From contig JAMLHB010000003.1 of NCBI GenBank assembly GCA_023957375.1, positions 69,830 to 133,829 of the forward strand: 64,000 nucleotides of DNA. The letters run 5' to 3'. Positions 1 to 64,000 of the stretch are shown piece by piece. The stretch is from Flavobacteriales bacterium. Its GTDB lineage: Bacteria; Bacteroidota; Bacteroidia; Flavobacteriales_F; PHOS-HE28. The first letter of the stretch is position 1. Each line of letters begins with the position of its first letter. The notes below the pieces were generated by a model. It searched no databases. It saw only the letters and a list, made by a program, of their open reading frames with translations, and was not told where the DNA came from. The translations under genes and the position numbers were made by a program.

Positions 1-1069
1 CGCCGTAGGCGTCGCAGGTCAGGAAGAAGATGTTCTTGGGGTGGCCGCCCGTGCTTGGCACGGCATGGTTCGCAATATGCTCCAAGGGGTAGCTGACCCG
101 GGTGTTCTCCGTTTTGCTGCCGTCGCTGAAGTCCACTTTGCTGCTCCCTTCATAAAAGGTGACATTCTCCAGCAGGGCACCGAATTTCACGGCCTCCCAG
201 ATATCGGGTTCCTTCTCCTTGCTGAGGTCGATCACCTTGGCATAGCACCCACCCTCGAAGTTGAACACGCCGTTCTCGCTCCAGCCGTGTTCATCATCAC
301 CGATCAGCTGCCGCTGGGGGTCGGCGCTCAGGGTGGTCTTCCCCGTGCCGCTCAATCCAAAGAACACGGCGGTGTCCCCCGCCTTGCCGATGTTGGCCGA
401 GCAGTGCATGCTCAGCACGTTGCGGTCCTGGGGAAGAATGTAGTTCAGCACGCTGAAAATGCCCTTCTTGATCTCGCCGGTGTAGGCCGTGCCTCCGATC
501 AAGATCATCTTCCGGGTGAAGTCCACCGCCGCGAAGTTGTGCTGCCGCGTACCGTCGATCGCACAGTCGGCGGTGAAGCCCGGCGCGCACAGAATGTGCC
601 ATTCGGGTTCAAAGGCCCCCAGTTCATCCTTGGATGGCCGCAGGAACATGTTGTTCGCGAAAAGCGCCTCCCAAGGCAGTTCGGCCACTAAGCGCAGCTT
701 GAGCCTGAAGGCGGTATCGGCGCAGGCGTAAGCATCGTGCACGTAGGCTTCGCGCCCCTTCATGTATGCCGCCATGCGCTGGCGCAGCCGCTCAAAGGTG
801 TCCGGCTCCATAGGGATGTTGATGTCCCCCCACCACACCGTGCCGCTGGTGGTCTTGTCCCTCACGCAAAACTTGTCCTTGGGGCTGCGCCCGGTGAATT
901 CGCCCGTATCCACCGCCAACGCGCCGCTGTCGGCCAGCATGCCCTGCCCATTTTCAATGGTGTGCTCCACCAGTTCGGCCGGCTCAAGGTTCCAATAGAT
1001 GTCGCCCAAGTTGCCCAAGCCGATCTTGGAAAGGTCGGCGTTCTTCGGTTTTAGTCCGAAATCGTTCAT
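1..1069 (-). CDS. pckA: Phosphoenolpyruvate carboxykinase (ATP), 3' end cut off by window edge
   Basis: This enzyme makes phosphoenolpyruvate from oxaloacetate and ATP in the cytosol, the first committed step of gluconeogenesis. About 356 N-terminal residues of the usual ~535 are present, starting at the ATG at 1067-1069. Visible motifs are the substrate-binding TGRSPKDKF near residue 59, the P-loop FGLSGTGKTTL near residue 237 and the metal-binding LIGDDEHGW near residue 256. The intact P-loop and the absence of a GTP-type signature point to the ATP-dependent family. A TACATTTG -7 element lies 26 nt upstream. The window also carries fbp at its other end, so two gluconeogenic enzymes are present. 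The call is secure; only the C-terminus is missing. Confidence 0.96.
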   Translation of the reverse strand, partial: MNDFGLKPKNADLSKIGLGNLGDIYWNLEPAELVEHTIENGQGMLADSGALAVDTGEFTGRSPKDKFCVRDKTTSGTVWWGDINIPMEPDTFERLRQRMAAYMKGREAYVHDAYACADTAFRLKLRLVAELPWEALFANNMFLRPSKDELGAFEPEWHILCAPGFTADCAIDGTRQHNFAAVDFTRKMILIGGTAYTGEIKKGIFSVLNYILPQDRNVLSMHCSANIGKAGDTAVFFGLSGTGKTTLSADPQRQLIGDDEHGWSENGVFNFEGGCYAKVIDLSKEKEPDIWEAVKFGALLENVTFYEGSSKVDFSDGSKTENTRVSYPLEHIANHAVPSTGGHPKNIFFLTCDAYG

Positions 1070-1094
1070 GGTCGTTTGTTCGCTTTTGGAGGCG

Positions 1095-1102
1095 CAAATG
1101 TA
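1095..1102 (-). promoter_or_regulatory. Bacteroidota-type -7 element for pckA
   Basis: The minus strand reads TACATTTG, a perfect match to the Bacteroidota primary-sigma -7 consensus TAnnTTTG. It ends 25 nt before the pckA ATG. No clear -33 TTG at the canonical spacing is seen. Assignment rests on consensus and position. Confidence 0.5.
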
Positions 1103-1133
1103 CGGTCCTGCCCCGCAACGCGCCTGACCGGTG

Positions 1134-1544
1134 TCAGCGCGGTTGCTTGCGGAAGGCCCCGGCCAGCAAGGCGCCCCAACCGGTAATGAACATCAGCCCC
1201 CCAAGCGGGGTGATGGGGCCCAACGCCCTCGTCCAGCTTTGGATGCCGAGCAGGTCCCTGGCGGCCAGCAGGTACAGCGAACCGCAAAAGCACAGGATCC
1301 CCAGCAGGAAAAGGATCCGCACAAAGCCCAGTACGCGGGCGGGCAGCCGGTTTTCCAAGGCTACCAAGCCCAGCAGGGCCAAGCCGTGGAAAAACTGGTA
1401 TTGGGCGGCCGTGCCCCAATTCTGCCAAGCTTGCGGGTCCACCTTGCCGCGGATGCCATGGGCGCCGAAAGCCCCCAAGGCCACCGCCAGCATAAGGATG
1501 GCCGCCGCCCAGGCCAAGGTCCGCTCGCTGCGATAGGTTTCCAT
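1134..1544 (-). CDS. DUF423 family small membrane protein
   Basis: This 136-residue protein is almost entirely hydrophobic, with about four membrane segments. It carries the family pattern GAFGAHGIRGK near residues 24-34 and a YQFFHGLALL segment near residue 49, typical of the DUF423/YgdD family. No biochemical function is established for the family. CACCTTTG, a near match to the -7 element, ends only 4 nt before the ATG, suggesting a leaderless or nearly leaderless mRNA. It is transcribed away from the outer-membrane protein gene next door on the same strand, with a 30-nt gap, so the two may be co-transcribed. Confidence 0.85.
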   Translation of the reverse strand: METYRSERTLAWAAAILMLAVALGAFGAHGIRGKVDPQAWQNWGTAAQYQFFHGLALLGLVALENRLPARVLGFVRILFLLGILCFCGSLYLLAARDLLGIQSWTRALGPITPLGGLMFITGWGALLAGAFRKQPR

Positions 1545-1574
1545 GGTGCAAAGGTGGTGCTTGCGGCCTTTCGC

Positions 1575-2312
1575 TCAGCGCCCCTTGGCCTTCCTCAACC
1601 GCACCTTGTCCGGGTCCTCATGGAAAAAGTAGCGCACGTCCACCGTGAGGTAACTGCCGCTCAGCATGGTGCTCATCTGGTAGGGCCGGTATCCTGCGTA
1701 GCGGTCCAGCCATGTGGCATCCGCCTGGGCCATATCACCGAACGGGCGGTGGAAGGTGGCACCGAGGTAGAAATAGCCCGATTTCTCCGTGCGGTACTCC
1801 ACGCCGATGTTGCCCACCACGCCGATCTGGGCCCAATTGCGCCGGAACAAATAGGCTTGTGCGGAAGGCAGTTCCTTGTGGGCGTCGCTGGGATAAAAGT
1901 CGATGCTGGCGCCGATGGCATTGTTCATCCAGGCACGTTCGCCCAAGCGGATGTACACCAAGCAGGCCACGGGCAGTTCATAGCCCACGTAGCGCAAGCT
2001 CCCCGAGTCGTTGTACCCCGCCGTGTCATTGGCCATGGTGAACTGGTAGCGCCGGGTGATCTGGTCCAGGCCCACTTCCAGGGAAATGGACTTGGTGAGA
2101 CCGGTGCGCACCAGCATGCCAAAGGCCTGCCCGCCGTTGAGCTCCAAGGTGGCGTTCACATGCGGCCGTTGAAAGGTGGTCAGCGGTTCAAAGAAGCCAA
2201 AGGGTATCACCGGTTTGAACTGGAGACCGAAAGTGGTAACCCCAGCTTGGGCCCAGGCGCCAGGGTGCGCGGCCACTGCCATCAACAAGAGGAGCCATCC
2301 GCACCGCTGCAT
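1575..2312 (-). CDS. Predicted outer-membrane beta-barrel protein of unknown function
   Basis: I place the start at the ATG at 2310-2312, giving 245 residues that begin with a clear signal peptide (MQRCGWLLLLMAVAAHPGAWAQ). A longer reading frame continues upstream but has no coding character. The mature part alternates polar and aromatic residues (for example RYQFTMAND, YFYLGATFHRPFGD) and ends in strand-like segments containing YLTVDVRYFFHE, as expected of a small outer-membrane barrel. I do not recognise a named family. The -7-like GATCTTTG sits 4 nt before the ATG. The gene diverges from the lipoprotein gene at 2425. Confidence 0.7.
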   Translation of the reverse strand: MQRCGWLLLLMAVAAHPGAWAQAGVTTFGLQFKPVIPFGFFEPLTTFQRPHVNATLELNGGQAFGMLVRTGLTKSISLEVGLDQITRRYQFTMANDTAGYNDSGSLRYVGYELPVACLVYIRLGERAWMNNAIGASIDFYPSDAHKELPSAQAYLFRRNWAQIGVVGNIGVEYRTEKSGYFYLGATFHRPFGDMAQADATWLDRYAGYRPYQMSTMLSGSYLTVDVRYFFHEDPDKVRLRKAKGR

Positions 2313-2424
2313 GGGCCAAAGATCGCTCAGCCCGGCTGGCCGCGCCCAAACCAGGTCACGGTGGCAGTTATCACCACTTATCCACAACGGCGCAGCCACG
2401 GCGGCAGGGTGCATAGCTTTCGCC

Positions 2425-3048
2425 GTGCATCGCCGCATCCTCCTACTTGCAGCCGTGGTCGCAGGTTTGTTCCTGGGCTGTGGAAACGCATCACGCAAAC
2501 TTGCCGAACGACCCCGGCAGGCGCCCCGTTACGGATGGCTCCGGAAGCAGGGCATCGTCGATCCATCCGTTCGGGTACCCGTGGGGCGATTTGAGCGCAG
2601 GGCCATGGCCCGTGAAGTACCGCTGGCCGGTCCACAGCAAGACGTTACAGCCGCTCTGCCGCGCGAGGTGCCCACCACTGCCTCTGAGCGGCAAGGCACG
2701 TTCCGTCCCCGCTTCCGCCCCATCAGCACGCAGTTCCCCGAAATCGAATGGCGGGTCCCGCGGTCTGCGGTGGATTCGGTGGATTACTACGCCTTGGAAG
2801 ACCGTCGCTGGAACGTCAAAGCCGTTGCCGCCGCCCCCGTTGCGATAGGTGTTGTGGTGGCAGCTGCGCTCATGCGGAGCACCCCCCTGCTATTGATCGG
2901 GGGTGCCCTAGCCTTCGCCTTGGGCTTGATCGCCAGCCGCCAGTGCCGTGACCGGGAAGAACGCGGAAAAGGCTTTGCCATGGCGGGCATGATCCTGGGC
3001 GGCTTAGCCTTGTTCATCAGCCTGATGGCATTGATCCTGGCGGGCTGA
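2425..3048 (+). CDS. Predicted lipoprotein with C-terminal membrane segments
   Basis: The likely start is a GTG at 2425, giving 207 residues. From there the protein begins with a basic n-region and a hydrophobic run ending in LFLGC, a convincing lipobox with Cys20. Reading from an earlier start in the same frame adds non-coding-looking sequence. Two or three hydrophobic segments follow in the last 80 residues, and the final stretch (GKGFAMAGMILGGLALFISL) resembles DUF4190-type glycine-rich membrane hairpins. The middle is basic and low in complexity. Function is unknown; the lipobox and membrane tail imply a cell-envelope protein. Confidence 0.6.
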   Translation: MHRRILLLAAVVAGLFLGCGNASRKLAERPRQAPRYGWLRKQGIVDPSVRVPVGRFERRAMAREVPLAGPQQDVTAALPREVPTTASERQGTFRPRFRPISTQFPEIEWRVPRSAVDSVDYYALEDRRWNVKAVAAAPVAIGVVVAAALMRSTPLLLIGGALAFALGLIASRQCRDREERGKGFAMAGMILGGLALFISLMALILAG

Positions 3049-3219
3049 GTCGTTGACCCAACGATTGACCACTTCATTTTCCGCCCTGGCCGCAACCGAT
3101 TTGCCGCTGTGCCGCTGCTTGGACATTGTTGCCGACATGGCCATGGACATTCAACTGTTGATTTTTCATTTTACTTATTCGTAGCCAGTGATTTACGATG
3201 CCTCATTTTTGGGACATCG

Positions 3220-4371
3220 ATGAGGACTTATGAGCAGACACATCCTTGGATCTCGTTCCGGTTCAACCCGCGCGACCTGCCTTATCCGGTGTGGATCCTG
3301 CTGGGAGAGGCCTCCATGGCCTGCACCACCCTGCGGCAATTGGCCTTGCCGACCCCGGAAGCGGCCTTGGTGAACCATGTGGCCAGGTTGCGCGGGGTGG
3401 TGGCCAACGCCTCGTTGGATGGCAATACCTTGGGTACCGAGCAAGTGGACCGCCTGTTGGAGGGCAGCTTGCACCTGCCCCCTTCCCAACTGTTCCTCGA
3501 GCGGGAAGTGCGCAACCTGCTGAAGGCGGTGGAATGGACCGAGGCCCGTACCAAGGCAGGCGATCTGGACACCGGACCTTGGGCCTTGCAGGTACTGCAC
3601 GCCCAGCTGATGAAGGAGTTGCCTGCCGGTTCCGCCGCCCAGCCGGGGGAGTTCCGCACCGTACGCGATTGCCGCCACAGAACCGGGGTTGCCCCGGAGG
3701 AAATCCCCGGGCTGCTCGATCGGTTGGGCGCTTGGACGTCCGGCGCCCTGTTCGAGCCCCACCACGGGGAAGAGCGGTTGCCCTTGGCGATCCTCCGCGC
3801 CGCGATCACCCATTTGTACCTGTTATGGGCCGCCCCGTTCGCCGAGGGCAACGGCCGCACCGCCCGCATGGTCGAGTTCCAGTTGCTGCTGAACGCAGGC
3901 ATCCCTGCGGCAGCGGCGCACTGCATGTCCATCCACGCCGCCGCCACCAACGGCGAATACCACCGCCAAGTGGCCCAGGCCGCCACACCCACCGGGGACG
4001 TGTCACCTTTTCTGGCCTACTTGGCGCGCGGCTTTGCCGAAGGCGTGAAAGACTTGGTAGCCAAGGTGGTCGGCGCCCAGCACCGGATCTTGGCCGAAGA
4101 TGGTCTGCGCCACCGGGTGGACCCGGACGGTTCCCCGGCCGGGGAGCGCCTGTGGCGCCTGGCCAAAGCGTTGACGGGGGCGCATGGCACGGTGCCCACC
4201 GCCCATGTGGCCCGCTTGACGCCCGACCTGGCCCATGATTATGCCCGGTTGAATCCTAAAACCCTGCAGCGCGACCTGGCGCAATTGGAGGCCTTGGGCG
4301 TGGTGGTCCGCAACCGGGGCCGGGTCCGTGCAAGGCCACAGGAGCTACTGCCCTTCACCACCGGCACCTGA
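3220..4371 (+). CDS. Fic/DOC family protein with degenerate catalytic motif
   Basis: The protein is 383 residues from the ATG at 3220. It has a Fic N-terminal region, a central Fic domain and a C-terminal winged-helix-like tail (KTLQRDLAQLEALGVV). Active Fic enzymes transfer AMP or related groups using the histidine of HPFxxGNGRxxR. Here the motif reads APFAEGNGRTAR, with the histidine position (about residue 205, codon at 3832-3834) being GCC alanine. The segment resembling the inhibitory helix, NASLDGN, also departs from the S/TxxxEG/N pattern. Phosphate-binding GNGR is intact. This may be a non-AMPylating pseudoenzyme that still binds nucleotide or partners. The gene overlaps the convergent synthetase gene by 27 nt. 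Confidence 0.85.
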   Translation: MRTYEQTHPWISFRFNPRDLPYPVWILLGEASMACTTLRQLALPTPEAALVNHVARLRGVVANASLDGNTLGTEQVDRLLEGSLHLPPSQLFLEREVRNLLKAVEWTEARTKAGDLDTGPWALQVLHAQLMKELPAGSAAQPGEFRTVRDCRHRTGVAPEEIPGLLDRLGAWTSGALFEPHHGEERLPLAILRAAITHLYLLWAAPFAEGNGRTARMVEFQLLLNAGIPAAAAHCMSIHAAATNGEYHRQVAQAATPTGDVSPFLAYLARGFAEGVKDLVAKVVGAQHRILAEDGLRHRVDPDGSPAGERLWRLAKALTGAHGTVPTAHVARLTPDLAHDYARLNPKTLQRDLAQLEALGVVVRNRGRVRARPQELLPFTTGT

Positions 4372-5235
4372 CGCGGTGCTTGCGTGCCATGCTTCCTGCA
4401 GCAGCACCCCGGCCAAGCGGTGCACTTCCCGCGGGTCCATCCCCGCTTCGCGCGCAGCCCTGAGCGAACCCGCACCGTGCGACTTGGACCTTTTGTGCCC
4501 CGCTTCGTCCAACACCAAGGGGTGGTGGAGGAAGAGCGCTTGGTTGAATTTCCCCAGGCCCAGCAGCTCCGCCATGTGGCACTGCACCGCCGTGGAGGGC
4601 AGCAGGTCGCTGCCGCGCACAACAAGGTCGATGCCGAAGCGGACGTCATCGGCCAGGGAAGCCACTTGGTAGGCGGGCTGCCCGTTGCGCTGCCGCAGCA
4701 CGGGGTCAGGCTGGTCCAACGCCAGCCACCTCACCGCGCCAGTGGGCCATTCCCGCAGGGCCACGGTGCCGGCCTCCGGCAAGCGAAGGCGCCAGGCCAC
4801 ATCCGGTGCGTCCAGGTCCGATCCCAGGTTGCGGCAATGGCCGTCGTACTCCATCCCCGCCCCGCGGCCGATTATTTGGCTGCGCGAACAACCGCAAGCA
4901 TACAAATGGCCACCGCTGCGCAGCGTGCCCAGCAGCTTGTGATAGTCCGCCAAACGCCTGTGCTGCGACCATTCCCCGGCCAATTCCGACGCATCGCGAG
5001 GCCCCTCGTCCCAATCGATGCCCAACCAAGCCAGCGTATCAAAGATGTCCTGCACATATTCCGGGCGGGTGCGCCCGGAATCCAGGTCGTCGATGCGCAA
5101 CAGCAGCTTGCCGCGTGCTTCCCGCGCCAACTGCCAGGCCAGCACAAAAGCCGCTCCGTTGCCGATGTGCAGCAAGCCGCTGGGCGTGGGGGCCATGCGT
5201 GTTCTCATGGGCAACGGTTCGGGCCGGTTCTTCAC
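4345..5235 (-). CDS. gluQ: Glutamyl-Q tRNA(Asp) synthetase-like protein
   Basis: This 296-residue class I synthetase catalytic domain lacks an anticodon-binding domain, as in GluQ-RS. GluQ-RS attaches glutamate to the queuosine base of tRNA(Asp). Visible features are the HIGH-type motif LLHIGN near residue 22, a Cys cluster (YACGCSRS with a later GHC) suited to zinc binding, and KRSKSHG near residue 253 as the KMSKS counterpart. The GTG start at 5233-5235 overlaps the stop of the ion channel gene as GTGA, implying translational coupling; an internal ATG at 5208 is possible. A queuosine link is plausible because queD and folE are also in the window. Confidence 0.85.
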   Translation of the reverse strand: MKNRPEPLPMRTRMAPTPSGLLHIGNGAAFVLAWQLAREARGKLLLRIDDLDSGRTRPEYVQDIFDTLAWLGIDWDEGPRDASELAGEWSQHRRLADYHKLLGTLRSGGHLYACGCSRSQIIGRGAGMEYDGHCRNLGSDLDAPDVAWRLRLPEAGTVALREWPTGAVRWLALDQPDPVLRQRNGQPAYQVASLADDVRFGIDLVVRGSDLLPSTAVQCHMAELLGLGKFNQALFLHHPLVLDEAGHKRSKSHGAGSLRAAREAGMDPREVHRLAGVLLQEAWHASTASGAGGEGQ

Positions 5236-6041
5236 GCACCACCACCCTGGGCGGCCCGGTGGCGTTCGTCCAATTCCCTGCGCAGTGCACGGACCTCCCC
5301 GGTGAGCACGTCCACCTTGGCCTCCAATTCATCCGTATTGTCCTCCACCATGGCATCCACGAAAATGGAATTGACCAAGGAGAGGCCGATGATGCCCCCG
5401 GCCAACAGGATGGTGGCGAAATAGCCGCGGGCCAGGTATGCCAAGACAGGGGGCAGCTGCGCCGCCACCTGGTCCGGGACCTCGAACCAGCCCTCCACGG
5501 TGAAGACCTTGAACACCGAGTAGAGGGCCCGCAGCGGATCACCGAAATAAGCGGGGGCAAGGGCACCGAAAAGTCGTTGGCTGAGCAAGGCCACGATGAA
5601 CAGCGCAATGGCGAAAACCACGAAGACCAGGAAGGAGGCCCGTACCGCCCGGTGCATCCCCTTGATCAGCTTGTCGATGTTGGGCAAAAAACGCACCGAC
5701 CGGACCAGCTTGGCCACCCGCACGGTGCGCAATGCCACAATAAATCCGTAGGCACCCAGGTGGGCATCGGTGAACCATTCGGCCAATGACGGCAGGGAAA
5801 GGGCGATGACCACGAAATCGAAACGGTTCCACGGGTCCTTGAAAAAACCGCGTGTGGAATCGCGCTGCAACTTAAAGGCCATTTCCAGCACGAAACAGAG
5901 GGTGATCGCATGGTCCAGAAGCAGGAGGCGTTCCTGCACGGCATGCGGAACTTGTGGAAAGCCCAGGAGGAAGACCACCAACGCATTGATGATGATCAGG
6001 GTGAGGATCACATGCTCGTTCAGCAACAGCTTCCTGGCCAT
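5232..6041 (-). CDS. Voltage-gated-type ion channel protein
   Basis: The 269-residue protein starts at the ATG at 6039-6041. Upstream codons in the same frame belong to the tRNA gene and are not coding. Six hydrophobic segments are visible, including an S4-like helix with regularly spaced basic residues (LRTVRVAKLVRSVRFLP, residues ~115-131), a pore-loop region containing FTVEGWFEVP, and an S6-like segment followed by a short coiled coil (about residues 238-258). This is the layout of the ion_trans family, a single-domain cation channel forming tetramers in the inner membrane. The filter sequence TVEGW is closer to bacterial sodium-type channels than to TVGYG potassium channels. Selectivity is inference. 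Confidence 0.85.
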   Translation of the reverse strand: MARKLLLNEHVILTLIIINALVVFLLGFPQVPHAVQERLLLLDHAITLCFVLEMAFKLQRDSTRGFFKDPWNRFDFVVIALSLPSLAEWFTDAHLGAYGFIVALRTVRVAKLVRSVRFLPNIDKLIKGMHRAVRASFLVFVVFAIALFIVALLSQRLFGALAPAYFGDPLRALYSVFKVFTVEGWFEVPDQVAAQLPPVLAYLARGYFATILLAGGIIGLSLVNSIFVDAMVEDNTDELEAKVDVLTGEVRALRRELDERHRAAQGGGA

Positions 6042-6089
6042 GGTACCGGGTTTTGAGCCGGGTGCATGCCTGGCGGCATGCGCCGAAGG

Positions 6090-6177
6090 TGGTGCCCGGG
6101 GCGGGACTTGAACCCGCACGGCCCTTGCGGGCCAAGGGATTTTAAGTCCCTCGTGTCTACCATTCCACCACCCGGGC
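6090..6177 (-). tRNA. tRNA-Leu (anticodon UAA)
   Basis: An 88-nt tRNA on the minus strand includes an encoded CCA. The acceptor stem pairs GCCCGGG with CCCGGGC. The anticodon loop reads CTTAAAA, giving anticodon UAA for leucine codon UUA. A long variable arm (GGCCCGCAAGGGCC) marks a class II tRNA such as Leu. The T arm GCGGGTTCAAGTCCCGC is canonical. Confidence 0.97.
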
Positions 6178-6362
6178 GGTGGGGGGCAAAGGAAAGCCTT
6201 TCGCCCCATAAACGCAGTTGCCCATCGCTTCAAACCGAAAGCCATCGTGACCATGACCCAGGCTCTTGCACGATCTTGCCTGAACAGCAGTCCAGATTCC
6301 CCCGGCCGTCAACCGGGAAGGTTGGAAGCTCTTAGCCCCGCAGTAGCCAAGACTGCGGCTGA

Positions 6363-9029
6363 CTATACCTTCTTCAACTTGGCCTTCCCCGCTCCCGCCA
6401 TGCGCTTGATCTCGCTGAGCTTCATCAGCGCCTCCACCGGGGTGAGGTTGTTGATGTCCACTTCCTGGAGCTCATCGCGGATGGCCTCCAGCGCGGGATC
6501 ATCGAGCTGGAAGAAGCTGAGCTGCGGCTCGCGGCCGATGCCTGCCACTGGTGGCTTGGGGACCGTGGGGCCTTGTGAAGGCCGTGCACCTTCCCCGGGG
6601 GCCTCGCCCAGGTTTCCGGCGTGGGCCTGTTCCAGATGCTTCAGCACGCGCTCGGCGCGCTCCACCACCGAGCGGGGCATGCCGGCCATGCGGGCCACGT
6701 GGATGCCGAAGCTGCGGTCACTGCCGCCGGGCACCAGCTTGCGCAGGAAGAGCACCTTGCCGTCGGCCTCGCGCACGGCCACGTTGGCGTTGCGGATGCG
6801 CGGGAAGGTTTCCGCCATGTCGTTCAGCTCGTGGTAGTGCGTGGCGAACAATGTTTTGGGCCGCAGCGGATGCTCGTGCAGGAACTCGGCGATGGACCAC
6901 GCGATGGAGATGCCGTCGTAGGTACTGGTGCCGCGTCCGATCTCGTCCATCAGCAGCAGGCTGCGCGCGCTGAGGTTGTTGAGGATGCTGGCCGTTTCGT
7001 TCATCTCCACCATGAAGGTGCTCTCGCCGGTGCTCAGGTTGTCGCTGGCGCCCACGCGGGTGAAGATGCGGTCCACCAAGCCGATGTCGGCTTCGCGGGC
7101 AGGCACGAAACTGCCGCACTGGGCCATGAGCACGATCAGCGCGGTTTGGCGCAGCAGCGCGGATTTGCCGCTCATGTTGGGCCCGGTGATCACCAGCAGT
7201 TGGGCCTGTGCGGGATCGAGGGTGAGGTCGTTGGCCACGTAAGGCTCGCCGGGCGGCAGTTGCTGTTCGATCACGGGGTGGCGGCCATCCCGGATGCGCA
7301 GCACGTTGCCCGCATTGATGCCGGGGCGCGTGTACTTCCATTCGGCCGCATTGATGGCGAAGCCGCGAAGCACGTCCAGCCGGGCCACCGCAGCGGCCAA
7401 GGCTTGCAGCGCGCCGATCTCCTTGCACACATCCTGCACCACTTGTTCGTACAATTCGGCTTCCAGCACCAGGATGCGCTCCTCGGCGCTGAGGATGCGC
7501 TCCTCCAGTGCCTTCAGTTCATCGGTGATGTAGCGCTCCGCACCGGTGAGCGTTTGTTTGCGCACCCACTCCGGCGGCACCTTTTCGCGATGGGTGTGGC
7601 GCACTTCCAGGTAATAGCCGAAGACGTTGTTGTAGCCCACCTTCAGGGAGGTGATACCCGTGTTCTTCGCCTCGCGCTGCTGCACGTCCATGAGCAGTTC
7701 CTTGGCGTGGGAGGTCACGTGCCGCAGTTCATCCAGGTCTTCGTTCGTTCCCCGGCGCAGCACGCCTCCCTTCTGCACGTTCACGGGTGCTTCCTCCTCG
7801 ATGCTGGCCTCCAGGTGTGCCGCCAGTTCCAATGGCACCTTCCAACCGTGTGCCGCGACCGACAGCACGCCCCCGTCCTGTTCCAGCTTGAGGCGTGCCT
7901 GCTCCGCAGCGCGCAGCGCACGGGCCAGTTGGAGCAACTCCCGCGGATTGATCCGGCCCACGGCAGCCTTGGCCGACAGCCGCTCCAGGTCGCCCACGGC
8001 GGAAAGATCTTCGGAAAGGGCATCGCGCAAACCAGCGTTCACCACCAATGCCTCCACTTGGTCCAGCCGGGCCGCGATGGCTTCCTGGTCCACCAGCGGC
8101 GCCAGCAACCAGCGCTTCAGCAGGCGCGCGCCCATGGGCGTTTGGCAGCGGTCCATGGCGGCCAGCAGCGTGCGGCCGCCTTCATTCACCGGTGCCACGA
8201 GCTCCAGGTTGCGCGCGGTGAAACGGTCCAGCCACACCTGGCCCTCGCTGGCCAGCTTGGCGATGCGGTTGATGTGGCCCAGGCGGTCGTGCCGGGTTTC
8301 CCCAAGGTAGTGCAGCACCGCACCGGCGGCGCGCTGTGCCAAGGGCAGGTCTTCGATGCCGAAACCCTTCAACCCGGCGGTGTTGAACTGGCGCAGCAGG
8401 CGCTCCCGCGCGAAATCATCGGTGAAGGCCCACGGCTCCAGGGCGAAACCGTTCCATCGGGAGGCCGCTTCGGCAATGAGTTCCTGCTTGGCCCCGCGGG
8501 CATACAGCAATTCGCTCGGGCCGTGCGTTTCCAGCGCCTTGCCCACGGCGGCGAGGTCGCCCTCGCCTGCCAGGAACTCCCCGGTGGTGATGTCTAAGAA
8601 GGCCATACCATAGCGTTCACCCTCGCCGCAGATGGCCGCCAGCCAGTTGTTGCTGCGGCCGTCCACCACCCCGTCGGAGAAGGACACCCCGGGCGTGGCC
8701 ACTTCGGTGACCCCGCGCTTTACGATGGTCTTGGCCGTCTTGGGGTCTTCCAGCTGGTCGCAGATGGCCACGCGGTGCCCGGCGCGCACCAGCTTGGGCA
8801 GGTAGTTGTCCAGGGCGTGGAAGGGGAAGCCGGCCAGTTCGATTTCGCCCGCGCCGTTGTTGCGCTTGGTGAGCGTGATGCCCAGCACGGCCGCCGTAGT
8901 GACGGCATCCTGGAGGAAGGTTTCGTAGAAGTCGCCCACGCGGAACAGCAGCAGCGCATCGGGGTGCTGGGCCTTGATGTGCATGTACTGCTTCATCAAG
9001 GGGGTTTCGGCGGGGGAGGCCTTGGTCAT
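6363..9029 (-). CDS. mutS: DNA mismatch repair protein MutS
   Basis: MutS recognises base mismatches and small loops and recruits MutL. The 888-residue protein starts at the ATG at 9027-9029; a longer in-frame start at 9122 lacks family character. The N-terminal mismatch-binding Phe-x-Glu lies in VGDFYETF (Phe34, Glu36). The ABC-type ATPase near the C-terminus shows Walker A GPNMSGKS near residue 613 and Walker B LLLMDEIGRGTSTYDG. The extreme C-terminus (EVDINNLTPVEALMKLSEIK) is the family dimerisation tail. GATCTTCG, a near -7 element, lies 6 nt before the start. It is divergent from the SpoU methyltransferase gene. A hairpin with a 7-bp stem lies just past the stop, near 6333-6354. Confidence 0.98.
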   Translation of the reverse strand: MTKASPAETPLMKQYMHIKAQHPDALLLFRVGDFYETFLQDAVTTAAVLGITLTKRNNGAGEIELAGFPFHALDNYLPKLVRAGHRVAICDQLEDPKTAKTIVKRGVTEVATPGVSFSDGVVDGRSNNWLAAICGEGERYGMAFLDITTGEFLAGEGDLAAVGKALETHGPSELLYARGAKQELIAEAASRWNGFALEPWAFTDDFARERLLRQFNTAGLKGFGIEDLPLAQRAAGAVLHYLGETRHDRLGHINRIAKLASEGQVWLDRFTARNLELVAPVNEGGRTLLAAMDRCQTPMGARLLKRWLLAPLVDQEAIAARLDQVEALVVNAGLRDALSEDLSAVGDLERLSAKAAVGRINPRELLQLARALRAAEQARLKLEQDGGVLSVAAHGWKVPLELAAHLEASIEEEAPVNVQKGGVLRRGTNEDLDELRHVTSHAKELLMDVQQREAKNTGITSLKVGYNNVFGYYLEVRHTHREKVPPEWVRKQTLTGAERYITDELKALEERILSAEERILVLEAELYEQVVQDVCKEIGALQALAAAVARLDVLRGFAINAAEWKYTRPGINAGNVLRIRDGRHPVIEQQLPPGEPYVANDLTLDPAQAQLLVITGPNMSGKSALLRQTALIVLMAQCGSFVPAREADIGLVDRIFTRVGASDNLSTGESTFMVEMNETASILNNLSARSLLLMDEIGRGTSTYDGISIAWSIAEFLHEHPLRPKTLFATHYHELNDMAETFPRIRNANVAVREADGKVLFLRKLVPGGSDRSFGIHVARMAGMPRSVVERAERVLKHLEQAHAGNLGEAPGEGARPSQGPTVPKPPVAGIGREPQLSFFQLDDPALEAIRDELQEVDINNLTPVEALMKLSEIKRMAGAGKAKLKKV

Positions 9030-9121
9030 GGGGCGCGAAGATCGCGATCGGTTCCGGGCAGCCCGAAAGGTACCTTTCAATTTGCGTCCTTTGCACCCTG
9101 ATTTTCCCCTCCTTTTCAACA

Positions 9122-9685
9122 ATGGCCGCCGACCGCAAACTGACCATGGACGAATTGGGCCGCGTGGATGCAGCCGGATACAAGGCCATGGCCAAGCGCC
9201 GCCTGCGTTTTGTGCTGGACGATGTCCGCAGCCGGCACAACGTGGGATCCATCTTCCGCACGGCGGATGCCTTTGCCCTGGAGGGGATCGACCTGTGCGG
9301 GTTCACGCCTCTGCCCCCGCACCGCGAGATCGAGAAAACCGCACTGGGCGCCACGCTTTCCGTGCCCTGGAAGCACCATGCCACCACGTTGGAGGCGGTG
9401 CAGCTGCTCAAGGCGGAAGGCTGGGAGGTGTGGGCGGTTGAACAGACGGTACTGGCCGTACCGATCACCGCTTGGAGTCCGGACCTTGTGCGCGGCATCG
9501 CTCTGGTGCTGGGCAACGAACTGCACGGTGTGTCGGATGAGGTGGTGGGCCTGTGCGACGGGGCTGTGGTGGTGCCGCAAGGGGGCTCGAAGCACTCGCT
9601 CAATGTCTCTGTCTGCGCGGGCGTTGTGGCCGCCTGTACCGTGCTCGGCATTTCCCGGCCCGGCACGGAGGCAACCAGGCCGTAG
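9122..9685 (+). CDS. TrmH/SpoU family tRNA/rRNA ribose methyltransferase
   Basis: The 187-residue protein has the SPOUT knot motifs: motif 1 HNVGSIFRTADAF near residue 39, motif 2 ALVLGNELHGVSDEV near residue 125 and motif 3 VPQGGSKHSLNVSVCAG near residue 150. Motif 3 normally reads MxGxxxSLNVSVAAG, so QGGSKHSLNVSV is slightly variant but keeps the SLNVSV core. Such enzymes 2'-O-methylate ribose in tRNA or rRNA using S-adenosylmethionine. It lacks an extra N-terminal RNA-binding domain, so the target base cannot be stated. The gene is divergent from mutS with a 92-nt gap. Confidence 0.9.
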   Translation: MAADRKLTMDELGRVDAAGYKAMAKRRLRFVLDDVRSRHNVGSIFRTADAFALEGIDLCGFTPLPPHREIEKTALGATLSVPWKHHATTLEAVQLLKAEGWEVWAVEQTVLAVPITAWSPDLVRGIALVLGNELHGVSDEVVGLCDGAVVVPQGGSKHSLNVSVCAGVVAACTVLGISRPGTEATRP

Positions 9686-9740
9686 TTGCTACGTTTAAGG
9701 TGCGGACCTATTTTTCAGGCCCCGGGTGCACGTCTTCTTC

Positions 9741-9748
9741 TATATTTG
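9741..9748 (+). promoter_or_regulatory. -7 element TATATTTG before the DUF6089-like gene
   Basis: This exact TAnnTTTG match ends 19 nt before the GTG at 9768. It lies downstream of an alternative ATG at 9726, so a transcript from here could not use that ATG. It therefore supports the GTG start, which also begins a signal peptide. Confidence 0.5.
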
Positions 9749-9767
9749 GCACAGATCTTCATCGGAA

Positions 9768-10724
9768 GTGAACACCAAGCAGCTCCTCCCGTCAGCGGCC
9801 CTGTTGTTGGGCTTGGCTTTGGCCCCAGCGGCGGAAGCCCAGTACTTCCGTTCGTCCAACTACTGGAAGACGCACCGGAACGAGATCGCGGTGGGCTTGG
9901 GGATCAGCAATTTCCTGGGTGAGCTGGGTGGCCGCAACCAGATCGGGTCGCCTTTTGTCTGGGACTTGGAGTTCAGCCAGACCAAGCCTGCGTTCAGCCT
10001 GGGCTACCGCTACTACCTCGCCCAACGGATCTCGATCCGGGCCAACGGCACCTACGGCGTGTTGGCGGGCAACGACAACCTCACCGAGGAGTTGTTCCGC
10101 AACAACCGCAACCTGAGCTTCAAGTCCACGATCATCGAAGGCCAGATTTGCCTTGAATGGCACCCCTTCCAGGAAGTGCCCGGGCACCTGTACGACCTGC
10201 GCGGCGTGAAAGGCATGGCACCCAGCCGTACCGGGCTGTACTTCTTCCTCGGGGTGGGCGGATTCCATTTCAACCCCAAGACGCAGTTTGACGGTGCCTG
10301 GGTGGAGTTGAAGCCGCTGCACACGGAGGGGCAGGGCTTGGCCAACGGACCCGAGGAATACGAGCTCACCCAATTTTGCGTGCCCATGGGCCTTGGCGTT
10401 CGCAGGGCGTTGAACAAGACCATGACCCTTGGGCTGGAGCTGCAGTACACCAAGACTTTCACCGACTACATTGATGATGTGAGCGGCGAATACTACGACA
10501 AGGAAGCGCTGAAGGAGAACTTCGGTTTGCTGTCCGCCTACCTGTCGGACCCCAGCTTGGGCGTGGTTCCGGGTCAAACCCACACCGGGCAGCAGCGCGG
10601 CTACAAAGACCACAACGACGCCTACTTGTTCCTGAAGGTGCAATTGCACTACAAGCTGTTCAAGTTCCGTGCGAAGAACAAGCAGTACCGTACGCGGATC
10701 CGCCGCCAGAAGGTGGTGTTCTAA
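9768..10724 (+). CDS. DUF6089-like outer-membrane protein
   Basis: From the GTG at 9768 the 318-residue protein starts with a signal peptide ending in AAEAQ. It then matches the Bacteroidota DUF6089 style: YWKTHRNEIAVGLGISNFLGELGG near the N-terminus, followed by barrel strands such as FSLGYRYYLAQRISIRANG and LYFFLGVGGFHFNPK. The C-terminus ends in a basic tail. DUF6089 proteins are predicted outer-membrane barrels of unknown role, often near cell-envelope genes. A strong terminator follows within 25 nt and a TATATTTG promoter precedes it, so it is probably a single-gene transcript. Confidence 0.8.
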   Translation: MNTKQLLPSAALLLGLALAPAAEAQYFRSSNYWKTHRNEIAVGLGISNFLGELGGRNQIGSPFVWDLEFSQTKPAFSLGYRYYLAQRISIRANGTYGVLAGNDNLTEELFRNNRNLSFKSTIIEGQICLEWHPFQEVPGHLYDLRGVKGMAPSRTGLYFFLGVGGFHFNPKTQFDGAWVELKPLHTEGQGLANGPEEYELTQFCVPMGLGVRRALNKTMTLGLELQYTKTFTDYIDDVSGEYYDKEALKENFGLLSAYLSDPSLGVVPGQTHTGQQRGYKDHNDAYLFLKVQLHYKLFKFRAKNKQYRTRIRRQKVVF

Positions 10725-10747
10725 ACGGCGGCTTTCCAGGCATCGCC

Positions 10748-10778
10748 AGACCCCCGGCAGCACCGGGGGTCTTTTTTT
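10748..10778 (+). terminator. Intrinsic terminator after the DUF6089-like gene
   Basis: A 10-bp perfect stem (AGACCCCCGG with CCGGGGGTCT) closes a 5-nt loop and is followed by a run of T residues. It lies 24 nt past the stop codon at 10724 and is the best intrinsic terminator in the window. Confidence 0.9.
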
Positions 10779-10788
10779 AGGGTGCCCT

Positions 10789-11994
10789 TCAGCACAAGCG
10801 GCCTGCAAGGAAACCCGTGGTCCATGCGGCCTGGAAGTTGAAACCTCCAGTGATACCGTCGATGTCCAGCACCTCACCGGCAAAATACAAGCCCGGTACC
10901 ACGCAGCTCTGCATGGTTTGGGGGTCCACTTCTTCCAAGGCAACTCCGCCTGCGGTGACAAACTCCTCCTTGAAGGTGGTCTTGCCGGCCACGGTGTAGC
11001 GATCGTTGGTGAGCAGGTCCACCAAGCGGTTGCGGTCCTTTTTGCCCACCTCGCTCCACGGTTTCTCCGCAGGAATGCCGGCTTTGGCCAACAAGAACTC
11101 CCAGAGGCGGTGCGGCAGTTGGAACGGGTTGGCGTTGCGGGCCTGCTTGCGTTGCATGTTTTCGGCGGACAAAGCGGCACGCACCTCCTCCTCCCCTGTT
11201 CCGCCGAGCCAATGCAATTGCAGGGTGAATCGATAGCCCAAGCCATGGATGGCGCGTGCGCCCCAGGCACTGAGCTTCAGCACGGCAGGGCCGCTCATGC
11301 CCCAATGGGTGACCAGTAGCGGGCCGTTGCTTTCCAGGTCCGTGCCGATGATGCGCAACCGCGCCGGATCGGCCACCACGCCCATCAGCCCACGCACTGG
11401 CTCCCCGGGCATGTTGAAGGTGAACAGCGACGGAACCGGCGGAACGATGGTGTGGCCCAGCGCTTTCAACCAGGCGTAGCCTTCCGGCTTGGGATGGCCA
11501 CCGGTGGTGATGATCAGGCGGTCCCCCTCCAGCATCCCGCCGCGTTCCATCTTCAACTGAAAGGCCCCGGAGGACAACCGTTCCACCGCCTGCACGCCGG
11601 ACTGCCGCATGATGCGCACGCCGCAGCGCTCCGCCTCATTCATCAAACAATCAATGATGGTTTCCGAGCTGTCGGAAACAGGGAACATGCGTCCATCCGC
11701 TTCCGCCTTCAGTTGCACGCCGCGTTGCGCAAACCAGGCCATCGTGTCCTTCACGCTGAACCTTTCAAACGCTTTCCGCAGGAAGCGCTCCCCGCGCGGA
11801 TAACTCGCCGCAAGCTTGCGGATGTGGTGCTGGTTATGCGTGACGTTGCAGCGCCCGCCGCCGCTGATGCGCACCTTGGCGAGCAGCTTGTCGGTCTTTT
11901 CCAACAGGATCACCTCGTCCGCCGGGTGATGCGCTTTGGCACTTATGGCCGCGAAGAAGCCTGCTGCCCCGGCACCGGCCACGATGATGCGCAT
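10789..11994 (-). CDS. HI0933/YhiN-type NAD(P)/FAD-dependent oxidoreductase
   Basis: The 401-residue protein starts at the ATG at 11992-11994. It opens with the FAD-binding Rossmann motif IIVAGAGAAGFFAAI (GxGxxG), carries KVRISGGGRCNVTH near residue 40, and closes with GLYFAGEVLDIDGITGGFNFQAAW. These are hallmarks of the HI0933/YhiN/BaiN flavoprotein family; one characterised relative reduces bile-acid intermediates, but the general role is unknown. Codons upstream in frame are an 8-bp repeat array and are not coding. CATCTTTG, a near -7 element, lies 4 nt before the ATG and directly abuts the repeat array, so array length could alter the promoter's upstream region. Confidence 0.9.
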   Translation of the reverse strand: MRIIVAGAGAAGFFAAISAKAHHPADEVILLEKTDKLLAKVRISGGGRCNVTHNQHHIRKLAASYPRGERFLRKAFERFSVKDTMAWFAQRGVQLKAEADGRMFPVSDSSETIIDCLMNEAERCGVRIMRQSGVQAVERLSSGAFQLKMERGGMLEGDRLIITTGGHPKPEGYAWLKALGHTIVPPVPSLFTFNMPGEPVRGLMGVVADPARLRIIGTDLESNGPLLVTHWGMSGPAVLKLSAWGARAIHGLGYRFTLQLHWLGGTGEEEVRAALSAENMQRKQARNANPFQLPHRLWEFLLAKAGIPAEKPWSEVGKKDRNRLVDLLTNDRYTVAGKTTFKEEFVTAGGVALEEVDPQTMQSCVVPGLYFAGEVLDIDGITGGFNFQAAWTTGFLAGRLC

Positions 11995-12006
11995 GGGGCA
12001 AAGATG

Positions 12007-12086
12007 GGAGGAAGGGAGGAAGGGAGGAAGAGAGGAAGAGAGGAAGAGAGGAAGAGAGGAAGGGAGGAAGAGAGGAAGAGAGGAAG
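12007..12086. repeat. Array of ten 8-bp polypurine repeats
   Basis: Ten consecutive 8-bp units of (A/G)GAGGAAG run from 12007 to 12086, all purine on the plus strand. The array lies directly upstream of the -7-like CATCTTTG of the YhiN-type gene, where the -33 region would be. The unit length and composition resemble the larger array at 53208-53447. Confidence 0.9.
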
Positions 12087-12137
12087 AGGGGGCACGTGAA
12101 ACTCCCGCTTGGAAAGTCAGCAAACGGAGGGCGATGG

Positions 12138-12647
12138 CTAAAGCGTTCCGGCGTGACCCTGCTGCGATGAAGGGGGCGGCTCAATGAAAAATTGGTTCTT
12201 CAACGAGTCCATCCGCTGCATCATGTCCTGCATGTAGCGCTGGTTCAGTTCCATGCGCTTGCGGAAGAAGTCGTTGTGGAAGAAATCAAAGCCCAGCAGG
12301 CTGTCGTTGAAGAACAGGTTGTTCATGCCGGGCCCCATCATGCCCATGCCGTCCGGCCTGTTGAATTGGCCCATGAACTGCTGCATCAGACTGTCCATGC
12401 GCAAGCTGTCGCCACCCATGCCGTTGTAAACGCTGGTGTAGGTGGAATCATACCGGACCAGGTTGCCCTGATCGTCGTACACCTTGTTCACGCGCACATT
12501 CACTTGGGGCGTGTCCGCAGCCAGTGCTTGGGCCTGGGGTTGGGCGTGACCGGCCCTTGGCCTTTCATTCTGGGCGTTGCAGGCCGCTGATCCCATGGCC
12601 AGCACGCTTGCCAGCATGGCCCATTTCACCATTGCGTGCGCATCCAT
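12138..12647 (-). CDS. Small exported or lipid-anchored protein, unknown function
   Basis: This 169-residue protein starts at the ATG at 12645-12647, preceded closely by GGAAAG; a second ATG at 12632 would remove five residues. It begins with a signal sequence ending SAACNAQ, which could be a weak lipobox. The mature part carries VNVRVNKVYDDQGNLVRYDSTY, then a Met- and Phe-rich segment (MGMMGPGMNNLFF, FFHNDFFRKRMELNQRYMQDMMQRM). I do not recognise the family. It lies 70 nt downstream of hsp20 on the same strand, so a stress-related envelope role is possible but is inference only. Confidence 0.65.
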   Translation of the reverse strand: MDAHAMVKWAMLASVLAMGSAACNAQNERPRAGHAQPQAQALAADTPQVNVRVNKVYDDQGNLVRYDSTYTSVYNGMGGDSLRMDSLMQQFMGQFNRPDGMGMMGPGMNNLFFNDSLLGFDFFHNDFFRKRMELNQRYMQDMMQRMDSLKNQFFIEPPPSSQQGHAGTL

Positions 12648-12717
12648 CTTTCCGTCATTTTGTGGTGGTGGCCGGGGCGCCTCCTGTTGGCGGTACCCCG
12701 GCCTTCCCTCCACCATG

Positions 12718-13161
12718 TCACTTAATGCTGATCTGGCGCGACTTCGGCTTGCTCTCCTCGCGCTTGGGGATGGTGAGCGTGAGCACGCCATTGGCATAGT
12801 CCGCAGCCACCTTGGCGGCGTCCGCGGTGTTGGGTAGCATGAAGCTGCGTTCAAAGGAGGCGCGGCTGAACTCCTTGCGCGTGTAGCGCTCCTCCTCTTT
12901 CCGCTCTTCGGTGGCATGTTCGCCACGGATGGTGAGCGTATCCTCCTGCAGGTCCACCTTCAGGTCCTTCTTGTCGAAACCAGGTGCCTCCATTTCCAGG
13001 CGGTAGTCCTTGGTCCGTTCGGTGATATTCACGCGGGGCGTGTGGATCGAGAGTCCGTCGCTGCCTAACAGGTGTGCGATGTTGGAGCCGAAAATCTCGC
13101 TGGCCAAGCGGTCGACCGGGAACGCTTCGTCCACCGGTCCACGATACTTCATCAGTGCCAT
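12718..13161 (-). CDS. Hsp20/alpha-crystallin small heat-shock protein
   Basis: A 147-residue ATP-independent chaperone that holds unfolding proteins. The alpha-crystallin domain runs from about residue 42 (PRVNITERTKDYRLEMEAPGF) through DTLTIRGEH to the conserved ANGVLTLTIPK near residue 123. The C-terminal I-x-I anchor is present as ISIK. Length is typical. It is divergent from the SRAP gene, and the exported protein downstream may be in the same transcript. Confidence 0.95.
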   Translation of the reverse strand: MALMKYRGPVDEAFPVDRLASEIFGSNIAHLLGSDGLSIHTPRVNITERTKDYRLEMEAPGFDKKDLKVDLQEDTLTIRGEHATEERKEEERYTRKEFSRASFERSFMLPNTADAAKVAADYANGVLTLTIPKREESKPKSRQISIK

Positions 13162-13254
13162 GTGGTTGTTGGTTTTGGTCGTTCAAAAGGGGAACAGGTG
13201 CGGTGGGATTTTGTTTCAGGTTCCAATGTGAAAAAGATCCAAGCGCCGCAGGCA

Positions 13255-13262
13255 TACTTTCG
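13255..13262 (+). promoter_or_regulatory. -7 element TACTTTCG before the SRAP gene
   Basis: TACTTTCG fits TAnnTT(T/C)G and ends 4 nt before the ATG at 13267. Transcription would start at or very near the start codon, predicting a leaderless mRNA. Confidence 0.45.
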
Positions 13263-13266
13263 TTCC

Positions 13267-14037
13267 ATGTGCTACAGCGCCAAAAGCCTGAAGACCGCAG
13301 CCTTGAAACGTGCCGTTCACGATGGCGACAAGGCCATTGCCGAGCAGTTGCGCACGGAGCTGGAGGAACTGCCCGGCTTGGCGGGCCGCGTGTACGTGAG
13401 TGCCTTCGAGCACCCTGCACTGGTGGGATTTACTGATGCGGAGCCGTACCGCCCGCAACTGCTCACCTGGGGGTTGATCCCGGCGTGGACCAAGGATGAG
13501 GCGCAGGCCAGGAAGCTGCGCGTGCAAACGCTGAACGCGCGCGGTGAAACAATCTTCGACAAGCCCGCCTTCCGGAAATCGGCGATGGACAAGCGCTGCC
13601 TGATCTTCGTGAATGGCTTCTACGAGCACCAGCACTTCATGAAGCGCACCTACCCGTGGTTCATCCACGTGAAAGGGCGCGAGGCTTTTGCGCTGGCGGG
13701 TTTGTGGGAGGAATGGCGCGACCCGGCAAGCGGGATTGCACAACGCACCTTCTCCATCGTCACCACGGCGGGCAATGCACTGATGGCGAAAATCCACAAC
13801 AACCCCAAGCTGGACGGGCCGCGCATGCCCTTGATCCTTCCAGCGGAGCTGGAGGATGAATGGCTGCGGCCCATCGCCGATGAACGCGATGCGGAGCGCA
13901 TCAAGCAGCTTGTGCTGCCATTTCCCGAAGCGGAGATGGAAGCGCACACGGTGCGGCCGCTCTTAGGCAAGGCGGCGGGCAGCGATCAGGGTAAGGCGAG
14001 CGATCCGTTCGAGTACCCGGAGCTGGCGTTTGCGTGA
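13267..14037 (+). CDS. SOS response-associated peptidase (SRAP/YedK family)
   Basis: The 256-residue protein starts MCYSAKS, so that after Met removal the catalytic Cys2 is N-terminal. SRAP proteins cross-link to abasic sites in single-stranded DNA through that cysteine. Other family residues are Asn90 and Glu94 in TLNARGET, Glu120 in GFYEH and His177 in AKIHNNPKLDGPRMPLIL; the insert between His177 and RMP is longer than in E. coli YedK. Upstream in-frame codons lack coding character. The last ~15 codons fall within a 210-bp segment that is repeated at 16231, where only a tail remnant of this gene remains. Confidence 0.95.
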   Translation: MCYSAKSLKTAALKRAVHDGDKAIAEQLRTELEELPGLAGRVYVSAFEHPALVGFTDAEPYRPQLLTWGLIPAWTKDEAQARKLRVQTLNARGETIFDKPAFRKSAMDKRCLIFVNGFYEHQHFMKRTYPWFIHVKGREAFALAGLWEEWRDPASGIAQRTFSIVTTAGNALMAKIHNNPKLDGPRMPLILPAELEDEWLRPIADERDAERIKQLVLPFPEAEMEAHTVRPLLGKAAGSDQGKASDPFEYPELAFA

Positions 14038-14208
14038 ACGGAACACGATCACTGGCGGGTAGCAACGACCTTCCTGTATCCCGACAGCGGCACATGGCAC
14101 GGACGATCCCGTTCCGTTCCGAAGTTTTCCGGATGCGCTCCCTCTTGCTCCTCGTACTACCGTGCTTCGCTTTGGGGCTCTTCGCGCAGGACATCTTCCA
14201 TGTGATTT
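13993..14208 (+). repeat. Direct repeat copy A (SRAP tail plus PNGase head)
   Basis: This ~213-nt segment aligns with 16231-16446 at roughly 92% identity by my count (about 17 mismatches, no gaps). It holds the last codons of SRAP, the spacer and the first ~25 codons of a PNGase F-like gene. Identity stops abruptly after the signal peptide. Confidence 0.9.
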
Positions 14209-14396
14209 TCCGTGGCCGCGTCAGCACGTTTATCCGGAAATTCGACGATCGCTACCCGGTGATCCATCCCGGATCGGTCGCTGCCTCCGGTACCTTCAGC
14301 ACCAGCCCTGTGAATGAGAGTTTCCGGATCGGCTACCTAACGGACGTGCGGAAGTTGGAGGAGTACGAACCCATCGCCGTGCCGCCCGGTGCCTGA
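14133..14396 (+). pseudogene. Truncated copy of the PNGase F-like gene start
   Basis: An 87-codon frame opens with the same signal peptide (MRSLLLLVLPCFALGLFAQD) as the full PNGase F-like protein at 16371. After residue ~25 it shows no similarity to that protein and ends before the Crp gene. The tail (SFRIGYLTDVRKLEEYEPIAVPP) is not recognised. It is most likely a gene head left by duplication or integration and fused to unrelated sequence; it could still be expressed as a small secreted protein. Confidence 0.6.
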
Positions 14397-14414
14397 ACTT
14401 TCCCGGCCGGCCTG

Positions 14415-14422
14415 TAACTTCG
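14415..14422 (+). promoter_or_regulatory. -7 element TAACTTCG before the Crp/Fnr gene
   Basis: TAACTTCG ends 5 nt before the ATG at 14428, predicting a leaderless transcript. The identical octamer precedes the ATPase gene at 21244. Confidence 0.45.
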
Positions 14423-14427
14423 AAGGC

Positions 14428-15072
14428 ATGCAAGGCCCAACTTCCCTGCCTCATCCGGATGAAATCATTCTTGCAGCCTTCAAAGAGCACATCATGCAGG
14501 GCTCAGGCATCCATGGCGATGAATTCGACCGGGCCGCGCACCTGCTGCGCACCGCACAATTCAACAAGGGCGATGTGTTGCTGGAGACCGGGTCCGTTTG
14601 CAAGGATGCCTTCCATGTGACCAAGGGCCTCCTGCGCGTGGCCACCCTGGACAGCGATGGCAACGAGCACATCGTGCAGTTCGCGCCCGAAGGCTGGTTC
14701 GCCTCAGACCGGGGCAGCATGTACTTCAATGAGCCTTCCAAGCTGCGCATCGATGCCATCGAGGACAGCGCCGTGGTGCTGATCGGGCAGGACTTCTTCG
14801 ATGCCCTCTCCTCCGCCAGTGAAAAATTCCGCAGCTACAACACCACCCTGCTGCACAACCACATCCGCCATATCCAGGACCGCGTCGCGCTGTTGCTGGG
14901 GGCGCGCGCCGATGAGCGCTACCAGACCTTCATCCGCATGTACCCGGACCTGCTGCTGCGGGTGCCGCAAAAGATGATCGCCAGCTACCTCGGCATCACG
15001 CCGGAATCGTTGAGCCGGGTGCGGAGAGAATTGGCGGAGCGGAATTTCAAGGGGAGGGCAGCGAAGAAGTGA
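14428..15072 (+). CDS. Crp/Fnr family transcriptional regulator
   Basis: The 214-residue protein has a cyclic-nucleotide-binding-type beta-roll (FNKGDVLLETGSVCKDAFHVTKGLLRV, residues ~46-72) and a C-terminal helix-turn-helix (QKMIASYLGITPESLSRVRRE). The cAMP-contact RxS pattern in the phosphate cassette is not evident, and there is no Fnr-type Cys cluster, so the ligand is unknown. I prefer the ATG at 14428 over an upstream start because the TAACTTCG promoter sits just before it. The pirin gene follows on the same strand 132 nt downstream, so this regulator may control pirin. Both lie between the two 210-bp direct repeats. Confidence 0.9.
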   Translation: MQGPTSLPHPDEIILAAFKEHIMQGSGIHGDEFDRAAHLLRTAQFNKGDVLLETGSVCKDAFHVTKGLLRVATLDSDGNEHIVQFAPEGWFASDRGSMYFNEPSKLRIDAIEDSAVVLIGQDFFDALSSASEKFRSYNTTLLHNHIRHIQDRVALLLGARADERYQTFIRMYPDLLLRVPQKMIASYLGITPESLSRVRRELAERNFKGRAAKK

Positions 15073-15204
15073 TGAGGAAAGGAAGAGTGAGCGCCACGCA
15101 TCTCCAATTCACTTCCTCTCTTCTTCACCTCTTCCCATTTCCTACCATACATCAATGCACCGCTGCATCCTGCGCCGGACCTTTGCACCACGCAGGAGCA
15201 AAGC

Positions 15205-16137
15205 GTGAACACGATGACAACAGACACCCTGAAGAACACTGCTACCAACGAACCAATGACCGCCACGGACTACCGCCCCATCGAGCGCGTGATCGCACCG
15301 CCCCGCGCGCACATGGTGGGCGATGGCTTCCGCGTACACGGCTTTCTGCCCGCCACCGTGGGCATGCAGCGCATGAGCCCGTTCCTGGTGATGGACTACA
15401 ACAGCAAGTGGGACGTGCCGGCAGGCACTACGCCGCGCGGTGTGGGCGTGCATCCGCACCGCGGCTTCGAAACGGTGACCATCGCCTACAAAGGCCGCGT
15501 GGCGCACCATGACAGCAGCGGCGGCGGCGGCGTGATCGGTGAGGGCGACGTACAATGGATGACCGCCGCTTCCGGCGTGCTGCACAAGGAGTACCACGAG
15601 GAGGAATTCAGCAAGTCCGGCGGCATTTTCCAGATGGTGCAGCTTTGGGTGAACCTGCCCGCAAAGGACAAGATGAGCACCCCGAAGTACCAGGCCATCA
15701 CACACGCCAGGATGGCGCAGCATGCGCTGCCGGACAACGGCGGCAGCATGGAGGTGATCGCCGGCAACTACCAGGGCACGCAAGGTCCGGCCACCACGTT
15801 CACACCTGTACACCTGTACAACGCGCGCCTGAACAAAGGTGGAAAAGCGGAGCTGGAATTCCCCGCGCACTACAACACCGCGCTGCTGGTGATCGAAGGC
15901 AGCATCCGCGTGAACGGCACCGAACAAGTGCCCACGGACCACTTCGTGCTGATGGGCAATGCACCGGGCAAGATCCTGCTGGAAGCCACGGAACAAGCGG
16001 TGGTGCTGGTGCTGAGCGGTGAGCCGATCAATGAGCCCATCGCAGCCTACGGCCCGTTCGTGATGAACACCGAGGCGGACATCCGCCAGGCGATCGAGGA
16101 CTTCAACCAGGGGAAGTTCGGGTACTTGGAGGATTGA
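15205..16137 (+). CDS. Pirin family protein
   Basis: The 310-residue bicupin has the pirin N-terminal metal site HPHRGFETVTIAYKG with a further histidine in VAHHDSSG, and the GEGDVQWMTAASGVLHKE motif. Pirins bind iron; some act as quercetin dioxygenases, others as transcription cofactors. The GTG at 15205 is preceded by AGGAG with good spacing; an ATG at 15214 is the alternative. GACCTTTG at 15178-15185 is a near -7 element. Its neighbour upstream is a Crp/Fnr regulator, and both are bracketed by direct repeats, suggesting that they entered as a unit. Confidence 0.93.
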   Translation: MNTMTTDTLKNTATNEPMTATDYRPIERVIAPPRAHMVGDGFRVHGFLPATVGMQRMSPFLVMDYNSKWDVPAGTTPRGVGVHPHRGFETVTIAYKGRVAHHDSSGGGGVIGEGDVQWMTAASGVLHKEYHEEEFSKSGGIFQMVQLWVNLPAKDKMSTPKYQAITHARMAQHALPDNGGSMEVIAGNYQGTQGPATTFTPVHLYNARLNKGGKAELEFPAHYNTALLVIEGSIRVNGTEQVPTDHFVLMGNAPGKILLEATEQAVVLVLSGEPINEPIAAYGPFVMNTEADIRQAIEDFNQGKFGYLED

Positions 16138-16200
16138 GGAATATCCAAGGAGGGGCGAATTGGCTGTGGCGTCAGCGGGCACTTTAGTTCAAGGAACGCA

Positions 16201-16217
16201 CTCGGCAAAAAGCCGAG
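16201..16217. repeat. Short dispersed palindrome
   Basis: CTCGGC and GCCGAG pair around an AAAAA loop. An 18-nt core (CGGCAAA, A or T, AGCCGAGCGC) recurs at 31005-31022 with one mismatch. No T-run follows, so a terminator is unlikely; it resembles a REP-type dispersed palindrome. Confidence 0.6.
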
Positions 16218-16230
16218 CGCCAGCTTCAAA

Positions 16231-16446
16231 AAAGCCAGCGATCCGTTCGAGCATCCGGAGCTGGCCTTTGCGTGAACGGAACACGATCACTGGCCGGTAG
16301 CGACGGTCTTCCTGTATCCCGACCGCGGCACATGGCGCGGACAATCCCGTTCCGTTCCGAAGTTTGCCGCATGCGCTCCCTCTTGCTCCTCGTACTGCCG
16401 TGCTTCGCTTTGGGGCTCTTCGCGCAGGACACCTTCCATGTGGTTT
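16231..16446 (+). repeat. Direct repeat copy B (SRAP tail remnant plus PNGase head)
   Basis: This is the partner of 13993-14208. It encodes an SRAP tail remnant (KASDPFEHPELAFA and a stop at 16273-16275) with no SRAP gene body before it, then leads into the intact PNGase F-like gene. Confidence 0.9.
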
Positions 16447-18281
16447 CCCACCGCCGCACCCCGGTGGTCACCGACCCCCACCGGGGCGTACACCAATACC
16501 CGGCGAACGTGGTCTTTCCTTCCGCCAGAACGGAAGTGCGGCAAGTGCTGCTCCACCTCACCTTCGGTTGCCCGGACACGATGCGCTGCGCCGACTGGGA
16601 CTACCTGGACCGCATCCTGGTACACCGCATCGGCACGGCCGACACCTTCGAGGTGAGCCGTATGCTTACGCCCTACGGCGGCGGCTTCAGCAAGGACTGG
16701 CACTTCAGCTGGACCACCGACCTCACCGACCTGCGCAGCCTGCTGAGCGACAGCTGCATGGTGATCTACGAGCACGGCGGCTACGAGCCCAACACCGACC
16801 GCGGATGGGCGGTGACGCTGGATTTTGAGTTCATCTTCGGCAAGCCCGCCCAGCCCGTGCTGGCCGTGGTGCCGCTCTATGCCGGCGGTTTCGCTTACGG
16901 CAACAAGGCGCGCAGCATCGAGGCCGACCTGCCGCCGCGCACGGTGGATATGCCCGATGGAGCGAGCACGCTGCGCATCCGCATGCTGCAGACCGGCCAT
17001 GGCATGAACCCGCAGGACGGCTGCGGCGAGTTCTGCGCCAAGCAGCGCTACGTGATCGTGGACGGCGACACGGTGAACACCCACAAACTCTGGAAGGATT
17101 GCGGCTGCAACCCCGTGCAGCCCCAGGCCGGCACCTGGATCTTCGACCGTGCCAATTGGTGCCCGGGATCGCTGAACCAACCGGACATCGTGGATGTGCC
17201 CTTGAAGCAAGGTGCCCCCCAAGCCACGGTGGACATCGACATGGAGCCGTATGCCGTGGACAGCAGCACGGCGGAGGAAAGCATCACCGCGTATGCCATC
17301 CTGCTCGGGCCGTTCCAAGCGCGGAACGATGTGGCGCTGGAGGCGCTGATAGAGCCGCATGCAGACCAGCCGTTCGCGGCCACGCGGCCACAAGGCAACA
17401 CCGCGCGCATCCGCATCAGGAACCTGGGGAGCAGCCCGTTGTACACGGTCACCGTGAAGTATGGCACGCAAGGCTTCACGGCGCGCACCTTCCGTTGGGC
17501 AGGTGAACTCGCACCCGGCGCCACGGCGGAGGTGGACCTCCCCGGCATCATCGACATGAAGCCCGGCATGAACCACTTCTTCGCGGAAGTGACGAAGCCG
17601 AACGGCAAGGCCGATGCATGGCCCAAGGACAACCGGAGAGAGCTGCGTTTCCCCGCACCGCCCGTGTACGGTCCGGACCTGATCGTGCAACTGCGCACCA
17701 ACAAACAGCCCGAGCAGAACGCGTTGGTGCTTACCAATGCCGAAGGCCGCACATTGCTGGACCACCCCTTGGGCAGCCTTCGCGCGGACACCCTCTACAG
17801 CGACACGCTGCACCTGCAACCGGGCCGCTATGCCTTGCAGCTTACCGACACTGCCGGGGACGGGCTGGAATTCTGGTACAACACGGCTGGCGGGCGCGGC
17901 ACCTTGCGCCTGCTGGACATGCAGGGCCGCTGCATCAAGGCCTTCGAGAGCGACTGCGGGGACGGGCTGGGCTACGGGTTCCTGGTGCAGGAAGGTGCAC
18001 CATCGCCCATCGACACGGTGCCGGTGATCGGATTGTTCCCTGCGCGCACCACGGGCCGCACCGTGCTGGACTACTTCGCGAACGACACCGCCGCCGTCAC
18101 CGTGCGCATCCTGGACGAGCAGAAGCTGGTGGTGGAGGAGCACCGCTACGCTGCGTTGAAACAATCCGTCTTCACCTACGACCTGGGCTACCGCCCGCCG
18201 CAGCGCTATACGGTGAAGGTGCTGGCCAATGGAAGGGAGGTGTTCAGCAGACGGTTGCGGGTGGTGGCGAAGGTGGAGTGA
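16371..18281 (+). CDS. Secreted PNGase F-like peptide N-glycosidase
   Basis: The 636-residue protein starts at the ATG at 16371 with a signal peptide ending LFAQ. PNGase F enzymes cut N-glycans from asparagine outside the cell. The N-terminal half carries CADWDYLDRI near residue 68, matching the region of the catalytic aspartate, then VSRMLTPYGGGF and GWAVTLDFEF, and the C-terminal glycanase half holds HGMNPQDGCGEFC and KDCGCNPVQPQAGTW, rich in cysteines. A further ~240 residues look like a beta-sandwich domain (GDGLEFWYN) and a tail ending in a strand resembling a T9SS sorting domain (YTVKVLANGREVFSRRLRVV). Cell-surface or secreted location is inferred. Confidence 0.8.
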   Translation: MRSLLLLVLPCFALGLFAQDTFHVVSHRRTPVVTDPHRGVHQYPANVVFPSARTEVRQVLLHLTFGCPDTMRCADWDYLDRILVHRIGTADTFEVSRMLTPYGGGFSKDWHFSWTTDLTDLRSLLSDSCMVIYEHGGYEPNTDRGWAVTLDFEFIFGKPAQPVLAVVPLYAGGFAYGNKARSIEADLPPRTVDMPDGASTLRIRMLQTGHGMNPQDGCGEFCAKQRYVIVDGDTVNTHKLWKDCGCNPVQPQAGTWIFDRANWCPGSLNQPDIVDVPLKQGAPQATVDIDMEPYAVDSSTAEESITAYAILLGPFQARNDVALEALIEPHADQPFAATRPQGNTARIRIRNLGSSPLYTVTVKYGTQGFTARTFRWAGELAPGATAEVDLPGIIDMKPGMNHFFAEVTKPNGKADAWPKDNRRELRFPAPPVYGPDLIVQLRTNKQPEQNALVLTNAEGRTLLDHPLGSLRADTLYSDTLHLQPGRYALQLTDTAGDGLEFWYNTAGGRGTLRLLDMQGRCIKAFESDCGDGLGYGFLVQEGAPSPIDTVPVIGLFPARTTGRTVLDYFANDTAAVTVRILDEQKLVVEEHRYAALKQSVFTYDLGYRPPQRYTVKVLANGREVFSRRLRVVAKVE

Positions 18282-18312
18282 GCGGGAACCGCCAGCGCAT
18301 TTCAGAACGAGC

Positions 18313-19785
18313 TTACTTCAAGTCCTCCGCGATCAGCTTGAACTGCTCCAAGGCCGCTTCCAGATCCTCCACGATCTCTGCTGCAAGCACTCCTGGATCG
18401 GGTAAGTTCGCACTATCCTCCAGGCTGTCGTCCTTCAGCCAGAAGATGTCCAGGCTGGCCTTGTCGCGGGCCATGATCTCCTCATAGCTGTATTTGCGCC
18501 AGCGTCCCTCGGGCGACTTGCTGCTCCACGTTTCCTTCCGCTTGTACCGGTCCGCCGGAGCGTAGCATGCAATGAAGTCCTTCAGGTCCTCGTAGGCCAG
18601 TGGGTTGGTCTTCAGCGTGTGCTTCACGTTGGTGCGGTAGTCGTAGATCCAGACCTCCTTGGTGTGGGCGGTCTTGCTTGCGGGCTTGTTCTCGAAGAAG
18701 AGCACGTTGGCCTTTACGCCTTGCGCGTAGAAGATGCCCGTGGGCAGCCGCAGTATGGTGTGCAGCTCGGTGCTGCGCATCAGCTCTTTGCGCACCGTTT
18801 CCCCGGCGCCGCCTTCAAAGAGCACGTTGTCCGGCAACACCACGGCGGCGCTGCCGCCGGGCTTCAGGATGCTGCGGATGTGCTGCACGAAGTTGAGCTG
18901 CTTGTTGCTGGTGGTGGCCCAGAAGTCCTGACGGTTGTACGTGAGCGCCTCGCGCTTCTCTTCGCCCTTATCGTTCGTTACCGTGGTGCTGCTCTTCTTG
19001 CCGAAGGGTGGGTTGGTGAGCACATAGTCGAAGTTGGTGGCGGGTGTGGTGCGCAAGCTATCGTCGCGCAGGATGGGGCTCTCGTGGTCCATGTCCCCCA
19101 CGTTGTGGAGGAACAGGTTCATCAGGCAAAGCCGGGCGGTGCTCGCCACGATCTCCCAGCCGTGGAAGGTCTCGTACTTCAGGAACTTCAGCTGCTCCTT
19201 GTTCAGCTTGTGCGTGGCCGTGAGGTAGTCGCTGGCGGCCAGGAAGAAGCCGCCGGTGCCGCAGGCCGGGTCGGCGATGGTCTTCATCGGCTCGGGGCGC
19301 ACGCATTCCACCATGGCCCGGATCAAGGCGCGCGGCGTGAAGTATTGGCCCGCACCGCTCTTGGTGTCTTCGGCGTTCTTCTGCAAGAGGCCCTCGTAGA
19401 TGTCGCCCTTCACGTCTGCGCCAAGCAGCACCCAGCTCTCGCCGTCGATCAGTTGGATCAGCTTGTGCAGCTTGGCGGGGTCGGTGATCTTGTTCTGGCT
19501 CTTCACGAAGATGTCGCCCAGCATACCGGTCTTCTTGCCCAGCGCGTCCAGCAGCTGCACGTAGTGGCTCTCCAGCTCGGCGCCGCTCTTGTTGCGCAGG
19601 CTCTCCCAGTTGAAGTTGGCGGGGATGTGCGTGTCCCGGTTGTACGGCGGCTTGCTGTACTCATCGGCCATCTTCAGGAACAGCAGGTAAGTGAGCTGCT
19701 CCAGGTAGTCGCCGTAGCCCACGCCATCATCGCGCAGGGTGTGGCAGAAGTTCCAGACTTTGTTGACGATGGCGGTAGAGGTCAT
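18313..19785 (-). CDS. hsdM: Type I restriction-modification DNA methyltransferase subunit
   Basis: HsdM transfers a methyl group to adenine N6 in the sequence chosen by HsdS. The 490-residue protein starts at the ATG at 19783-19785. It has an N-terminal helical domain, SAM-binding motif I DPACGTGGFF near residue 171 and catalytic motif IV NPPFG near residue 255. It begins 4 nt after the stop of the ATPase gene, so the two are probably co-transcribed. It is placed last in the island, 4.5 kb from hsdS, with four other genes between them. Upstream in-frame codons belong to the ATPase gene in another frame. Confidence 0.96.
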   Translation of the reverse strand: MTSTAIVNKVWNFCHTLRDDGVGYGDYLEQLTYLLFLKMADEYSKPPYNRDTHIPANFNWESLRNKSGAELESHYVQLLDALGKKTGMLGDIFVKSQNKITDPAKLHKLIQLIDGESWVLLGADVKGDIYEGLLQKNAEDTKSGAGQYFTPRALIRAMVECVRPEPMKTIADPACGTGGFFLAASDYLTATHKLNKEQLKFLKYETFHGWEIVASTARLCLMNLFLHNVGDMDHESPILRDDSLRTTPATNFDYVLTNPPFGKKSSTTVTNDKGEEKREALTYNRQDFWATTSNKQLNFVQHIRSILKPGGSAAVVLPDNVLFEGGAGETVRKELMRSTELHTILRLPTGIFYAQGVKANVLFFENKPASKTAHTKEVWIYDYRTNVKHTLKTNPLAYEDLKDFIACYAPADRYKRKETWSSKSPEGRWRKYSYEEIMARDKASLDIFWLKDDSLEDSANLPDPGVLAAEIVEDLEAALEQFKLIAEDLK

Positions 19786-19789
19786 GGGC

Positions 19790-21244
19790 TTACAATCCAG
19801 CAGTGAGCGAGAGCAGGTCCTCGGCCAAGTAGCCTGCTTGTGAAGCAACTTGTTTGGAGGCATCCGAGTGGCGCACCGTAATGGCCGTGCGCTCCTTGGA
19901 CCATCCCGCATATCGGGCTTTTGCATCCAGGAAGCGGGCAATGTGTCCATCGAATTTGCCAAGTTCGCCCAAGCTGTTCTTGGCCGGGTCGCGCTTACAT
20001 GAACCAAAGCGGATCATACCTTCGTCCGTGTTAAGTGCGACCAGATCGAGCTCCACCCCGCCTTTGTCCCAATAACCGGCAATGCGATCTGTCAAGGCGA
20101 AGCCAGGAAGTCCTTTGCGGCTGCGCTCCTCATACAGGGTGGCGGCAAGTCTTTCCAAGCCGAAGCCCTCAGCCAATTTCAATCGTTCATCGGCTTGTGC
20201 GATCAGTGCGTCCATTGGACGGAATTGCACGGATGCCACCGGTTTGGCTAAAGCGGCCAACCAACTCCGCAGAAAATTGTCCGAGATATAGTAGCGGCCG
20301 GACCGTGAGTTGGCCTTGGCGAAGATCGGTAGCCGACGTTCCACCATCCGGTAGCTACCCGTAAGGTTCACCAGATAGCCACCCACTTGTTTGGCTTGGC
20401 CGCTGTCCAGTTCCCGCAAACGCGACTCGATCTCCCCGTTGGTGCAACCCGGGTGCTCCGCAATGAACTGAAGTACCATGTTATAGCGCCCGCGCAGCTC
20501 ATGCAGGAACCAGTTCTCCGCTTCATTGCGCAAAGGCGATGAGCTTTCGAAGAACATCCGCCGAAGCACGGACTGACGGTCCTTGCCCAACACCTCCTGC
20601 TCGTAGCAGTCCCGATAGAACTTGGGGACACCCTCAAAGAGATTCCAATAGAAAAGAAGCTCTTCCGGAGTGCCCTGCCCATGCGCCCGCAAGATCTCCA
20701 GTACCGAGCCGATATCCAGATGGCCCAGATCAATACGGTCCGTCAAGCGATTGAACAAGGGGGCGCGCTGGTCCTCCAGCAATGCCGTCATTTCAGCATG
20801 GATGGAACCCAGTACGATCAAGCAGCCCCGGGCTACCGGTGAATTTGCTTGGCAGGCATCGACCACTGCTTGCAGAAAGCTCGGGAACTCACTCAACGCT
20901 TTCCTATGGAAATACTGGAACTCGTCCAGCACAATGATGTATCCGTCCTCTGCCAGTTCGCGGATCAACTGAGCGAATTCCAACAGGCTGCCCGGCTTTT
21001 TCCGGTCCAGGTTGAAGGTGTCCATAAACCCATGAACAGCGGAAAGTACGCCTGCCGGTTCCGAATCGGGGATCTGCACATAGAAGGACTTGCGGTCCTT
21101 ATGACGGCCTAACGCCTCCCGGATCAAAGCGGTCTTGCCGATCCGGCGACGACCGGAAATCCTTACAAAAGCCCAACGCCAACGGTCAAGGATCTGATCG
21201 AGTTGCTCGAGTTCCTCATTGCGTCCATAGAATTCCCAAGCCAT
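19790..21244 (-). CDS. DUF234/archaeal-type AAA ATPase with C-terminal nuclease-like domain
   Basis: The 484-residue protein begins MAWEFYGRNEELEQLDQIL, then Walker A SGRRRIGKTALI near residue 30 and Walker B YIIVLDEFQYFHRK near residue 102. A winged-helix region (HPGCTNGEIESRLREL) and a DUF234-type C-terminus follow. In that C-terminus GGVELDLVALN and IRFGSCKRD could form a PD-(D/E)XK-like core (E-x-D, then C-K). It belongs to the ATPase_2/DUF234 group, found in mobile and defence regions without a settled function. It has its own promoter and palindrome and lies between the GIY-YIG gene and hsdM inside the restriction island. Confidence 0.85.
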   Translation of the reverse strand: MAWEFYGRNEELEQLDQILDRWRWAFVRISGRRRIGKTALIREALGRHKDRKSFYVQIPDSEPAGVLSAVHGFMDTFNLDRKKPGSLLEFAQLIRELAEDGYIIVLDEFQYFHRKALSEFPSFLQAVVDACQANSPVARGCLIVLGSIHAEMTALLEDQRAPLFNRLTDRIDLGHLDIGSVLEILRAHGQGTPEELLFYWNLFEGVPKFYRDCYEQEVLGKDRQSVLRRMFFESSSPLRNEAENWFLHELRGRYNMVLQFIAEHPGCTNGEIESRLRELDSGQAKQVGGYLVNLTGSYRMVERRLPIFAKANSRSGRYYISDNFLRSWLAALAKPVASVQFRPMDALIAQADERLKLAEGFGLERLAATLYEERSRKGLPGFALTDRIAGYWDKGGVELDLVALNTDEGMIRFGSCKRDPAKNSLGELGKFDGHIARFLDAKARYAGWSKERTAITVRHSDASKQVASQAGYLAEDLLSLTAGL

Positions 21245-21248
21245 GCGT

Positions 21249-21275
21249 CGAAGTTAGTGTAAAAGTAATTACACT
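21249..21275 (-). promoter_or_regulatory. Promoter and operator-like palindrome of the ATPase gene
   Basis: On the minus strand TAACTTCG (21249-21256) ends 4 nt before the ATG. The palindrome AGTGTAA-6 nt-TTACACT (21256-21275) starts at the first base of that element and covers the spacer. A repressor bound there would block RNA polymerase. It lies in an unusually AT-rich gap of 156 nt. Confidence 0.55.
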
Positions 21276-21400
21276 ATCTAATACGCAATATCAAATGCCT
21301 GATATCTAGTGCATTGTATCGCAACTAGTGGAAGTCAAAGCGGCATGAGCTTCACACTGGACACTATATCCCGTGTGCCGCAAATGTGCGATCCGCACAA

Positions 21401-22258
21401 CTACTGCATGTCCGCTATAGTGCCCTCCTGAACCTTTTTCAACGTCATCCCCTCCTTGGTCTTCCAAAGCTCCCGGCCATTGGCAGCACCGCCCACCACT
21501 ACGCCTGCCGCCGTGCTCGGGCTGGCGAAGGTGTAGTCCTGCGTGAGCGTGTAGAACGAGCCGGTCGCTTGCAACACCCCTTCCTTGATCAAGGCCGCGC
21601 GCAGCTCTTTCAGGTAGCCGTGGATGGAAGGCCGCTCATTCCTAGCGACCTGCGAACCCTTCGCCACCACAAAGCCTTCCGAACTCTCATAGCCTTCGGC
21701 GCGCAGGCCCTTTGCGGTGAGCAGATAGCGGCGTGTCTTGGTTTTGGCAACCGGTGCGCGCTCAAAGAAGCCATAGCCGAGTATGGGCAGGCACAGCAGA
21801 ATGTCCTCCAAGAAGCGTTCCGCATCGGCGCGGTCCGCTTCGCTAAGGCTTGGAATGCTGGGGGTGTTGCCGTTGTCCAATTGGCAGCGCTTGGCACTGG
21901 CGGCCAGCCCCACAAGCCGGGCCTCCAAGTGCTGGATGTGCGCTTTGTTCAAATTCTGGTCCTTGCTGGTAAAGGCCACCGCATGGGTCCACCAATCCTT
22001 CTTGCTCTCGTGCTGTTGCAGGCGTGGCAAGATCGGGTCGCCTTCACCGATGTAGACCTTGGGCAACTGCACACTCTCACCGGGGCCGACCAAGATGTAC
22101 ACGCCGGTGCGTTGCAGCTCTGGCCGCTTGCGGGCCTCCGCAAAGAGCGTTTGCGGAAACACCAGCCCCGCACCGGACCAGTTGGTCTTCTCCACGGTCT
22201 TGATGCCCGCCGGATCGCCATCCACCAGAAAGATCTTTACGCTGAAGGGTTGGGTCAT
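21401..22258 (-). CDS. GIY-YIG nuclease-like protein with DUF4357
   Basis: This 285-residue protein has an N-terminal GIY-YIG fold: GVYILVG near residue 52, KVYIGEGDPILPRLQQH near residue 67, then WWTHAVAFTSK and the catalytic-type Glu in HIQHLEARLV. The C-terminal ~60 residues match DUF4357 (FASPSTAAGVVVGGAANGRELWKT). GIY-YIG-DUF4357 proteins often accompany type I restriction systems. Whether it cuts DNA is untested. The gene begins 48 nt after the small partner gene and is followed by an AT-rich gap before the ATPase promoter. Confidence 0.88.
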   Translation of the reverse strand: MTQPFSVKIFLVDGDPAGIKTVEKTNWSGAGLVFPQTLFAEARKRPELQRTGVYILVGPGESVQLPKVYIGEGDPILPRLQQHESKKDWWTHAVAFTSKDQNLNKAHIQHLEARLVGLAASAKRCQLDNGNTPSIPSLSEADRADAERFLEDILLCLPILGYGFFERAPVAKTKTRRYLLTAKGLRAEGYESSEGFVVAKGSQVARNERPSIHGYLKELRAALIKEGVLQATGSFYTLTQDYTFASPSTAAGVVVGGAANGRELWKTKEGMTLKKVQEGTIADMQ

Positions 22259-22305
22259 GGGTGGATATGGGGTTGCTGGATGGTGTATTACTCGGCTTGC
22301 ATGGC

Positions 22306-22668
22306 CTATTCGTCAGCAGCGCCTGCGGCCGGGATAGGTGGAAAGGTCACGGTAACGAGGAACTTGTCTTGTTCAAGTTGCCGGTAGTGCACCCTACCCC
22401 ATGCGAGGTAGATACGAACAAGGGTCCGAATCCAGCGGCCAGCATGCGTCGGTGGTGAATACACGAGGATCTGAGCAAGATGCTTCTCATCCATAAAAAT
22501 CGGTGGCGCCTCAAAATCTTGGGTTGGGTCGATGACCGCCGAGTCCTTGCCGAGGTCTTCGAACCCGAGCGTGGTTCGCAGAGCTGTTAGTCTAGTCGAG
22601 ATTCGGTTCTGAAGAATCCGTTCCCGTTCATCAGAATGAAGCTGCTCGAAGGGCTGTATGTCGGTCAT
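22306..22668 (-). CDS. Small protein coupled to the PD-(D/E)XK-like gene, unknown function
   Basis: A 120-residue protein whose ATG overlaps the upstream gene's stop as ATGA (22665-22668), so the two are translationally coupled. It starts MTDIQPFEQLHSDERERILQNRI, which is helical and charged, and has hydrophobic strands near the C-terminus (GRWIRTLVRIYLAWGRVHY, FLVTVTFPP). I do not recognise it. Coupling suggests a partner, inhibitor or specificity subunit for the nuclease-like protein. Confidence 0.7.
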   Translation of the reverse strand: MTDIQPFEQLHSDERERILQNRISTRLTALRTTLGFEDLGKDSAVIDPTQDFEAPPIFMDEKHLAQILVYSPPTHAGRWIRTLVRIYLAWGRVHYRQLEQDKFLVTVTFPPIPAAGAADE

Positions 22669-24335
22669 TTGGTGTTTGGTGTTTCATCTAGGTCAAGACC
22701 ACTCAAGTCGAGCTGTATCGGTTTCTGGAAGTATGGTCGTTGAATGATGGCAACGCTGTCACCGTCCTCGATGTAGAATATGGCATCCTTAAGGGTGCCA
22801 TCCATCAACTCCCGGAACTCTTGAATGGAATGCGCCCGGTATGACCCGTTGAAGGAATAGTACGTCGGATTATTCACTATGAAAAAACCGTCCACCTTGT
22901 ATTTTGATAGGTCTATAGGGTTGTCTGGGTACACCTGGGCGAAGTGTTCTTGAACGAGAAGCATATTCTTCTGATACCAATCAACCTTCCGCTTCAACTT
23001 GGGCTCATAGTCCTTGACGAACTTGGAGTAATCCCCTGAGAATCCTACCATGTTACTATGCCGTCGATGGTACTTGCAATCAACGACACAGAGCGTTTTC
23101 GTCACTTCATTGAGATAGAGAAAGTCTATTTCTCCGAGTCCCGCTTCATCGACGCTAGTGCCCGCACCCTTGGCCGCACGCAACCGAGTGACATTCCGAG
23201 AGTACTTCACACCGTGATCCTTGAGCAACTGTTCCACTGGCTCCTCAAGAAGCTTGTCGTGCTCATCACTCTTTCGTAGTACGAAAGTGCTCAAGCACTT
23301 ATTGGCCTTCCACTCATCAGCTATCGTGGCCCATTGTACGGCGTTGGTTATTGCAAGCACTATACTCTCGGCCCATTTCTGAGGTCCTACTATCGCCCTC
23401 GGCTCACCATTAATGGACCACTTGAGGACTGGTCTGTTCATGTACCTCTTGTTCGAGTGCGGCTTGTAGATGATGTTCTCAAGGCTCTCCTTGCTCGTGA
23501 TTGAAAGAGTCAAACCAGCATAGAAGGTCTTTGTTCCCTCAAGAGGGAAACCAGACTGTTCCGCGAAACGCTCGATCAGTTCATCGTACTTGACGTCCTG
23601 TAGGATTGGGAAGCCGCTGGAGTGGATTGTCTTGTATGCTGGTACGAGTCCAGCATTCCTGTCGTACTCGACTCCCAGGCAGTCCTTCAATGCGACCTTG
23701 AGGTCCTGGGCCCCACTGGTATCGACTAAGGCTTGGGACATCAGGCGCTGCACCTGCTGTTTAATGTGCTTCAGAACCTGTCCGAACCGCATCGGTTCCT
23801 CCAGTCGAATGAGCCCATCGGCGACATGGACCTCATAGCCTTCTCCAAGGAGTTTATCCATCGCAATCAACTCCGAGAAGGTGAAGGCCCACTTCCCGAT
23901 GACAAGCAGTTCCTCAATCTTCTCCATCCGTCGGGCCGAAATGGGGGTTTCGTCACTTGTGCGTACAAGTTCGAGTTCACATGCTCGCTCGATGAGTAGC
24001 CGCAGGGAACTTCTATTCTGGGTGAAGTCGTCGATGGAGATATTCTCGAATCCTGAGCCATCGCTGACGTGTTCAATAAGAGGAACCGTATTCTCGTAAA
24101 GGCCTACTAGTGTCTTGTAGAACCCTGAAGAGAGCTCAGACGCAGTCTTATCTCGAAACTGACCAAGCATCCACTTCAGTGCCTCAAAGAAAATCGGCAC
24201 AACTTCGTCTGTGCGAGCGAATGGACCGCTTCCGAACCGTTCAATGATATGCGAGGATAATGCCCTCCATATCCTTTCATCTGCCGCATCACTCCAGTGA
24301 ATGAGTGTTAGGCCGTATTCTCGTATCAGGGGCAT
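22665..24335 (-). CDS. PD-(D/E)XK nuclease-like protein of unknown family in the restriction island
   Basis: The 556-residue protein starts at the ATG at 24333-24335, 13 nt after the hsdS stop; a TTG start at 24368 is less likely. The N-terminal ~400 residues are not recognised and look mainly helical. Near residue 425 it has GLGEIDFLYLN, then TLCVVDCKYHRRH, matching a PD-(D/E)XK core (Asp, then D-x-K after a strand). C-terminal strands follow (GFFIVNNPTYYSF). Base composition is visibly less GC-rich than hsdR or hsdM, suggesting separate acquisition. It might act as a modification-dependent or accessory nuclease; this is inference. Confidence 0.75.
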   Translation of the reverse strand: MPLIREYGLTLIHWSDAADERIWRALSSHIIERFGSGPFARTDEVVPIFFEALKWMLGQFRDKTASELSSGFYKTLVGLYENTVPLIEHVSDGSGFENISIDDFTQNRSSLRLLIERACELELVRTSDETPISARRMEKIEELLVIGKWAFTFSELIAMDKLLGEGYEVHVADGLIRLEEPMRFGQVLKHIKQQVQRLMSQALVDTSGAQDLKVALKDCLGVEYDRNAGLVPAYKTIHSSGFPILQDVKYDELIERFAEQSGFPLEGTKTFYAGLTLSITSKESLENIIYKPHSNKRYMNRPVLKWSINGEPRAIVGPQKWAESIVLAITNAVQWATIADEWKANKCLSTFVLRKSDEHDKLLEEPVEQLLKDHGVKYSRNVTRLRAAKGAGTSVDEAGLGEIDFLYLNEVTKTLCVVDCKYHRRHSNMVGFSGDYSKFVKDYEPKLKRKVDWYQKNMLLVQEHFAQVYPDNPIDLSKYKVDGFFIVNNPTYYSFNGSYRAHSIQEFRELMDGTLKDAIFYIEDGDSVAIIQRPYFQKPIQLDLSGLDLDETPNTK

Positions 24336-24348
24336 GGCTGCAAAAGGT

Positions 24349-25527
24349 TCAAACCAACCTCCCCTCAAATGCCCGCTTCAACACCGCCTGCCGCAACCGC
24401 ACCGCCTGCTGCAGCTGCGCGTCGAGGGTGGCTTCCGTTTCTGCAATGGTGGCGATGCGATGCTCCACTTCGTCGATGATGCGGGATTGCACTACGACGG
24501 GTGGAATCGGCATTGGGCTCGCCTCGATCTGCTTGGCACTGATGTTCAACACGGCAACGCCTTTCCCCTGCTTCAGCAGAGACTGTTCAAGCATCGGTAG
24601 GTAGTTCCACACCCAAGGCTTCTGCTTCGGGTCTTTGAACTGGAGCAGACCTGTCCGTTGGTTCTGCAGGGCCGGTTCGTTCAGGTCATAGGTGCAGAGC
24701 TTGCCAATAGATCCAGACATGCCAATAAGGATGTCTCCCTTATGCACCTGAAAGTCCTTGTGTGCCTCCAGGTATGATGGAGGCAAATACTTGGCTCCTT
24801 CAGTCGTGACTTCCTCACCACCAAGGTTCGACTGCCGAATGAGCAGCACACCTTCGTCCAGATAGTCTGTGCTCTTGAAAGCATAACCGTTACGGATCTT
24901 CACAAAGTCGCCAAGCGTGCCCCATCGCCAACCTTCAGGCAAGGGGGCTTCATCACTCATGTCAGCCCCCTCGGTCCATAGTTGCCCCGTGTACGCCGCC
25001 TTCAACACCGCCTGCTTGTACCGTTTCAATTTGGCCTTGGCCGCATGCAGGCGGGCCACCGCCGCATCTAACCGCCCCAGCTGCAGCTCGATCGCTTCCA
25101 CGATCCGCCGCTGTTCGGGGAGGGGGGCGAGAGGGAGTTCTGTCTTCTTCAGAAATTGCAAGTGCCGACTGTAGCCTCGGTTCGGCAGTTCGACGGCAAG
25201 CAACATGTAGTAGAGGTAGCTGGCATCCACCCCCTCCTTTGGCGCAAGCAGCTTCACGCCATCTGCACCAACGGCGAAGGGAAAGTCGATCAGTTTGAAG
25301 TTCCTTGTGTGGTCCCCAAACACAACCACCGGGAGCGGGCCTGTGTATCGGAGACTCTCGTCATCGGTGTATCCGCCGATCAGTGTGGCTCCCTGATCAA
25401 CCACTGGCAGTATTCCTTCGGTCAAGTATTCCTTCTGCTTCAACTTCCGTCCTGCATCGCTCTGCAAGTCCACAAGCTTTGCGAATGGTTGCATTTCGTG
25501 AAGTGTCTCAACCATCGCTTCCATCAC
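24349..25527 (-). CDS. hsdS: Type I restriction-modification specificity subunit
   Basis: HsdS recognises a split DNA target and guides methylation and cutting. The 392-residue protein has two target-recognition domains, each followed by a conserved helix. The first helix contains LPLAPLPEQRRIVEAIE and ends LKRYKQAVLKAAYTGQL; the second contains EVEHRIATIAETEATLDAQL and ends RQAVLKRAFEGRLV. The repeated 'AVLK.AF/Y.G.L' ends are typical. Its ATG overlaps the hsdR stop by 4 nt (25524-25527). The second recognition domain looks less GC-rich, as expected for exchangeable domains. Confidence 0.95.
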   Translation of the reverse strand: MMEAMVETLHEMQPFAKLVDLQSDAGRKLKQKEYLTEGILPVVDQGATLIGGYTDDESLRYTGPLPVVVFGDHTRNFKLIDFPFAVGADGVKLLAPKEGVDASYLYYMLLAVELPNRGYSRHLQFLKKTELPLAPLPEQRRIVEAIELQLGRLDAAVARLHAAKAKLKRYKQAVLKAAYTGQLWTEGADMSDEAPLPEGWRWGTLGDFVKIRNGYAFKSTDYLDEGVLLIRQSNLGGEEVTTEGAKYLPPSYLEAHKDFQVHKGDILIGMSGSIGKLCTYDLNEPALQNQRTGLLQFKDPKQKPWVWNYLPMLEQSLLKQGKGVAVLNISAKQIEASPMPIPPVVVQSRIIDEVEHRIATIAETEATLDAQLQQAVRLRQAVLKRAFEGRLV

Positions 25528-28244
25528 GCCGCCAACGTTTCATTCAACTCCTCGATCACCCCATCCATCTCCGCCCCGAAAAGCTGGTGCATGCGCGCCA
25601 AGCCGCCTTGCTGGCCGAGGGTACCCAGCTCCAGGTCGTCGCGCTCCAGGTGGACGCTCTCGGCGATGAAGTCGCGCAGCCTCCGCAGCCAATCCATTTG
25701 CTCCTCGGAGAACTTCACGTTGCCCGCCTGCTTGCGGAAGACCCACTCCTGGAAGTTCTTCCGCACGGTGTCGGCGTAGGGGCGCAGCACATCGTCCACC
25801 TTCAGCTCGAAACGGATAAGCGACACGAGGTCGGTGAGCAAGCGTTGCTGGCTCCCTTCGGTCTTTAGTTCCATGGCCCGCTCGTAGGCGGCCCACACAC
25901 GTTCGTGCGTGAGGTTGTAAGGCGGCCGTTGTAGCGCTTCGGCCACTTCCTGCACCATGGCGAAGGTGAGTTCCTTGCGGCGGTAGGGTTGGCTGTAATA
26001 GATCTGCAGGGCGGTGAGGGTATTGCGGTGCTCCTTCAGGAATTCGCGGAAGTGGCTCACGGTCTCCTGTGCCTTGTCGGTGGCCTCGGCGCTGAAGCCC
26101 GCGAAGGTCACTTGGTCCGTGTTGGCGGTGTCGATGATCTGCTCGTACTTGCGGCGCACGTTATCCACGTATTCGCGGAACGCGGCATCGTCGAAGACCA
26201 CGGTGGCTTCCTTCGCCAACTGTTCCGGTGCCTTGCCGGTACTGGCGGCGGTCTCGGGATCGTTGGCCGCGAGCAGGGCGCCCACCACCTGCTGGATGCT
26301 GCGCCCGCCGCTGCGTTGCGCGAACTCGGCCTTCTCCTTCGGGCTGATCTGCTTCTCCATCCGCGTGAGGCGGTTGGCCAGGGAGCAGAGGGTGTCGTCG
26401 TCGTGCGCGCCCATGTGTACCGCCAGCATCAGGTCCTTCAGCAGCACGCCCTTCTTCGCTTCCAGCGGTTGGGTGCTCGTCTTGAGGCTCTTGCTCACGC
26501 CCACGGCATCCACGATCACGAAGTGGGTCTTGTTGGTGGCGGCGCTGGGTGTCACCTTCCGCAGGTTATCGGCATCGAAGGTGCGGGTGCCGCGGCCCTT
26601 CATCTGCTCGTAGTAGTTGCGGCTCTTCACATCGCGCATGAAAAGCAGCAGCTCCAAGGGCTTCACATCGGTGCCGGTGGCGATCATGTCCACGGTAACG
26701 GCCACGCGCGGGTTGTAGGCATTGCGGAAGTTGGCGAGCACGGTGTCCGGGTCGTCCTCGCTCTTGTAGGTCACCTTTTTGCAGAAGTCGTTGCCTTCGT
26801 TGAACTCCTCGCGCACGATCTGGATGATGTCGTCCGCATGGCTGTCGCTCTTGGCGAAGATCAAGGTCTTGGGCAGCTCCTCACGCTCGGGGTAGATCTC
26901 CTGCTCCACGGCCTGCTTGAAGGCGCGTATGATGGTGCGGATCTGGTCGGGGTTCACCACATCGCGGTCCAGCTGCTTGTTGGTATAGCTCACGTCCTCA
27001 TCGCTCTGTTCCCAGCGGCGCGATCGGGTCAAGCGGTCGCGTTGCCCGAATTGCTCTTGGGCCTTGATGGTGGCCCCGGCTTGTGAGATGGCCGTTTCGA
27101 TCAGGTAGAGGTCGCAGCCCACGTTCACGCCATCGGCCACGGCGCGTTCGTGGGTGTACTCGCTCACCACATTCTTGTTGAAGAAGGCGTAGGTGCGGCT
27201 GTCCGGCGTGGCGGTGAGGCCGACCAGGAAGGCATCGAAATACTCCAGCACCTGCCGCCACAGGTTGTAGATGCTGCGATGGCACTCGTCGATGATGATG
27301 AGGTCGAAGAACTCGGGCGGATAGGCGGCATTGTAGGCCACCGGCGCGGGCGGCTGCTTGCCGAGCACGCGTTCCACTTCGCTACCGGGTTCTTCCTCGG
27401 CGCTCTCGTCCAAGGGTTCCCCTTGAAGGATGGAGTACATGCGCTGGATGGTGCTGATGCATACCTGCGCGCCGGGGTCGATGAAATTGCTGCTGAGCCG
27501 CTGCACGGCATAGAGCTCGGTGAACTTGCGGCGGTCGTCGTTGGGCGTGAAGCTCTGGAACTCCTGCTCGGCCTGCTTGCCCAGGTTCTTGGTATCCACC
27601 AGAAAGAGGATGCGCTTCACGCGCACGGGCGGCTTCAGCGAGCGGTACGCGCTTGTGATGGCCGTGAAGGTCTTGCCGCTGCCGGTGGCCATCTGCACCA
27701 AGGCGCGCGGTTTGGCATTGGCAAGGCTTTGCTCCAGATTGGTGATGGCGTTCACTTGGCAATCGCGCAGGCCTGTGGTGTCCAACGGTGGATACTGCGT
27801 GAGCCGCGTGCGGAGGCTGGGCTCCTTCAGCCACTCCACCAGGATCTCCGGCCGGTGGAAGCTGAACACCTCACGTGCCCGTGGCTTGGGGTCGCGCATG
27901 TCCCAATGCTTGGTGATGGCCCCGGTGCTGAGGTAGCAAAAGGGCAAGGCGGCATCCCCGATGGTCCACTTGAGCTTGGCCGTCGCATAGCCTTCGGCCT
28001 GATCCTCGTGCACGGTGAGCTTCTCGCCTTGGTCGGCCTTCTTCGCTTCCACCACGCCCACGGGCTTGCGGTGCACAAAGAGGATGTAGTCCGCCGGGCC
28101 GGTATCGGTGGGGTATTCGCGCACGGCCACACCGGTTGCGGCGCCCACGTTCATGGCCTTGATGTCCTGCACCACCCAGCCGGACGCGACGAGCATGGCA
28201 TCGATGCGTTCGCGGGCCTGTTGTTCGGGGGCGAGGGGGGCCAT
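25524..28244 (-). CDS. hsdR: Type I restriction endonuclease subunit
   Basis: HsdR translocates DNA using ATP and cuts it. From the ATG at 28242-28244 it is 906 residues; an ATG at 28265 would add seven. I prefer the shorter start because APLAPEQQARERID is the usual N-terminus. The nuclease core is GPADYILFVHRKPVGVVEAKK (D, then E-x-K) near residues 50-70. Helicase motifs are ALVQMATGSGKTF (Walker A), IIIDECHRS (DECH) and LVGLTATP. A C-terminal helical region contacts the methylase. All key residues are intact, so the restriction function looks complete despite the dispersed hsdM. Confidence 0.96.
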   Translation of the reverse strand: MAPLAPEQQARERIDAMLVASGWVVQDIKAMNVGAATGVAVREYPTDTGPADYILFVHRKPVGVVEAKKADQGEKLTVHEDQAEGYATAKLKWTIGDAALPFCYLSTGAITKHWDMRDPKPRAREVFSFHRPEILVEWLKEPSLRTRLTQYPPLDTTGLRDCQVNAITNLEQSLANAKPRALVQMATGSGKTFTAITSAYRSLKPPVRVKRILFLVDTKNLGKQAEQEFQSFTPNDDRRKFTELYAVQRLSSNFIDPGAQVCISTIQRMYSILQGEPLDESAEEEPGSEVERVLGKQPPAPVAYNAAYPPEFFDLIIIDECHRSIYNLWRQVLEYFDAFLVGLTATPDSRTYAFFNKNVVSEYTHERAVADGVNVGCDLYLIETAISQAGATIKAQEQFGQRDRLTRSRRWEQSDEDVSYTNKQLDRDVVNPDQIRTIIRAFKQAVEQEIYPEREELPKTLIFAKSDSHADDIIQIVREEFNEGNDFCKKVTYKSEDDPDTVLANFRNAYNPRVAVTVDMIATGTDVKPLELLLFMRDVKSRNYYEQMKGRGTRTFDADNLRKVTPSAATNKTHFVIVDAVGVSKSLKTSTQPLEAKKGVLLKDLMLAVHMGAHDDDTLCSLANRLTRMEKQISPKEKAEFAQRSGGRSIQQVVGALLAANDPETAASTGKAPEQLAKEATVVFDDAAFREYVDNVRRKYEQIIDTANTDQVTFAGFSAEATDKAQETVSHFREFLKEHRNTLTALQIYYSQPYRRKELTFAMVQEVAEALQRPPYNLTHERVWAAYERAMELKTEGSQQRLLTDLVSLIRFELKVDDVLRPYADTVRKNFQEWVFRKQAGNVKFSEEQMDWLRRLRDFIAESVHLERDDLELGTLGQQGGLARMHQLFGAEMDGVIEELNETLAA

Positions 28245-28295
28245 CAGCCCCGCAAAATACCGCATGGCCGGTGATCGGTGGCGCAGTGCTACAGA

Positions 28296-28712
28296 TCACT
28301 GCATGTACTCCTCCATGAATGCCCGTACGCCCATGATCCGGGTGCGGCCATGTTTCCCCAACACAAGCAGGTCCTCATCGCCACTGAGCAGCACGTCCGC
28401 CTTGGTCCGTTTGCACAGGAACAGCAGGTAATCATCCGCCGCATCCCGGGACACGGCCTCGATCGAGGTGGCGGCCGCGTGGATCTCCGCGTTCAACTCA
28501 AGTACATAGACGAGTTCATCCACTTTCTTCACCGGGAACTACTTGCGGAACTTGGAACGCCTAGCCACTTGATCAAGCTCATCCAGCAGCATGTCGTCCA
28601 GAATGACGGTGAACGCTTTGTCGCGGAACAACCGGTCAAGGCCCTTGATGCGTGTGCCGATCAACAAGCTGACCAGCACATTGGGATCAACGACGACGCG
28701 GAGGGTTGGCAT
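28296..28712 (-). pseudogene. PIN-domain toxin gene interrupted by an in-frame amber codon
   Basis: Read from the ATG at 28710-28712, this gives a 138-codon PIN ribonuclease (COG1569-like toxin family), except that codon 58 (28539-28541) is TAG. The frame continues without any shift: VVVDPNVLVS and LLDELDQVARRSKFRK come before the stop, and FPVKKVDELV and ADVLLSGDEDLLVLG after it. All four acidic positions expected in a PIN active site are present. KFRK-Y-F is common at this point in the family, so a TAC/TAT to TAG change is likely. The downstream part could re-initiate at the GTG at 28532. Confidence 0.8.
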
Positions 28713-28941
28713 CGCGGCGTTCCTCCCAAAGTTCACGGCGCACTTCCTTGCAGGCCCGCACGATCTCCCGTTCGCTTATGGAGTTCGGCTGGAATGCCGT
28801 AAGAATCTCCTCCCACTTGGCCTTCAATCCGGCAAGGCGCAAGTCTTCGGCCAGCTTGATCTGGTCCTTGGTGGAGAGGCTCAGCACAAGCTCCGCGACC
28901 TGCGCATAACTGATACCCGGCTTGTCCGATTTGAAGGCCAT
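28687..28941 (-). CDS. Probable antitoxin of the PIN toxin
   Basis: This 84-residue, highly charged protein overlaps the start of the PIN gene by 26 nt, the usual antitoxin-before-toxin order. It reads SYAQVAELVLSLSTKDQIKLAEDLRLAGL, a helical N-terminal segment typical of small antitoxins cognate to PIN toxins, then a basic C-terminus (RRELWEERRDANPPRRR). With its toxin broken it may now be free of selection or may act as an orphan regulator. Family assignment is by context. Confidence 0.65.
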   Translation of the reverse strand: MAFKSDKPGISYAQVAELVLSLSTKDQIKLAEDLRLAGLKAKWEEILTAFQPNSISEREIVRACKEVRRELWEERRDANPPRRR

Positions 28942-29045
28942 TGCTCATGATCCTACACTCAAAGGTAGGCCGTGAAGCACGTGATACAAATGGTACGACG
29001 GGCCAACTGAACTCCTTTCTACATACTGGCCTCCGTTTCCGCCCC

Positions 29046-30290
29046 CTACCTCCCCTTCCACTTGAACCTCAAAATGCTCGCCGGCACCAGCCCCTTCTTG
29101 TCACCCTCGCTGCTGATGAGCAGGTCGCCGTTGGGCAGGAAGGCAAGGCCCTCGGGCTTGTAGAAATCCGCTGCGGGCAAGGGGGTCACGCGCTCCAACG
29201 AATCGCCGTAGATGGCGAGCAGACGTTCATCGGCGCTTAGCACGAAGAGTTGGCCGGTGTGCGGATGCACGGCCACGGCGCTGGGGCTGAAGCGCACGGG
29301 GCCCTTGGCCAGCGCGGGCCACTGCTTGGCGAAGGTGGCGGACACATCGCTGGTGTTCAGTTCGCGGTAAACGGAAACCGCATCCCCTTTCACCAAGTGT
29401 ATGGGGCGCAGGTCGCCGTGGCCCACCACGGGCGCCTCCTTGCTGGCCAGCAGCAGGCTGCCGTCGGGCAGGGCGAAGAGGCCTTCGTAGTTGAGCGATG
29501 GCACACTGAGCTGGCGGTCACCGATCAACGCACCGCTCTTGCGGTCCAGCGTGAAGAGCTTGCCGTCGCTGCGCAGCACGGTGATGCGGTCGTCGTGCGC
29601 GGCCACGCCCTCGAAGTCGCCCACGTCGGTGAAGCGCAGCACACGGGTGATGGCATCGGTTTGCAGGTCGTACTCGAAGACGGCGCCCAGTTCGTCCTGC
29701 ACGCAGTACACGCTGTGCGGCCCGGCCATGGCGATGCCGGAGACCTCGCGCAGGAGCGCGGGCAGCGTCCAACTGCTGTCGGGCCGCAGCAGGTCGTAGG
29801 GTTCGTCCGGCGGCATCATGGCAGCGAGGTCCTTCGCGCTCCAGCCGTCCGAGGCCATCAGGCCGCGCGGGTCGTACTTTTTGCCTTCGGTGGTGTAGTA
29901 GAGGTTGTGCTCCACGCCGTCCATCACCACCTCCACCTTGATGAAGGTGCTGTCGTTGGCGGTGATCAGGCTGGTCTCGTCCAGCAGCCAGCCGGGGTAT
30001 TGCTTGTCCAGCTTCTTGCGGATGCGGTCCATCACCTCCGGTGCCGGCGTGCCTTCGCGTTCCTCGTACACCACCTTGCCGTCGTGGATGCCCAGCTCCA
30101 CCTTCTTGCCCTGGCAGAAGTAGTCCACCTCCAGCAGGTCGAAGGCAGCGCGCTGCACCTTCACGATGTCGGCACCGGGGCAGCGTTCGTGCACGAGGCG
30201 GGCGTAGGCCGCTTCGGAGGCGGGTTGCGCGGCGGCGGCAATGCCGCAGAGGAGCACTGCGCCAGTGATGATGTGCTTGAGGTGTGGCAT
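29046..30290 (-). CDS. Exported SdiA-regulated-domain protein
   Basis: The 414-residue protein has a signal peptide (MPHLKHIITGAVLLCGIAAAAQ). An N-terminal ~120-residue segment resembles PepSY-like repeats (AYARLVHERCPGADIVKVQR, DRIRKKLDKQYPGWL). The rest is a beta-propeller-like domain with lines such as LREVSGIAMAGPHSVYCVQDE and YKPEGLAFLPNGDLLISSEGD, matching the SdiA-regulated family. Function is unknown; the family is periplasmic. It lies downstream of the PepSY-like gene on the same strand, separated by a tandem palindromic repeat, so the two may act together. Confidence 0.85.
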   Translation of the reverse strand: MPHLKHIITGAVLLCGIAAAAQPASEAAYARLVHERCPGADIVKVQRAAFDLLEVDYFCQGKKVELGIHDGKVVYEEREGTPAPEVMDRIRKKLDKQYPGWLLDETSLITANDSTFIKVEVVMDGVEHNLYYTTEGKKYDPRGLMASDGWSAKDLAAMMPPDEPYDLLRPDSSWTLPALLREVSGIAMAGPHSVYCVQDELGAVFEYDLQTDAITRVLRFTDVGDFEGVAAHDDRITVLRSDGKLFTLDRKSGALIGDRQLSVPSLNYEGLFALPDGSLLLASKEAPVVGHGDLRPIHLVKGDAVSVYRELNTSDVSATFAKQWPALAKGPVRFSPSAVAVHPHTGQLFVLSADERLLAIYGDSLERVTPLPAADFYKPEGLAFLPNGDLLISSEGDKKGLVPASILRFKWKGR

Positions 30291-30311
30291 GGGGAATTGA
30301 GGGGCTTCAGG

Positions 30312-30372
30312 GCACGAGCGTGGACGCTCGCGCCAAAAATGAGCACGAGCGCGGACGTTCGCGCCAGAGAAT
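30312..30372. repeat. Two tandem 30-31 nt palindromic units
   Basis: GCACGAGCG, TGGA, CGCTCGCGCC is followed directly by a second copy (GCACGAGCG, CGGA, CGTTCGCGCC). Each unit contains a GAGCG/CGCTC or GAGCG/CGTTC inverted repeat. It resembles REP-type intergenic repeats and lies between two genes on the same strand. Confidence 0.75.
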
Positions 30373-30395
30373 GTGCATCAGCGCAAACTTCGGGC

Positions 30396-30854
30396 TCAAT
30401 CGGCCTGCTTGCGCAATTGCACGCCCGCGGCGTCGTAGGCCACCTTCCACTCTTCCGGGCCGTTCTGCAGCTCCACAATCCAGGTGGTGGCGCCGTCGGC
30501 TTCGATGCGCTTCACATCATCCGTGCGATAGCCGGGGAATTCCTTGGCGATGGCGGCTTTCACGGCCTCGGGCAGGTCGCTGGCGGAGACTTCTTCCTCA
30601 TGGCGCAGCAGCTTTCCGCTGGCATCGTACCAAGCTTCGTGGTCGTCGCGGAAGAGGCCCGTCTCGAACTCCACCTTGTATTGCTCGCCTTTCTGCTTCC
30701 ACTCGATGTCCATGGCCTTGGGGAAGGCTTGGGCGAAGGCGGTGGTGACAGGTGCGGGCAGCTGCGCGGCGGTGAGCTTTTGCGCGTGGAGGGCGGTGCC
30801 TGCGAGCAGGGCTACGGCGGCGAAGGCGGCGGACAGGATGCTTGGGGTCTTCAT
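30396..30854 (-). CDS. PepSY-like exported protein
   Basis: A 152-residue protein starting at the ATG at 30852-30854 with a signal peptide (MKTPSILSAAFAAVALLAGTALHAQ). The mature part has two PepSY-like repeats: PAPVTTAFAQAFPKAMDIEWKQKGEQYKVEF and VKAAIAKEFPGYRTDDVKRIE, each followed by a beta hairpin (WIVELQNGPEEWKVAYD). Such DUF2874/PepSY-like proteins are periplasmic and common in Bacteroidota, often near two-component systems, as here (kinase and regulator at 32-34 kb). The function of the family is not known. Confidence 0.85.
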   Translation of the reverse strand: MKTPSILSAAFAAVALLAGTALHAQKLTAAQLPAPVTTAFAQAFPKAMDIEWKQKGEQYKVEFETGLFRDDHEAWYDASGKLLRHEEEVSASDLPEAVKAAIAKEFPGYRTDDVKRIEADGATTWIVELQNGPEEWKVAYDAAGVQLRKQAD

Positions 30855-31002
30855 GGTGTTTTTCCGTATTGGTTTCGGGGCAAAGAGAAGCAGCGGATCG
30901 GGAAAGAATTGGGAATGGATACAGGATAAATTCATAGGACCGGATGTACAGGATGGAGGACTTGGTACGATGAGGCGGGCCGGAGGCATAAGTAGGCACC
31001 CA

Positions 31003-31022
31003 CCCGGCAAATAGCCGAGCGC
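31003..31022. repeat. Second copy of the short dispersed palindrome
   Basis: The 18-nt core at 31005-31022 matches 16202-16219 except for one base (CGGCAAATAGCCGAGCGC). The stem is CCGGC/GCCGAG-like around AAATA, without a T-run. Confidence 0.6.
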
Positions 31023-31210
31023 GTATTGGGGATTGCTGATTCCGAAACGGGCAAGACGATATAGCCGATGATCGGAATCGGGAAATACAAAGGATAATGT
31101 ACGCCGCAGGTGAAGGCGGATGACGGGACTGCGTTGAAGTCCCTTCCCAAACCACCCATGCCGCTCCGTACGTTCCAGCTTTCCCAAAAAGACAGTACGT
31201 GATTTCAATG

Positions 31211-31218
31211 TATTTTCG
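31211..31218 (+). promoter_or_regulatory. -7 element TATTTTCG before the SDR gene
   Basis: TATTTTCG lies 24 nt before the ATG at 31243 and fits TAnnTT(T/C)G. The same octamer is used on the opposite strand before alaS. Confidence 0.45.
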
Positions 31219-31242
31219 AACCAAACCGAACAACAACAAGCC

Positions 31243-31983
31243 ATGAACAGATTGAACGGGAAGATCGTGATAGTAACTGGTGCAGCACAAGGCATGGGCG
31301 CATCCCATGCCCGTGCGTGCGTGGAACAAGGAGCGAAGGTGGTGGTGGCCGATATGGCCAAGGAACTGGGGGAAACGCTCGCCAAGGAGCTCGGCGAAAA
31401 TGCTGTTTTCATGGCGTTGGACGTGACGGACCCAGCTTCCTGGAGCCGCGTGGTAAAGGAGACCAAGGCCAAGTTCGGCACGGTCAACGTGCTGGTGAAC
31501 AACGCAGGAGTGAGCGGCCCACCGGTGCCGACAGCGGAAATGAGCGATGAGGCCTACCTTAAAACGATCGCCGTGGACCAACACGGCGTGTTCTACGGCA
31601 TGCGCGCGGTGATCCCCGGCATGTTGGAGGCGGGCGGCGGCTCCATCATCAACATTTCGTCGGTGGCGGGCTTTGTACACCAGGCTCCGAATCCCGCATA
31701 TACGGCAGCGAAGTTCGCCGTGCGCGGTCTCACCAAGGCAGCGGCTGTGGAGTACGCCACTAAAAAGATCCGGGTGAATTCGGTGCATCCCGGTGCCATT
31801 TGGACACCCCTGCTGGCCGGACAGGACAAGGCCGCACTTGATGCATTTGCCGCAACGATTCCGATGAAGCGCTTTGGTGAATTGCACGAAGTGTCCAACC
31901 TGATCGTGTTCCTCGCCTCTGACGAATCCTCATACATCACCGGTGCCGAGCACCTTGTGGAAGGAGGCGCTTTGTCCGTTTGA
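31243..31983 (+). CDS. Short-chain dehydrogenase/reductase (SDR)
   Basis: This 246-residue classical SDR has the cofactor motif TGAAQGMG (residues 12-19), VADMA at the second strand suited to NAD(H), NNAG at 87-90, and catalytic Ser140, Tyr153 and Lys157 (YTAAK). The Asn of the usual tetrad, in the helix before strand 5, appears to be replaced (VDQHGVFYG). Length is standard. The substrate cannot be told; relatives include 3-alpha/20-beta hydroxysteroid and other alcohol dehydrogenases. It stands alone with its own promoter and is convergent with the sensor kinase gene. Confidence 0.9.
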   Translation: MNRLNGKIVIVTGAAQGMGASHARACVEQGAKVVVADMAKELGETLAKELGENAVFMALDVTDPASWSRVVKETKAKFGTVNVLVNNAGVSGPPVPTAEMSDEAYLKTIAVDQHGVFYGMRAVIPGMLEAGGGSIINISSVAGFVHQAPNPAYTAAKFAVRGLTKAAAVEYATKKIRVNSVHPGAIWTPLLAGQDKAALDAFAATIPMKRFGELHEVSNLIVFLASDESSYITGAEHLVEGGALSV

Positions 31984-32052
31984 GCCGGGTTCCATCAAGG
32001 TGTCGCAGAGTTCGCCGTCCGCGGGGTCCTCTTCGGGAGGCCGCTGAGGGTG

Positions 32053-33297
32053 CTATGAGAGCATGAAGCAATGCCCACCGTCGAACCGGTATTCCAACTT
32101 CATCCCGTACAGTTCCGCGATGGCCCTGGCGATGGCCAGTCCAAGACCGGTGCCGCCATCAGCGGTGGTTTCCTTGTAGAAGCGGGTGAAGATGCGCGCC
32201 GCATCCAATGGCTTGTCGCCGGTGTTTCGCACGGTGAGGCGGTCTTGTTCCACCTGCACCGTGACGCTGCCACCTCGTTCGTTGTGGACGATGGCGTTCT
32301 TGAGCAGGTTGGTGAGCAGGGTACGGGCCAGCGCGGGATCCATGGAACGCACCAGGTCGCCGGATGCTTCGAAGTGCAGGGCCACGGAGCGGTGTTCGGC
32401 CAGGTCGGTGAACTCCTCCACCACTTCCTTGGCGATGGCGGCGAAGGAGACCTCCCGCTCATCGGGGAACTGGCGGTTCTCGATCCGCGCCAGCAGCAGC
32501 AGCGATTTGTTCAGGCGGGTGAGGCGCTCCAGCACGGCGATCGTTTCACCCAACGCCTGCATGCGCTCCTCCTCGTTCCCACCCTGCTCGGCCAGCAGCT
32601 CCAGTTTGTTGATGGCGATGGCTAACGGCGTTTGGAGTTCATGTGCGGCGTTGGCGGTGAAGGCGCGTTGGTCGGCATAAGCTTCGGCGGCGCGGCGCAC
32701 CAGCCCGTTGGCGGCGGCATGCAGCTCGTTGAACTCGCTGGTGCGCGTGGGCACGGGCGGAAGTTCCTGCGCGGTGCCCAAGCGGAAGGTCTTCAACTGT
32801 GCGAGCATGGCATGGAAGGGCTTCCACAGCCGCCGCAGCACCACGTTGTTCACCCACACGATGGTGAGCAGCAACACCACATACAGGGCGATGAGCGCGA
32901 TGGCCAGGCGCTCCACGAGGTCGTCTTCTTCCACTGTGCTGGTGTATACCTGGATCTTGTGGAATTGGTCTTTGTACTTGAACGTTCCGGTACGCAGCCG
33001 AACACGTTCCACCTCGCCTTCGCTGGGCACGTACAGCAGCGTGTCCACGTACCGCTTCTTCTCCTTCCCTTCCGCGGGTTCGATGGCGAAGCCGTACAGC
33101 CCGAGGTCGCGCACGTGGAGCAGCGCGCTGTCGGTCTTCAGGCGGTGGGTGATGACTTCCTCCTGGTCATCCAGGCCTTCGTCGATGCTGTCGCGCACAG
33201 CTTCGCGCATCAGGAAGAAGAAGGCCACGGCCCACAGCGCCAGCACCAGCAGCAGGGCCAGGGAGACGTGCAGCAGGGAGCGGTTGAGGAGTTTCAT
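32053..33297 (-). CDS. Sensor histidine kinase
   Basis: The 414-residue inner-membrane kinase has transmembrane segments near residues 9-29 and 131-150, which bracket a ~100-residue periplasmic sensor. A linker follows, then the phosphoacceptor His219 in NAAHELQTPLA, an N-box NLLKNAIVHN and a G-box GGTGLGLAIA. It is a QseC/EnvZ-type class I kinase paired with the OmpR-type regulator upstream. It starts with ATG at 33295-33297, directly after a TGA that ends an in-frame 37-codon frame opening with the same MKLLN. Confidence 0.93.
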   Translation of the reverse strand: MKLLNRSLLHVSLALLLVLALWAVAFFFLMREAVRDSIDEGLDDQEEVITHRLKTDSALLHVRDLGLYGFAIEPAEGKEKKRYVDTLLYVPSEGEVERVRLRTGTFKYKDQFHKIQVYTSTVEEDDLVERLAIALIALYVVLLLTIVWVNNVVLRRLWKPFHAMLAQLKTFRLGTAQELPPVPTRTSEFNELHAAANGLVRRAAEAYADQRAFTANAAHELQTPLAIAINKLELLAEQGGNEEERMQALGETIAVLERLTRLNKSLLLLARIENRQFPDEREVSFAAIAKEVVEEFTDLAEHRSVALHFEASGDLVRSMDPALARTLLTNLLKNAIVHNERGGSVTVQVEQDRLTVRNTGDKPLDAARIFTRFYKETTADGGTGLGLAIARAIAELYGMKLEYRFDGGHCFMLS

Positions 33298-33411
33298 TCA
33301 GCAGCGACGCGCATGATCAATGCGGTGAAGTTGCGTTGCCGCCGGGCCTCCTGCGGAAGACCACTGCGGGAGTGTGGATAAAGACCACAGCGGGTAATTG
33401 AGCAGCTTCAT
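33298..33411 (-). CDS. Putative 37-residue mini-ORF between regulator and kinase
   Basis: An ATG at 33409-33411 overlaps the regulator's TGA as ATGA. It opens a 37-codon frame starting MKLLNYPLW, ends at a TGA adjoining the kinase ATG, and is in the same frame as the kinase, which also begins MKLLN. The DNA matches at 12 of 14 bases. It could be a leader peptide coupling translation, or a relic of a duplicated kinase start. Expression is unproven. Confidence 0.35.
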   Translation of the reverse strand: MKLLNYPLWSLSTLPQWSSAGGPAATQLHRIDHARRC

Positions 33412-34085
33412 GTTTCCACCAATCGGTATCCGATGCCGTACACCGCCTGTACTTCCACGGCTGCATCGCCCTGTTTCAACTTCCTTCGCAGGTTCTTCAC
33501 CTGTGCGTAGATGAAGTCGAGGTCGTCGCCTTCATCGGCATGGTCTCCCCAGACGTGCTCGGCCAGCGAGGAGCGCGTCACCAAGCGGTCCTTGTTGAGC
33601 AGCAGGTAGAGCAGCAGGTCGAACTCCTTGCGGTTGAGCGCCAGCGGTTGGCCGGCCACCTGTACGGTGCGGTCCTCTGGATGCAGTTCCACGTTGGCGG
33701 CGGTGATCGCCTTGCTTCCGCCGAACTGCTTGCGCCGCAGCACCGAGCGCACGCGGGCATTGAGCTCGGCGATGTGGAAGGGCTTGGTGAGGTAGTCGTC
33801 CGCGCCGAGGTCCAGCCCGGCGAGCTTGTCGTCCAGCGAATCCTTGGCGGAGATGATGATGACGTTGCCCTGCTTGCCGCTTTCCTTCAGGGCGCGCAGC
33901 ACCTCCAGACCGCTGCCGCCGGGCAGCATGATGTCCAGCAGGATGAGGTCGTACGTATGGTCGGCCACCTTGAGCAGCGCTTCGGCCTTGGTGCGCGCCA
34001 CCTCCACCATAAAGTGTTCGCGCACCAGCGAGCGCGCGATCACCTCGGCGAGTTGCGGCTCATCTTCCACCAGCAGCACCTTCAT
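33408..34085 (-). CDS. OmpR/PhoB-family response regulator
   Basis: The 225-residue protein starts at the ATG at 34083-34085. The receiver domain has the acidic pocket VEDEP near residue 6, phosphoacceptor Asp51 in LLDIMLPG, and Lys in TKPFHI. The C-terminal winged helix ends in the usual VQAVYGIGYRLVE. It is the partner of the downstream kinase. A TACTTTCG promoter ends 5 nt before the ATG. PepSY-like proteins near OmpR/QseC-type systems are common in Bacteroidota, so the exported proteins at 29-31 kb are possible targets; this is inference. Confidence 0.95.
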   Translation of the reverse strand: MKVLLVEDEPQLAEVIARSLVREHFMVEVARTKAEALLKVADHTYDLILLDIMLPGGSGLEVLRALKESGKQGNVIIISAKDSLDDKLAGLDLGADDYLTKPFHIAELNARVRSVLRRKQFGGSKAITAANVELHPEDRTVQVAGQPLALNRKEFDLLLYLLLNKDRLVTRSSLAEHVWGDHADEGDDLDFIYAQVKNLRRKLKQGDAAVEVQAVYGIGYRLVET

Positions 34086-34090
34086 CGGCG

Positions 34091-34098
34091 CGAAAGTA
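34091..34098 (-). promoter_or_regulatory. -7 element TACTTTCG before the response regulator
   Basis: Minus strand TACTTTCG, then CGCCG and the ATG at 34085. It is identical to the SRAP element at 13255 and predicts a leaderless two-component transcript. Confidence 0.45.
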
Positions 34099-34204
34099 CC
34101 GGGGAGATCCGGGAAGGAATCGGGAAGGCGATGACTCACGGCCAACTAAGGTTCCCGCTAGGAAAGGCAGAGGCTGCGTGTTGCGGGATGGAGGAGCCGG
34201 AAAC

Positions 34205-35080
34205 CTACGCCGCGCTCGTCACCACCTCTTTGCTCACCTTCTTGAACAGCCCTTGCAGCACGTTCCCTGGCCCGCACTCGATCACGTTGAGGGCGCCGGC
34301 GCCCAGCATGTTGCGCATGCTTTGCGTCCAGCGCACGGGCGCGGTGAGCTGCGCGATGAGGTTGGCCTTGATGCGGGCGGGGTCTTTGCGGCCGGTGGCG
34401 TCCACGTTCTGGAACACGGGGCAGCGCGGGTCGTGAATGGGCGTATAGGCGATGGCGGTGGCCAGTTCGGCGCGGGCCGGCTCCATCAGCGGGCTGTGGA
34501 AGGCCCCGCCCACGGGCAGCAGCAGGGCGCGCTTGGCACCGGCGGCCTTCAGCGCTTCGCAGGCGGCATTCACGGCCTCCAGGGTGCCACTGATCACCAA
34601 TTGTCCGGGGCAATTGTAGTTGGCCGGCACCACAATGCCTTCCACATCCGCGCAGATCTCCCCCACTTTTTCATCTTCCATCCCGAGGATGGCAGCCATG
34701 GTGCCCGGCTGCATCTCGCAGGCTTTCTGCATGGCATTGGCACGCGCGGCCACCAGCTTCAAGCCATCGCTGAATTCCATGGCCCCGGCGGCCACCAGTG
34801 CACTGAACTCGCCCAACGAGTGTCCCGCCACCATGTCGGGCTGGAAGGCATCGCCCATGGTTTTGGCCTTGATCACGCTGTGCAGGAAGATGGCCGGTTG
34901 CGTTACCTTGGTCTGCTTGAGGTCTTCCTCGGTGCCGTTGAACATCACGTCAGTGATGTTGAAGCCGAGGATGTTGTTGGCATGTTCGAAGAAGACGCGC
35001 GCATTGGCGTCGTTCTCGTACAGGTCCTTCCCCATGCCGGGGAACTGGCTGCCTTGGCCGGGGAAGACGTAAGCGTTCAT
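34205..35080 (-). CDS. fabD: Malonyl-CoA:ACP acyltransferase
   Basis: FabD loads malonyl groups onto acyl carrier protein for fatty-acid synthesis. The 291-residue protein starts at the ATG at 35078-35080; a longer frame upstream is not family-like. Motifs are VFPGQGSQFPGMG at the N-terminus, catalytic Ser88 in GHSLGE, GAFHSPLM around the catalytic His, and VIECGPGNVLQGL near the C-terminus. TATTTTCA on the minus strand (35101-35108) is a near -7 element 20 nt upstream. No other fab genes are next to it. Confidence 0.97.
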   Translation of the reverse strand: MNAYVFPGQGSQFPGMGKDLYENDANARVFFEHANNILGFNITDVMFNGTEEDLKQTKVTQPAIFLHSVIKAKTMGDAFQPDMVAGHSLGEFSALVAAGAMEFSDGLKLVAARANAMQKACEMQPGTMAAILGMEDEKVGEICADVEGIVVPANYNCPGQLVISGTLEAVNAACEALKAAGAKRALLLPVGGAFHSPLMEPARAELATAIAYTPIHDPRCPVFQNVDATGRKDPARIKANLIAQLTAPVRWTQSMRNMLGAGALNVIECGPGNVLQGLFKKVSKEVVTSAA

Positions 35081-35194
35081 GGGTGCAGGTATTGCGGCTG
35101 TGAAAATAGGGAGTGCAGGCAATCGCCGCACCGGGAACAACGAAGGGTGGAAAGGCCGCAGCGACCGATCCACCCTTCCCGTGGAAGGATGCGA

Positions 35195-35938
35195 TCACTT
35201 CCTGTTGCCGAACAGGCGCAGCAGGGCCAGGAAAAGGTTGAGGAAATCCAGGTAGAGGCTGAGCGCCCCCATCAGGGCCATTTTCTGCGCCATCTCGGTA
35301 CCGCCGATCATGGTGCCCCCGAGGTTCTTCAGGCGCTGCATGTCGTAGGCGGTGAGGCCGGTGAAAATGATCACGCTGAGGATGCTGATCACGTAGCTCA
35401 TGCCGTCATTCTTCAGGAACATGTTCACCAGGGAGGCGATCACGATGCCGATCAGGCCGATGAAGAGGATACTGCCCAGTTTGGTGAGGTCCGTCTTGGT
35501 GGTGTAGCCGGCCACGGCCATCAAGCCGAAAACGGCCGCCGTAACGAAGAACACCGTGGCGATGGAGGCGCTGGTATAGGCCAGGAAGATGAACGACAGG
35601 CTGGCGCCGGTTAGCGCCGAGTAGGCCACGAACACGGCCAGTAGCGCGCTACCGCTGAGGCGGTTCACCATGCCGCCCATCACAAAGACAAGTGCGAGCG
35701 GTGCCAACATCACCACCCAGCCCAGGATGGTCATCTTGCCGGTGGTGAAGTCGATCAAGCGGCCGATCAGGCTCATGTCATGCCCGAACCAGTAGGCTAC
35801 CCCCCCGCTGATGGCCAGCGCCATGGTCATGTAGGTAAAGACCTTGGCCAGAAAGGCGCGCACGTCATCGGGGTTGGCCACGATGGTATGCTGCAACGGG
35901 CTCTCGGGCGCGAGGTTGGACAGGGAACTTCGGAACAT
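35195..35938 (-). CDS. Bax inhibitor-1/YccA family membrane protein
   Basis: This 247-residue protein has seven hydrophobic segments after an N-terminal soluble part (HTIVANPDDVRAFLAKVFTYM). Family features include TYMTMALAISGGVAYW, the long run MTILGWVVMLAPLALVFVMGG, and the C-terminal GLTAYDMQRLKN and ALSLYLDFLNLFLALLRLF, which hold conserved aspartates thought to form a calcium- and pH-sensing pair. The family forms calcium-leak channels in some species. It starts 23 nt after folE on the same strand and may be co-transcribed with queD-folE. Confidence 0.93.
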   Translation of the reverse strand: MFRSSLSNLAPESPLQHTIVANPDDVRAFLAKVFTYMTMALAISGGVAYWFGHDMSLIGRLIDFTTGKMTILGWVVMLAPLALVFVMGGMVNRLSGSALLAVFVAYSALTGASLSFIFLAYTSASIATVFFVTAAVFGLMAVAGYTTKTDLTKLGSILFIGLIGIVIASLVNMFLKNDGMSYVISILSVIIFTGLTAYDMQRLKNLGGTMIGGTEMAQKMALMGALSLYLDFLNLFLALLRLFGNRK

Positions 35939-35961
35939 GTGGGTGCGTGATTGTTGTTTGT

Positions 35962-36636
35962 TCAGTGGAGCTTGGAGGCGACGAGTTTGATGAACTCTTC
36001 ACGGGTGCGGTGGTCCCGCAGGAAGATGCCGGTGAATGCCGAGGTGGTGGTGACGCTGTTCTGTTTTTGGATCCCCCGCATCTGCATGCAAAGATGCGAC
36101 GCTTCGATCACTACGGCTACCCCCATGGGCTTCAATGTTTCCTGGATGCAGTCCCTGATCTCGTTCGTCAAACGCTCCTGCACCTGCAAGCGGCGTGCAA
36201 AGGCGTCCACTACCCGGGGAATCTTGCTCAACCCGACAATATGTCCGTCCGGGATATAGGCCACGTGCGCCTTGCCGAAGAAGGGCAGCATGTGGTGCTC
36301 GCACATGCTGTACACCTCGATGTCCTTCACCAGCACCATCTGGCTGTACTCCTCCTTGAACATCGCGCTGCGCAGGATCTCCGCCGGGTCCATCTCATAG
36401 CCATGGGTGAGGAACTGCATGCTTTTGGCCACCCGTTCCGGGGTTTTCAGCAATCCTTCCCGTTCCGGGTCCTCCCCGATCTCCTTCAGTACTTCCTTGT
36501 AATGGGCGCTCAACCGCTTCACCGCCTCGGGATCGAATTTGTCGATCCGTTGGTACCCGTCCATGGGCGCTTGGATATCCACTTCCTGCGATACCAAGCG
36601 GCTGTGCGCCCCCGCGGATTTCAAGTTCTCCTTCAT
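35962..36636 (-). CDS. folE: GTP cyclohydrolase I
   Basis: FolE opens GTP to dihydroneopterin triphosphate, the entry point for folate and for queuosine precursors. The 224-residue protein has the zinc ligands Cys112 and Cys183 ([10 protein letters not shown] and SHLCMQMRG) with His115, and the family lines [13 protein letters not shown] and [15 protein letters not shown]. It starts 3 nt after the queD stop, so the two are tightly linked and probably feed the same product line. Confidence 0.97.
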
Positions 36637-36639
36637 CTG

Positions 36640-37059
36640 TTATGCTCCGTAGTATTCCACGCTGTTGTTCTCCGTTTCCTGCACTTTCACACAGTGCAAT
36701 TGCCCGCCGATCTGCTTCACCGGCCCTTCGAGCTGCTGCCAGATCGCCACTGCCAAGTTTTCCGTGGTGCTCCCAACACCCTTCATGAATGGCACATCCA
36801 GGTCCAGGTTCTTGTGGTCCACCACGTCGATCACATGCACGTGCATCAGGTGGCTCAACTGCTTCAGGTTAACCACAAAGCCGGTTTCCTTGTTCACTGC
36901 GGCCTTCACCGTCACCCACAACTCGTAATTGTGGCCATGCCAGTTCGGGTTGGAGCATTTACCGAAGACCTCCAAGTTCTTTTCGTCACCCCAAGCGGGG
37001 TTGCCGAGGCGATGGGCGGCACTGAAGCGCTCGCGGCGGGTGATGTGTACAATGGCCAT
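36640..37059 (-). CDS. queD: 6-carboxytetrahydropterin synthase/PTPS family
   Basis: From the ATG at 37057-37059 the 139-residue protein has the PTPS zinc histidines His16, His41 and His43 (FSAAHRLGN and NWHGHNYELWV), catalytic-type Cys35 in GKCSNPNWHG, and a C-terminal Glu (VQETENN). QueD makes carboxytetrahydropterin for preQ0 and queuosine; some relatives make pyruvoyl-tetrahydropterin for biopterin. Linkage to folE and a GluQ-like synthetase elsewhere in the window favour the queuosine route. A TACCTTTG promoter ends 15 nt before the ATG. Confidence 0.88.
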   Translation of the reverse strand: MAIVHITRRERFSAAHRLGNPAWGDEKNLEVFGKCSNPNWHGHNYELWVTVKAAVNKETGFVVNLKQLSHLMHVHVIDVVDHKNLDLDVPFMKGVGSTTENLAVAIWQQLEGPVKQIGGQLHCVKVQETENNSVEYYGA

Positions 37060-37074
37060 GTGGGGGGTTGGATG

Positions 37075-37082
37075 CAAAGGTA
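37075..37082 (-). promoter_or_regulatory. -7 element TACCTTTG before queD
   Basis: Minus strand TACCTTTG is a perfect -7 consensus, 15 nt before the queD ATG. It would drive queD-folE and perhaps the BI-1 gene. Confidence 0.5.
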
Positions 37083-37122
37083 GGGTCGGGGTTACAGGTG
37101 GGGATGGAAAGGGGGCAGGGCA

Positions 37123-37251
37123 ATGTCATTAGGTTAAGGGAGGGAGAGCACTGTTGTAGCATAGGCTTCCAGCCTGTGGAACGACAACTTCGCAGGCTGG
37201 AAGTCCGCGGAACATGATCCGTTGATAAATGCTCCCTTCACCTAATGACAT
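37123..37251. mobile_element. 129-bp element with 20-bp terminal inverted repeats (MITE-like)
   Basis: The outer arms are 37123-37142 and 37232-37251, which pair at 19 of 20 bases (ATGTCATTAGG, T or G, GAAGGGAG-type arms). Inside is a perfect 11-bp inverted repeat, CTTCCAGCCTG at 37166-37176 with CAGGCTGGAAG at 37193-37203. The element has no reading frame of its own. It fills the gap between the divergent queD and serS promoters. Terminal repeats with a nested palindrome suggest a non-autonomous mobile or dispersed structured element; target duplications are not evident. Confidence 0.55.
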
Positions 37252-37303
37252 GGGGGGCGAGGGTGCGTGGGGCGCTTTGCCCATCGAACCCCGCACCCCG
37301 GCT

Positions 37304-37311
37304 TACCTTCG
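37304..37311 (+). promoter_or_regulatory. -7 element TACCTTCG before serS
   Basis: TACCTTCG ends 22 nt before the serS ATG at 37334. It is the same octamer as that before the M23 peptidase gene at 52060. Confidence 0.5.
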
Positions 37312-37333
37312 CACGTTCAATCGAACCAAACCC

Positions 37334-38611
37334 ATGCTGGAGACCGCCTACCTGCGCAACCACCCCGACGAAGCCCGCAAGCGATTGGCCAAGCGGAACA
37401 TTGATGCGGAGGGGTTGCTGGCCCATGCCGCCGAGCTGGACGGGCAGCGCCGCACGGCACAGCAGGCATTGGACAACGAGTTGGCGGCCATGAACGACCA
37501 GGCCCGTGCCGTTGGCGAGCTGATGAAGGCTGGCAAGCGGGAGGAGGCGGAAGCCGCCAAGGCCAGGTCCGCTGCGCTGAAAGAAACCATCACCGGGCTA
37601 AAAGAGGCATTGGCCACTGCGGAAAAGGCGCTGGACGAGCATCTGTGGACCATCCCCAATACGCCGCAGGAGCGCGTCCCCAGTGGGAAAACGCCGGAGG
37701 ACAATGTGACGGTAATGCAGCAGGGCAACATTCCGGAGCTGCCTGCCGGCGCCAAGCCGCACTGGGACCTGGGCGCCGAATACGGCCTCTTCAGCCTGGA
37801 GGACGGCGTGAAGCTCACCGGGGCCGGCTTCCCCGTGTACCACGGCCAGGGTGCCAAACTGCAGCGCGCACTGATCGCCTTCTTTCTGGACCGCGCCATA
37901 GCCGCAGGCTATGCCGAAGTGATGCCGCCGTTGATGGTGAACGCCGACAGCGCCTTCGCCACCGGCCAACTGCCCGACAAGGAAGGCCAGATGTACCACG
38001 CCACGGCGGACGACCTGTACCTGATCCCCACGGCCGAGGTGCCCATCACCAACCTGTTCCGCGACACCATCGTGGAAGCGGCGCAACTGCCCATCAAACG
38101 CGTGGGCCATACGCCCTGCTTCCGCCGCGAAGCGGGGAGCTACGGCAAGGATGTGCGCGGCCTCAACCGCGTGCACCAGTTCGACAAGGTGGAGATCGTG
38201 CGCATTGAAGCACCTGCGGACAGCAACGCCGCACTGGATGAAATGGTGGACCACGTGAAGGGCCTGTTGGACGCACTGGAACTCCCCTACCGGCAACTGT
38301 TGCTCTGCGGCGGCGACATGGGCTTCACCAGCGCCATCACCTACGACATGGAAGTGTATGCCGCAGCCCAGGGCCGCTGGCTGGAGGTGAGCTCGATCAG
38401 CAACTTCGAAACCTACCAAAGCAACCGCCTGAAGCTGCGCTACCGCGGTACCGACAAGAAGCCGCACCTGGCCCACACCCTCAACGGCAGTGCCTTGGCC
38501 CTGGCCCGCATCGTGGCCGCCCTGCTGGAGAACAACCAAACGCCCGGCGGCATCCGCATCCCCAAGGCCCTGGAACCGTATACCGGCTTCGCCATGATCG
38601 TGAAAAAATGA
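37334..38611 (+). CDS. serS: Seryl-tRNA synthetase
   Basis: SerRS charges tRNA-Ser. The 425-residue protein starts at the ATG at 37334. It has the N-terminal coiled-coil arm (residues ~25-105) that contacts the long variable arm of tRNA-Ser, then class II motifs: motif 2 TPCFRREAGSYGKDVRGLNRVHQF and motif 3 NGSALALARIVAALLENNQ. It is the first gene of a run of five in which every start overlaps the previous stop as ATGA, so translation of the downstream genes is likely coupled to it. Confidence 0.98.
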   Translation: MLETAYLRNHPDEARKRLAKRNIDAEGLLAHAAELDGQRRTAQQALDNELAAMNDQARAVGELMKAGKREEAEAAKARSAALKETITGLKEALATAEKALDEHLWTIPNTPQERVPSGKTPEDNVTVMQQGNIPELPAGAKPHWDLGAEYGLFSLEDGVKLTGAGFPVYHGQGAKLQRALIAFFLDRAIAAGYAEVMPPLMVNADSAFATGQLPDKEGQMYHATADDLYLIPTAEVPITNLFRDTIVEAAQLPIKRVGHTPCFRREAGSYGKDVRGLNRVHQFDKVEIVRIEAPADSNAALDEMVDHVKGLLDALELPYRQLLLCGGDMGFTSAITYDMEVYAAAQGRWLEVSSISNFETYQSNRLKLRYRGTDKKPHLAHTLNGSALALARIVAALLENNQTPGGIRIPKALEPYTGFAMIVKK

Positions 38612-39150
38612 TGCACCCCATACCGGCGGCGGCCATCGGCACGTTGTTGGCAACATGCATCACCACCGGCTGCACCACCGACCCCGACCCGGCGCAGTTG
38701 GCCCTCACCATGCAATTGACCCGGCAGACCGACAGCATGATCGCCGAAATCGATGTGACGGACACGGCGGCCCTGCGCCACATGGCGGCCCTGTTCGCGG
38801 TGGAACGCACGGCGATCGAACAGCGCTTCAAGGACACCCTTTCGCCGCATGAGGCCGAAGTGCTCGGCAATTACCACCGCACCATGGCCGAGCGCCTGCC
38901 CGAACTGCTGGCGCAACGCAGCGGCCTGCGCGCCCGCATGGACAGCGCGGCCACGCGCCTGCATGACCTCCGCCACGACATGGAACTGGGCCTGATGAAC
39001 AGCCGCAAACGTTCGGAAGCACTGGAGGCCGAAAAGCGTTGGAACGTCTTCCTCCGGCAAAACTTGGACAGCCTCAACGCCCGTACGCAAACCTTGGTGC
39101 GCGACCGGAAAGCGTGGCGGGCCGCCATCGACAGCCTGCTGCGGCCATGA
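38608..39150 (+). CDS. Small coiled-coil lipoprotein, unknown function
   Basis: This 180-residue protein overlaps the serS stop by 4 nt. A short signal sequence ends in TCITTGCTT, giving a possible lipid-attached cysteine. The rest is helical and charged with heptad-like spacing (RMDSAATRLHDLRHDMELGLM, SRKRSEALEAEKRWN), suggesting a coiled coil. No family is recognised. The operon position between serS and a TPR protein suggests an envelope-assembly accessory, but that is inference. Confidence 0.65.
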   Translation: MMHPIPAAAIGTLLATCITTGCTTDPDPAQLALTMQLTRQTDSMIAEIDVTDTAALRHMAALFAVERTAIEQRFKDTLSPHEAEVLGNYHRTMAERLPELLAQRSGLRARMDSAATRLHDLRHDMELGLMNSRKRSEALEAEKRWNVFLRQNLDSLNARTQTLVRDRKAWRAAIDSLLRP

Positions 39151-41036
39151 CCTTCCCGATGAACCGCCTGCTCCGCCCGCTCGCCCTGTTGTTCCTGACC
39201 GTCTTCGGCGTGCAAGCCGCCCTGATGGCCCAGCCCGGCACCGATGAACAGCTCGCGGCGGAATACCTGCGGCAGGGGCAGTACGACAAGGCCGTGCTCT
39301 ACCTGGAAAAGCTCTACGACCGCCAGCCCTCCAACCTGTACTACGAGCAATTGCTCAAGGCCTACATCGGGCTGAAGGAATTCGGGCAGGCCGAAAAACT
39401 CGCCAAGGAACGCATGCGCAAGCAGGGTGGCGACCCGCAATACCTCGTGGACCTGGGCATGGTGCTCAAGCTGCAGGGCGACACCACCAAGGCCGGGCAG
39501 CAGTTCAACAAAGCGATCAAGGAACTGCGGCCGGACCAGGGCGCCATCCGCAACCTGGCCAATGCCTTCAGCCGGAACAATGAACTGGACCTTGCCTTGG
39601 AGACCTATGAAAAGGGCCGCAAAATGCTCAAGGGAGGCACCGATTTCTTTTATGAAACCGCCAACCTCCGCGCGGCCAAGGGCGATGTGCCCGGCATGGT
39701 GGGCGACTACCTGGACTTGCTACAGGTGAACCCCGCCTACCTGCAAGCAGTGCAGAACGGATTAGCCCGCTTCGTGGACTTCACCGCCGCCGATGACCGG
39801 TCGGACCTCCTGCGCACCGAACTGCTGCGCCGCATCCAGAAGCAGCCGGACAAAACGCTCTTCCAGGAAATGCTCATCTGGCTGTACATCCAGCGCAAGG
39901 ACCTCACCAGCGCCTTTGTGCAGAGCCGGGCCATGGACAAGCGCTTCAACGAGGGCGGCCAGCGCCTGATGGCCTTGGGCGACATCGCGGTAAACAACCA
40001 GGACTGGACCACGGCCGCCAAATGCTACGAATACGTCGCGGCCATGGGCAACGGCCAGCCGTGGTACACCGCAGCCAAGATCGGGCTGGTGGGCGCCATG
40101 GACGCCCGGATACGGGCCGCCTCCAACCCGGGGCCCGAGGAATTGGCACAGCTGCAACAGGCCTACGAAACCACCTTGGCCGAATTGGGCAAGACGGCCG
40201 CCAACGTTAAGCTCATCACCGGACTGGCCTCGTTGAAGGCCTATTACATCCAGGATGCCGCCGGTGCCGAGGAGCTCCTGCGCGACGCGATCAACCTGCC
40301 CGGCCTGGGGCGCAAGGAACAAGCCGGGCTGAAACTGCAGCTCGGCGACATCCTCCTGCTGGACGGCCAGATCTGGGATGCCTCGCTGCTTTTCTCCCAG
40401 GTGGACCTCGACTTCAAACAGGACGTGCTGGGCCATGAGGCACGCCTGCGCAACGCCAAGGTGAGCTTCTACACCGGTGATTTCCTCTGGGCCAAGGCCC
40501 AGCTGGACGTGCTGAAGGCCAGTACCAGCAAGCTGATCGCCAACGACGCCATGGAGCTCTCCCTGCTGATCACCGACAACCTCGGCGTGGACACCGTGAG
40601 CCCCGCGCTCAGCCTCTTCGCCCAAGCCCAGCTCCTCACCGTGCAGCACAAGTACGGTGAAGCCTTGGCCGCGTTGGACACGCTCACCGCCCGGTTTCCG
40701 ATGAGCAACCTCGCAGACGACGTGCTTTATGAACGGTTCCGCATCGCCTACGCCCAACACGACTACGCCGGGGCCGCCGGTTACCTGGAAAAGGTGGTGG
40801 AGCTGCACCCCAACGAAATCTTGGTGGACAACGCCATGTTCGACCTCGGCAAACTGTACGAAACCAAGCTCAACGACAAGGAGCAGGCCATGAAGTGGTA
40901 CGAAAAACTCCTGTTCGAACAGAGCGGGAGCATCTTCACCGCAGAGGCGCGCGAGCGCTACCGCAAACTGCGCGGCGACCACGACAACCTGGACACGCCC
41001 GAGCAGAAATTCCTCCTCGGCCCTACCGCCCCATGA
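39147..41036 (+). CDS. Exported TPR-repeat protein
   Basis: The 629-residue protein starts at the ATG at 39147, overlapping the upstream stop as ATGA. A signal peptide (MNRLLRPLALLFLTVFGVQAALMAQ) is followed by many tetratricopeptide helices, for example QLAAEYLRQGQYDKAVLYLEKLY and LAQAQLLTVQHKYGEALAALD. TPR superhelices hold protein partners; such periplasmic TPR proteins often serve outer-membrane assembly or secretion. The partner is unknown. Length and repeat content fit tetratricopeptide proteins of Bacteroidota. Confidence 0.85.
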   Translation: MTFPMNRLLRPLALLFLTVFGVQAALMAQPGTDEQLAAEYLRQGQYDKAVLYLEKLYDRQPSNLYYEQLLKAYIGLKEFGQAEKLAKERMRKQGGDPQYLVDLGMVLKLQGDTTKAGQQFNKAIKELRPDQGAIRNLANAFSRNNELDLALETYEKGRKMLKGGTDFFYETANLRAAKGDVPGMVGDYLDLLQVNPAYLQAVQNGLARFVDFTAADDRSDLLRTELLRRIQKQPDKTLFQEMLIWLYIQRKDLTSAFVQSRAMDKRFNEGGQRLMALGDIAVNNQDWTTAAKCYEYVAAMGNGQPWYTAAKIGLVGAMDARIRAASNPGPEELAQLQQAYETTLAELGKTAANVKLITGLASLKAYYIQDAAGAEELLRDAINLPGLGRKEQAGLKLQLGDILLLDGQIWDASLLFSQVDLDFKQDVLGHEARLRNAKVSFYTGDFLWAKAQLDVLKASTSKLIANDAMELSLLITDNLGVDTVSPALSLFAQAQLLTVQHKYGEALAALDTLTARFPMSNLADDVLYERFRIAYAQHDYAGAAGYLEKVVELHPNEILVDNAMFDLGKLYETKLNDKEQAMKWYEKLLFEQSGSIFTAEARERYRKLRGDHDNLDTPEQKFLLGPTAP

Positions 41037-41341
41037 TCATTTACAACGTAACCGTCAACGTGGACAGCGAGGTGCACGAAATGTGGCTCGCCTGGATGCG
41101 CAACACCCACCTGCCGGACATGATGCGCACGGGCCACTTCCAGGAGGCCCGCATCTGCCGCGTGCTCAGCGAGGGCGACTCGGGCGCCACCTATGCCGTG
41201 CAGTACACCTGCAAGGACATGGCCGAGTATGACAAGTACATCGCCCACCACTCCGAACGCATGCGGGCCGAGTCCGAGAAATATTACGGCGTAAAGGCCG
41301 TGGCCTTCCGTACCCTGCTGGAGGTGCTCCACACCGCATGA
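41033..41341 (+). CDS. DUF4286 family protein
   Basis: This 102-residue protein is embedded by ATGA overlaps at both ends. It opens MIIYNVTVNVDSEVHEMWLAWMRNTHLPDMM, the characteristic start of DUF4286, and has EYDKYIAHHSERMRAESEKYYG in the middle. The fold is predicted to be ferredoxin-like, as in dimeric alpha/beta-barrel proteins. Function is unknown. It is commonly next to rsmA in Bacteroidota, as seen here. Confidence 0.9.
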   Translation: MIIYNVTVNVDSEVHEMWLAWMRNTHLPDMMRTGHFQEARICRVLSEGDSGATYAVQYTCKDMAEYDKYIAHHSERMRAESEKYYGVKAVAFRTLLEVLHTA

Positions 41342-42105
41342 CCTTCGTTCGTGCCAAGAAGCACCTGGGCCAGCATTTCCTCCGCGATGAGGAGGCCGCC
41401 GCGCGCATCGCCGCCAGCCTCACCCTGCATGGTGGCTACCGCAACGTGCTGGAAGTGGGGCCGGGCACCGGCGCCCTCACCACGCACTTGGCGGGGCTCA
41501 CCGACATTGACCTGACGTGCATCGAGCTGGACGGTGAATCCGTGGCCCACCTCCACGCCAAATGGCCGCAACTGAACGTGGTGCACGGCGACCTCCTGCA
41601 AATGGACCTCACGCAATTGGCCGCACCACCCCTGGCCATCATCGGCAATTTCCCTTACAACATCAGCACGCAGATCATCTTCAAGGTGCTGGAAAACCGC
41701 GACCGGGTGCCCGAAGTGGTGGGCATGTTCCAGAAGGAGGTGGCCGACCGCCTTTGCGCAGGGCCTGGTAGCCGCATTTACGGCATCACCAGCGTGCTGG
41801 CGCAGCTCTGGTACAGCGTGGAACATTTGTTCATCGTGGAACCTGATGCCTTCATTCCCCCGCCCAAGGTGCGCAGCGCGGTGATCCGCATGCGGCGCAA
41901 CGGCCGGGCTTCCCTGCCAGTGGATGAAAAGTTGTTGGCCACCTTGGTGAAGACCGCCTTCGGGCAGCGGCGCAAGACATTGCACAATGCGCTGAAGGGC
42001 TTTGCACCATTGGCCGGTGGCGTACCTGCGGCTTACGCCCGGAAGCGGGCCGAGGAACTTTCCGTGGAGGAGTTCATCGCCTTGGCCATGGCCTGCGGGC
42101 GGTAA
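41338..42105 (+). CDS. rsmA: 16S rRNA (adenine1518-N6/adenine1519-N6) dimethyltransferase
   Basis: RsmA (KsgA) dimethylates two adenines at the 3' end of 16S rRNA during small-subunit maturation. The 255-residue protein has the start FVRAKKHLGQHFLRDEEAA, SAM-binding LEVGPGTGALT near residue 38 and the catalytic NFPYNIS near residue 104, with a helical C-terminal domain. It is the last gene of the coupled serS run. Loss of RsmA typically gives kasugamycin resistance. The call is secure. Confidence 0.97.
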   Translation: MTFVRAKKHLGQHFLRDEEAAARIAASLTLHGGYRNVLEVGPGTGALTTHLAGLTDIDLTCIELDGESVAHLHAKWPQLNVVHGDLLQMDLTQLAAPPLAIIGNFPYNISTQIIFKVLENRDRVPEVVGMFQKEVADRLCAGPGSRIYGITSVLAQLWYSVEHLFIVEPDAFIPPPKVRSAVIRMRRNGRASLPVDEKLLATLVKTAFGQRRKTLHNALKGFAPLAGGVPAAYARKRAEELSVEEFIALAMACGR

Positions 42106-42287
42106 AACCGGTACGGACGCTGTCTTCTGCATTCGGGTGGGGCGCACCCCCTCGGCCATCGCCACTCTTTCCATGAAAACGCGGGAATGTTTGCCGGAGG
42201 ATGGCACTGTGCATGTCCCCGGAGGGCCCTGGGCCACCCGACGCGCCACCATTCGCCGAAAGCCTGGCCCGCAAAGGCCGCCACAAT

Positions 42288-42325
42288 GAAAAAGGGCCGC
42301 CCCCGATGGAGGCAGCCCCTTGATG
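42288..42325 (-). terminator. Intrinsic terminator of the T9SS cargo gene
   Basis: On the minus strand AAGGGGCTGCC pairs with GGCGGCCCTT around a short loop, then a run of T residues follows. It lies just after the stop of the T9SS cargo gene. Confidence 0.7.
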
Positions 42326-42343
42326 CATGCACACAGCCCAAGC

Positions 42344-43222
42344 TCACTCCTTGACGAAGGAGCGTACCATCCGCTTGCCTCCGGCCAGCTCCACTTGCAC
42401 CATGTAGCGGCCCGGCTTGAGGCCGGAAACATTCAGGTCGATCCCGGTGCCCTCCACTGCTTTGTACAGCACCGGCCTTCCGGTGATGTCGATGATGCTG
42501 GCCCAGTTCATGGCGGTTCCGCTACGCAGGTTCAAGCGGTCCGTTGCCGGCGAAGGGAACACTTGCAGAAGCGCTGCTTCCTGTTCGGCAATGCCCGTGG
42601 AAATGCCCGACATGGCGAGGCCGTCCACCTTGATGAAGCTGCCTGTCACCGGTGCGTTCATGCTGGCGGCGACCACCACAAAGGCGCTGTCCGGGGTGGT
42701 GCTGCTTTCATATTCGAACGGCACGTTGATCGGCTGCCAGCCCGCGATGCTGCCCAACGCCGGGGCCACGGCACCGCCCACCACTTCGCCTTCCTGGGTC
42801 ACGGCGTTCCATTTGGTGAGGATCACCGCCACCATGCCGGAATCATTGGGTTGGATGTTGTACTGCCACTGGCCGGTGAACGTGGCGGGCCGGGAGGTGT
42901 ACGCGAAACCCGTGCGGCCGGTGGTGATGTCGCCCAAGGTGACGATGCCCTGAAGGACCCCAATACCGGTGGATTCCCTTGTGGTGACCGTGGCATAGTA
43001 GCTGCCCACCGCACCCGGCGTACCCTTCTCACAGGAAAGCCCCATGCCGGGAAACAGGGCGGCCAGGCCGTTGAACGTGATCCAGCCCACGGGATCCTCA
43101 TAGGTCGCACCCGTGGGTGTGGTCCAATTTTCAAAGCTCCCGTTGGGGATTTGGGCACAGGCCGGGGCTAACACCGCTGCCACGGCCAAGGATGAGAGAA
43201 GTAGGCGTGTTTTCATCTTCAT
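42344..43222 (-). CDS. Secreted protein with a T9SS sorting domain
   Basis: The 292-residue protein has a signal peptide (MKMKTRLLLSSLAVAAVLAPACAQ), an N-terminal jelly-roll-like module (IPNGSFENWTTPTGATYEDPVGW, resembling putative carbohydrate-binding modules) and a type A T9SS C-terminal domain. That domain runs from about residue 215 with VFPSPATDRLNLRS, then VLYKAVEGTG, and ends GRYMVQVELAGGKRMVRSFVKE. The tail would direct export and anchoring by the type IX secretion system. Binding target is unknown. A -7-like GAAATTCG lies at 43241-43248 on the minus strand. Confidence 0.85.
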   Translation of the reverse strand: MKMKTRLLLSSLAVAAVLAPACAQIPNGSFENWTTPTGATYEDPVGWITFNGLAALFPGMGLSCEKGTPGAVGSYYATVTTRESTGIGVLQGIVTLGDITTGRTGFAYTSRPATFTGQWQYNIQPNDSGMVAVILTKWNAVTQEGEVVGGAVAPALGSIAGWQPINVPFEYESSTTPDSAFVVVAASMNAPVTGSFIKVDGLAMSGISTGIAEQEAALLQVFPSPATDRLNLRSGTAMNWASIIDITGRPVLYKAVEGTGIDLNVSGLKPGRYMVQVELAGGKRMVRSFVKE

Positions 43223-43314
43223 TCCATTTGTTTGGAATGACGAATTTCACACGGTTCAGCGGCGGCCTACGGTTTGTTCACAACTTTTTTCCAACCCACC
43301 GGGAGCGGCCTCCG

Positions 43315-44631
43315 TCATCGGGGCCGCCGGCCCATAAGAAACAGCGCCGTGCCCGCAATGCCAGCCGTAACGGATGCGAAAAGAATGCCCAATTTGGCAT
43401 CGGCACGCAGTACCTCGGACTCAAAGGCCAGCTCGCTGATGAAGATGGCCATGGTGAAACCCAGCCCACCCAACACGGAGATGGCGGCCATGTGGCGCCA
43501 GCCCACCCCGGCACCCAGCTTCCCCAACCCCAACCGCACGAACAACCACGACACCCCGAACAGGCCGATGGGCTTGCCCAGCACCAAGCCCAACAGCACG
43601 CCCAAGGTAACCGGGTGCCCGGCCGCCTCGGTCAGTGACTCCGGTAGCACAATGCCCGCGTTGGCCAAGGCGAACAAGGGCAGGATGAAGAAACCGACCC
43701 AAGGATGCAAGGTCTGCTCCAATCGCTGGGCAGGGGTTTCCGCATAGGCGGCACAGCGCTTCACGCGGGTGATGATCTGCAACTGCTCCCCGGTCACCAA
43801 CGAGTTGGGCGTTTCCTCGGTGCGTTCGTATTCATCGGCCAGGGCGCGGATCCGCCGCACATAGCCTTCGCTGCCCATTTTGGCCCGTGCCGGTATGGTG
43901 AAGGCCGCGAGCACCCCGGCCACGGTGGCATGCACCCCGGAGAGGGTGAAGGCCATCCAAAGCCCGCCGATCGCCACCACGGCATAGGCCGTCATGTTGC
44001 GCACGCCCAACACGTTCATCAGCACCAGCACCGCCAGGAAGGCGGCCCCGATGCCCAAGTTGCCCATGGACAGGTCGGAGGTGTAGAACAGGGCGATCAC
44101 CGTTACCGAAGCAATGTCGTCGATCACCGAAACCGTAATGAAAAAAGCCTTGATCGCCGGTGGTACACGGCTGCCCAGCAAGGCCAGCAGGCCCAGCACA
44201 AAGGCCGTGTCGGTGCCCAGGGTAATGCCCCAGCCACGCACCGCAGGCCCCTGGAAATCATTCACCAGCAGATAGATCAGCGCGGGGAAAAGCATGCCCC
44301 CCACGCTGGCGGCAATGGAGAGCGCCGCATTCTTGGGCTCGGCCAATTCGCCCCCGATGAACTCCCGCTTCAGCTCCAAGGCCACCATGAAGAAGAAGAC
44401 GGCCATCAGGCCGTCGTTGATGATGTGCAGCAGGTCGCGCTCGAACATGAAGCCCCCGACGCGGAGCCCCACGGGGTACTCCCACACCGCCCGGTAGGCA
44501 TCGTGCCAAGGCGAATTGGCCAGCACCACGGCCACGGCCGCGCAAACGAAGAGCGCCAGGCCGGCCATGGACTGGTCCCGGATGAACCGGTCCAACGGCC
44601 TCAACACCCGGTCGATGGGATACTCGCGCAT
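43315..44631 (-). CDS. nhaA: Na+/H+ antiporter NhaA
   Basis: NhaA exports sodium in exchange for protons in the inner membrane. The 438-residue protein has about twelve membrane segments. The ion-binding residues are kept as Asp171 and Asp172 in VIDDIASV, with Asp141 in LGTDTAFVLG (Asp163, Asp164 and Asp133 in E. coli), and the lysine in LGKPIGLFG. Its start is 16 nt after the stop of the permease gene on the same strand, suggesting co-transcription. Confidence 0.97.
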   Translation of the reverse strand: MREYPIDRVLRPLDRFIRDQSMAGLALFVCAAVAVVLANSPWHDAYRAVWEYPVGLRVGGFMFERDLLHIINDGLMAVFFFMVALELKREFIGGELAEPKNAALSIAASVGGMLFPALIYLLVNDFQGPAVRGWGITLGTDTAFVLGLLALLGSRVPPAIKAFFITVSVIDDIASVTVIALFYTSDLSMGNLGIGAAFLAVLVLMNVLGVRNMTAYAVVAIGGLWMAFTLSGVHATVAGVLAAFTIPARAKMGSEGYVRRIRALADEYERTEETPNSLVTGEQLQIITRVKRCAAYAETPAQRLEQTLHPWVGFFILPLFALANAGIVLPESLTEAAGHPVTLGVLLGLVLGKPIGLFGVSWLFVRLGLGKLGAGVGWRHMAAISVLGGLGFTMAIFISELAFESEVLRADAKLGILFASVTAGIAGTALFLMGRRPR

Positions 44632-44647
44632 GGCCTTTTCCGAGCGG

Positions 44648-46066
44648 TCAGAATTTACTGTGCTTCACGCCGTACCTGAAGTAGACCACAATACCGATGA
44701 TCAGCCAAACGATCAAGCGCAGCCAGGTATCCCAAGGCAGTGCCAACATCATCACCCCGCACACCACAATGCCCAGTATGGGCACCAGGGGCACCAAGGG
44801 CGTGCGGAAAGCGCGTGGTGCGTCGGGCATCGTGCGGCGCATGATGATCACACCGAAACTGACCAGGATGAACGCCAATAAGGTGCCGATGCTGGTCATT
44901 TCGCCCACCACCTTGCCGGGCACGAAGGCCGCGAACAGGCCTACGAACACCATGAAGAGCATGTTGCTCTTGAAGGGCGTGCGGTACTTGGGGTGCACAT
45001 CGGAGAACACCTTGGGCAGCAGCCCATCGTGGCTCATGCTGTAGAACACACGGCTCTGGCCCAGAAGCATCACCAGGATCACCGAGGAGAAGCCCGCCAG
45101 GATCGCCAGGATGATGGCCTGCTGTAGCCACACGTAAGGCGTGTGGGCGATAGCGGTGGCCACGGGCGCAAGCTTGTCATGCGCGCCCCCGAACTCGGTG
45201 TAGTGCGCCAAGCCGGTCATCACGTGGCCGAAAAGCACGTACAGCACGGTGCAGATCGCTAGCGACCCCAAAATACCGATCGGCATGTTGCGTTTGGGGT
45301 TCTTCGCTTCCTGCGCCGCCGTGCTTACGGCATCAAAACCGATGTAGGCGAAGAAGATGATGCCCGCGCCCTGCAGCACGCCGCTCCATCCGAAGTGGCC
45401 GAACTTGCCCGTGTTCTCCGGGATGTAGGGCACCAGGTTTTCCGGGTTGATGTACGACCATCCCAAGGCGATGAACACCAGCACCACCGCCACCTTCAGG
45501 ATCACGATCAGGTTGTTCACCACCGCGCTCTGTTGGGTGCCGCGCGCCAACAGCAGCGACATCATGGCCACGATGAACACGGCCGGCAGGTTGATCACCC
45601 CGCCCTCGAACGGGCCGGCCATGAACGCCGTGGGGATGTGCATGCCGTGCATCATCAACAGCTTGTTGAGATACTGGCTCCAAGAGATGGACACCATGGC
45701 GGCACCCACGGCGTATTCCAGCACCAGGTCCCAGCCGATGATCCAAGCCCAGAGTCGGCCCATCGTAGCAAAACTGTACGTATAGGCACTGCCCGCGATG
45801 GGGATCATGCTGGCGAACTCGGCGTAGCACAATCCGGCCAGGCCGCAACCGATGGCACTGATGATGAAGGACAGCGTGACCGCCGGTCCGGCGTGCTCGG
45901 CAGCCACCACCCCGGTGAGGGAAAACAGGCCCGCCCCGATGATGGCTCCGATGCCCAAAGCCACCAAGCTGCCCGCACCCAGGCGCCGCGCCAGAGTGCC
46001 GGACCCTTCGGCATTGGCTTCTTCCAACAGAATGCTCAACGGTTTGCGGTGGTGGTGGATGCTCAT
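44648..46066 (-). CDS. APC-superfamily cationic amino-acid permease
   Basis: The 472-residue permease has twelve to fourteen hydrophobic segments. The substrate-binding first helix reads GIGAIIGAGLFSLTG near residue 36, and helix 6 has FFAYIGFDAVSTAAQEAKNPKRNMPIGI, typical of the CAT (cationic amino acid transporter) branch of APC proteins. Position in front of nhaA on the same strand suggests a shared transcript and cation-coupled uptake. Specific substrate cannot be told. Confidence 0.9.
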   Translation of the reverse strand: MSIHHHRKPLSILLEEANAEGSGTLARRLGAGSLVALGIGAIIGAGLFSLTGVVAAEHAGPAVTLSFIISAIGCGLAGLCYAEFASMIPIAGSAYTYSFATMGRLWAWIIGWDLVLEYAVGAAMVSISWSQYLNKLLMMHGMHIPTAFMAGPFEGGVINLPAVFIVAMMSLLLARGTQQSAVVNNLIVILKVAVVLVFIALGWSYINPENLVPYIPENTGKFGHFGWSGVLQGAGIIFFAYIGFDAVSTAAQEAKNPKRNMPIGILGSLAICTVLYVLFGHVMTGLAHYTEFGGAHDKLAPVATAIAHTPYVWLQQAIILAILAGFSSVILVMLLGQSRVFYSMSHDGLLPKVFSDVHPKYRTPFKSNMLFMVFVGLFAAFVPGKVVGEMTSIGTLLAFILVSFGVIIMRRTMPDAPRAFRTPLVPLVPILGIVVCGVMMLALPWDTWLRLIVWLIIGIVVYFRYGVKHSKF

Positions 46067-46149
46067 GCTCGGCTCGGGTTGGCCGCTAAACTAACCGACG
46101 GTGGAAAACAGCAGGTGCGCACCGGGCAGGCACTTGGCCGCAGGCCGGG

Positions 46150-46157
46150 TAATTTCG
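46150..46157 (+). promoter_or_regulatory. -7 element TAATTTCG before the MFS gene
   Basis: TAATTTCG ends 8 nt before the ATG at 46166, with a leader of only a few nucleotides expected. Confidence 0.45.
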
Positions 46158-46165
46158 CGCCCCTG

Positions 46166-47395
46166 ATGGCCACCGCAGCCAGCCGCCCCTCGCCTTTTGT
46201 ACAGCGCACCGTGCTCTCCGTGCTGATCGCCATCAGCGCCTCGCACATGTTGAACGACATCGTGCAGTCGTTGATCCCGGCCATCTACCCCATCGTGAAG
46301 GATGAGTTCGCGCTCAGCTTCACCCAGGTGGGCTTGATCACCTTGTGCTTCCAGATGACGGCCTCCATCCTGCAGCCCTTCGTGGGGATGTACACCGACA
46401 AGCGGCCCCGCCCCTATTCGCTGATGATGGGCATGGTGTTCTCCATGCTGGGGATCGTGGCGCTTTGGCAAGCCCGCAGCTTCCTCGCCTTGCTGCTGGC
46501 GGTGATGCTCGTGGGCATGGGCTCCTCCGTCTTCCACCCGGAAAGCTCGCGCATGGCCAACGCCGCAGCTGGCGGCAAGCGGGGCTTGGCGCAGTCGGTC
46601 TTTCAGCTTGGCGGCACCTTCGGCTCTTCTTTGGGGCCCCTGCTCGCGGCCCTGATCGTGGTGCCCCTCGGCCTGAAGAGCTTGGGCTGGTTCACCGTGA
46701 TCCCCGTGATCGCCATTCCGGTGCTCTACCGCGTGGGCACTTGGTACAAACGCACTGCCGCCATCCGCGCCCGCAGGCCGCACAAGGAGGTGTTGCCCCA
46801 CGGCATCCCGCCAGCCGTGATCCGGCGCTCGATCATCATCCTGCTGGTGCTGGTCTTCTCCAAGCAGTTCTACCTCACCGGCATGAGCAGCTACTACACC
46901 TTCTACCTGATGGACAAGTTCGGCCTGTCGGTGCAGGATGCCCAGATCCACCTGTTCATTTTCCTGTTGGCTGCGGCCATCGGCACCTACATCGGCGGCC
47001 CCGTAGGCGACCGCTACGGGCGCAAGTACGTCATCTGGTTCTCCATCCTGGGCTCGGCGCCTTTCACCTTGCTGCTGCCCCACGCCAACTTGGCCTGGAC
47101 CGGGGTCATCGCCGCCATCATCGCCCTGGTGCTCTCCTCCGCCTTCTCGGCCATCGTGGTGTACGCCCAGGAACTGGTGCCCGGCAAACTGGGCATGATC
47201 AGTGGCCTGTTTTACGGCTTCGCCTTCGGCATGGCGGGCATCGGGTCGGCCCTGTTGGGCACCTTGGCGGACCATACCAGCATCAACTTCATCTTCCAGG
47301 TGTGCGCCTTCCTGCCGTTGATCGGGCTGATCGCCGGCTGGTTGCCCCGCCTGCACAAGTTCCACGGCACCACTGCCGCGGCATCGGGAGCGTAA
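46166..47395 (+). CDS. MFS exporter of the fosmidomycin-resistance type
   Basis: The 409-residue protein has twelve membrane segments. It starts at the ATG at 46166; codons upstream in frame belong to the permease gene's shadow. Family features are the N-terminal ISASHMLNDIVQSLIPAIYPIVKDEF and GMYTDKRPRPY, with GMGSSVFHPESSRMA near residue 112, all typical of Fsr-like exporters. The physiological substrate is unknown; some relatives export fosmidomycin or sugars. The gene ends 45 nt before the NtrC-like gene. Confidence 0.88.
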   Translation: MATAASRPSPFVQRTVLSVLIAISASHMLNDIVQSLIPAIYPIVKDEFALSFTQVGLITLCFQMTASILQPFVGMYTDKRPRPYSLMMGMVFSMLGIVALWQARSFLALLLAVMLVGMGSSVFHPESSRMANAAAGGKRGLAQSVFQLGGTFGSSLGPLLAALIVVPLGLKSLGWFTVIPVIAIPVLYRVGTWYKRTAAIRARRPHKEVLPHGIPPAVIRRSIIILLVLVFSKQFYLTGMSSYYTFYLMDKFGLSVQDAQIHLFIFLLAAAIGTYIGGPVGDRYGRKYVIWFSILGSAPFTLLLPHANLAWTGVIAAIIALVLSSAFSAIVVYAQELVPGKLGMISGLFYGFAFGMAGIGSALLGTLADHTSINFIFQVCAFLPLIGLIAGWLPRLHKFHGTTAAASGA

Positions 47396-47440
47396 GCGGG
47401 GGAATGCGCCCATGAAGCGCATAGCGTTCATCTTTGTGCC

Positions 47441-48607
47441 ATGGCCAAGATCTTGATCATCGACGACGAGAAGGCGATCCGCAATGCCCTGCGCGACATC
47501 CTGGAGCACGAAAAGCACAAGGTGGAAGAGGCCGAGGACGGTGCAGCGGGATTGGAGAAAGCCCGGAAAGGCGGCTTTGACGTGGTGTTGTGCGACATCA
47601 AGATGCCCAAGATGGACGGCATGGAAGTATTGGAAAAGCTGATGGCCCAAAACGACTCCCTGCCGGTAGTGATGATCAGTGGGCACGGCACCATCGACAC
47701 GGCCGTGGAGGCGATCAAGAAAGGCGCCTTCGATTTCATCCAGAAGCCGCCCGACCTGAACCGGATCCTGGTGACCCTGCGCAACGCACTGGAGCGGGGC
47801 TCCTTGGTGCAGGAGACGATGCACCTGCGCCAAACGGTGCAGCGTGGCAAGGCGGATACCCGCATGGTGGGCAGCAGCAAGGCTTTGGAGGCCATCCGTG
47901 AAATGGTGGACAAGGTGGGCCCGAGCGATGCCCGCGTACTGATCACCGGGGGCAACGGCGCCGGCAAAGAGGGCGTGGCCCGCATGCTGCACGAGAAGAG
48001 CAGCCGTAAGGACGGGCCCTTTGTGGAGGTGAACTGCGCCGCCATCCCCGGGGAACTGATCGAAAGCGAGCTCTTCGGCCATGAAAAAGGTGCTTTCACC
48101 AGTGCCGTGGCCCAGCGCAAGGGCAAATTTGAGCTGGCTGACGGAGGAACCCTTTTCCTGGACGAGATCGGCGACATGAGCTTAGCAGCGCAGGCGAAGG
48201 TGCTGCGCGCCCTGCAGGAGAACCGCATCACCCGGGTGGGCGGCGACAAGGAGATCAAGGTGAACCCGCGGGTGATCGCCGCCACCAACAAGGACCTGCG
48301 CAAGGAAATCGCTGCCGGACGCTTCCGAGAGGACCTGTTCCATCGCCTGAGCGTGATCCCTATCCACGTGCCGGATCTGAAGGACCGCACCGAGGACATC
48401 CCCGAATTGGTGGGGCACTTCATCACGCAAGTGTGCGGCGAGCAGGGCGTCGCAGTCAAGAAAATATCGGCCAAGGCCCTGAAAGAGCTTCAAAAGCTGC
48501 CTTGGACCGGCAATGTCCGCGAATTGCGCAACGTGGTGGAGCGTTTGGTGATCTTGGCCGGGGGCGAGATCGATGAAGCCGATGTGCGGCGGTACGCCGC
48601 CGCCTGA
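47441..48607 (+). CDS. NtrC-like sigma-54 response regulator lacking a DNA-binding domain
   Basis: The 388-residue protein has a receiver domain with Asp52 (LCDIKMPKMDG), then an AAA+ domain with Walker A GGNGAGKE near residue 169 (usually GESGTGKE), GAFTSA near residue 218 where sigma-54 contact usually needs GAFTGA, Walker B LFLDEIGDMS and the sensor WTGNVRELRNVVERLV. It then ends at DEADVRRYAAA with no Fis-type helix-turn-helix. It could act from solution or regulate by other contacts. The near -7 element CATCTTTG sits 4 nt before the ATG. Confidence 0.9.
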   Translation: MAKILIIDDEKAIRNALRDILEHEKHKVEEAEDGAAGLEKARKGGFDVVLCDIKMPKMDGMEVLEKLMAQNDSLPVVMISGHGTIDTAVEAIKKGAFDFIQKPPDLNRILVTLRNALERGSLVQETMHLRQTVQRGKADTRMVGSSKALEAIREMVDKVGPSDARVLITGGNGAGKEGVARMLHEKSSRKDGPFVEVNCAAIPGELIESELFGHEKGAFTSAVAQRKGKFELADGGTLFLDEIGDMSLAAQAKVLRALQENRITRVGGDKEIKVNPRVIAATNKDLRKEIAAGRFREDLFHRLSVIPIHVPDLKDRTEDIPELVGHFITQVCGEQGVAVKKISAKALKELQKLPWTGNVRELRNVVERLVILAGGEIDEADVRRYAAA

Positions 48608-48924
48608 AGGGAACCTCGAACGAATGGCACATGGGTCACTTTTGGGGCCAGACGCGACGGGAGAACGATACTGGAATAAAGCATCTGGCTGAGGAACAAC
48701 GAAATATGGCTAAAAAAGAGGCCCATTCCCGAAGGGCCGGGGCGAAGCGGCGTTGATGCCGGAACGAGGTTCTTTGAGGTTCCCTGAAGAGGCAACCGGA
48801 ATTTTCAACATCCAGGCGGGAATAAGAGGGGGCGTCTTTTCGTTCCTTAAAGGCAACCCTTACCGCCCTTGTGCGTCATTGGGTTGACTCCCTACTGCAA
48901 GGGTGCCGCCAAAACCAGGGAACC
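48608..48924. other. 317-nt gap holding a possible structured RNA
   Basis: No convincing gene is seen. The first 176 nt can form the structure described in the next entry. The rest (48785-48924) contains two AGGCAACC motifs and leads into the DUF5684 gene; no clear promoter was identified. Confidence 0.5.
48609..48784. ncRNA. Possible structured RNA with long-range closing stem
   Basis: The 9-mer GGGAACCTC at 48609-48617 pairs perfectly with GAGGTTCCC at 48776-48784. Further inner pairs are GAAC/GTTC, GGCA/TGCC, ATGGG/CCCAT and GCCAGA/TCTGGC, giving a long interrupted hairpin of about 176 nt. Size and shape recall 6S-like RNAs, but no family sequence was matched. On the minus strand a GGCCC/GGGCC hairpin followed by T residues lies near 48714-48738. 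Strand and expression are unknown. Confidence 0.3.
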
Positions 48925-49365
48925 ATGAACATCCTGCACCACATCTACCAATTCTTCTACGGCAACCTTGGGCAAAGCCTGTTCTACATCCTGGGCTTTC
49001 TCACCCTGTTCGGAGTGGTGGCCCAATGGCGCTTGTATGAGAAGGCAGGCCAACCTGGATTGGCCTCGATCATCCCTGTGTGGAACCTGATCGTTTTCCT
49101 GAAGATCGTCGGGCGCCCCGCCAACCACCTTTGGCTGTTCCTGATCCCGTTCTATGGGCAGTTTTACCTGCTGCCCAAGGTGTGGATCGAGCTGTGCCAA
49201 AGTTTCGGCAAGCGCACCATGCTGGATTATGTGCTGGTGGTGCTGCTCAACGGCCTGTACATCTTCAACCTCGGGTTGAGCGAAGCCGAGTACGAAGGCC
49301 CGGCCTACGGGAAGGTGCAGCCGGCGCCTAACACCCGGCCGAACCACCGGCCCAGCCTGGCCTGA
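48925..49365 (+). CDS. DUF5684-like small membrane protein
   Basis: The 146-residue protein has four hydrophobic segments and the DUF5684 pattern AGQPGLASIIPVWNLIVFLKIVGRP with LWLFLIPFYGQFYLLPKVWIEL. Similar segments occur next to signal peptidase I in Bacteroidota, but no peptidase residues are present here. The start at 48925 is chosen because the hydrophobic N-terminus begins there. Role unknown, probably inner-membrane. It ends 4 nt from the convergent alaS stop. Confidence 0.75.
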   Translation: MNILHHIYQFFYGNLGQSLFYILGFLTLFGVVAQWRLYEKAGQPGLASIIPVWNLIVFLKIVGRPANHLWLFLIPFYGQFYLLPKVWIELCQSFGKRTMLDYVLVVLLNGLYIFNLGLSEAEYEGPAYGKVQPAPNTRPNHRPSLA

Positions 49366-49369
49366 TCGC

Positions 49370-51970
49370 CTATCCAAGCAGCAAGGCGGCCTTCTTGAAT
49401 GCCTTGGGCAAGCCTGCGGGGTTTTTACCGCCCGCCGTGGCGTAGAATGGCTGGCCGCCCCCGCCTCCTTGTATTTCAGCCGCCAGTTCCTTGATCACCT
49501 TGGGCGCACTGAGCCCCTTGGCGATCAGGTCCGCGCCCACCATGACGCCCAACAGGGCCTTGCCGTCGCGCTGGGCGCCCATCACCAGCAGCAGGTCCGG
49601 GTGGGCATCCTTCAGCCTGAAGGCCAGGTCGCGCATGCCGTTGGCATCCAGGTCCACTTCCTCGGCCACCACCTGTGCTTCCTTCACCCGCACGGCGCGG
49701 CCCAGAATGGTAGCCTGCAAGCGGGCCACGCGTTCGTGCCCCGCCTTTTCCAGTTCTTTGGCCATGGCCGCGTTCTGTTCGAGCAAGTGCCTCACCGCCT
49801 GTACCGCATCCGCCGGATGCTTCAACAGGTCTTGTACTTCACCCAGGGTATCGAGCCGTTGTTGCACGTATTGCTCGGCCGCTTCGCTGGTGATGGCCTC
49901 AATTCGGCGGATACCCGCGGCCAATGCACCTTCGTACACGATGCGCACGCTGCCGATCTCCCCGGTGCGGGGCACATGGGTGCCGCCGCATAGCTCCACG
50001 CTTTCGCCGAATTTGATCACGCGTACCCGGTCGCCGTACTTCTCGCCGAACAGGGCCATGGCGCCCATGGCCTTGGCCTGTTCCATGGGTGTATCCCTGA
50101 ACTCTTCCAGGGGCATGTCGGCGCGGATCGCATCATTTACCTCGGCCTGTACCCGGGCCAGTTCCTCCGGGGTGATCTTGGCGAAATGTGAAACATCGAA
50201 GCGCAGCCGGTCCGGGGCCACCAAGGAACCCTTCTGCTCCACATGGGTGCCCAGCACGTGGCGCAGGGCGTGGTGCAGCAGGTGCGTGGCACTGTGGTTG
50301 CGCCGCGTGAGCCTGCGGCGATGGCCATCCACTTCCGCCGTCAGCGTGGCGTTCACGTCCGGCGGCAATTCCTTGGTGAAATGCACGATCAGGCGGTTTT
50401 CACGGAGGGTGTTCAGTACTTGCACCTTGATCCCGCCTTGGTGCAGCCAACCTTGGTCGCCCACCTGGCCCCCGCCCTCGGCATAGAACGGAGTACGGTC
50501 CAGCACGATCTGGAAATGCTCGCCTGTCTTGTCCTTCACCTGGCGATAGCGCAGGATGCGCGCTTGGCTCTGCAGTTGGTCGTAGCCCGTGAATTCCGTG
50601 GTGCCCGCCGCCAGTTCGGTCCAATCACCGGCCGTGATGGCCGTGGCGGCCCGGGAACGTTGCTTCTGCTGCTTGAGCTCCTGTTCAAACCCCTCCATGT
50701 CCACCTCCAAGCCGTGCTCCCGGGCCATGAGACGGGTGAGGTCGATCGGGAAGCCGAAGGTGTCGAACAACTCGAACGCCTTGGCCCCGTCGAGGGTACC
50801 GGTGCTTTCGGCCACCAATTGTTCCAGGCGCTTGGTCCCGGTCTCCAAGGTGCGCAGGAAGGCGCGTTCCTCCTCCAGCGTCACGCTGGCCACCAGTGCC
50901 TGCTGTTTGGCAAGCTCGGGGAATTGCGCGCCCATTTCCTTCACCAGCACCGGCACCAGTGCATGGATGAACGGCTCGTGCAGGCCGAGGAAGCTGTAGC
51001 CGTAGCGCACGGCGCGGCGCAAGATCCGCCGGATCACGTAGCCCGCACCGGTGTTGGAAGGCAGCTGGCCGTCCGCAATGGCAAATGCGATGGCCCGCAG
51101 GTGGTCGGCCACCACGCGCATGGCAATGTCGGCCTTGGCCTCTTGGCCGTAGGTCTTTCCGCAGGCCTTGGCCAATGCCTGGATCAGTGGCTGGAACACG
51201 TCGGTGTCGTAGTTGCTCTGCTTGCCTTGCAGCACCATGCAAAGGCGTTCGAACCCCATGCCGGTGTCCACGTGCTTGGCAGGCAGCGGATGCAGTGAGC
51301 CGTCGGCCCTGCGCTCGAACTGCATGAACACGTTGTTCCAGATCTCGATCACCTGCGGATGGTCGTTGTTCACCAAGCGGGTTGCAGGCGCGGCTTTCTT
51401 CTCAGCTGCGGAACGGATGTCCACATGGATCTCCGTGCAGGGCCCGCAAGGACCGGTGTCGCCCATCTCCCAAAAGTTGTCCTTGCGCCCGAAGGGCAAC
51501 ACCCGCTCCGCAGGCAGGTATTGCAGCCAGAGGTCGCGCGTTTCGTTGTCGGCCTCCAGCTTGTCCGCCGCATCACCGCCGAAGTAGGTGACGTAAATGT
51601 CCGCCTTCGGGATCTGGTACGTGTCCACGAGCAATTCCCACGCCCACTGGACGGCTTCCTTCTTGAAGTAGTCGCCGAAGCTCCAGTTGCCCAGCATCTC
51701 GAACATGGTGTGGTGGTACGTGTCGATGCCCACTTCCTCCAGGTCGTTGTGCTTGCCCGACACGCGCAGGCACTTTTGCGTATCGGCGATGCGGGGATGC
51801 GTTACCGGCCGGTTGCCCAGGAACAGGTCCTTGAACTGGTTCATGCCGGCATTGGTGAACATCAGCGTGGGGTCATCCTTCACCACCATGGGCGCGCTGG
51901 GCACAATGGCATGGCCGCGCTGGGCAAAGTGGTCGAGGAAAGCTTGGCGGATCTGCTGTGGGGAAGGCAT
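49370..51970 (-). CDS. alaS: Alanyl-tRNA synthetase
   Basis: AlaRS charges tRNA-Ala and edits mischarged serine and glycine. The 866-residue protein starts at the ATG at 51968-51970; a longer in-frame extension upstream is not coding. The class II catalytic core begins MPSPQQIRQAFLDHF and has TNAGMNQFKDLFLG. The editing domain carries the zinc ligands in HSATHLLHHAL and CGGTHVPRTGEIG. The C-terminal oligomerisation domain (GGGGQPFYATAGGKN) is present. TATTTTCG lies 72 nt upstream as a promoter. Confidence 0.98.
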   Translation of the reverse strand: MPSPQQIRQAFLDHFAQRGHAIVPSAPMVVKDDPTLMFTNAGMNQFKDLFLGNRPVTHPRIADTQKCLRVSGKHNDLEEVGIDTYHHTMFEMLGNWSFGDYFKKEAVQWAWELLVDTYQIPKADIYVTYFGGDAADKLEADNETRDLWLQYLPAERVLPFGRKDNFWEMGDTGPCGPCTEIHVDIRSAAEKKAAPATRLVNNDHPQVIEIWNNVFMQFERRADGSLHPLPAKHVDTGMGFERLCMVLQGKQSNYDTDVFQPLIQALAKACGKTYGQEAKADIAMRVVADHLRAIAFAIADGQLPSNTGAGYVIRRILRRAVRYGYSFLGLHEPFIHALVPVLVKEMGAQFPELAKQQALVASVTLEEERAFLRTLETGTKRLEQLVAESTGTLDGAKAFELFDTFGFPIDLTRLMAREHGLEVDMEGFEQELKQQKQRSRAATAITAGDWTELAAGTTEFTGYDQLQSQARILRYRQVKDKTGEHFQIVLDRTPFYAEGGGQVGDQGWLHQGGIKVQVLNTLRENRLIVHFTKELPPDVNATLTAEVDGHRRRLTRRNHSATHLLHHALRHVLGTHVEQKGSLVAPDRLRFDVSHFAKITPEELARVQAEVNDAIRADMPLEEFRDTPMEQAKAMGAMALFGEKYGDRVRVIKFGESVELCGGTHVPRTGEIGSVRIVYEGALAAGIRRIEAITSEAAEQYVQQRLDTLGEVQDLLKHPADAVQAVRHLLEQNAAMAKELEKAGHERVARLQATILGRAVRVKEAQVVAEEVDLDANGMRDLAFRLKDAHPDLLLVMGAQRDGKALLGVMVGADLIAKGLSAPKVIKELAAEIQGGGGGQPFYATAGGKNPAGLPKAFKKAALLLG

Positions 51971-52042
51971 GGGAAGGTTCGTGCGGAGGATTTGCCCGGG
52001 GTGAATGGACCGTAAGGCTTTCTTCACACACCGGCGGGGCCG

Positions 52043-52067
52043 CGAAAATAGCAGTGGCATACCTTCG
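52043..52067. promoter_or_regulatory. Back-to-back -7 elements for alaS and the M23 peptidase
   Basis: Minus-strand TATTTTCG (52043-52050) points to alaS and plus-strand TACCTTCG (52060-52067) points to the peptidase gene. The elements are only 9 nt apart, so polymerases at the two promoters would exclude each other. Confidence 0.5.
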
Positions 52068-52088
52068 CGCTCCGCCGCATCCGCGCAA

Positions 52089-53057
52089 ATGGGCGAGCAC
52101 AAATACCGCTTCAACCCGGACACGCTCAATTTTGAGCGCATCCGCCTCAGCGGGTGGAAGAAGCTCAAGCGCGTATCCCTGGCCTTGGCACCGGGCCTGT
52201 TGTTCGGCGTGGCGGGCATCTTTCTGGCCTTCCAGTTCATCGATTCGCCCAAGGAGGCCACGCTGCGCCGCGAAAACCAGCAGTTGATGGTGGAGTACGA
52301 GCTGGTGAACAAGCAGTTGGCGGACATGGAGAAGGTGTTGGGCGACCTGGAACGGCGGGATGACAACGTGTACCGCGTGATCTTCGAGGCCGACCCCATC
52401 CCCCCCACCGTGCGCATGGCCGGCATTGGCGGGGTGAACCGGTACCGCGACCTGGAAGGCTTCGCCAACAGCGACCTGGTGATCGCCACGCGCAAACGGC
52501 TGGACATGCTGTCCAAGCGCATGTACGTGCAAAGCCTCTCGCTGGACGAAGTGGGCAAACTGGTGCTGCGCAAGCAGGACATGCTGGCCAGCATCCCCTC
52601 GGTGGAGCCCATTCCCCAAGACCAAACGCGGCTCAGCTCCGGCTTCGGCGAACGGATGCACCCGATCTACAAGATCGGGAAGGCCCACCTCGGCCTGGAT
52701 TTCACCAGCCCCACCGGCACGCCCATCCACGCCACCGGCGACGGCACCGTGGAGTTTGCGGGGTACAATACCAGCGGCTACGGCTACCACGTGATCCTGG
52801 ACCACGGCTACGGGTACAAAACCCTGTATGGGCACATGAGCAAGGTGGCCGTCAGGCGCGGCCAAAAGGTAAAGCGGGGCGATGCCATCGGCGAGGTGGG
52901 CAGCACGGGCCTGAGCACCGGCCCCCACTTGCACTACGAGGTCATCAAGGACGGGGTGCACATGGACCCGGTGAACTTCCTCTTCAACAGCCTTACGCCC
53001 GAGGAATATGCACGCATGGTGGAGATCGCCGGCAATGCCGGGCAGTCGATGGATTGA
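52089..53057 (+). CDS. M23-family LytM-type metallopeptidase
   Basis: The 322-residue protein has one N-terminal membrane anchor (residues ~35-52), a coiled coil (about residues 57-90, ATLRRENQQLMVEYELV) and a C-terminal LytM domain. Zinc ligands are visible: the first His in KAHLGLDF near residue 200 and HLHYE near residue 281, with GSTGLSTGPHLHYE. Such enzymes cut peptidoglycan cross-bridges or act as activators of amidases when catalytic residues are lost; here they appear intact. Bacteroidota relatives often sit near alaS, as here. Confidence 0.93.
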   Translation: MGEHKYRFNPDTLNFERIRLSGWKKLKRVSLALAPGLLFGVAGIFLAFQFIDSPKEATLRRENQQLMVEYELVNKQLADMEKVLGDLERRDDNVYRVIFEADPIPPTVRMAGIGGVNRYRDLEGFANSDLVIATRKRLDMLSKRMYVQSLSLDEVGKLVLRKQDMLASIPSVEPIPQDQTRLSSGFGERMHPIYKIGKAHLGLDFTSPTGTPIHATGDGTVEFAGYNTSGYGYHVILDHGYGYKTLYGHMSKVAVRRGQKVKRGDAIGEVGSTGLSTGPHLHYEVIKDGVHMDPVNFLFNSLTPEEYARMVEIAGNAGQSMD

Positions 53058-53207
53058 TGGAAGGGTGATTGGTGCGCAACACCTCAATCGCAACAGCCCA
53101 ACCCGGAAATCAGGTGAGGAAGTGGGGACGTGAAGTGGCGAAAGTTGATCAGAGCGAAATCCGTAACCCGTAACCACCCAACCTGTACTGCAAAGGAGGA
53201 TATGGAA

Positions 53208-53447
53208 GGTGAAGAGGTGAAGAGGTGAAGGGGTGAAGGGGTGAAGAAGTGAAGAAGTGAAGAGGTGAAGAAGTGAAGAGGTGAAGAAGTGAAGAGGTGA
53301 AGAGGTGAAGGGGTGAAGAGGTGAAGAGGTGAAGAAGTGAAGAGGTGAAGAAGTGAAGAGGTGAAGGGGTGAAGAGGTGAAGAGTTGAAGAGTTGAAGAG
53401 TTGAAGAGGTGAAGAGGTGAAGAAGTGAAGAGGTGAAGAAGTGAAGA
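53208..53447. repeat. Array of thirty 8-bp repeats
   Basis: Thirty consecutive 8-bp units of (A/G)G(T)GAAG(A/G), such as GGTGAAGA, AGTGAAGA and AGTTGAAG, fill 240 bp in register, all nearly pure purine apart from one T per unit. Because 8 is not a multiple of three, any unit gain or loss shifts downstream spacing. It ends 98 nt before the MerR -7 element and resembles the ten-unit array at 12007. Confidence 0.93.
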
Positions 53448-53545
53448 GGATGAGGTGTGGTGATCGGCAGTTCTTCGCTTTGCATTGAGCGGTTGGCCGA
53501 GTGGATCCGAAGGGGGGATTCAAATGAGGATCTTGCCCGCCTGCC

Positions 53546-53553
53546 TATATTCG
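53546..53553 (+). promoter_or_regulatory. -7 element TATATTCG before the MerR gene
   Basis: TATATTCG, then TGGCG and the ATG at 53559. Transcription would start at the start codon. Confidence 0.45.
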
Positions 53554-53558
53554 TGGCG

Positions 53559-53918
53559 ATGTCGTTGAAGGAGAAAACGATCGGGCGCATGTACTGGACG
53601 ATCGGCGAAGTGGCCGATGACTTGGGCGTGAACGCTTCCCTACTGCGCTATTGGGAGAAGGAGTTCGGCAGCTTGCGGCCCAAGCGCACCAACCGTGGCG
53701 ACCGCCTTTACACCCGGGACGACATCGAGCAGTTGCGGCAGATCCAGCACTTGGTGAAGGAAAAAGGCTTCACCCTGCAAGGGGCCAAAGGGCAGTTGCG
53801 CCATGGGGACGCCCTCGCCGCCGCACCTGCGCCCGACATGCCCGACCTGGAGGGCCTGCGCGACCGGTTGTTGCAAGTGAGAAGCCTGCTGGTCCGGCTG
53901 CGGAACAACGAGCCGTGA
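53559..53918 (+). CDS. MerR family transcriptional regulator
   Basis: The 119-residue protein has a MerR DNA-binding domain: YWTIGEVADDLGVNASLLRYWEKEF (residues ~12-36) followed by RGDRLYTRDDIEQLRQIQHLVKEKGFTLQGAKGQL. After it there is only a short helix, with no metal-binding cysteines or drug-binding domain, as in the short MerR proteins of Bacteroidota. Its usual effect is to realign promoters with long spacers. The target is unknown; mgtE, 82 nt downstream, has its own promoter. Confidence 0.9.
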   Translation: MSLKEKTIGRMYWTIGEVADDLGVNASLLRYWEKEFGSLRPKRTNRGDRLYTRDDIEQLRQIQHLVKEKGFTLQGAKGQLRHGDALAAAPAPDMPDLEGLRDRLLQVRSLLVRLRNNEP

Positions 53919-53957
53919 CGCGGTCCACCTCCCGTCCCTGACTTCGGCCGCACGCCG

Positions 53958-53965
53958 TAGTTTCG
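53958..53965 (+). promoter_or_regulatory. -7 element TAGTTTCG before mgtE
   Basis: TAGTTTCG lies 35 nt before the ATG at 54001. It separates mgtE transcription from the MerR gene. Confidence 0.4.
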
Positions 53966-54000
53966 CGGGCCGCACCCCGCAAGCGGAAGCCCCACCGGCG

Positions 54001-55395
54001 ATGACCTTCACCCTGAGCAAAGCCAACCTGGAACGCATCCAGGAAAACATCGCACAGCAGCGCGACGATGAACTGCTGGCAGCGGTGAAGGACCTGCACC
54101 CGGCGGACATTGCCGAGGTGCTGGACCAGTTGAGCCTGAAGGAAGCCCAGTACCTCTTCGAGCGGCTGGAGCCGGAGATGGCCGCCGAGGTGATGCTGGA
54201 AGTGCCCGAAGACCGGCGCGATGAGCTGTTGGGCAACTACACCGGCAAGGAGATCGCCGAGGAGCTGATCGAGCACATCGAGTCGGACGATGCCGCGGAC
54301 GTGATCGCCGAACTGCCCGAGGAAGTGCGCGAGGAGGTGCTGGCCAACATTGAGAACGAGGAGCACCGCAAGGAGATCAGCGAACTGCTGACCTACGACG
54401 AGAACACCGCCGGCGGCCTGATGGCCAAGGAGCTGGTGAAGGTGCACGCCAACAGCAGCATGCTGGATTGCGTGCGCGTGCTGCGCACCCATGCCGAGCA
54501 CGTGGACGACGTGTACGTGATCCTGGTGGTGGACGACCACGACCGGCTGGTGGGCACCATTCCCATCAAGGCCTTGCTCACCACCAGCCTGCGCACGCCG
54601 GTGAGGGAGGTGTACGACCCGGATGTGATCAGTATCCGCGCCCACGAGCATGTGGAGGAGGCGAGCCGGATCATGGAGAAATACGACCTGGTGGTGCTGC
54701 CCGTGGTGGACGATCGCGGCCATTTGCTGGGCCGCATCACCATCGACGACGTGGTGGATGCCATCCGCGAGGAGGAAACCGTGGATGCCCACCGCATGGC
54801 CGGCATGGAGGCCTTGGAATACTCTTACAGCCACAGCGGCCTGTGGGAGATGGTGAAAAAGCGCGTCGGCTGGCTCATCATCCTGTTCGTTGGCGAAAGC
54901 TTCACGGCCACGGCCATGGGCTTATACATGGACGAGATCGAGAAGGCCGTCGTATTGGCGCTCTTTGTGCCTCTGATCATCTCCAGCGGGGGCAATACCG
55001 GTTCGCAGGCCAGCACGCTCATCATCCGCGCCCTGGCCTTGGGCGACATCACCGTGAAGGAATGGTGGCGCATCTTCAAGCGGGAGATCAGCGTAGGCCT
55101 GATCTTGGGCGCGATCCTCGCCGTGGTGGGCTTTGCCCGCGTGGCCATCTGGAGCCAGTTCGTCAGCCTCTACGGGCCGCACTGGCTGTTGGTGGGCATG
55201 GTGGTGGCGCTTGCCCTGCTGGGCGTGGTGGTCTGGGGCAACTTGGTCGGCTCGCTCTTTCCCCTGCTGCTGAAGCGTGCAGGCATGGACCCCGCCAGCG
55301 CCTCCGCCCCGTTCGTGGCCACCTTGGTTGATGTGACCGGCTTGGTGATCTACTTCAGTATCGCCTCGATGTTCCTACGGCAGATCCTGGCATGA
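54001..55395 (+). CDS. mgtE: Magnesium transporter MgtE
   Basis: The 464-residue protein has the MgtE N domain (superhelix, residues ~20-135) with acidic repeats, two CBS domains (from LVKVHANSSMLDCVRVLR, and DPDVISIRAHEHVEEASRIM to DDVVDAIREEETVDA), and five membrane segments with the pore motif SGGNTGSQASTLIIRALALGD near residue 330. The family gates magnesium by binding it in the cytosolic domains. The stop overlaps the following gene's ATG as ATGA. Confidence 0.97.
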   Translation: MTFTLSKANLERIQENIAQQRDDELLAAVKDLHPADIAEVLDQLSLKEAQYLFERLEPEMAAEVMLEVPEDRRDELLGNYTGKEIAEELIEHIESDDAADVIAELPEEVREEVLANIENEEHRKEISELLTYDENTAGGLMAKELVKVHANSSMLDCVRVLRTHAEHVDDVYVILVVDDHDRLVGTIPIKALLTTSLRTPVREVYDPDVISIRAHEHVEEASRIMEKYDLVVLPVVDDRGHLLGRITIDDVVDAIREEETVDAHRMAGMEALEYSYSHSGLWEMVKKRVGWLIILFVGESFTATAMGLYMDEIEKAVVLALFVPLIISSGGNTGSQASTLIIRALALGDITVKEWWRIFKREISVGLILGAILAVVGFARVAIWSQFVSLYGPHWLLVGMVVALALLGVVVWGNLVGSLFPLLLKRAGMDPASASAPFVATLVDVTGLVIYFSIASMFLRQILA

Positions 55396-56339
55396 AGATC
55401 AACTTTGTAGACAACGTGCACCCCGTGCTCAGCACGCGCCTCACGGTGGCTGGGCATACCTGCGAGGACCTCAGTGACCGCTCCGGCGAAGGTCTGCTGG
55501 CCCAACTCCGTGACTCGGAAGGCTTGGTGGTGCGCAGCCGCCTGATGATCGACGCCAAGGTATTGGATCGGGCACCGAAGCTGCGCTTCATCGCCAGGGC
55601 CGGCGCGGGCATGGAAAACATCGACCGCGAGGCCTGCCAGCAGCGCGGCATCCGGCTGTACAGTTCGCCCGAAGGCAACCGCGACGCCGTGGGCGAGCAT
55701 GCTATCGGCATGCTGCTCGCCCTGATGAACCACTTGCCCCGCGCCGACCATGAGGTGCGCCACGGCATCTGGGACCGCACCTCCAACGCAGGCCATGAAC
55801 TCTGCGGCAGCACCGTGGGCATCATCGGCTTCGGGCAGATGGGCACGGCTTTCGCACAGCGCCTACTGGGGTTTGGCGTGAAGGTTCTGGCCCACGACAA
55901 GTACCGCACCGGCTTCAGCAACGAGCAGGTGGAAGCGTGCAGCCTGGAAGACTTGTTGAACCGCAGCGACGTGATCAGCCTGCACCTTCCGTTGACGCCG
56001 GAGACCACGCATTATGCAAATGCTGATCTTTTCGCCCGGTGCGCCAAGCCGGTGTGGTTCATCAACACCGCGCGAGGACCCATCACCGATACGGCCGCAT
56101 TGTTGGACGCCATTGATGCAGGCAAGGTGCGCGGCGCCTGCTTGGACGTGCTGGAGTTCGAGGAACGCTCCCTGGGCGGCCTGAAGGCTGAACAGGACAG
56201 CACGTTGAAACGGCTGTACGCTTGCGACAAGGTGCTGTTGAGCCCGCACGTGGCGGGCATCACGGAACAGAGCTATTTCAAATTGGCGAACGTGCTGGCC
56301 GACAAGATCCTGCGCGACATCGAGGAGGGAAAACTCTGA
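55392..56339 (+). CDS. D-2-hydroxyacid dehydrogenase (phosphoglycerate dehydrogenase-like)
   Basis: The 315-residue NAD-dependent enzyme has the GxGxxG-type cofactor motif VGIIGFGQMGTAFAQ near residue 140, then catalytic Arg in INTARGP, Glu in the following loop region and His in LLSPHVAGIT. This is the D-isomer-specific 2-hydroxyacid dehydrogenase family. It may be a phosphoglycerate dehydrogenase feeding serine, but lacks an ACT-type C-terminus, so the substrate is open. It is translationally coupled to mgtE by an ATGA overlap. Confidence 0.9.
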   Translation: MKINFVDNVHPVLSTRLTVAGHTCEDLSDRSGEGLLAQLRDSEGLVVRSRLMIDAKVLDRAPKLRFIARAGAGMENIDREACQQRGIRLYSSPEGNRDAVGEHAIGMLLALMNHLPRADHEVRHGIWDRTSNAGHELCGSTVGIIGFGQMGTAFAQRLLGFGVKVLAHDKYRTGFSNEQVEACSLEDLLNRSDVISLHLPLTPETTHYANADLFARCAKPVWFINTARGPITDTAALLDAIDAGKVRGACLDVLEFEERSLGGLKAEQDSTLKRLYACDKVLLSPHVAGITEQSYFKLANVLADKILRDIEEGKL

Positions 56340-56355
56340 CCTGATTTTGGACAGG

Positions 56356-57192
56356 ATGAACAGGATGGGCAGGATGAGTGCATCCCGGGCTACAGAGGTC
56401 CACGGCCACCGCGGCTGTGGCGGCTCATTCCCGGCCAACTCCGTGAAGGCCTTCCTGGAGGCCGCACGCACCGGCTGCCATTGGCTGGAGATGGACGTGG
56501 TGATCACCGGCGACAATGATGTACTGGTGAGCCATGAGCCGTGGATGGATCCCGCCACCTGCTTAGGCCCCGCAGGAAAACCACTGAGCGCGGAGGAAGG
56601 ACGTTCAGCGAACATTTTCAAGATGACCGTGGAGGAAGTGCAGCGCTACCGCCTGCTTCCTGCAAGCACTTTTGCACCGTGGAAGCCGACACTCACCGAA
56701 GTCCATGCGCACATTCACAGGGCGTGCGCGGAAAATTCGGTACCCATGCCCCGGTTCAACATCGAACTGAAGAGCGATCCAACGTGGTACGGCACCTATC
56801 AGCCATCACCGGCTGTTTTCGCGCAACGCATGGTACAGGAGATCCATGTGGTTGGCCTGCACGGGCATTGCCTGGTGCAAAGCTTCGACCCCGCCATTCT
56901 GGAGGCGATGCACCGGGCGGATCCTTCAATCCCATTGGCCCTGTTGGTGGAGAACAGGTCAAGTGTGGCGGAAAATCTGCGGTTGCTGGGTTTCCTTCCC
57001 GCGTATTACAGCCCTGAACACCATCTGATCGATGGTGGCACCATGGAGGAACTCCGCAACCAGGGCATTGGCCTGCTGGCCTGGACGGTGAACGATGAAA
57101 CGGAAATGCGCAGGCTGATCGCCCTGGGCGTGGACGGTTTGATCACCGATGAACCTGGGAAGGCCATGGCCCTGCTGGCCGAACCTCACTGA
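56356..57192 (+). CDS. Glycerophosphodiester phosphodiesterase family protein
   Basis: From the ATG at 56356 it is 278 residues; ATGs at 56365 and 56374 are alternatives, because the leader holds three near-copies of AGGATG. The GDPD barrel shows catalytic HGHRGCGG, the metal ligand pair LEMDVVIT and SHEPWMDPATC, FNIELKSDP and the C-terminal GLLAWTVNDETEMRRLIALGVDGLITDEP. It hydrolyses glycerophosphodiesters to glycerol-3-phosphate. No signal peptide is evident, so it is probably cytosolic. It overlaps the convergent gene by 7 nt. Confidence 0.92.
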   Translation: MNRMGRMSASRATEVHGHRGCGGSFPANSVKAFLEAARTGCHWLEMDVVITGDNDVLVSHEPWMDPATCLGPAGKPLSAEEGRSANIFKMTVEEVQRYRLLPASTFAPWKPTLTEVHAHIHRACAENSVPMPRFNIELKSDPTWYGTYQPSPAVFAQRMVQEIHVVGLHGHCLVQSFDPAILEAMHRADPSIPLALLVENRSSVAENLRLLGFLPAYYSPEHHLIDGGTMEELRNQGIGLLAWTVNDETEMRRLIALGVDGLITDEPGKAMALLAEPH

Positions 57193-58181
57193 TCGCGGTG
57201 GCGCGCCAACAACTCGCGCAGGGCGGATTCCAAGGCATCCAGGTCCGCGTTCCATTGCGCGGCATCCTGCTCTGCGCCGGGGGCCTTCAAACGCGCCACC
57301 AAGGGGCCAAAGCGGCCGGCATCGAAACTGAGCAACAAGGGCTTCATGGTGGCCACCACGCGCAACACCTTGTCGTGGTCGCCGCGCTTGCGCGCATCCC
57401 GCAGCGTGGTCAGGCGCTCCGGCGCATCCTTGTTGAACATGCCCGCCACCACCGGCTTCATGGCTTCATCCACTGCACTTGCCCCCGAAGCTGCGGGGGG
57501 CGGGTTATCACGTGCCACAGCCCGTGCGGCCTCCTTTCTTCCCAAGACCTCCACCTCAGCACGCAGCGCTTCGATGGTGGCGCGCATCCGTCCGGTGGTG
57601 CGCCCCATGCGGTAGAAAAGCACCAGCACCAACAGCACGCAAGTGATCAGCGCCGCAAAGGCCGCCACCATCCAGCTGCCCGATCGCCGCTGCAGCTCCG
57701 CAATGGTGGCTTCCATAGCCTGCCCACGTGCTTCCGCCGCCTGCGCAAGACTGTCACGTTGGGCTTCCATCCGCGCCGTGTGGGCCACAAGGCTGTCCTC
57801 CATGCGTTGCAACTCCTGCAACCCATGCCTCCGTTCCAGTGAATCCGCATGGAACAGGTTCGAATAGGCGGCCCGGTAATTCCCGGCATCCGCCCAAAGC
57901 ACCGCAGACCATCGGCCGGCCGCCGCGCCCAAGCCAGGCAGGCCCGCACTGTCGGCCAACATGCCGGCCCTCACGGCCAAGGCCATCCGCTCCTGCTTGC
58001 CCGCGAGCGGTGCCAACAGGATCATGTTAGCCAGCTCCTGGTCCAAGTTTCCCGCATGGCGTGCTTGGAGCACCTCCGTGCGCAGGCTGTCGATGCGATC
58101 CGCATCCGTTTGTGCCCGCAGCGGGCCGGACGGCAGCACCAAGGAGGCAATGCACCCCAGGAAAAACTTGCACCGGTTCAT
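57186..58181 (-). CDS. Membrane protein with an HPt-like C-terminal region
   Basis: The 331-residue protein has a signal peptide (LGCIASLVLPSGPLRAQ), a helical periplasmic region with coiled-coil character (SLVAHTARMEAQRDSLAQAAEARG), one membrane segment at about residues 168-190 (MVAAFAALITCVLLVLVLFY) and a cytosolic helical bundle. In the bundle VLRVVATMKPLLLSFDAGRFGPLVARLKA recalls an HPt domain, but the phosphorylatable histidine expected in HxLKG is not there. It may be a degenerate phosphorelay or signalling anchor; the HPt link is inference. Confidence 0.6.
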   Translation of the reverse strand: MNRCKFFLGCIASLVLPSGPLRAQTDADRIDSLRTEVLQARHAGNLDQELANMILLAPLAGKQERMALAVRAGMLADSAGLPGLGAAAGRWSAVLWADAGNYRAAYSNLFHADSLERRHGLQELQRMEDSLVAHTARMEAQRDSLAQAAEARGQAMEATIAELQRRSGSWMVAAFAALITCVLLVLVLFYRMGRTTGRMRATIEALRAEVEVLGRKEAARAVARDNPPPAASGASAVDEAMKPVVAGMFNKDAPERLTTLRDARKRGDHDKVLRVVATMKPLLLSFDAGRFGPLVARLKAPGAEQDAAQWNADLDALESALRELLARHRDQ

Positions 58182-58221
58182 GTTGCGAATCTATTCGTGG
58201 GCCCTTCACCAAATCAGTGCC

Positions 58222-59475
58222 TCACACCACCACGTAGCGGGCGGTGTTGCGCGAGCGCTGCTCGATCAGCGGCTCCCTTCCTTCCAACAGCAAGTCCAAG
58301 GTGGCCTCGTCGAAGTGGCGCACGGTGAGCAGCGCACAGCCTTCGTTGTAGCGCACCTCGTACTCCTTGCGCAGTTCTTCGATCAGCAGGCGGGCGCGCG
58401 GCGTATCGTCCACCGCCACGGTAAAGGCCACGGCACTGTTCTGCATCAGCTCGATGCGCACATTGCGCGCGGCGAAGAGCTTGAAGATGCCGCTGAGGTT
58501 CTCCTCCACCACGAAGCTGAGGTCGCGCGGGGTGATGCTGATGAGCAATTGGCCGGGCTTCACAATGAACGAGGGCACCAAGGAATCGTGATCGCTCAGA
58601 TGGTCGATGGTGGTGCCGGCTGCAGCCAGGTCAATGAACGAGCGCACGTAGAGGGGGATGCCTTTGCGTTGCAGCGGCTGCAGGGTGCGCGGGTGGATCA
58701 CGCTGGCGCCGAAGTAGCTCAGCTCGATGGCCTCCTTGTAGCTGATGTGGGAAAGCAGCTTCGTGTCCGGGAACTTGTTCGGGTCGGCGTTGAACATGCC
58801 GGGCACGTCCTTCCAGATGGTGACGCTCTCCGCACCTAACGCATAAGCGAAGATGGCCGCGCTGAAGTCGGAGCCCTCACGGCCCAGCGTGGTGGTGAGG
58901 CCGTCCTCGGTTTGCCCGATGAAGCCTTGCGTGACGATGCGGTGTGGCTGTGCGGCGAACGAGGGCAGGTGCGTGGCGCAATTCACCTCCAAGGCCTCCC
59001 ACTTCACGTTGGCCGCGCGATGACCTGCATCGGTGGTGATGATCTTGCGGGCATCCACCCACTTGTTCGCGTAGCCTGCACTGTTCAGGTAGGCGCTGAC
59101 GACCAGCGTGCTCCACACCTCCCCGAAGGACACGATGTGGTCGTAGTCGCGGTCTTCCTCGTGTTGCACGGGCTGCGCCACATATTGCTTCAGCGCCTCG
59201 AACGACAACATCAACGCCGTCGCGGAATCACTATCCTCCGGAGCCACCTCTTCCAAGGCGACAGCATGCATGCCTTGCAACGCGAGGATCAGCGGCTTTG
59301 CATTACGCCCATCGCGATACGCCTTCACCACTTCCTCCAGCGCATTGGTGGTCTTGCCCATTGCGCTCACCACGATGAGCAGGTCATCCTGCGCGAAATG
59401 CGAGAGCACCTTCGCCACGTTGCGCACGCCCGCCGCGTCCTTCACGCTGGCCCCCCCGAACTTGAAGACTTTCAT
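58222..59475 (-). CDS. lysC: Aspartate kinase
   Basis: Aspartate kinase phosphorylates aspartate as the first step to lysine, threonine and methionine. The 417-residue protein starts MKVFKFGGASVKDAAGV, holds the catalytic region FVTQGFIGQTEDGLTTTLGREGSD and an ACT-type regulatory tail with LISITPRDLSFVVEENL. It is monofunctional: no homoserine dehydrogenase part follows. CATCTTCG on the minus strand (59501-59508) is a near -7 element 25 nt upstream. Confidence 0.95.
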   Translation of the reverse strand: MKVFKFGGASVKDAAGVRNVAKVLSHFAQDDLLIVVSAMGKTTNALEEVVKAYRDGRNAKPLILALQGMHAVALEEVAPEDSDSATALMLSFEALKQYVAQPVQHEEDRDYDHIVSFGEVWSTLVVSAYLNSAGYANKWVDARKIITTDAGHRAANVKWEALEVNCATHLPSFAAQPHRIVTQGFIGQTEDGLTTTLGREGSDFSAAIFAYALGAESVTIWKDVPGMFNADPNKFPDTKLLSHISYKEAIELSYFGASVIHPRTLQPLQRKGIPLYVRSFIDLAAAGTTIDHLSDHDSLVPSFIVKPGQLLISITPRDLSFVVEENLSGIFKLFAARNVRIELMQNSAVAFTVAVDDTPRARLLIEELRKEYEVRYNEGCALLTVRHFDEATLDLLLEGREPLIEQRSRNTARYVVV

Positions 59476-59600
59476 TCCCCCCCGGTTTCAATTCACGGCG
59501 CGAAGATGCGCAACGGTCACCGATCACCGCTTTGTTATTCCAGGTTGTGCAACTGGGCGCAAGCAACCGTCCATGGGCCGCCAACGTCTTGCCTTCAACT

Positions 59601-61058
59601 ATGGCAGCACGCTTTTTATTGCTGATGACCGGGTGGGCGTTGGCCACATGTGCCACTGCGCAGGTACCCATCATTGACTACGGCTTCCTGGCCGTGCCGC
59701 CCAGTGTGGAGGTGAACAGCATTGTGGTGCAGCCGGACGGCAAGATCCTCGTGGGCGGGGCCTTCACCAACTATGCCGGCAGCGGGAAGAACAACCTGGT
59801 GCGGCTGAACAACGACGGCACCGTGGACCCCGGCTGGAACCCGGGTGGAGCCGGGCCCGGGCATGTGGTGCAGGACATCGTTCTGATGTCCGACGGGCGC
59901 ATCCTCATCGGCGGGGCGTTCACCGCCTACAACGGCCAGGTGGTGCAGTTCGTGGCGCGCTTGCTGCCCGACGGCACGCGCGACACCACCTTCAACATAC
60001 CGGACAACACCATCAACGGCGCGGTGCGGGCCATTGCGCTGCAAAAGGACAACAAGGTGATCGCCGTGGGCGATTTCTTCGAGTGCTGGGGCCACAGCAG
60101 CCCGCACATTGCGCGCTTCAACCCGGACGGCTCGCCGGACCTGGATTTCGACATGGGCACGGGCTTCAATGAAAATGTACACGACGTGCTGGTGCTTCCC
60201 GACCTGCGCATCGCAGTCACCGGAGCCTTCACGCTCTATGATGGGCACAACTGCGGGCACGTGGCGGTCCTTACTGAAGATGGCCCGTACGACACCAGCG
60301 TGCAGAACGACCCTGGCTTCTCCGGCACCGGCAGCGTGGGCGAAGCGCTGGCCCTGCAGCCGGACGGCAAACTGCTGGTGGCCGGCGAGCTGGTGTACCA
60401 CAACGGCACCGCCGCAGGCGGCGTGTTACGGCTCAACCCGGATGGCACGCGCGACAACGGCTTCAACGCCCCGTTCTACCCCTTTGCCACGGTGAATGCC
60501 GTTGCGGTGCAGGATAATGGACGCATCCTGGTGGGCGGCGAATACACGGATGCCATGTATGCCGCAGGCATCACCGGGCCGAACAGGATCACACGGCTGC
60601 TCGCCGATGGCAGTGTAGACACAAGCTTTGCGGTGGGAGCCGGCGCACTGCCCGAGGCCGGAAGCACCGCGTACATCCGCAGCATCGCCGTGCAACCCGA
60701 CGGGCGGATCCTGGCAGGTGGGCGCTTCGGTGCGCTCGACACCGAAACCCAGTACCGGCAGCTCATCCGCCTGTATCCCGAAGCACCCACCGGCGTGGGC
60801 GAACCCGCAGGGCAATCCTCCCTGCAGGTATTCCAGGACCCGTCCACCCGGGAACTCGTGCTGCACGGCATTCCGCGCAACGGAGGTGCTTCGGAAGTGT
60901 TGATCCATGATGGCTCCGGGCGCCTCGTGTTTCAAGCCACCCCGCGCACCACGGGCCAACAAGAACTGCGCTTGGCCCCGCATCTGGATCCCGGTGTCCA
61001 TGTGGTCAGCTTCCGCCAAGGCGGCTTCCAGGCCTCCGCACGGTTGCTGGTCCGCTAA
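59601..61058 (+). CDS. Secreted delta-60-repeat protein with T9SS-like tail
   Basis: The 485-residue protein starts at the ATG at 59601 with a signal peptide ending ATAQ. Seven delta-60-type repeats are visible, each ending in a line like VQPDGKILVGGAFTNY, LMSDGRILIGGAFTAYNG, LQPDGKLLVAGELVYHNG or VQPDGRILAGGRFGAL, so it may fold as a seven-bladed propeller. The last ~85 residues (SSLQVFQDPSTRELVL to FQASARLLVR) look like a T9SS sorting domain. Probably secreted or surface-anchored; ligand unknown. Confidence 0.85.
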   Translation: MAARFLLLMTGWALATCATAQVPIIDYGFLAVPPSVEVNSIVVQPDGKILVGGAFTNYAGSGKNNLVRLNNDGTVDPGWNPGGAGPGHVVQDIVLMSDGRILIGGAFTAYNGQVVQFVARLLPDGTRDTTFNIPDNTINGAVRAIALQKDNKVIAVGDFFECWGHSSPHIARFNPDGSPDLDFDMGTGFNENVHDVLVLPDLRIAVTGAFTLYDGHNCGHVAVLTEDGPYDTSVQNDPGFSGTGSVGEALALQPDGKLLVAGELVYHNGTAAGGVLRLNPDGTRDNGFNAPFYPFATVNAVAVQDNGRILVGGEYTDAMYAAGITGPNRITRLLADGSVDTSFAVGAGALPEAGSTAYIRSIAVQPDGRILAGGRFGALDTETQYRQLIRLYPEAPTGVGEPAGQSSLQVFQDPSTRELVLHGIPRNGGASEVLIHDGSGRLVFQATPRTTGQQELRLAPHLDPGVHVVSFRQGGFQASARLLVR

Positions 61059-61624
61059 GCCTGGCCCGGCAGTGCCTTCATCTGCTCCGCAGACAAGTCG
61101 CCATTCAGCCAACCGGCGGACACTTCCGCCCCGAAACGCTTATAGAACCTGATCGCATCCGTGTTCCAATCCAGCACCTGCCAGCGCATGCCGTGGAAGC
61201 CTTCGGCAACAGCATGTTCCACGCAGGTGCGGAAAAGCCGCTCGCCGATGCCCTGCCCACGTGCCGCACGGGTCACCACAATGTCCTCGAGGTACAAGTA
61301 GCGGCCCTTCCACGTGGAATAGCGGGTGTAGCAGATGGCCATGCCGAGGATGGGGTTGTCATCCCGGCGCAGGCCGGGAGTCGGTTGCTTGTTGTCAGGG
61401 CCGCCGCCGGTGCCTCCCCTTTCAACTGACAACGAATAACTATCAACCGGCCCCTCGGCCACCCAGCCGAACCACACCGGATCCTGGCCGAAGCCCGCAT
61501 CCAGCATGTGTTGCTCGGTCACTGTCACCTCGTCGGGAGCGCGCTCGAACAGGGCCAGTTCCCGCACCAGTTCCAGCATGCGGGGCACATCCCGGGGTTC
61601 GGCGGGGCGGATGGTGGTGTTCAT
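61055..61624 (-). CDS. GNAT N-acetyltransferase with a palindromic insert
   Basis: The 189-residue protein has the GNAT fold: TIRPAEPRDVPRMLELVRELA at the N-terminus, then acetyl-CoA-binding ARGQGIGERLF near residue 128 and MRWQVLDWNTDAIRFYKRFGAEV. It resembles diamine acetyltransferase-like enzymes (TRYSTWKGRYLYLEDIVV). Between about residues 60 and 91 there is a low-complexity insert (SVERGGTGGGPDNKQPTPGL) encoded by DNA with two inverted repeats. The gene overlaps the stop of the delta-60 gene by 4 nt. Confidence 0.85.
   Translation of the reverse strand: MNTTIRPAEPRDVPRMLELVRELALFERAPDEVTVTEQHMLDAGFGQDPVWFGWVAEGPVDSYSLSVERGGTGGGPDNKQPTPGLRRDDNPILGMAICYTRYSTWKGRYLYLEDIVVTRAARGQGIGERLFRTCVEHAVAEGFHGMRWQVLDWNTDAIRFYKRFGAEVSAGWLNGDLSAEQMKALPGQA
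61352..61449. repeat. Palindrome-bearing insert inside the GNAT gene
   Basis: This stretch holds TCCCGGC/GCCGGGA (61362-61379) and GTTGTCAG/CTGACAAC (61391-61433) and codes for residues not found in ordinary GNAT sequences. The frame is preserved. It looks like dispersed palindromes captured in a gene. Confidence 0.5.
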
Positions 61625-61696
61625 GCGATAACAGTCATATCAGCTATCCTATGGTAGGCCCCACATTCAACCGATGGGTGCATGTATACAGTCGGT

Positions 61697-62737
61697 TCAT
61701 GGTTCCTTGTTTCCATGGGCATCCCCGGCCCCAAGTTGCGAAGCACGCTTACGTTCCCGTTCCAACTCGCGCTTGAGTTCTTCCTCGCTGGGCAGGTAAG
61801 GCAGGTATTTCGCAGCGAACAGTTGTTGTTGATCGGCCAACACGGAATACTTCACCACAGCTTCGCTCTTCTCGCTGCACAGCAACAAGCCGATCGTGGG
61901 ATTGTCGTCCGCACCCCGGATACGCTCGTCATACAAGCGCACGTACGTGTCCATCTGGCCCACGTCCTGGTGGCCCAGCTTGCCCAACTTCAGATCAAGC
62001 AGCATGAAACACTTGAGCCTGAAATTGTAAAAGACCAGGTCCAGGTAAAAATCCTCGTCACCAATGTGGATGCGCTGCTGCCTTTCCACGAAGGCGAAGC
62101 CTTTCCCCAGTTCGAGGAGAAAGTCCTTCAGGTTGTCGATGATGGCCTGTTCCAGCGTGCTTTCCTGATAGGTCTTGTCCTGTAGGTTCAGGAAATCCAG
62201 GATGTACGGGTCCCGCAGGAAATCCTTCGGGGATTCGGCCAGTGGCGCTGTGCGCTCGGTTGCTTCCTTGACCACCGGCAGCTTATCCTTGCTGCTGAGC
62301 AGTCGTTCGTAGTAGAGCACGCCGATCTGGCGCTCCAGGGCACGCACGCTCCAATTCGCGCTAATGGCCTCGTGGGCATACCACTCCCGCGCCGAAGGGT
62401 TTTCCAGCCGTGCGAGCAGGTTGTAGTGCGACCAGCTTAATTCAAGAGACAGTGTCTCTCGAATTGGAAAGGCCAGATGAAATCGCCTCATGTTCCGCAG
62501 GTTACTGGCATCGAAGCCTTTGCCGAACTGCTCGGAGAGGCGCGTGGAGAGCTCCGCCAGCTGCCGCTTTCCGTAAGCCGCGCGGGCCTGGCCTTGTTGC
62601 TCATGTTCCACGATCAAGCGGCCGATCTCCCAATAGCTGGCCACCATGGCGCTGTTCACGCTTTGGCGCACTTGGCCGCGGGCCTGTTGGATGATGTCGG
62701 CTATCCGGCCGACAAGCGGGCTCAATTCATCGGTCAT
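61697..62737 (-). CDS. DUF1016/PDDEXK nuclease-domain protein (YhcG-like)
   Basis: The 346-residue protein starts at the ATG at 62735-62737. The DUF1016 N-terminal domain spans [40 protein letters not shown] to [16 protein letters not shown]. The C-terminal PD-(D/E)XK part has [35 protein letters not shown], giving Asp, then D-x-K. YhcG-like proteins are found in restriction- and defence-linked contexts. It is not adjacent to the type I island here. It is divergent from fbp. Confidence 0.93.
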
Positions 62738-62864
62738 GTGGCTGGTAGGCAATACGGATGCATGGCACGAAGGTCGGACAAGTCCGATATTTGCAACGAA
62801 GTACAATCGTCCACGTCCAGCATCACCACATCAGCTGATCTTCCGATCACCCGATCCTCCTCCC

Positions 62865-63845
62865 ATGGCCCAACCCATCACCACCCTTTCCGAATTCATC
62901 ATTGAGCGCGAGAAGGATTTTCCATTCGCCTCCGGCGACCTTTCGCAATTGCTTACATCCATCCGGCTGGCGGCGAAGCTGGTGAACCGCGAGGTGAACA
63001 AGGCCGGTCTGGTGAATGAGATCTTGGGCGAGACCGAGCAGCACAGCGTGAACGTGCAGGGCGAAAAACAGCAGAAATTAGACGTGTACGCCAACGAGCG
63101 CTTCATCAACGCCATGCGCAACCAGGGCGCGGTGTGCGGCGTGGCCAGCGAGGAAAATGATGAGCACATCGTCTTCGACCATCCCGTGTCGGCCGGTGGC
63201 AAGTACGTGGTGGCCATGGACCCGCTGGACGGCAGCAGCAACATCGACGTGAACGTGAGCATCGGCACGATCTTCAGCATCTACCGCCGGCTCAACGACA
63301 ACGAGGTGACGGTGAATGATTTCCTGCAGCCCGGCAGCGCACAAGTGGCGGCGGGCTACGTGGTGTACGGCAGCAGCACCATGCTGGTGTACACCACCGG
63401 CAACGGCGTGAACGGCTTCACGCTGGACCCCAGCATCGGCGTGTTCTGCCTAAGCCATCCCAACATGCGCATCCCGGAGAACGGCAGCATCTATTCGGTG
63501 AACGAGGGCAACTACTTCGACTTTCCGGAGCAGGCGCGCAACTACATCGATGCCTGCAAGAAGAAGAAGATGAGCGCACGCTACATCGGCAGCTTGGTGG
63601 CGGACTTCCACCGCAACCTGCTGAAGGGCGGCATCTACATGTACCCCGGCACCACGGCCAAGCCGGAAGGCAAGTTGCGCTTGGTGTACGAGGCGAACCC
63701 CTTGGCGATGCTTATAGAGCAGGCGGGCGGCGCCGCCACCGACGGCAAGCAGCGCATCCTGGACATCAAGCCCGGGAAGCTGCACCAGCGCACGCCGCTG
63801 TTCATTGGTAGCAAAGCGATGGTGGAGGAGGCGGGGAAGGCGTAA
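62865..63845 (+). CDS. fbp: Class I fructose-1,6-bisphosphatase
   Basis: FBPase hydrolyses fructose-1,6-bisphosphate in gluconeogenesis. The 326-residue protein has metal-binding Glu in VASEENDEH near residue 97, [19 protein letters not shown] (Asp119, Asp122) near residue 118, and the substrate region [21 protein letters not shown]. Start at the ATG at 62865 is preceded by a -7-like GATATTTG at 62786. With pckA it forms the gluconeogenic branch of this window. Confidence 0.97.
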
Positions 63846-63865
63846 CTTGGTGCAAAATTGCGTTG

Positions 63866-64000
63866 ATGGGCGAAGCAGCGAAGAAGAAGACCGGACGGAG
63901 GTCCACGATAAAAAAGACCGTCCCGAAACGGCAGAAAAGGCCATTGCCGGACGTACGCAGGTTTGCCGGCTCAATACCCGGCATAGATAAGTGGGCGCTT
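63866..64000 (+). CDS. Start of an unidentified gene, cut by window edge
   Basis: Forty-five codons from the ATG at 63866 run off the end. The visible part is very basic (MGEAAKKKTGRRSTIKKTVPKRQKRP) and ends GSIPGIDKWA. The TAACTTGG at 63843 could be a variant -7 element. It might be a small DNA-binding protein, but nothing can be concluded. It may also not be a gene. Confidence 0.35.
   Translation, partial: MGEAAKKKTGRRSTIKKTVPKRQKRPLPDVRRFAGSIPGIDKWAL

Follow-up and report, generated by a model that had tools for sequence, protein, structure and literature searches.

The window, meaning the whole stretch of 64,000 nucleotides that was analysed, comes from the genome of a Flavobacteriales bacterium (hereafter the source genome) and carries an octamer array in the spacer between an M23 peptidase gene and a gene for a MerR-family regulator. 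The features of the locus are as follows.

52005..53057, + strand: M23 peptidase gene, 350 aa, 5′ of the array (Pfam PF01551, E 1.2e-35)
53084..53590, − strand: open frame of 168 aa antisense to the array, judged not to be a gene (codon usage, no Pfam match)
53207..53449, + strand: octamer array, 30.4 units of AGGTGAAG with the variants AAGTGAAG, GGGTGAAG and AGTTGAAG
53546..53553, + strand: TATATTCG, conserved −7-like (TAnnTTnG) box of the MerR gene (conservation in the genus)
53559..53918, + strand: MerR-family regulator, 119 aa, most likely start ATG 53559 (Pfam PF13411, E 1.5e-22)
54001..55395, + strand: MgtE-type divalent cation transporter (Pfam PF01769, E 5.6e-38)

The octamer array and the MerR promoter box

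Tandem Repeats Finder reports the array as period 8 with 30.4 copies, 90% matches, 0% indels and a score of 381, whereas chance sequence of equal length (30 first-order Markov sequences) scored at most 69. The thirty 8-bp repeats in strict register that a preliminary description had recognized are therefore real and lie far above Markov chance, and in its short tandem unit, repeated over a length well above chance, the array agrees with a long simple sequence repeat. It is also the longest 7- or 8-bp array in a 1.19 Mb sample of the source genome. The units comprise 15 copies of AGGTGAAG, eight of AAGTGAAG, four of GGGTGAAG and three of AGTTGAAG; variation is confined to the first three bases of the unit, the last five (TGAAG) are invariant, and the + strand is free of C and 86% purine. 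Along the array the variants follow the order AAABBCCACACAABAACACABADDDAACAC, where D is AGTTGAAG, and the three AGTTGAAG units stand side by side, an arrangement with a chance of about 0.7% by our own arithmetic. Such clustering of like variants fits the duplication of units in place. No complementary arm was found within 200 bp of the array (locus L063), which is absent from the list of inverted pairs.

The antisense frame was considered as a coding sequence and rejected, as its codon log-odds are −0.16 per codon against +0.32 to +0.49 for the neighbouring genes and it has no Pfam match; it stays open because the octamer unit yields no stop codons on the − strand. RNA from neither strand of the array folds, and in the M23-MerR spacer a search of Rfam matched no known RNA family, and neither an intrinsic terminator nor a sigma-70 promoter was found.

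The MerR gene most likely starts at ATG 53559, since congener matches mostly begin at residues 26-35 of its longer form. Of 24 genomes of the genus, the source genome counted, 18 carry a TAnnTTnG motif no more than 26 nt before the start of MerR (1.1% expected after shuffling), and the motif lies most often exactly 13 nt ahead of that start, which is also its distance in the window. This motif is close in shape to the −7 element of Bacteroidota promoters. On the strength of this conservation, TATATTCG is a credible candidate for the MerR promoter box, and if it is the promoter then the claim that the array sits 98 bp upstream of that promoter holds, at a distance of 96 bp from the array end (53449).

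A second octamer array, 10.1 copies of GAGGAAGA, is intergenic at positions 12008..12088 (+ strand) of the window. It lies upstream of a minus-strand gene and begins 13 bp from that gene's start codon, far nearer a start than the array at MerR, and judged by position it may be the better candidate of the two for an effect on expression.

The MerR neighbourhood in the genus

The order of the M23 and MerR genes is kept in the genus, and most congeners have 8-55 bp between the two and a subset 69-443 bp, against about 500 bp in the source genome. The octamer array is absent from this site in every congener examined. Congener G002 has in the same spacer an unrelated 7-bp array, 12 copies of GTTGTCG, and inverted 7-bp arrays lie directly 3′ of MerR in G031 and G005; in G031 the MerR-MgtE spacer (L031 100-296) holds 18 copies of the heptamer GTTGTTA with a complementary array beyond. 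As these arrays differ from that of the window, the MerR neighbourhood holds different arrays in different species, and the window array is, by sequence comparison, not a MerR-specific element. Two congeners additionally have REP-like palindromic pieces between M23 and MerR (CCCTTCGGCTCCGCTCAGGGC and relatives; L031 651-1093 and L033 1487-1701).

These comparisons bear on two functional readings of the array. According to one, slippage ahead of the MerR promoter would shift distance or local structure there and thereby alter MerR expression. The array does sit in the MerR upstream region, and related arrays vary in copy number between species (see below), but its end lies beyond the core promoter, 96 bp upstream of the −7-like box, it is missing at this site in all congeners examined, and arrays of 7 or 8 bp adjoin unrelated genes. 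In the source genome such arrays occupy 23 of 285 tandem, 6 of 57 convergent and 5 of 100 divergent spacers, with no clear preference for gene orientation by these counts. Contingency repeats lie inside a reading frame or a promoter, and the window array lies in neither, the frame opposite being non-coding by codon usage. The proposal of a MerR switch thus loses ground, the same array occurring beside unrelated genes as well, and phase variation is a very unlikely account of the array. The other reading is that the purine strand forms a triplex, a G-quadruplex or an R-loop, or that each unit binds a protein, for which the purine content and the lack of C on the + strand would be favourable. 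Uninterrupted homopurine with mirror symmetry, as required for H-DNA, is not what is found, as there is a T in each unit, the main unit AGGTGAAG is by inspection not mirror-symmetric (only AAGTGAAG is) and the best 20+20 mirror identity is 0.9. A G-quadruplex of the GGGNATC type draws on four consecutive GGG units, whereas GGGTGAAG makes up four of the 30 units with at most two adjacent; GGGG is confined to these four, so there is no run of four G-triplets. The unfolded RNA of either strand and the lack of conservation at the site also stand against a structural or binding role, which appears just as improbable as a switch. The earlier suggestion of a triplex is weakened by the T every eight bases and the asymmetric main unit, and that of a protein bound at, or phased by, each unit gained no support.

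Dispersal of the octamer and kinship with known repeats

Octamer arrays occur at several unrelated sites in the source genome and in the congeners G031 and G032, with single weak matches in three more congeners and none in the remainder; most of the 58 sampled relatives lack the octamer, and a reversed octamer pattern had no match. Among 395 genomes sampled from the phylum, the source genome alone has at least four exact octamer units. A scan of GTDB, which gives presence in scattered lineages and not frequencies, returned the octamer, among the matches listed, from Calothrix, Caldilineaceae, Gemmatimonadetes, Acidobacteria, Planctomycetes, Armatimonadetes, Prevotella and others, often with many loci per genome. 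Genomes have their own dialects at the two variable bases, GTGAAG being followed mostly by AG here, by GA in both Calothrix and by GG in Caldilineaceae and Gemmatimonadetes. Repetition of one octamer at many loci of a genome, in a dialect of that genome's own, is not predicted by independent slippage of random seeds. Carriage of the arrays by a mobile element was considered and rejected, as the flanks of eight octamer arrays of the source genome have no sequence in common. In G032 an array-bearing module of 302 bp is present twice at 83% identity (L015 2998-3299 and L017 1884-2151).

The octamer belongs to a wider set. In the 1.19 Mb of the source genome, 27 of 42 arrays of period 7 and 32 of 50 of period 8 are intergenic, compared with 4 of 103 of period 12, counts that are approximate because genes were called with a simple codon-usage script. 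Arrays whose unit is not a multiple of three are thus mainly intergenic here, as in long simple sequence repeats, and arrays of period 7 and 8 are an intergenic feature throughout the genus. The two periods are equally frequent in the source genome, at about 23 per Mb each.

Orthologous octamer arrays of the source genome and G032 have 8.1 and 11.9 copies at one site (L010 and L013, 87.7% identity over 3.5 kb) and 7.6 and 6.6 copies at another (L009 and L017, with homology on one side only), copy numbers that, coming from short-read assemblies, may be misstated. Shared sites with unequal copies indicate that arrays persist across species and change in length. These differences, together with the clustering of equal variants in the window array, lend indirect support to that part of the preliminary description which held that slipped-strand copying changes copy number. 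At the second site the homology stops about 20 bp short of the octamer array (L009 ~3025, L017 ~2027), as it would at a rearrangement boundary.

A literature search on the octamer itself found nothing, and several described repeats resemble it. The heptamer arrays GGGAATC and GGGGA(C/T)T of Xanthomonas and Nostoc, for which no function was found (Rehm et al. 2015, PMC4692102), are likewise dispersed, mostly intergenic and G-rich with a fixed short unit, there in up to 26 units, and their sites are conserved between two species while their length varies. They lie nearer the 5′ neighbour irrespective of gene direction, and they form inverted pairs that converge and can be likened to the pairs described below. 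The window array differs in its unit of 8 rather than 7 bp and in being unpaired, that is, without the G-rich arm followed by a complementary C-rich arm of the Xanthomonas pairs, and GGG tracts and a G-quadruplex belong to the published arrays only. TAACTGA heptamers of Beggiatoaceae, Cyanobacteria and some Bacteroidetes (MacGregor 2015, PMC4679880) are also intergenic short-unit arrays in scattered lineages, reaching 43 copies in some Bacteroidetes and Cyanobacteria, and near relatives of two such Bacteroidetes have shorter spacers without repeats. Unit and period are different from those of the window array, and the translational role proposed for TAACTGA, from adjacency to start codons, is inapplicable here. 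The long simple sequence repeats of prokaryotes with units of 5-11 nt (Mrazek 2007, as summarized in PMC4679880) agree with the present arrays in unit length, in a non-coding bias of units whose length is not divisible by three and in lineage-specific bursts for which polymerase slippage was proposed; according to the same summary heptamers dominate among them, whereas period 7 and 8 are equally common in the source genome. The window array is probably a further case of this class, placed near MerR by happenstance.

Arm order in inverted pairs and the origin of the arrays

Many of the short-unit arrays occur as inverted pairs, and these follow an order. In unbiased stretches, 22 of 24 array records from the source genome and 9 of 9 from four congeners place the G-rich arm ahead of the C-rich one, a count in which both arms of a single pair may figure as separate records; at the loci from the GTDB scan, chosen for their octamer, all 45 of 45 records are G-rich-first with many different units. 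An independent whole-genome test of 44 congeners located the heptamer pair GTTGTCN-GTTGTC...GACAACN-GACAAC in this order at 39 distinct loci, spread over 13 genomes and some of them orthologous to one another, and at no locus in the reverse order; octamer pairs are G-rich-first at three loci with none opposite in 55 genomes. As the order might be fixed within a single unit family, the number of unit families outweighs the number of loci; by reading of the records, about 20 unit types follow the order and one breaks it. Other intergenic hairpins of the source genome have no order bias (33 versus 27). For one unit the rule is partly known already, as Rehm et al. (2015, PMC4692102) described convergent pairs in two Xanthomonas (70 and 75 cases) with a matching position bias, and the present pairs extend it. 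Having no partner arm, the window array is itself no evidence for the rule. The two C-rich-first records (L057 1018-1054 and 4909-4945) lie near the start of one contig (C3) and are possibly the ends of a single element. Fold-back copying of one arm was rejected as a source of the pairs, since pairs of Caldilineaceae, the source genome and G031 carry, by inspection, unlike variant orders in their arms.

For the window array itself, the likely explanation is that it is a member of the dispersed intergenic 7/8-bp long simple sequence repeats, grown by slippage and with little or no effect on MerR. A G/A-rich seed octamer would have arisen in a spacer tolerant of added DNA and would have been extended in place through repeated slipped-strand copying, while MerR would be driven from the conserved box near its own start codon with almost no influence from the array, which is probably close to neutral. 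For this one array, slipped-strand growth from a seed octamer is, we infer, the most economical account. Simple slippage does not explain the arm-order rule, and the shared word and the order together appear to need something more, either slippage at a hairpin when the nascent strand is G-rich or the extension of broken ends with G-rich repeats followed by joining.

In the former case a polymerase entering a hairpin would stall and slip when the new strand is G-rich, so that arrays would grow on both arms of G-rich-first hairpins, single arrays being decayed or half-grown forms. This possibility, which we hold tentatively, would refine growth by slippage, and the two are not exclusive. It predicts the arm order seen on both strands and is consistent with the palindromic core, such as GGCTGCC/GGCAGCC, inside several heptamer pairs, but it leaves the genome dialects unexplained, and no complementary arm accompanies the window array. 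Nor does arm order separate it from the addition of short G-rich repeats to broken 3′ ends, which on joining would leave single arrays or (G-rich)n-(C-rich)m pairs, like telomere fusions. End addition would fit the G-rich-first order across many units and phyla and its lack in the other hairpins of the source genome, as well as arms that have a common vocabulary yet are no mirror copies and a dialect specific to each genome. Against it, hairpin-stalled slippage predicts the same order, the window array is single-armed, and neither an RVT_1 reverse transcriptase (PF00078) in the source genome, at a Pfam sensitivity that very divergent enzymes could escape, nor a match for Ku end joining in that genome or five congeners was found. 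DRT10, a telomerase-like bacterial reverse transcriptase that makes short tandem-repeat cDNA from an RNA template (9 nt in one system; preprint, PMC12632851), is a conceptual parallel only, and chromosomal insertion of its product was not found in the text that was searched. Addition at breaks is therefore an improbable origin, and slightly less probable still is the broader proposal that the G-rich 7-8 bp arrays of unrelated phyla are scars of a shared 3′-end extension with a genome-specific word, followed by joining, of which the window array would be a one-ended case. If true, this reading would account for the G-rich-first order in nearly every inverted pair.

Growth by slippage thus stands as the preferred account of the window array, which is itself probably neutral, and the arm-order rule is the part that deserves follow-up. 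Any mechanism that makes such arrays must account both for an arm order found across several phyla and for the genome dialects, and random slippage does not. Y1 transposases (PF01797) have nine matches in the source genome and are present in all 13 of 13 genomes tested, which makes them of no discriminating value; those of the source genome are possible movers of the palindromic pieces.
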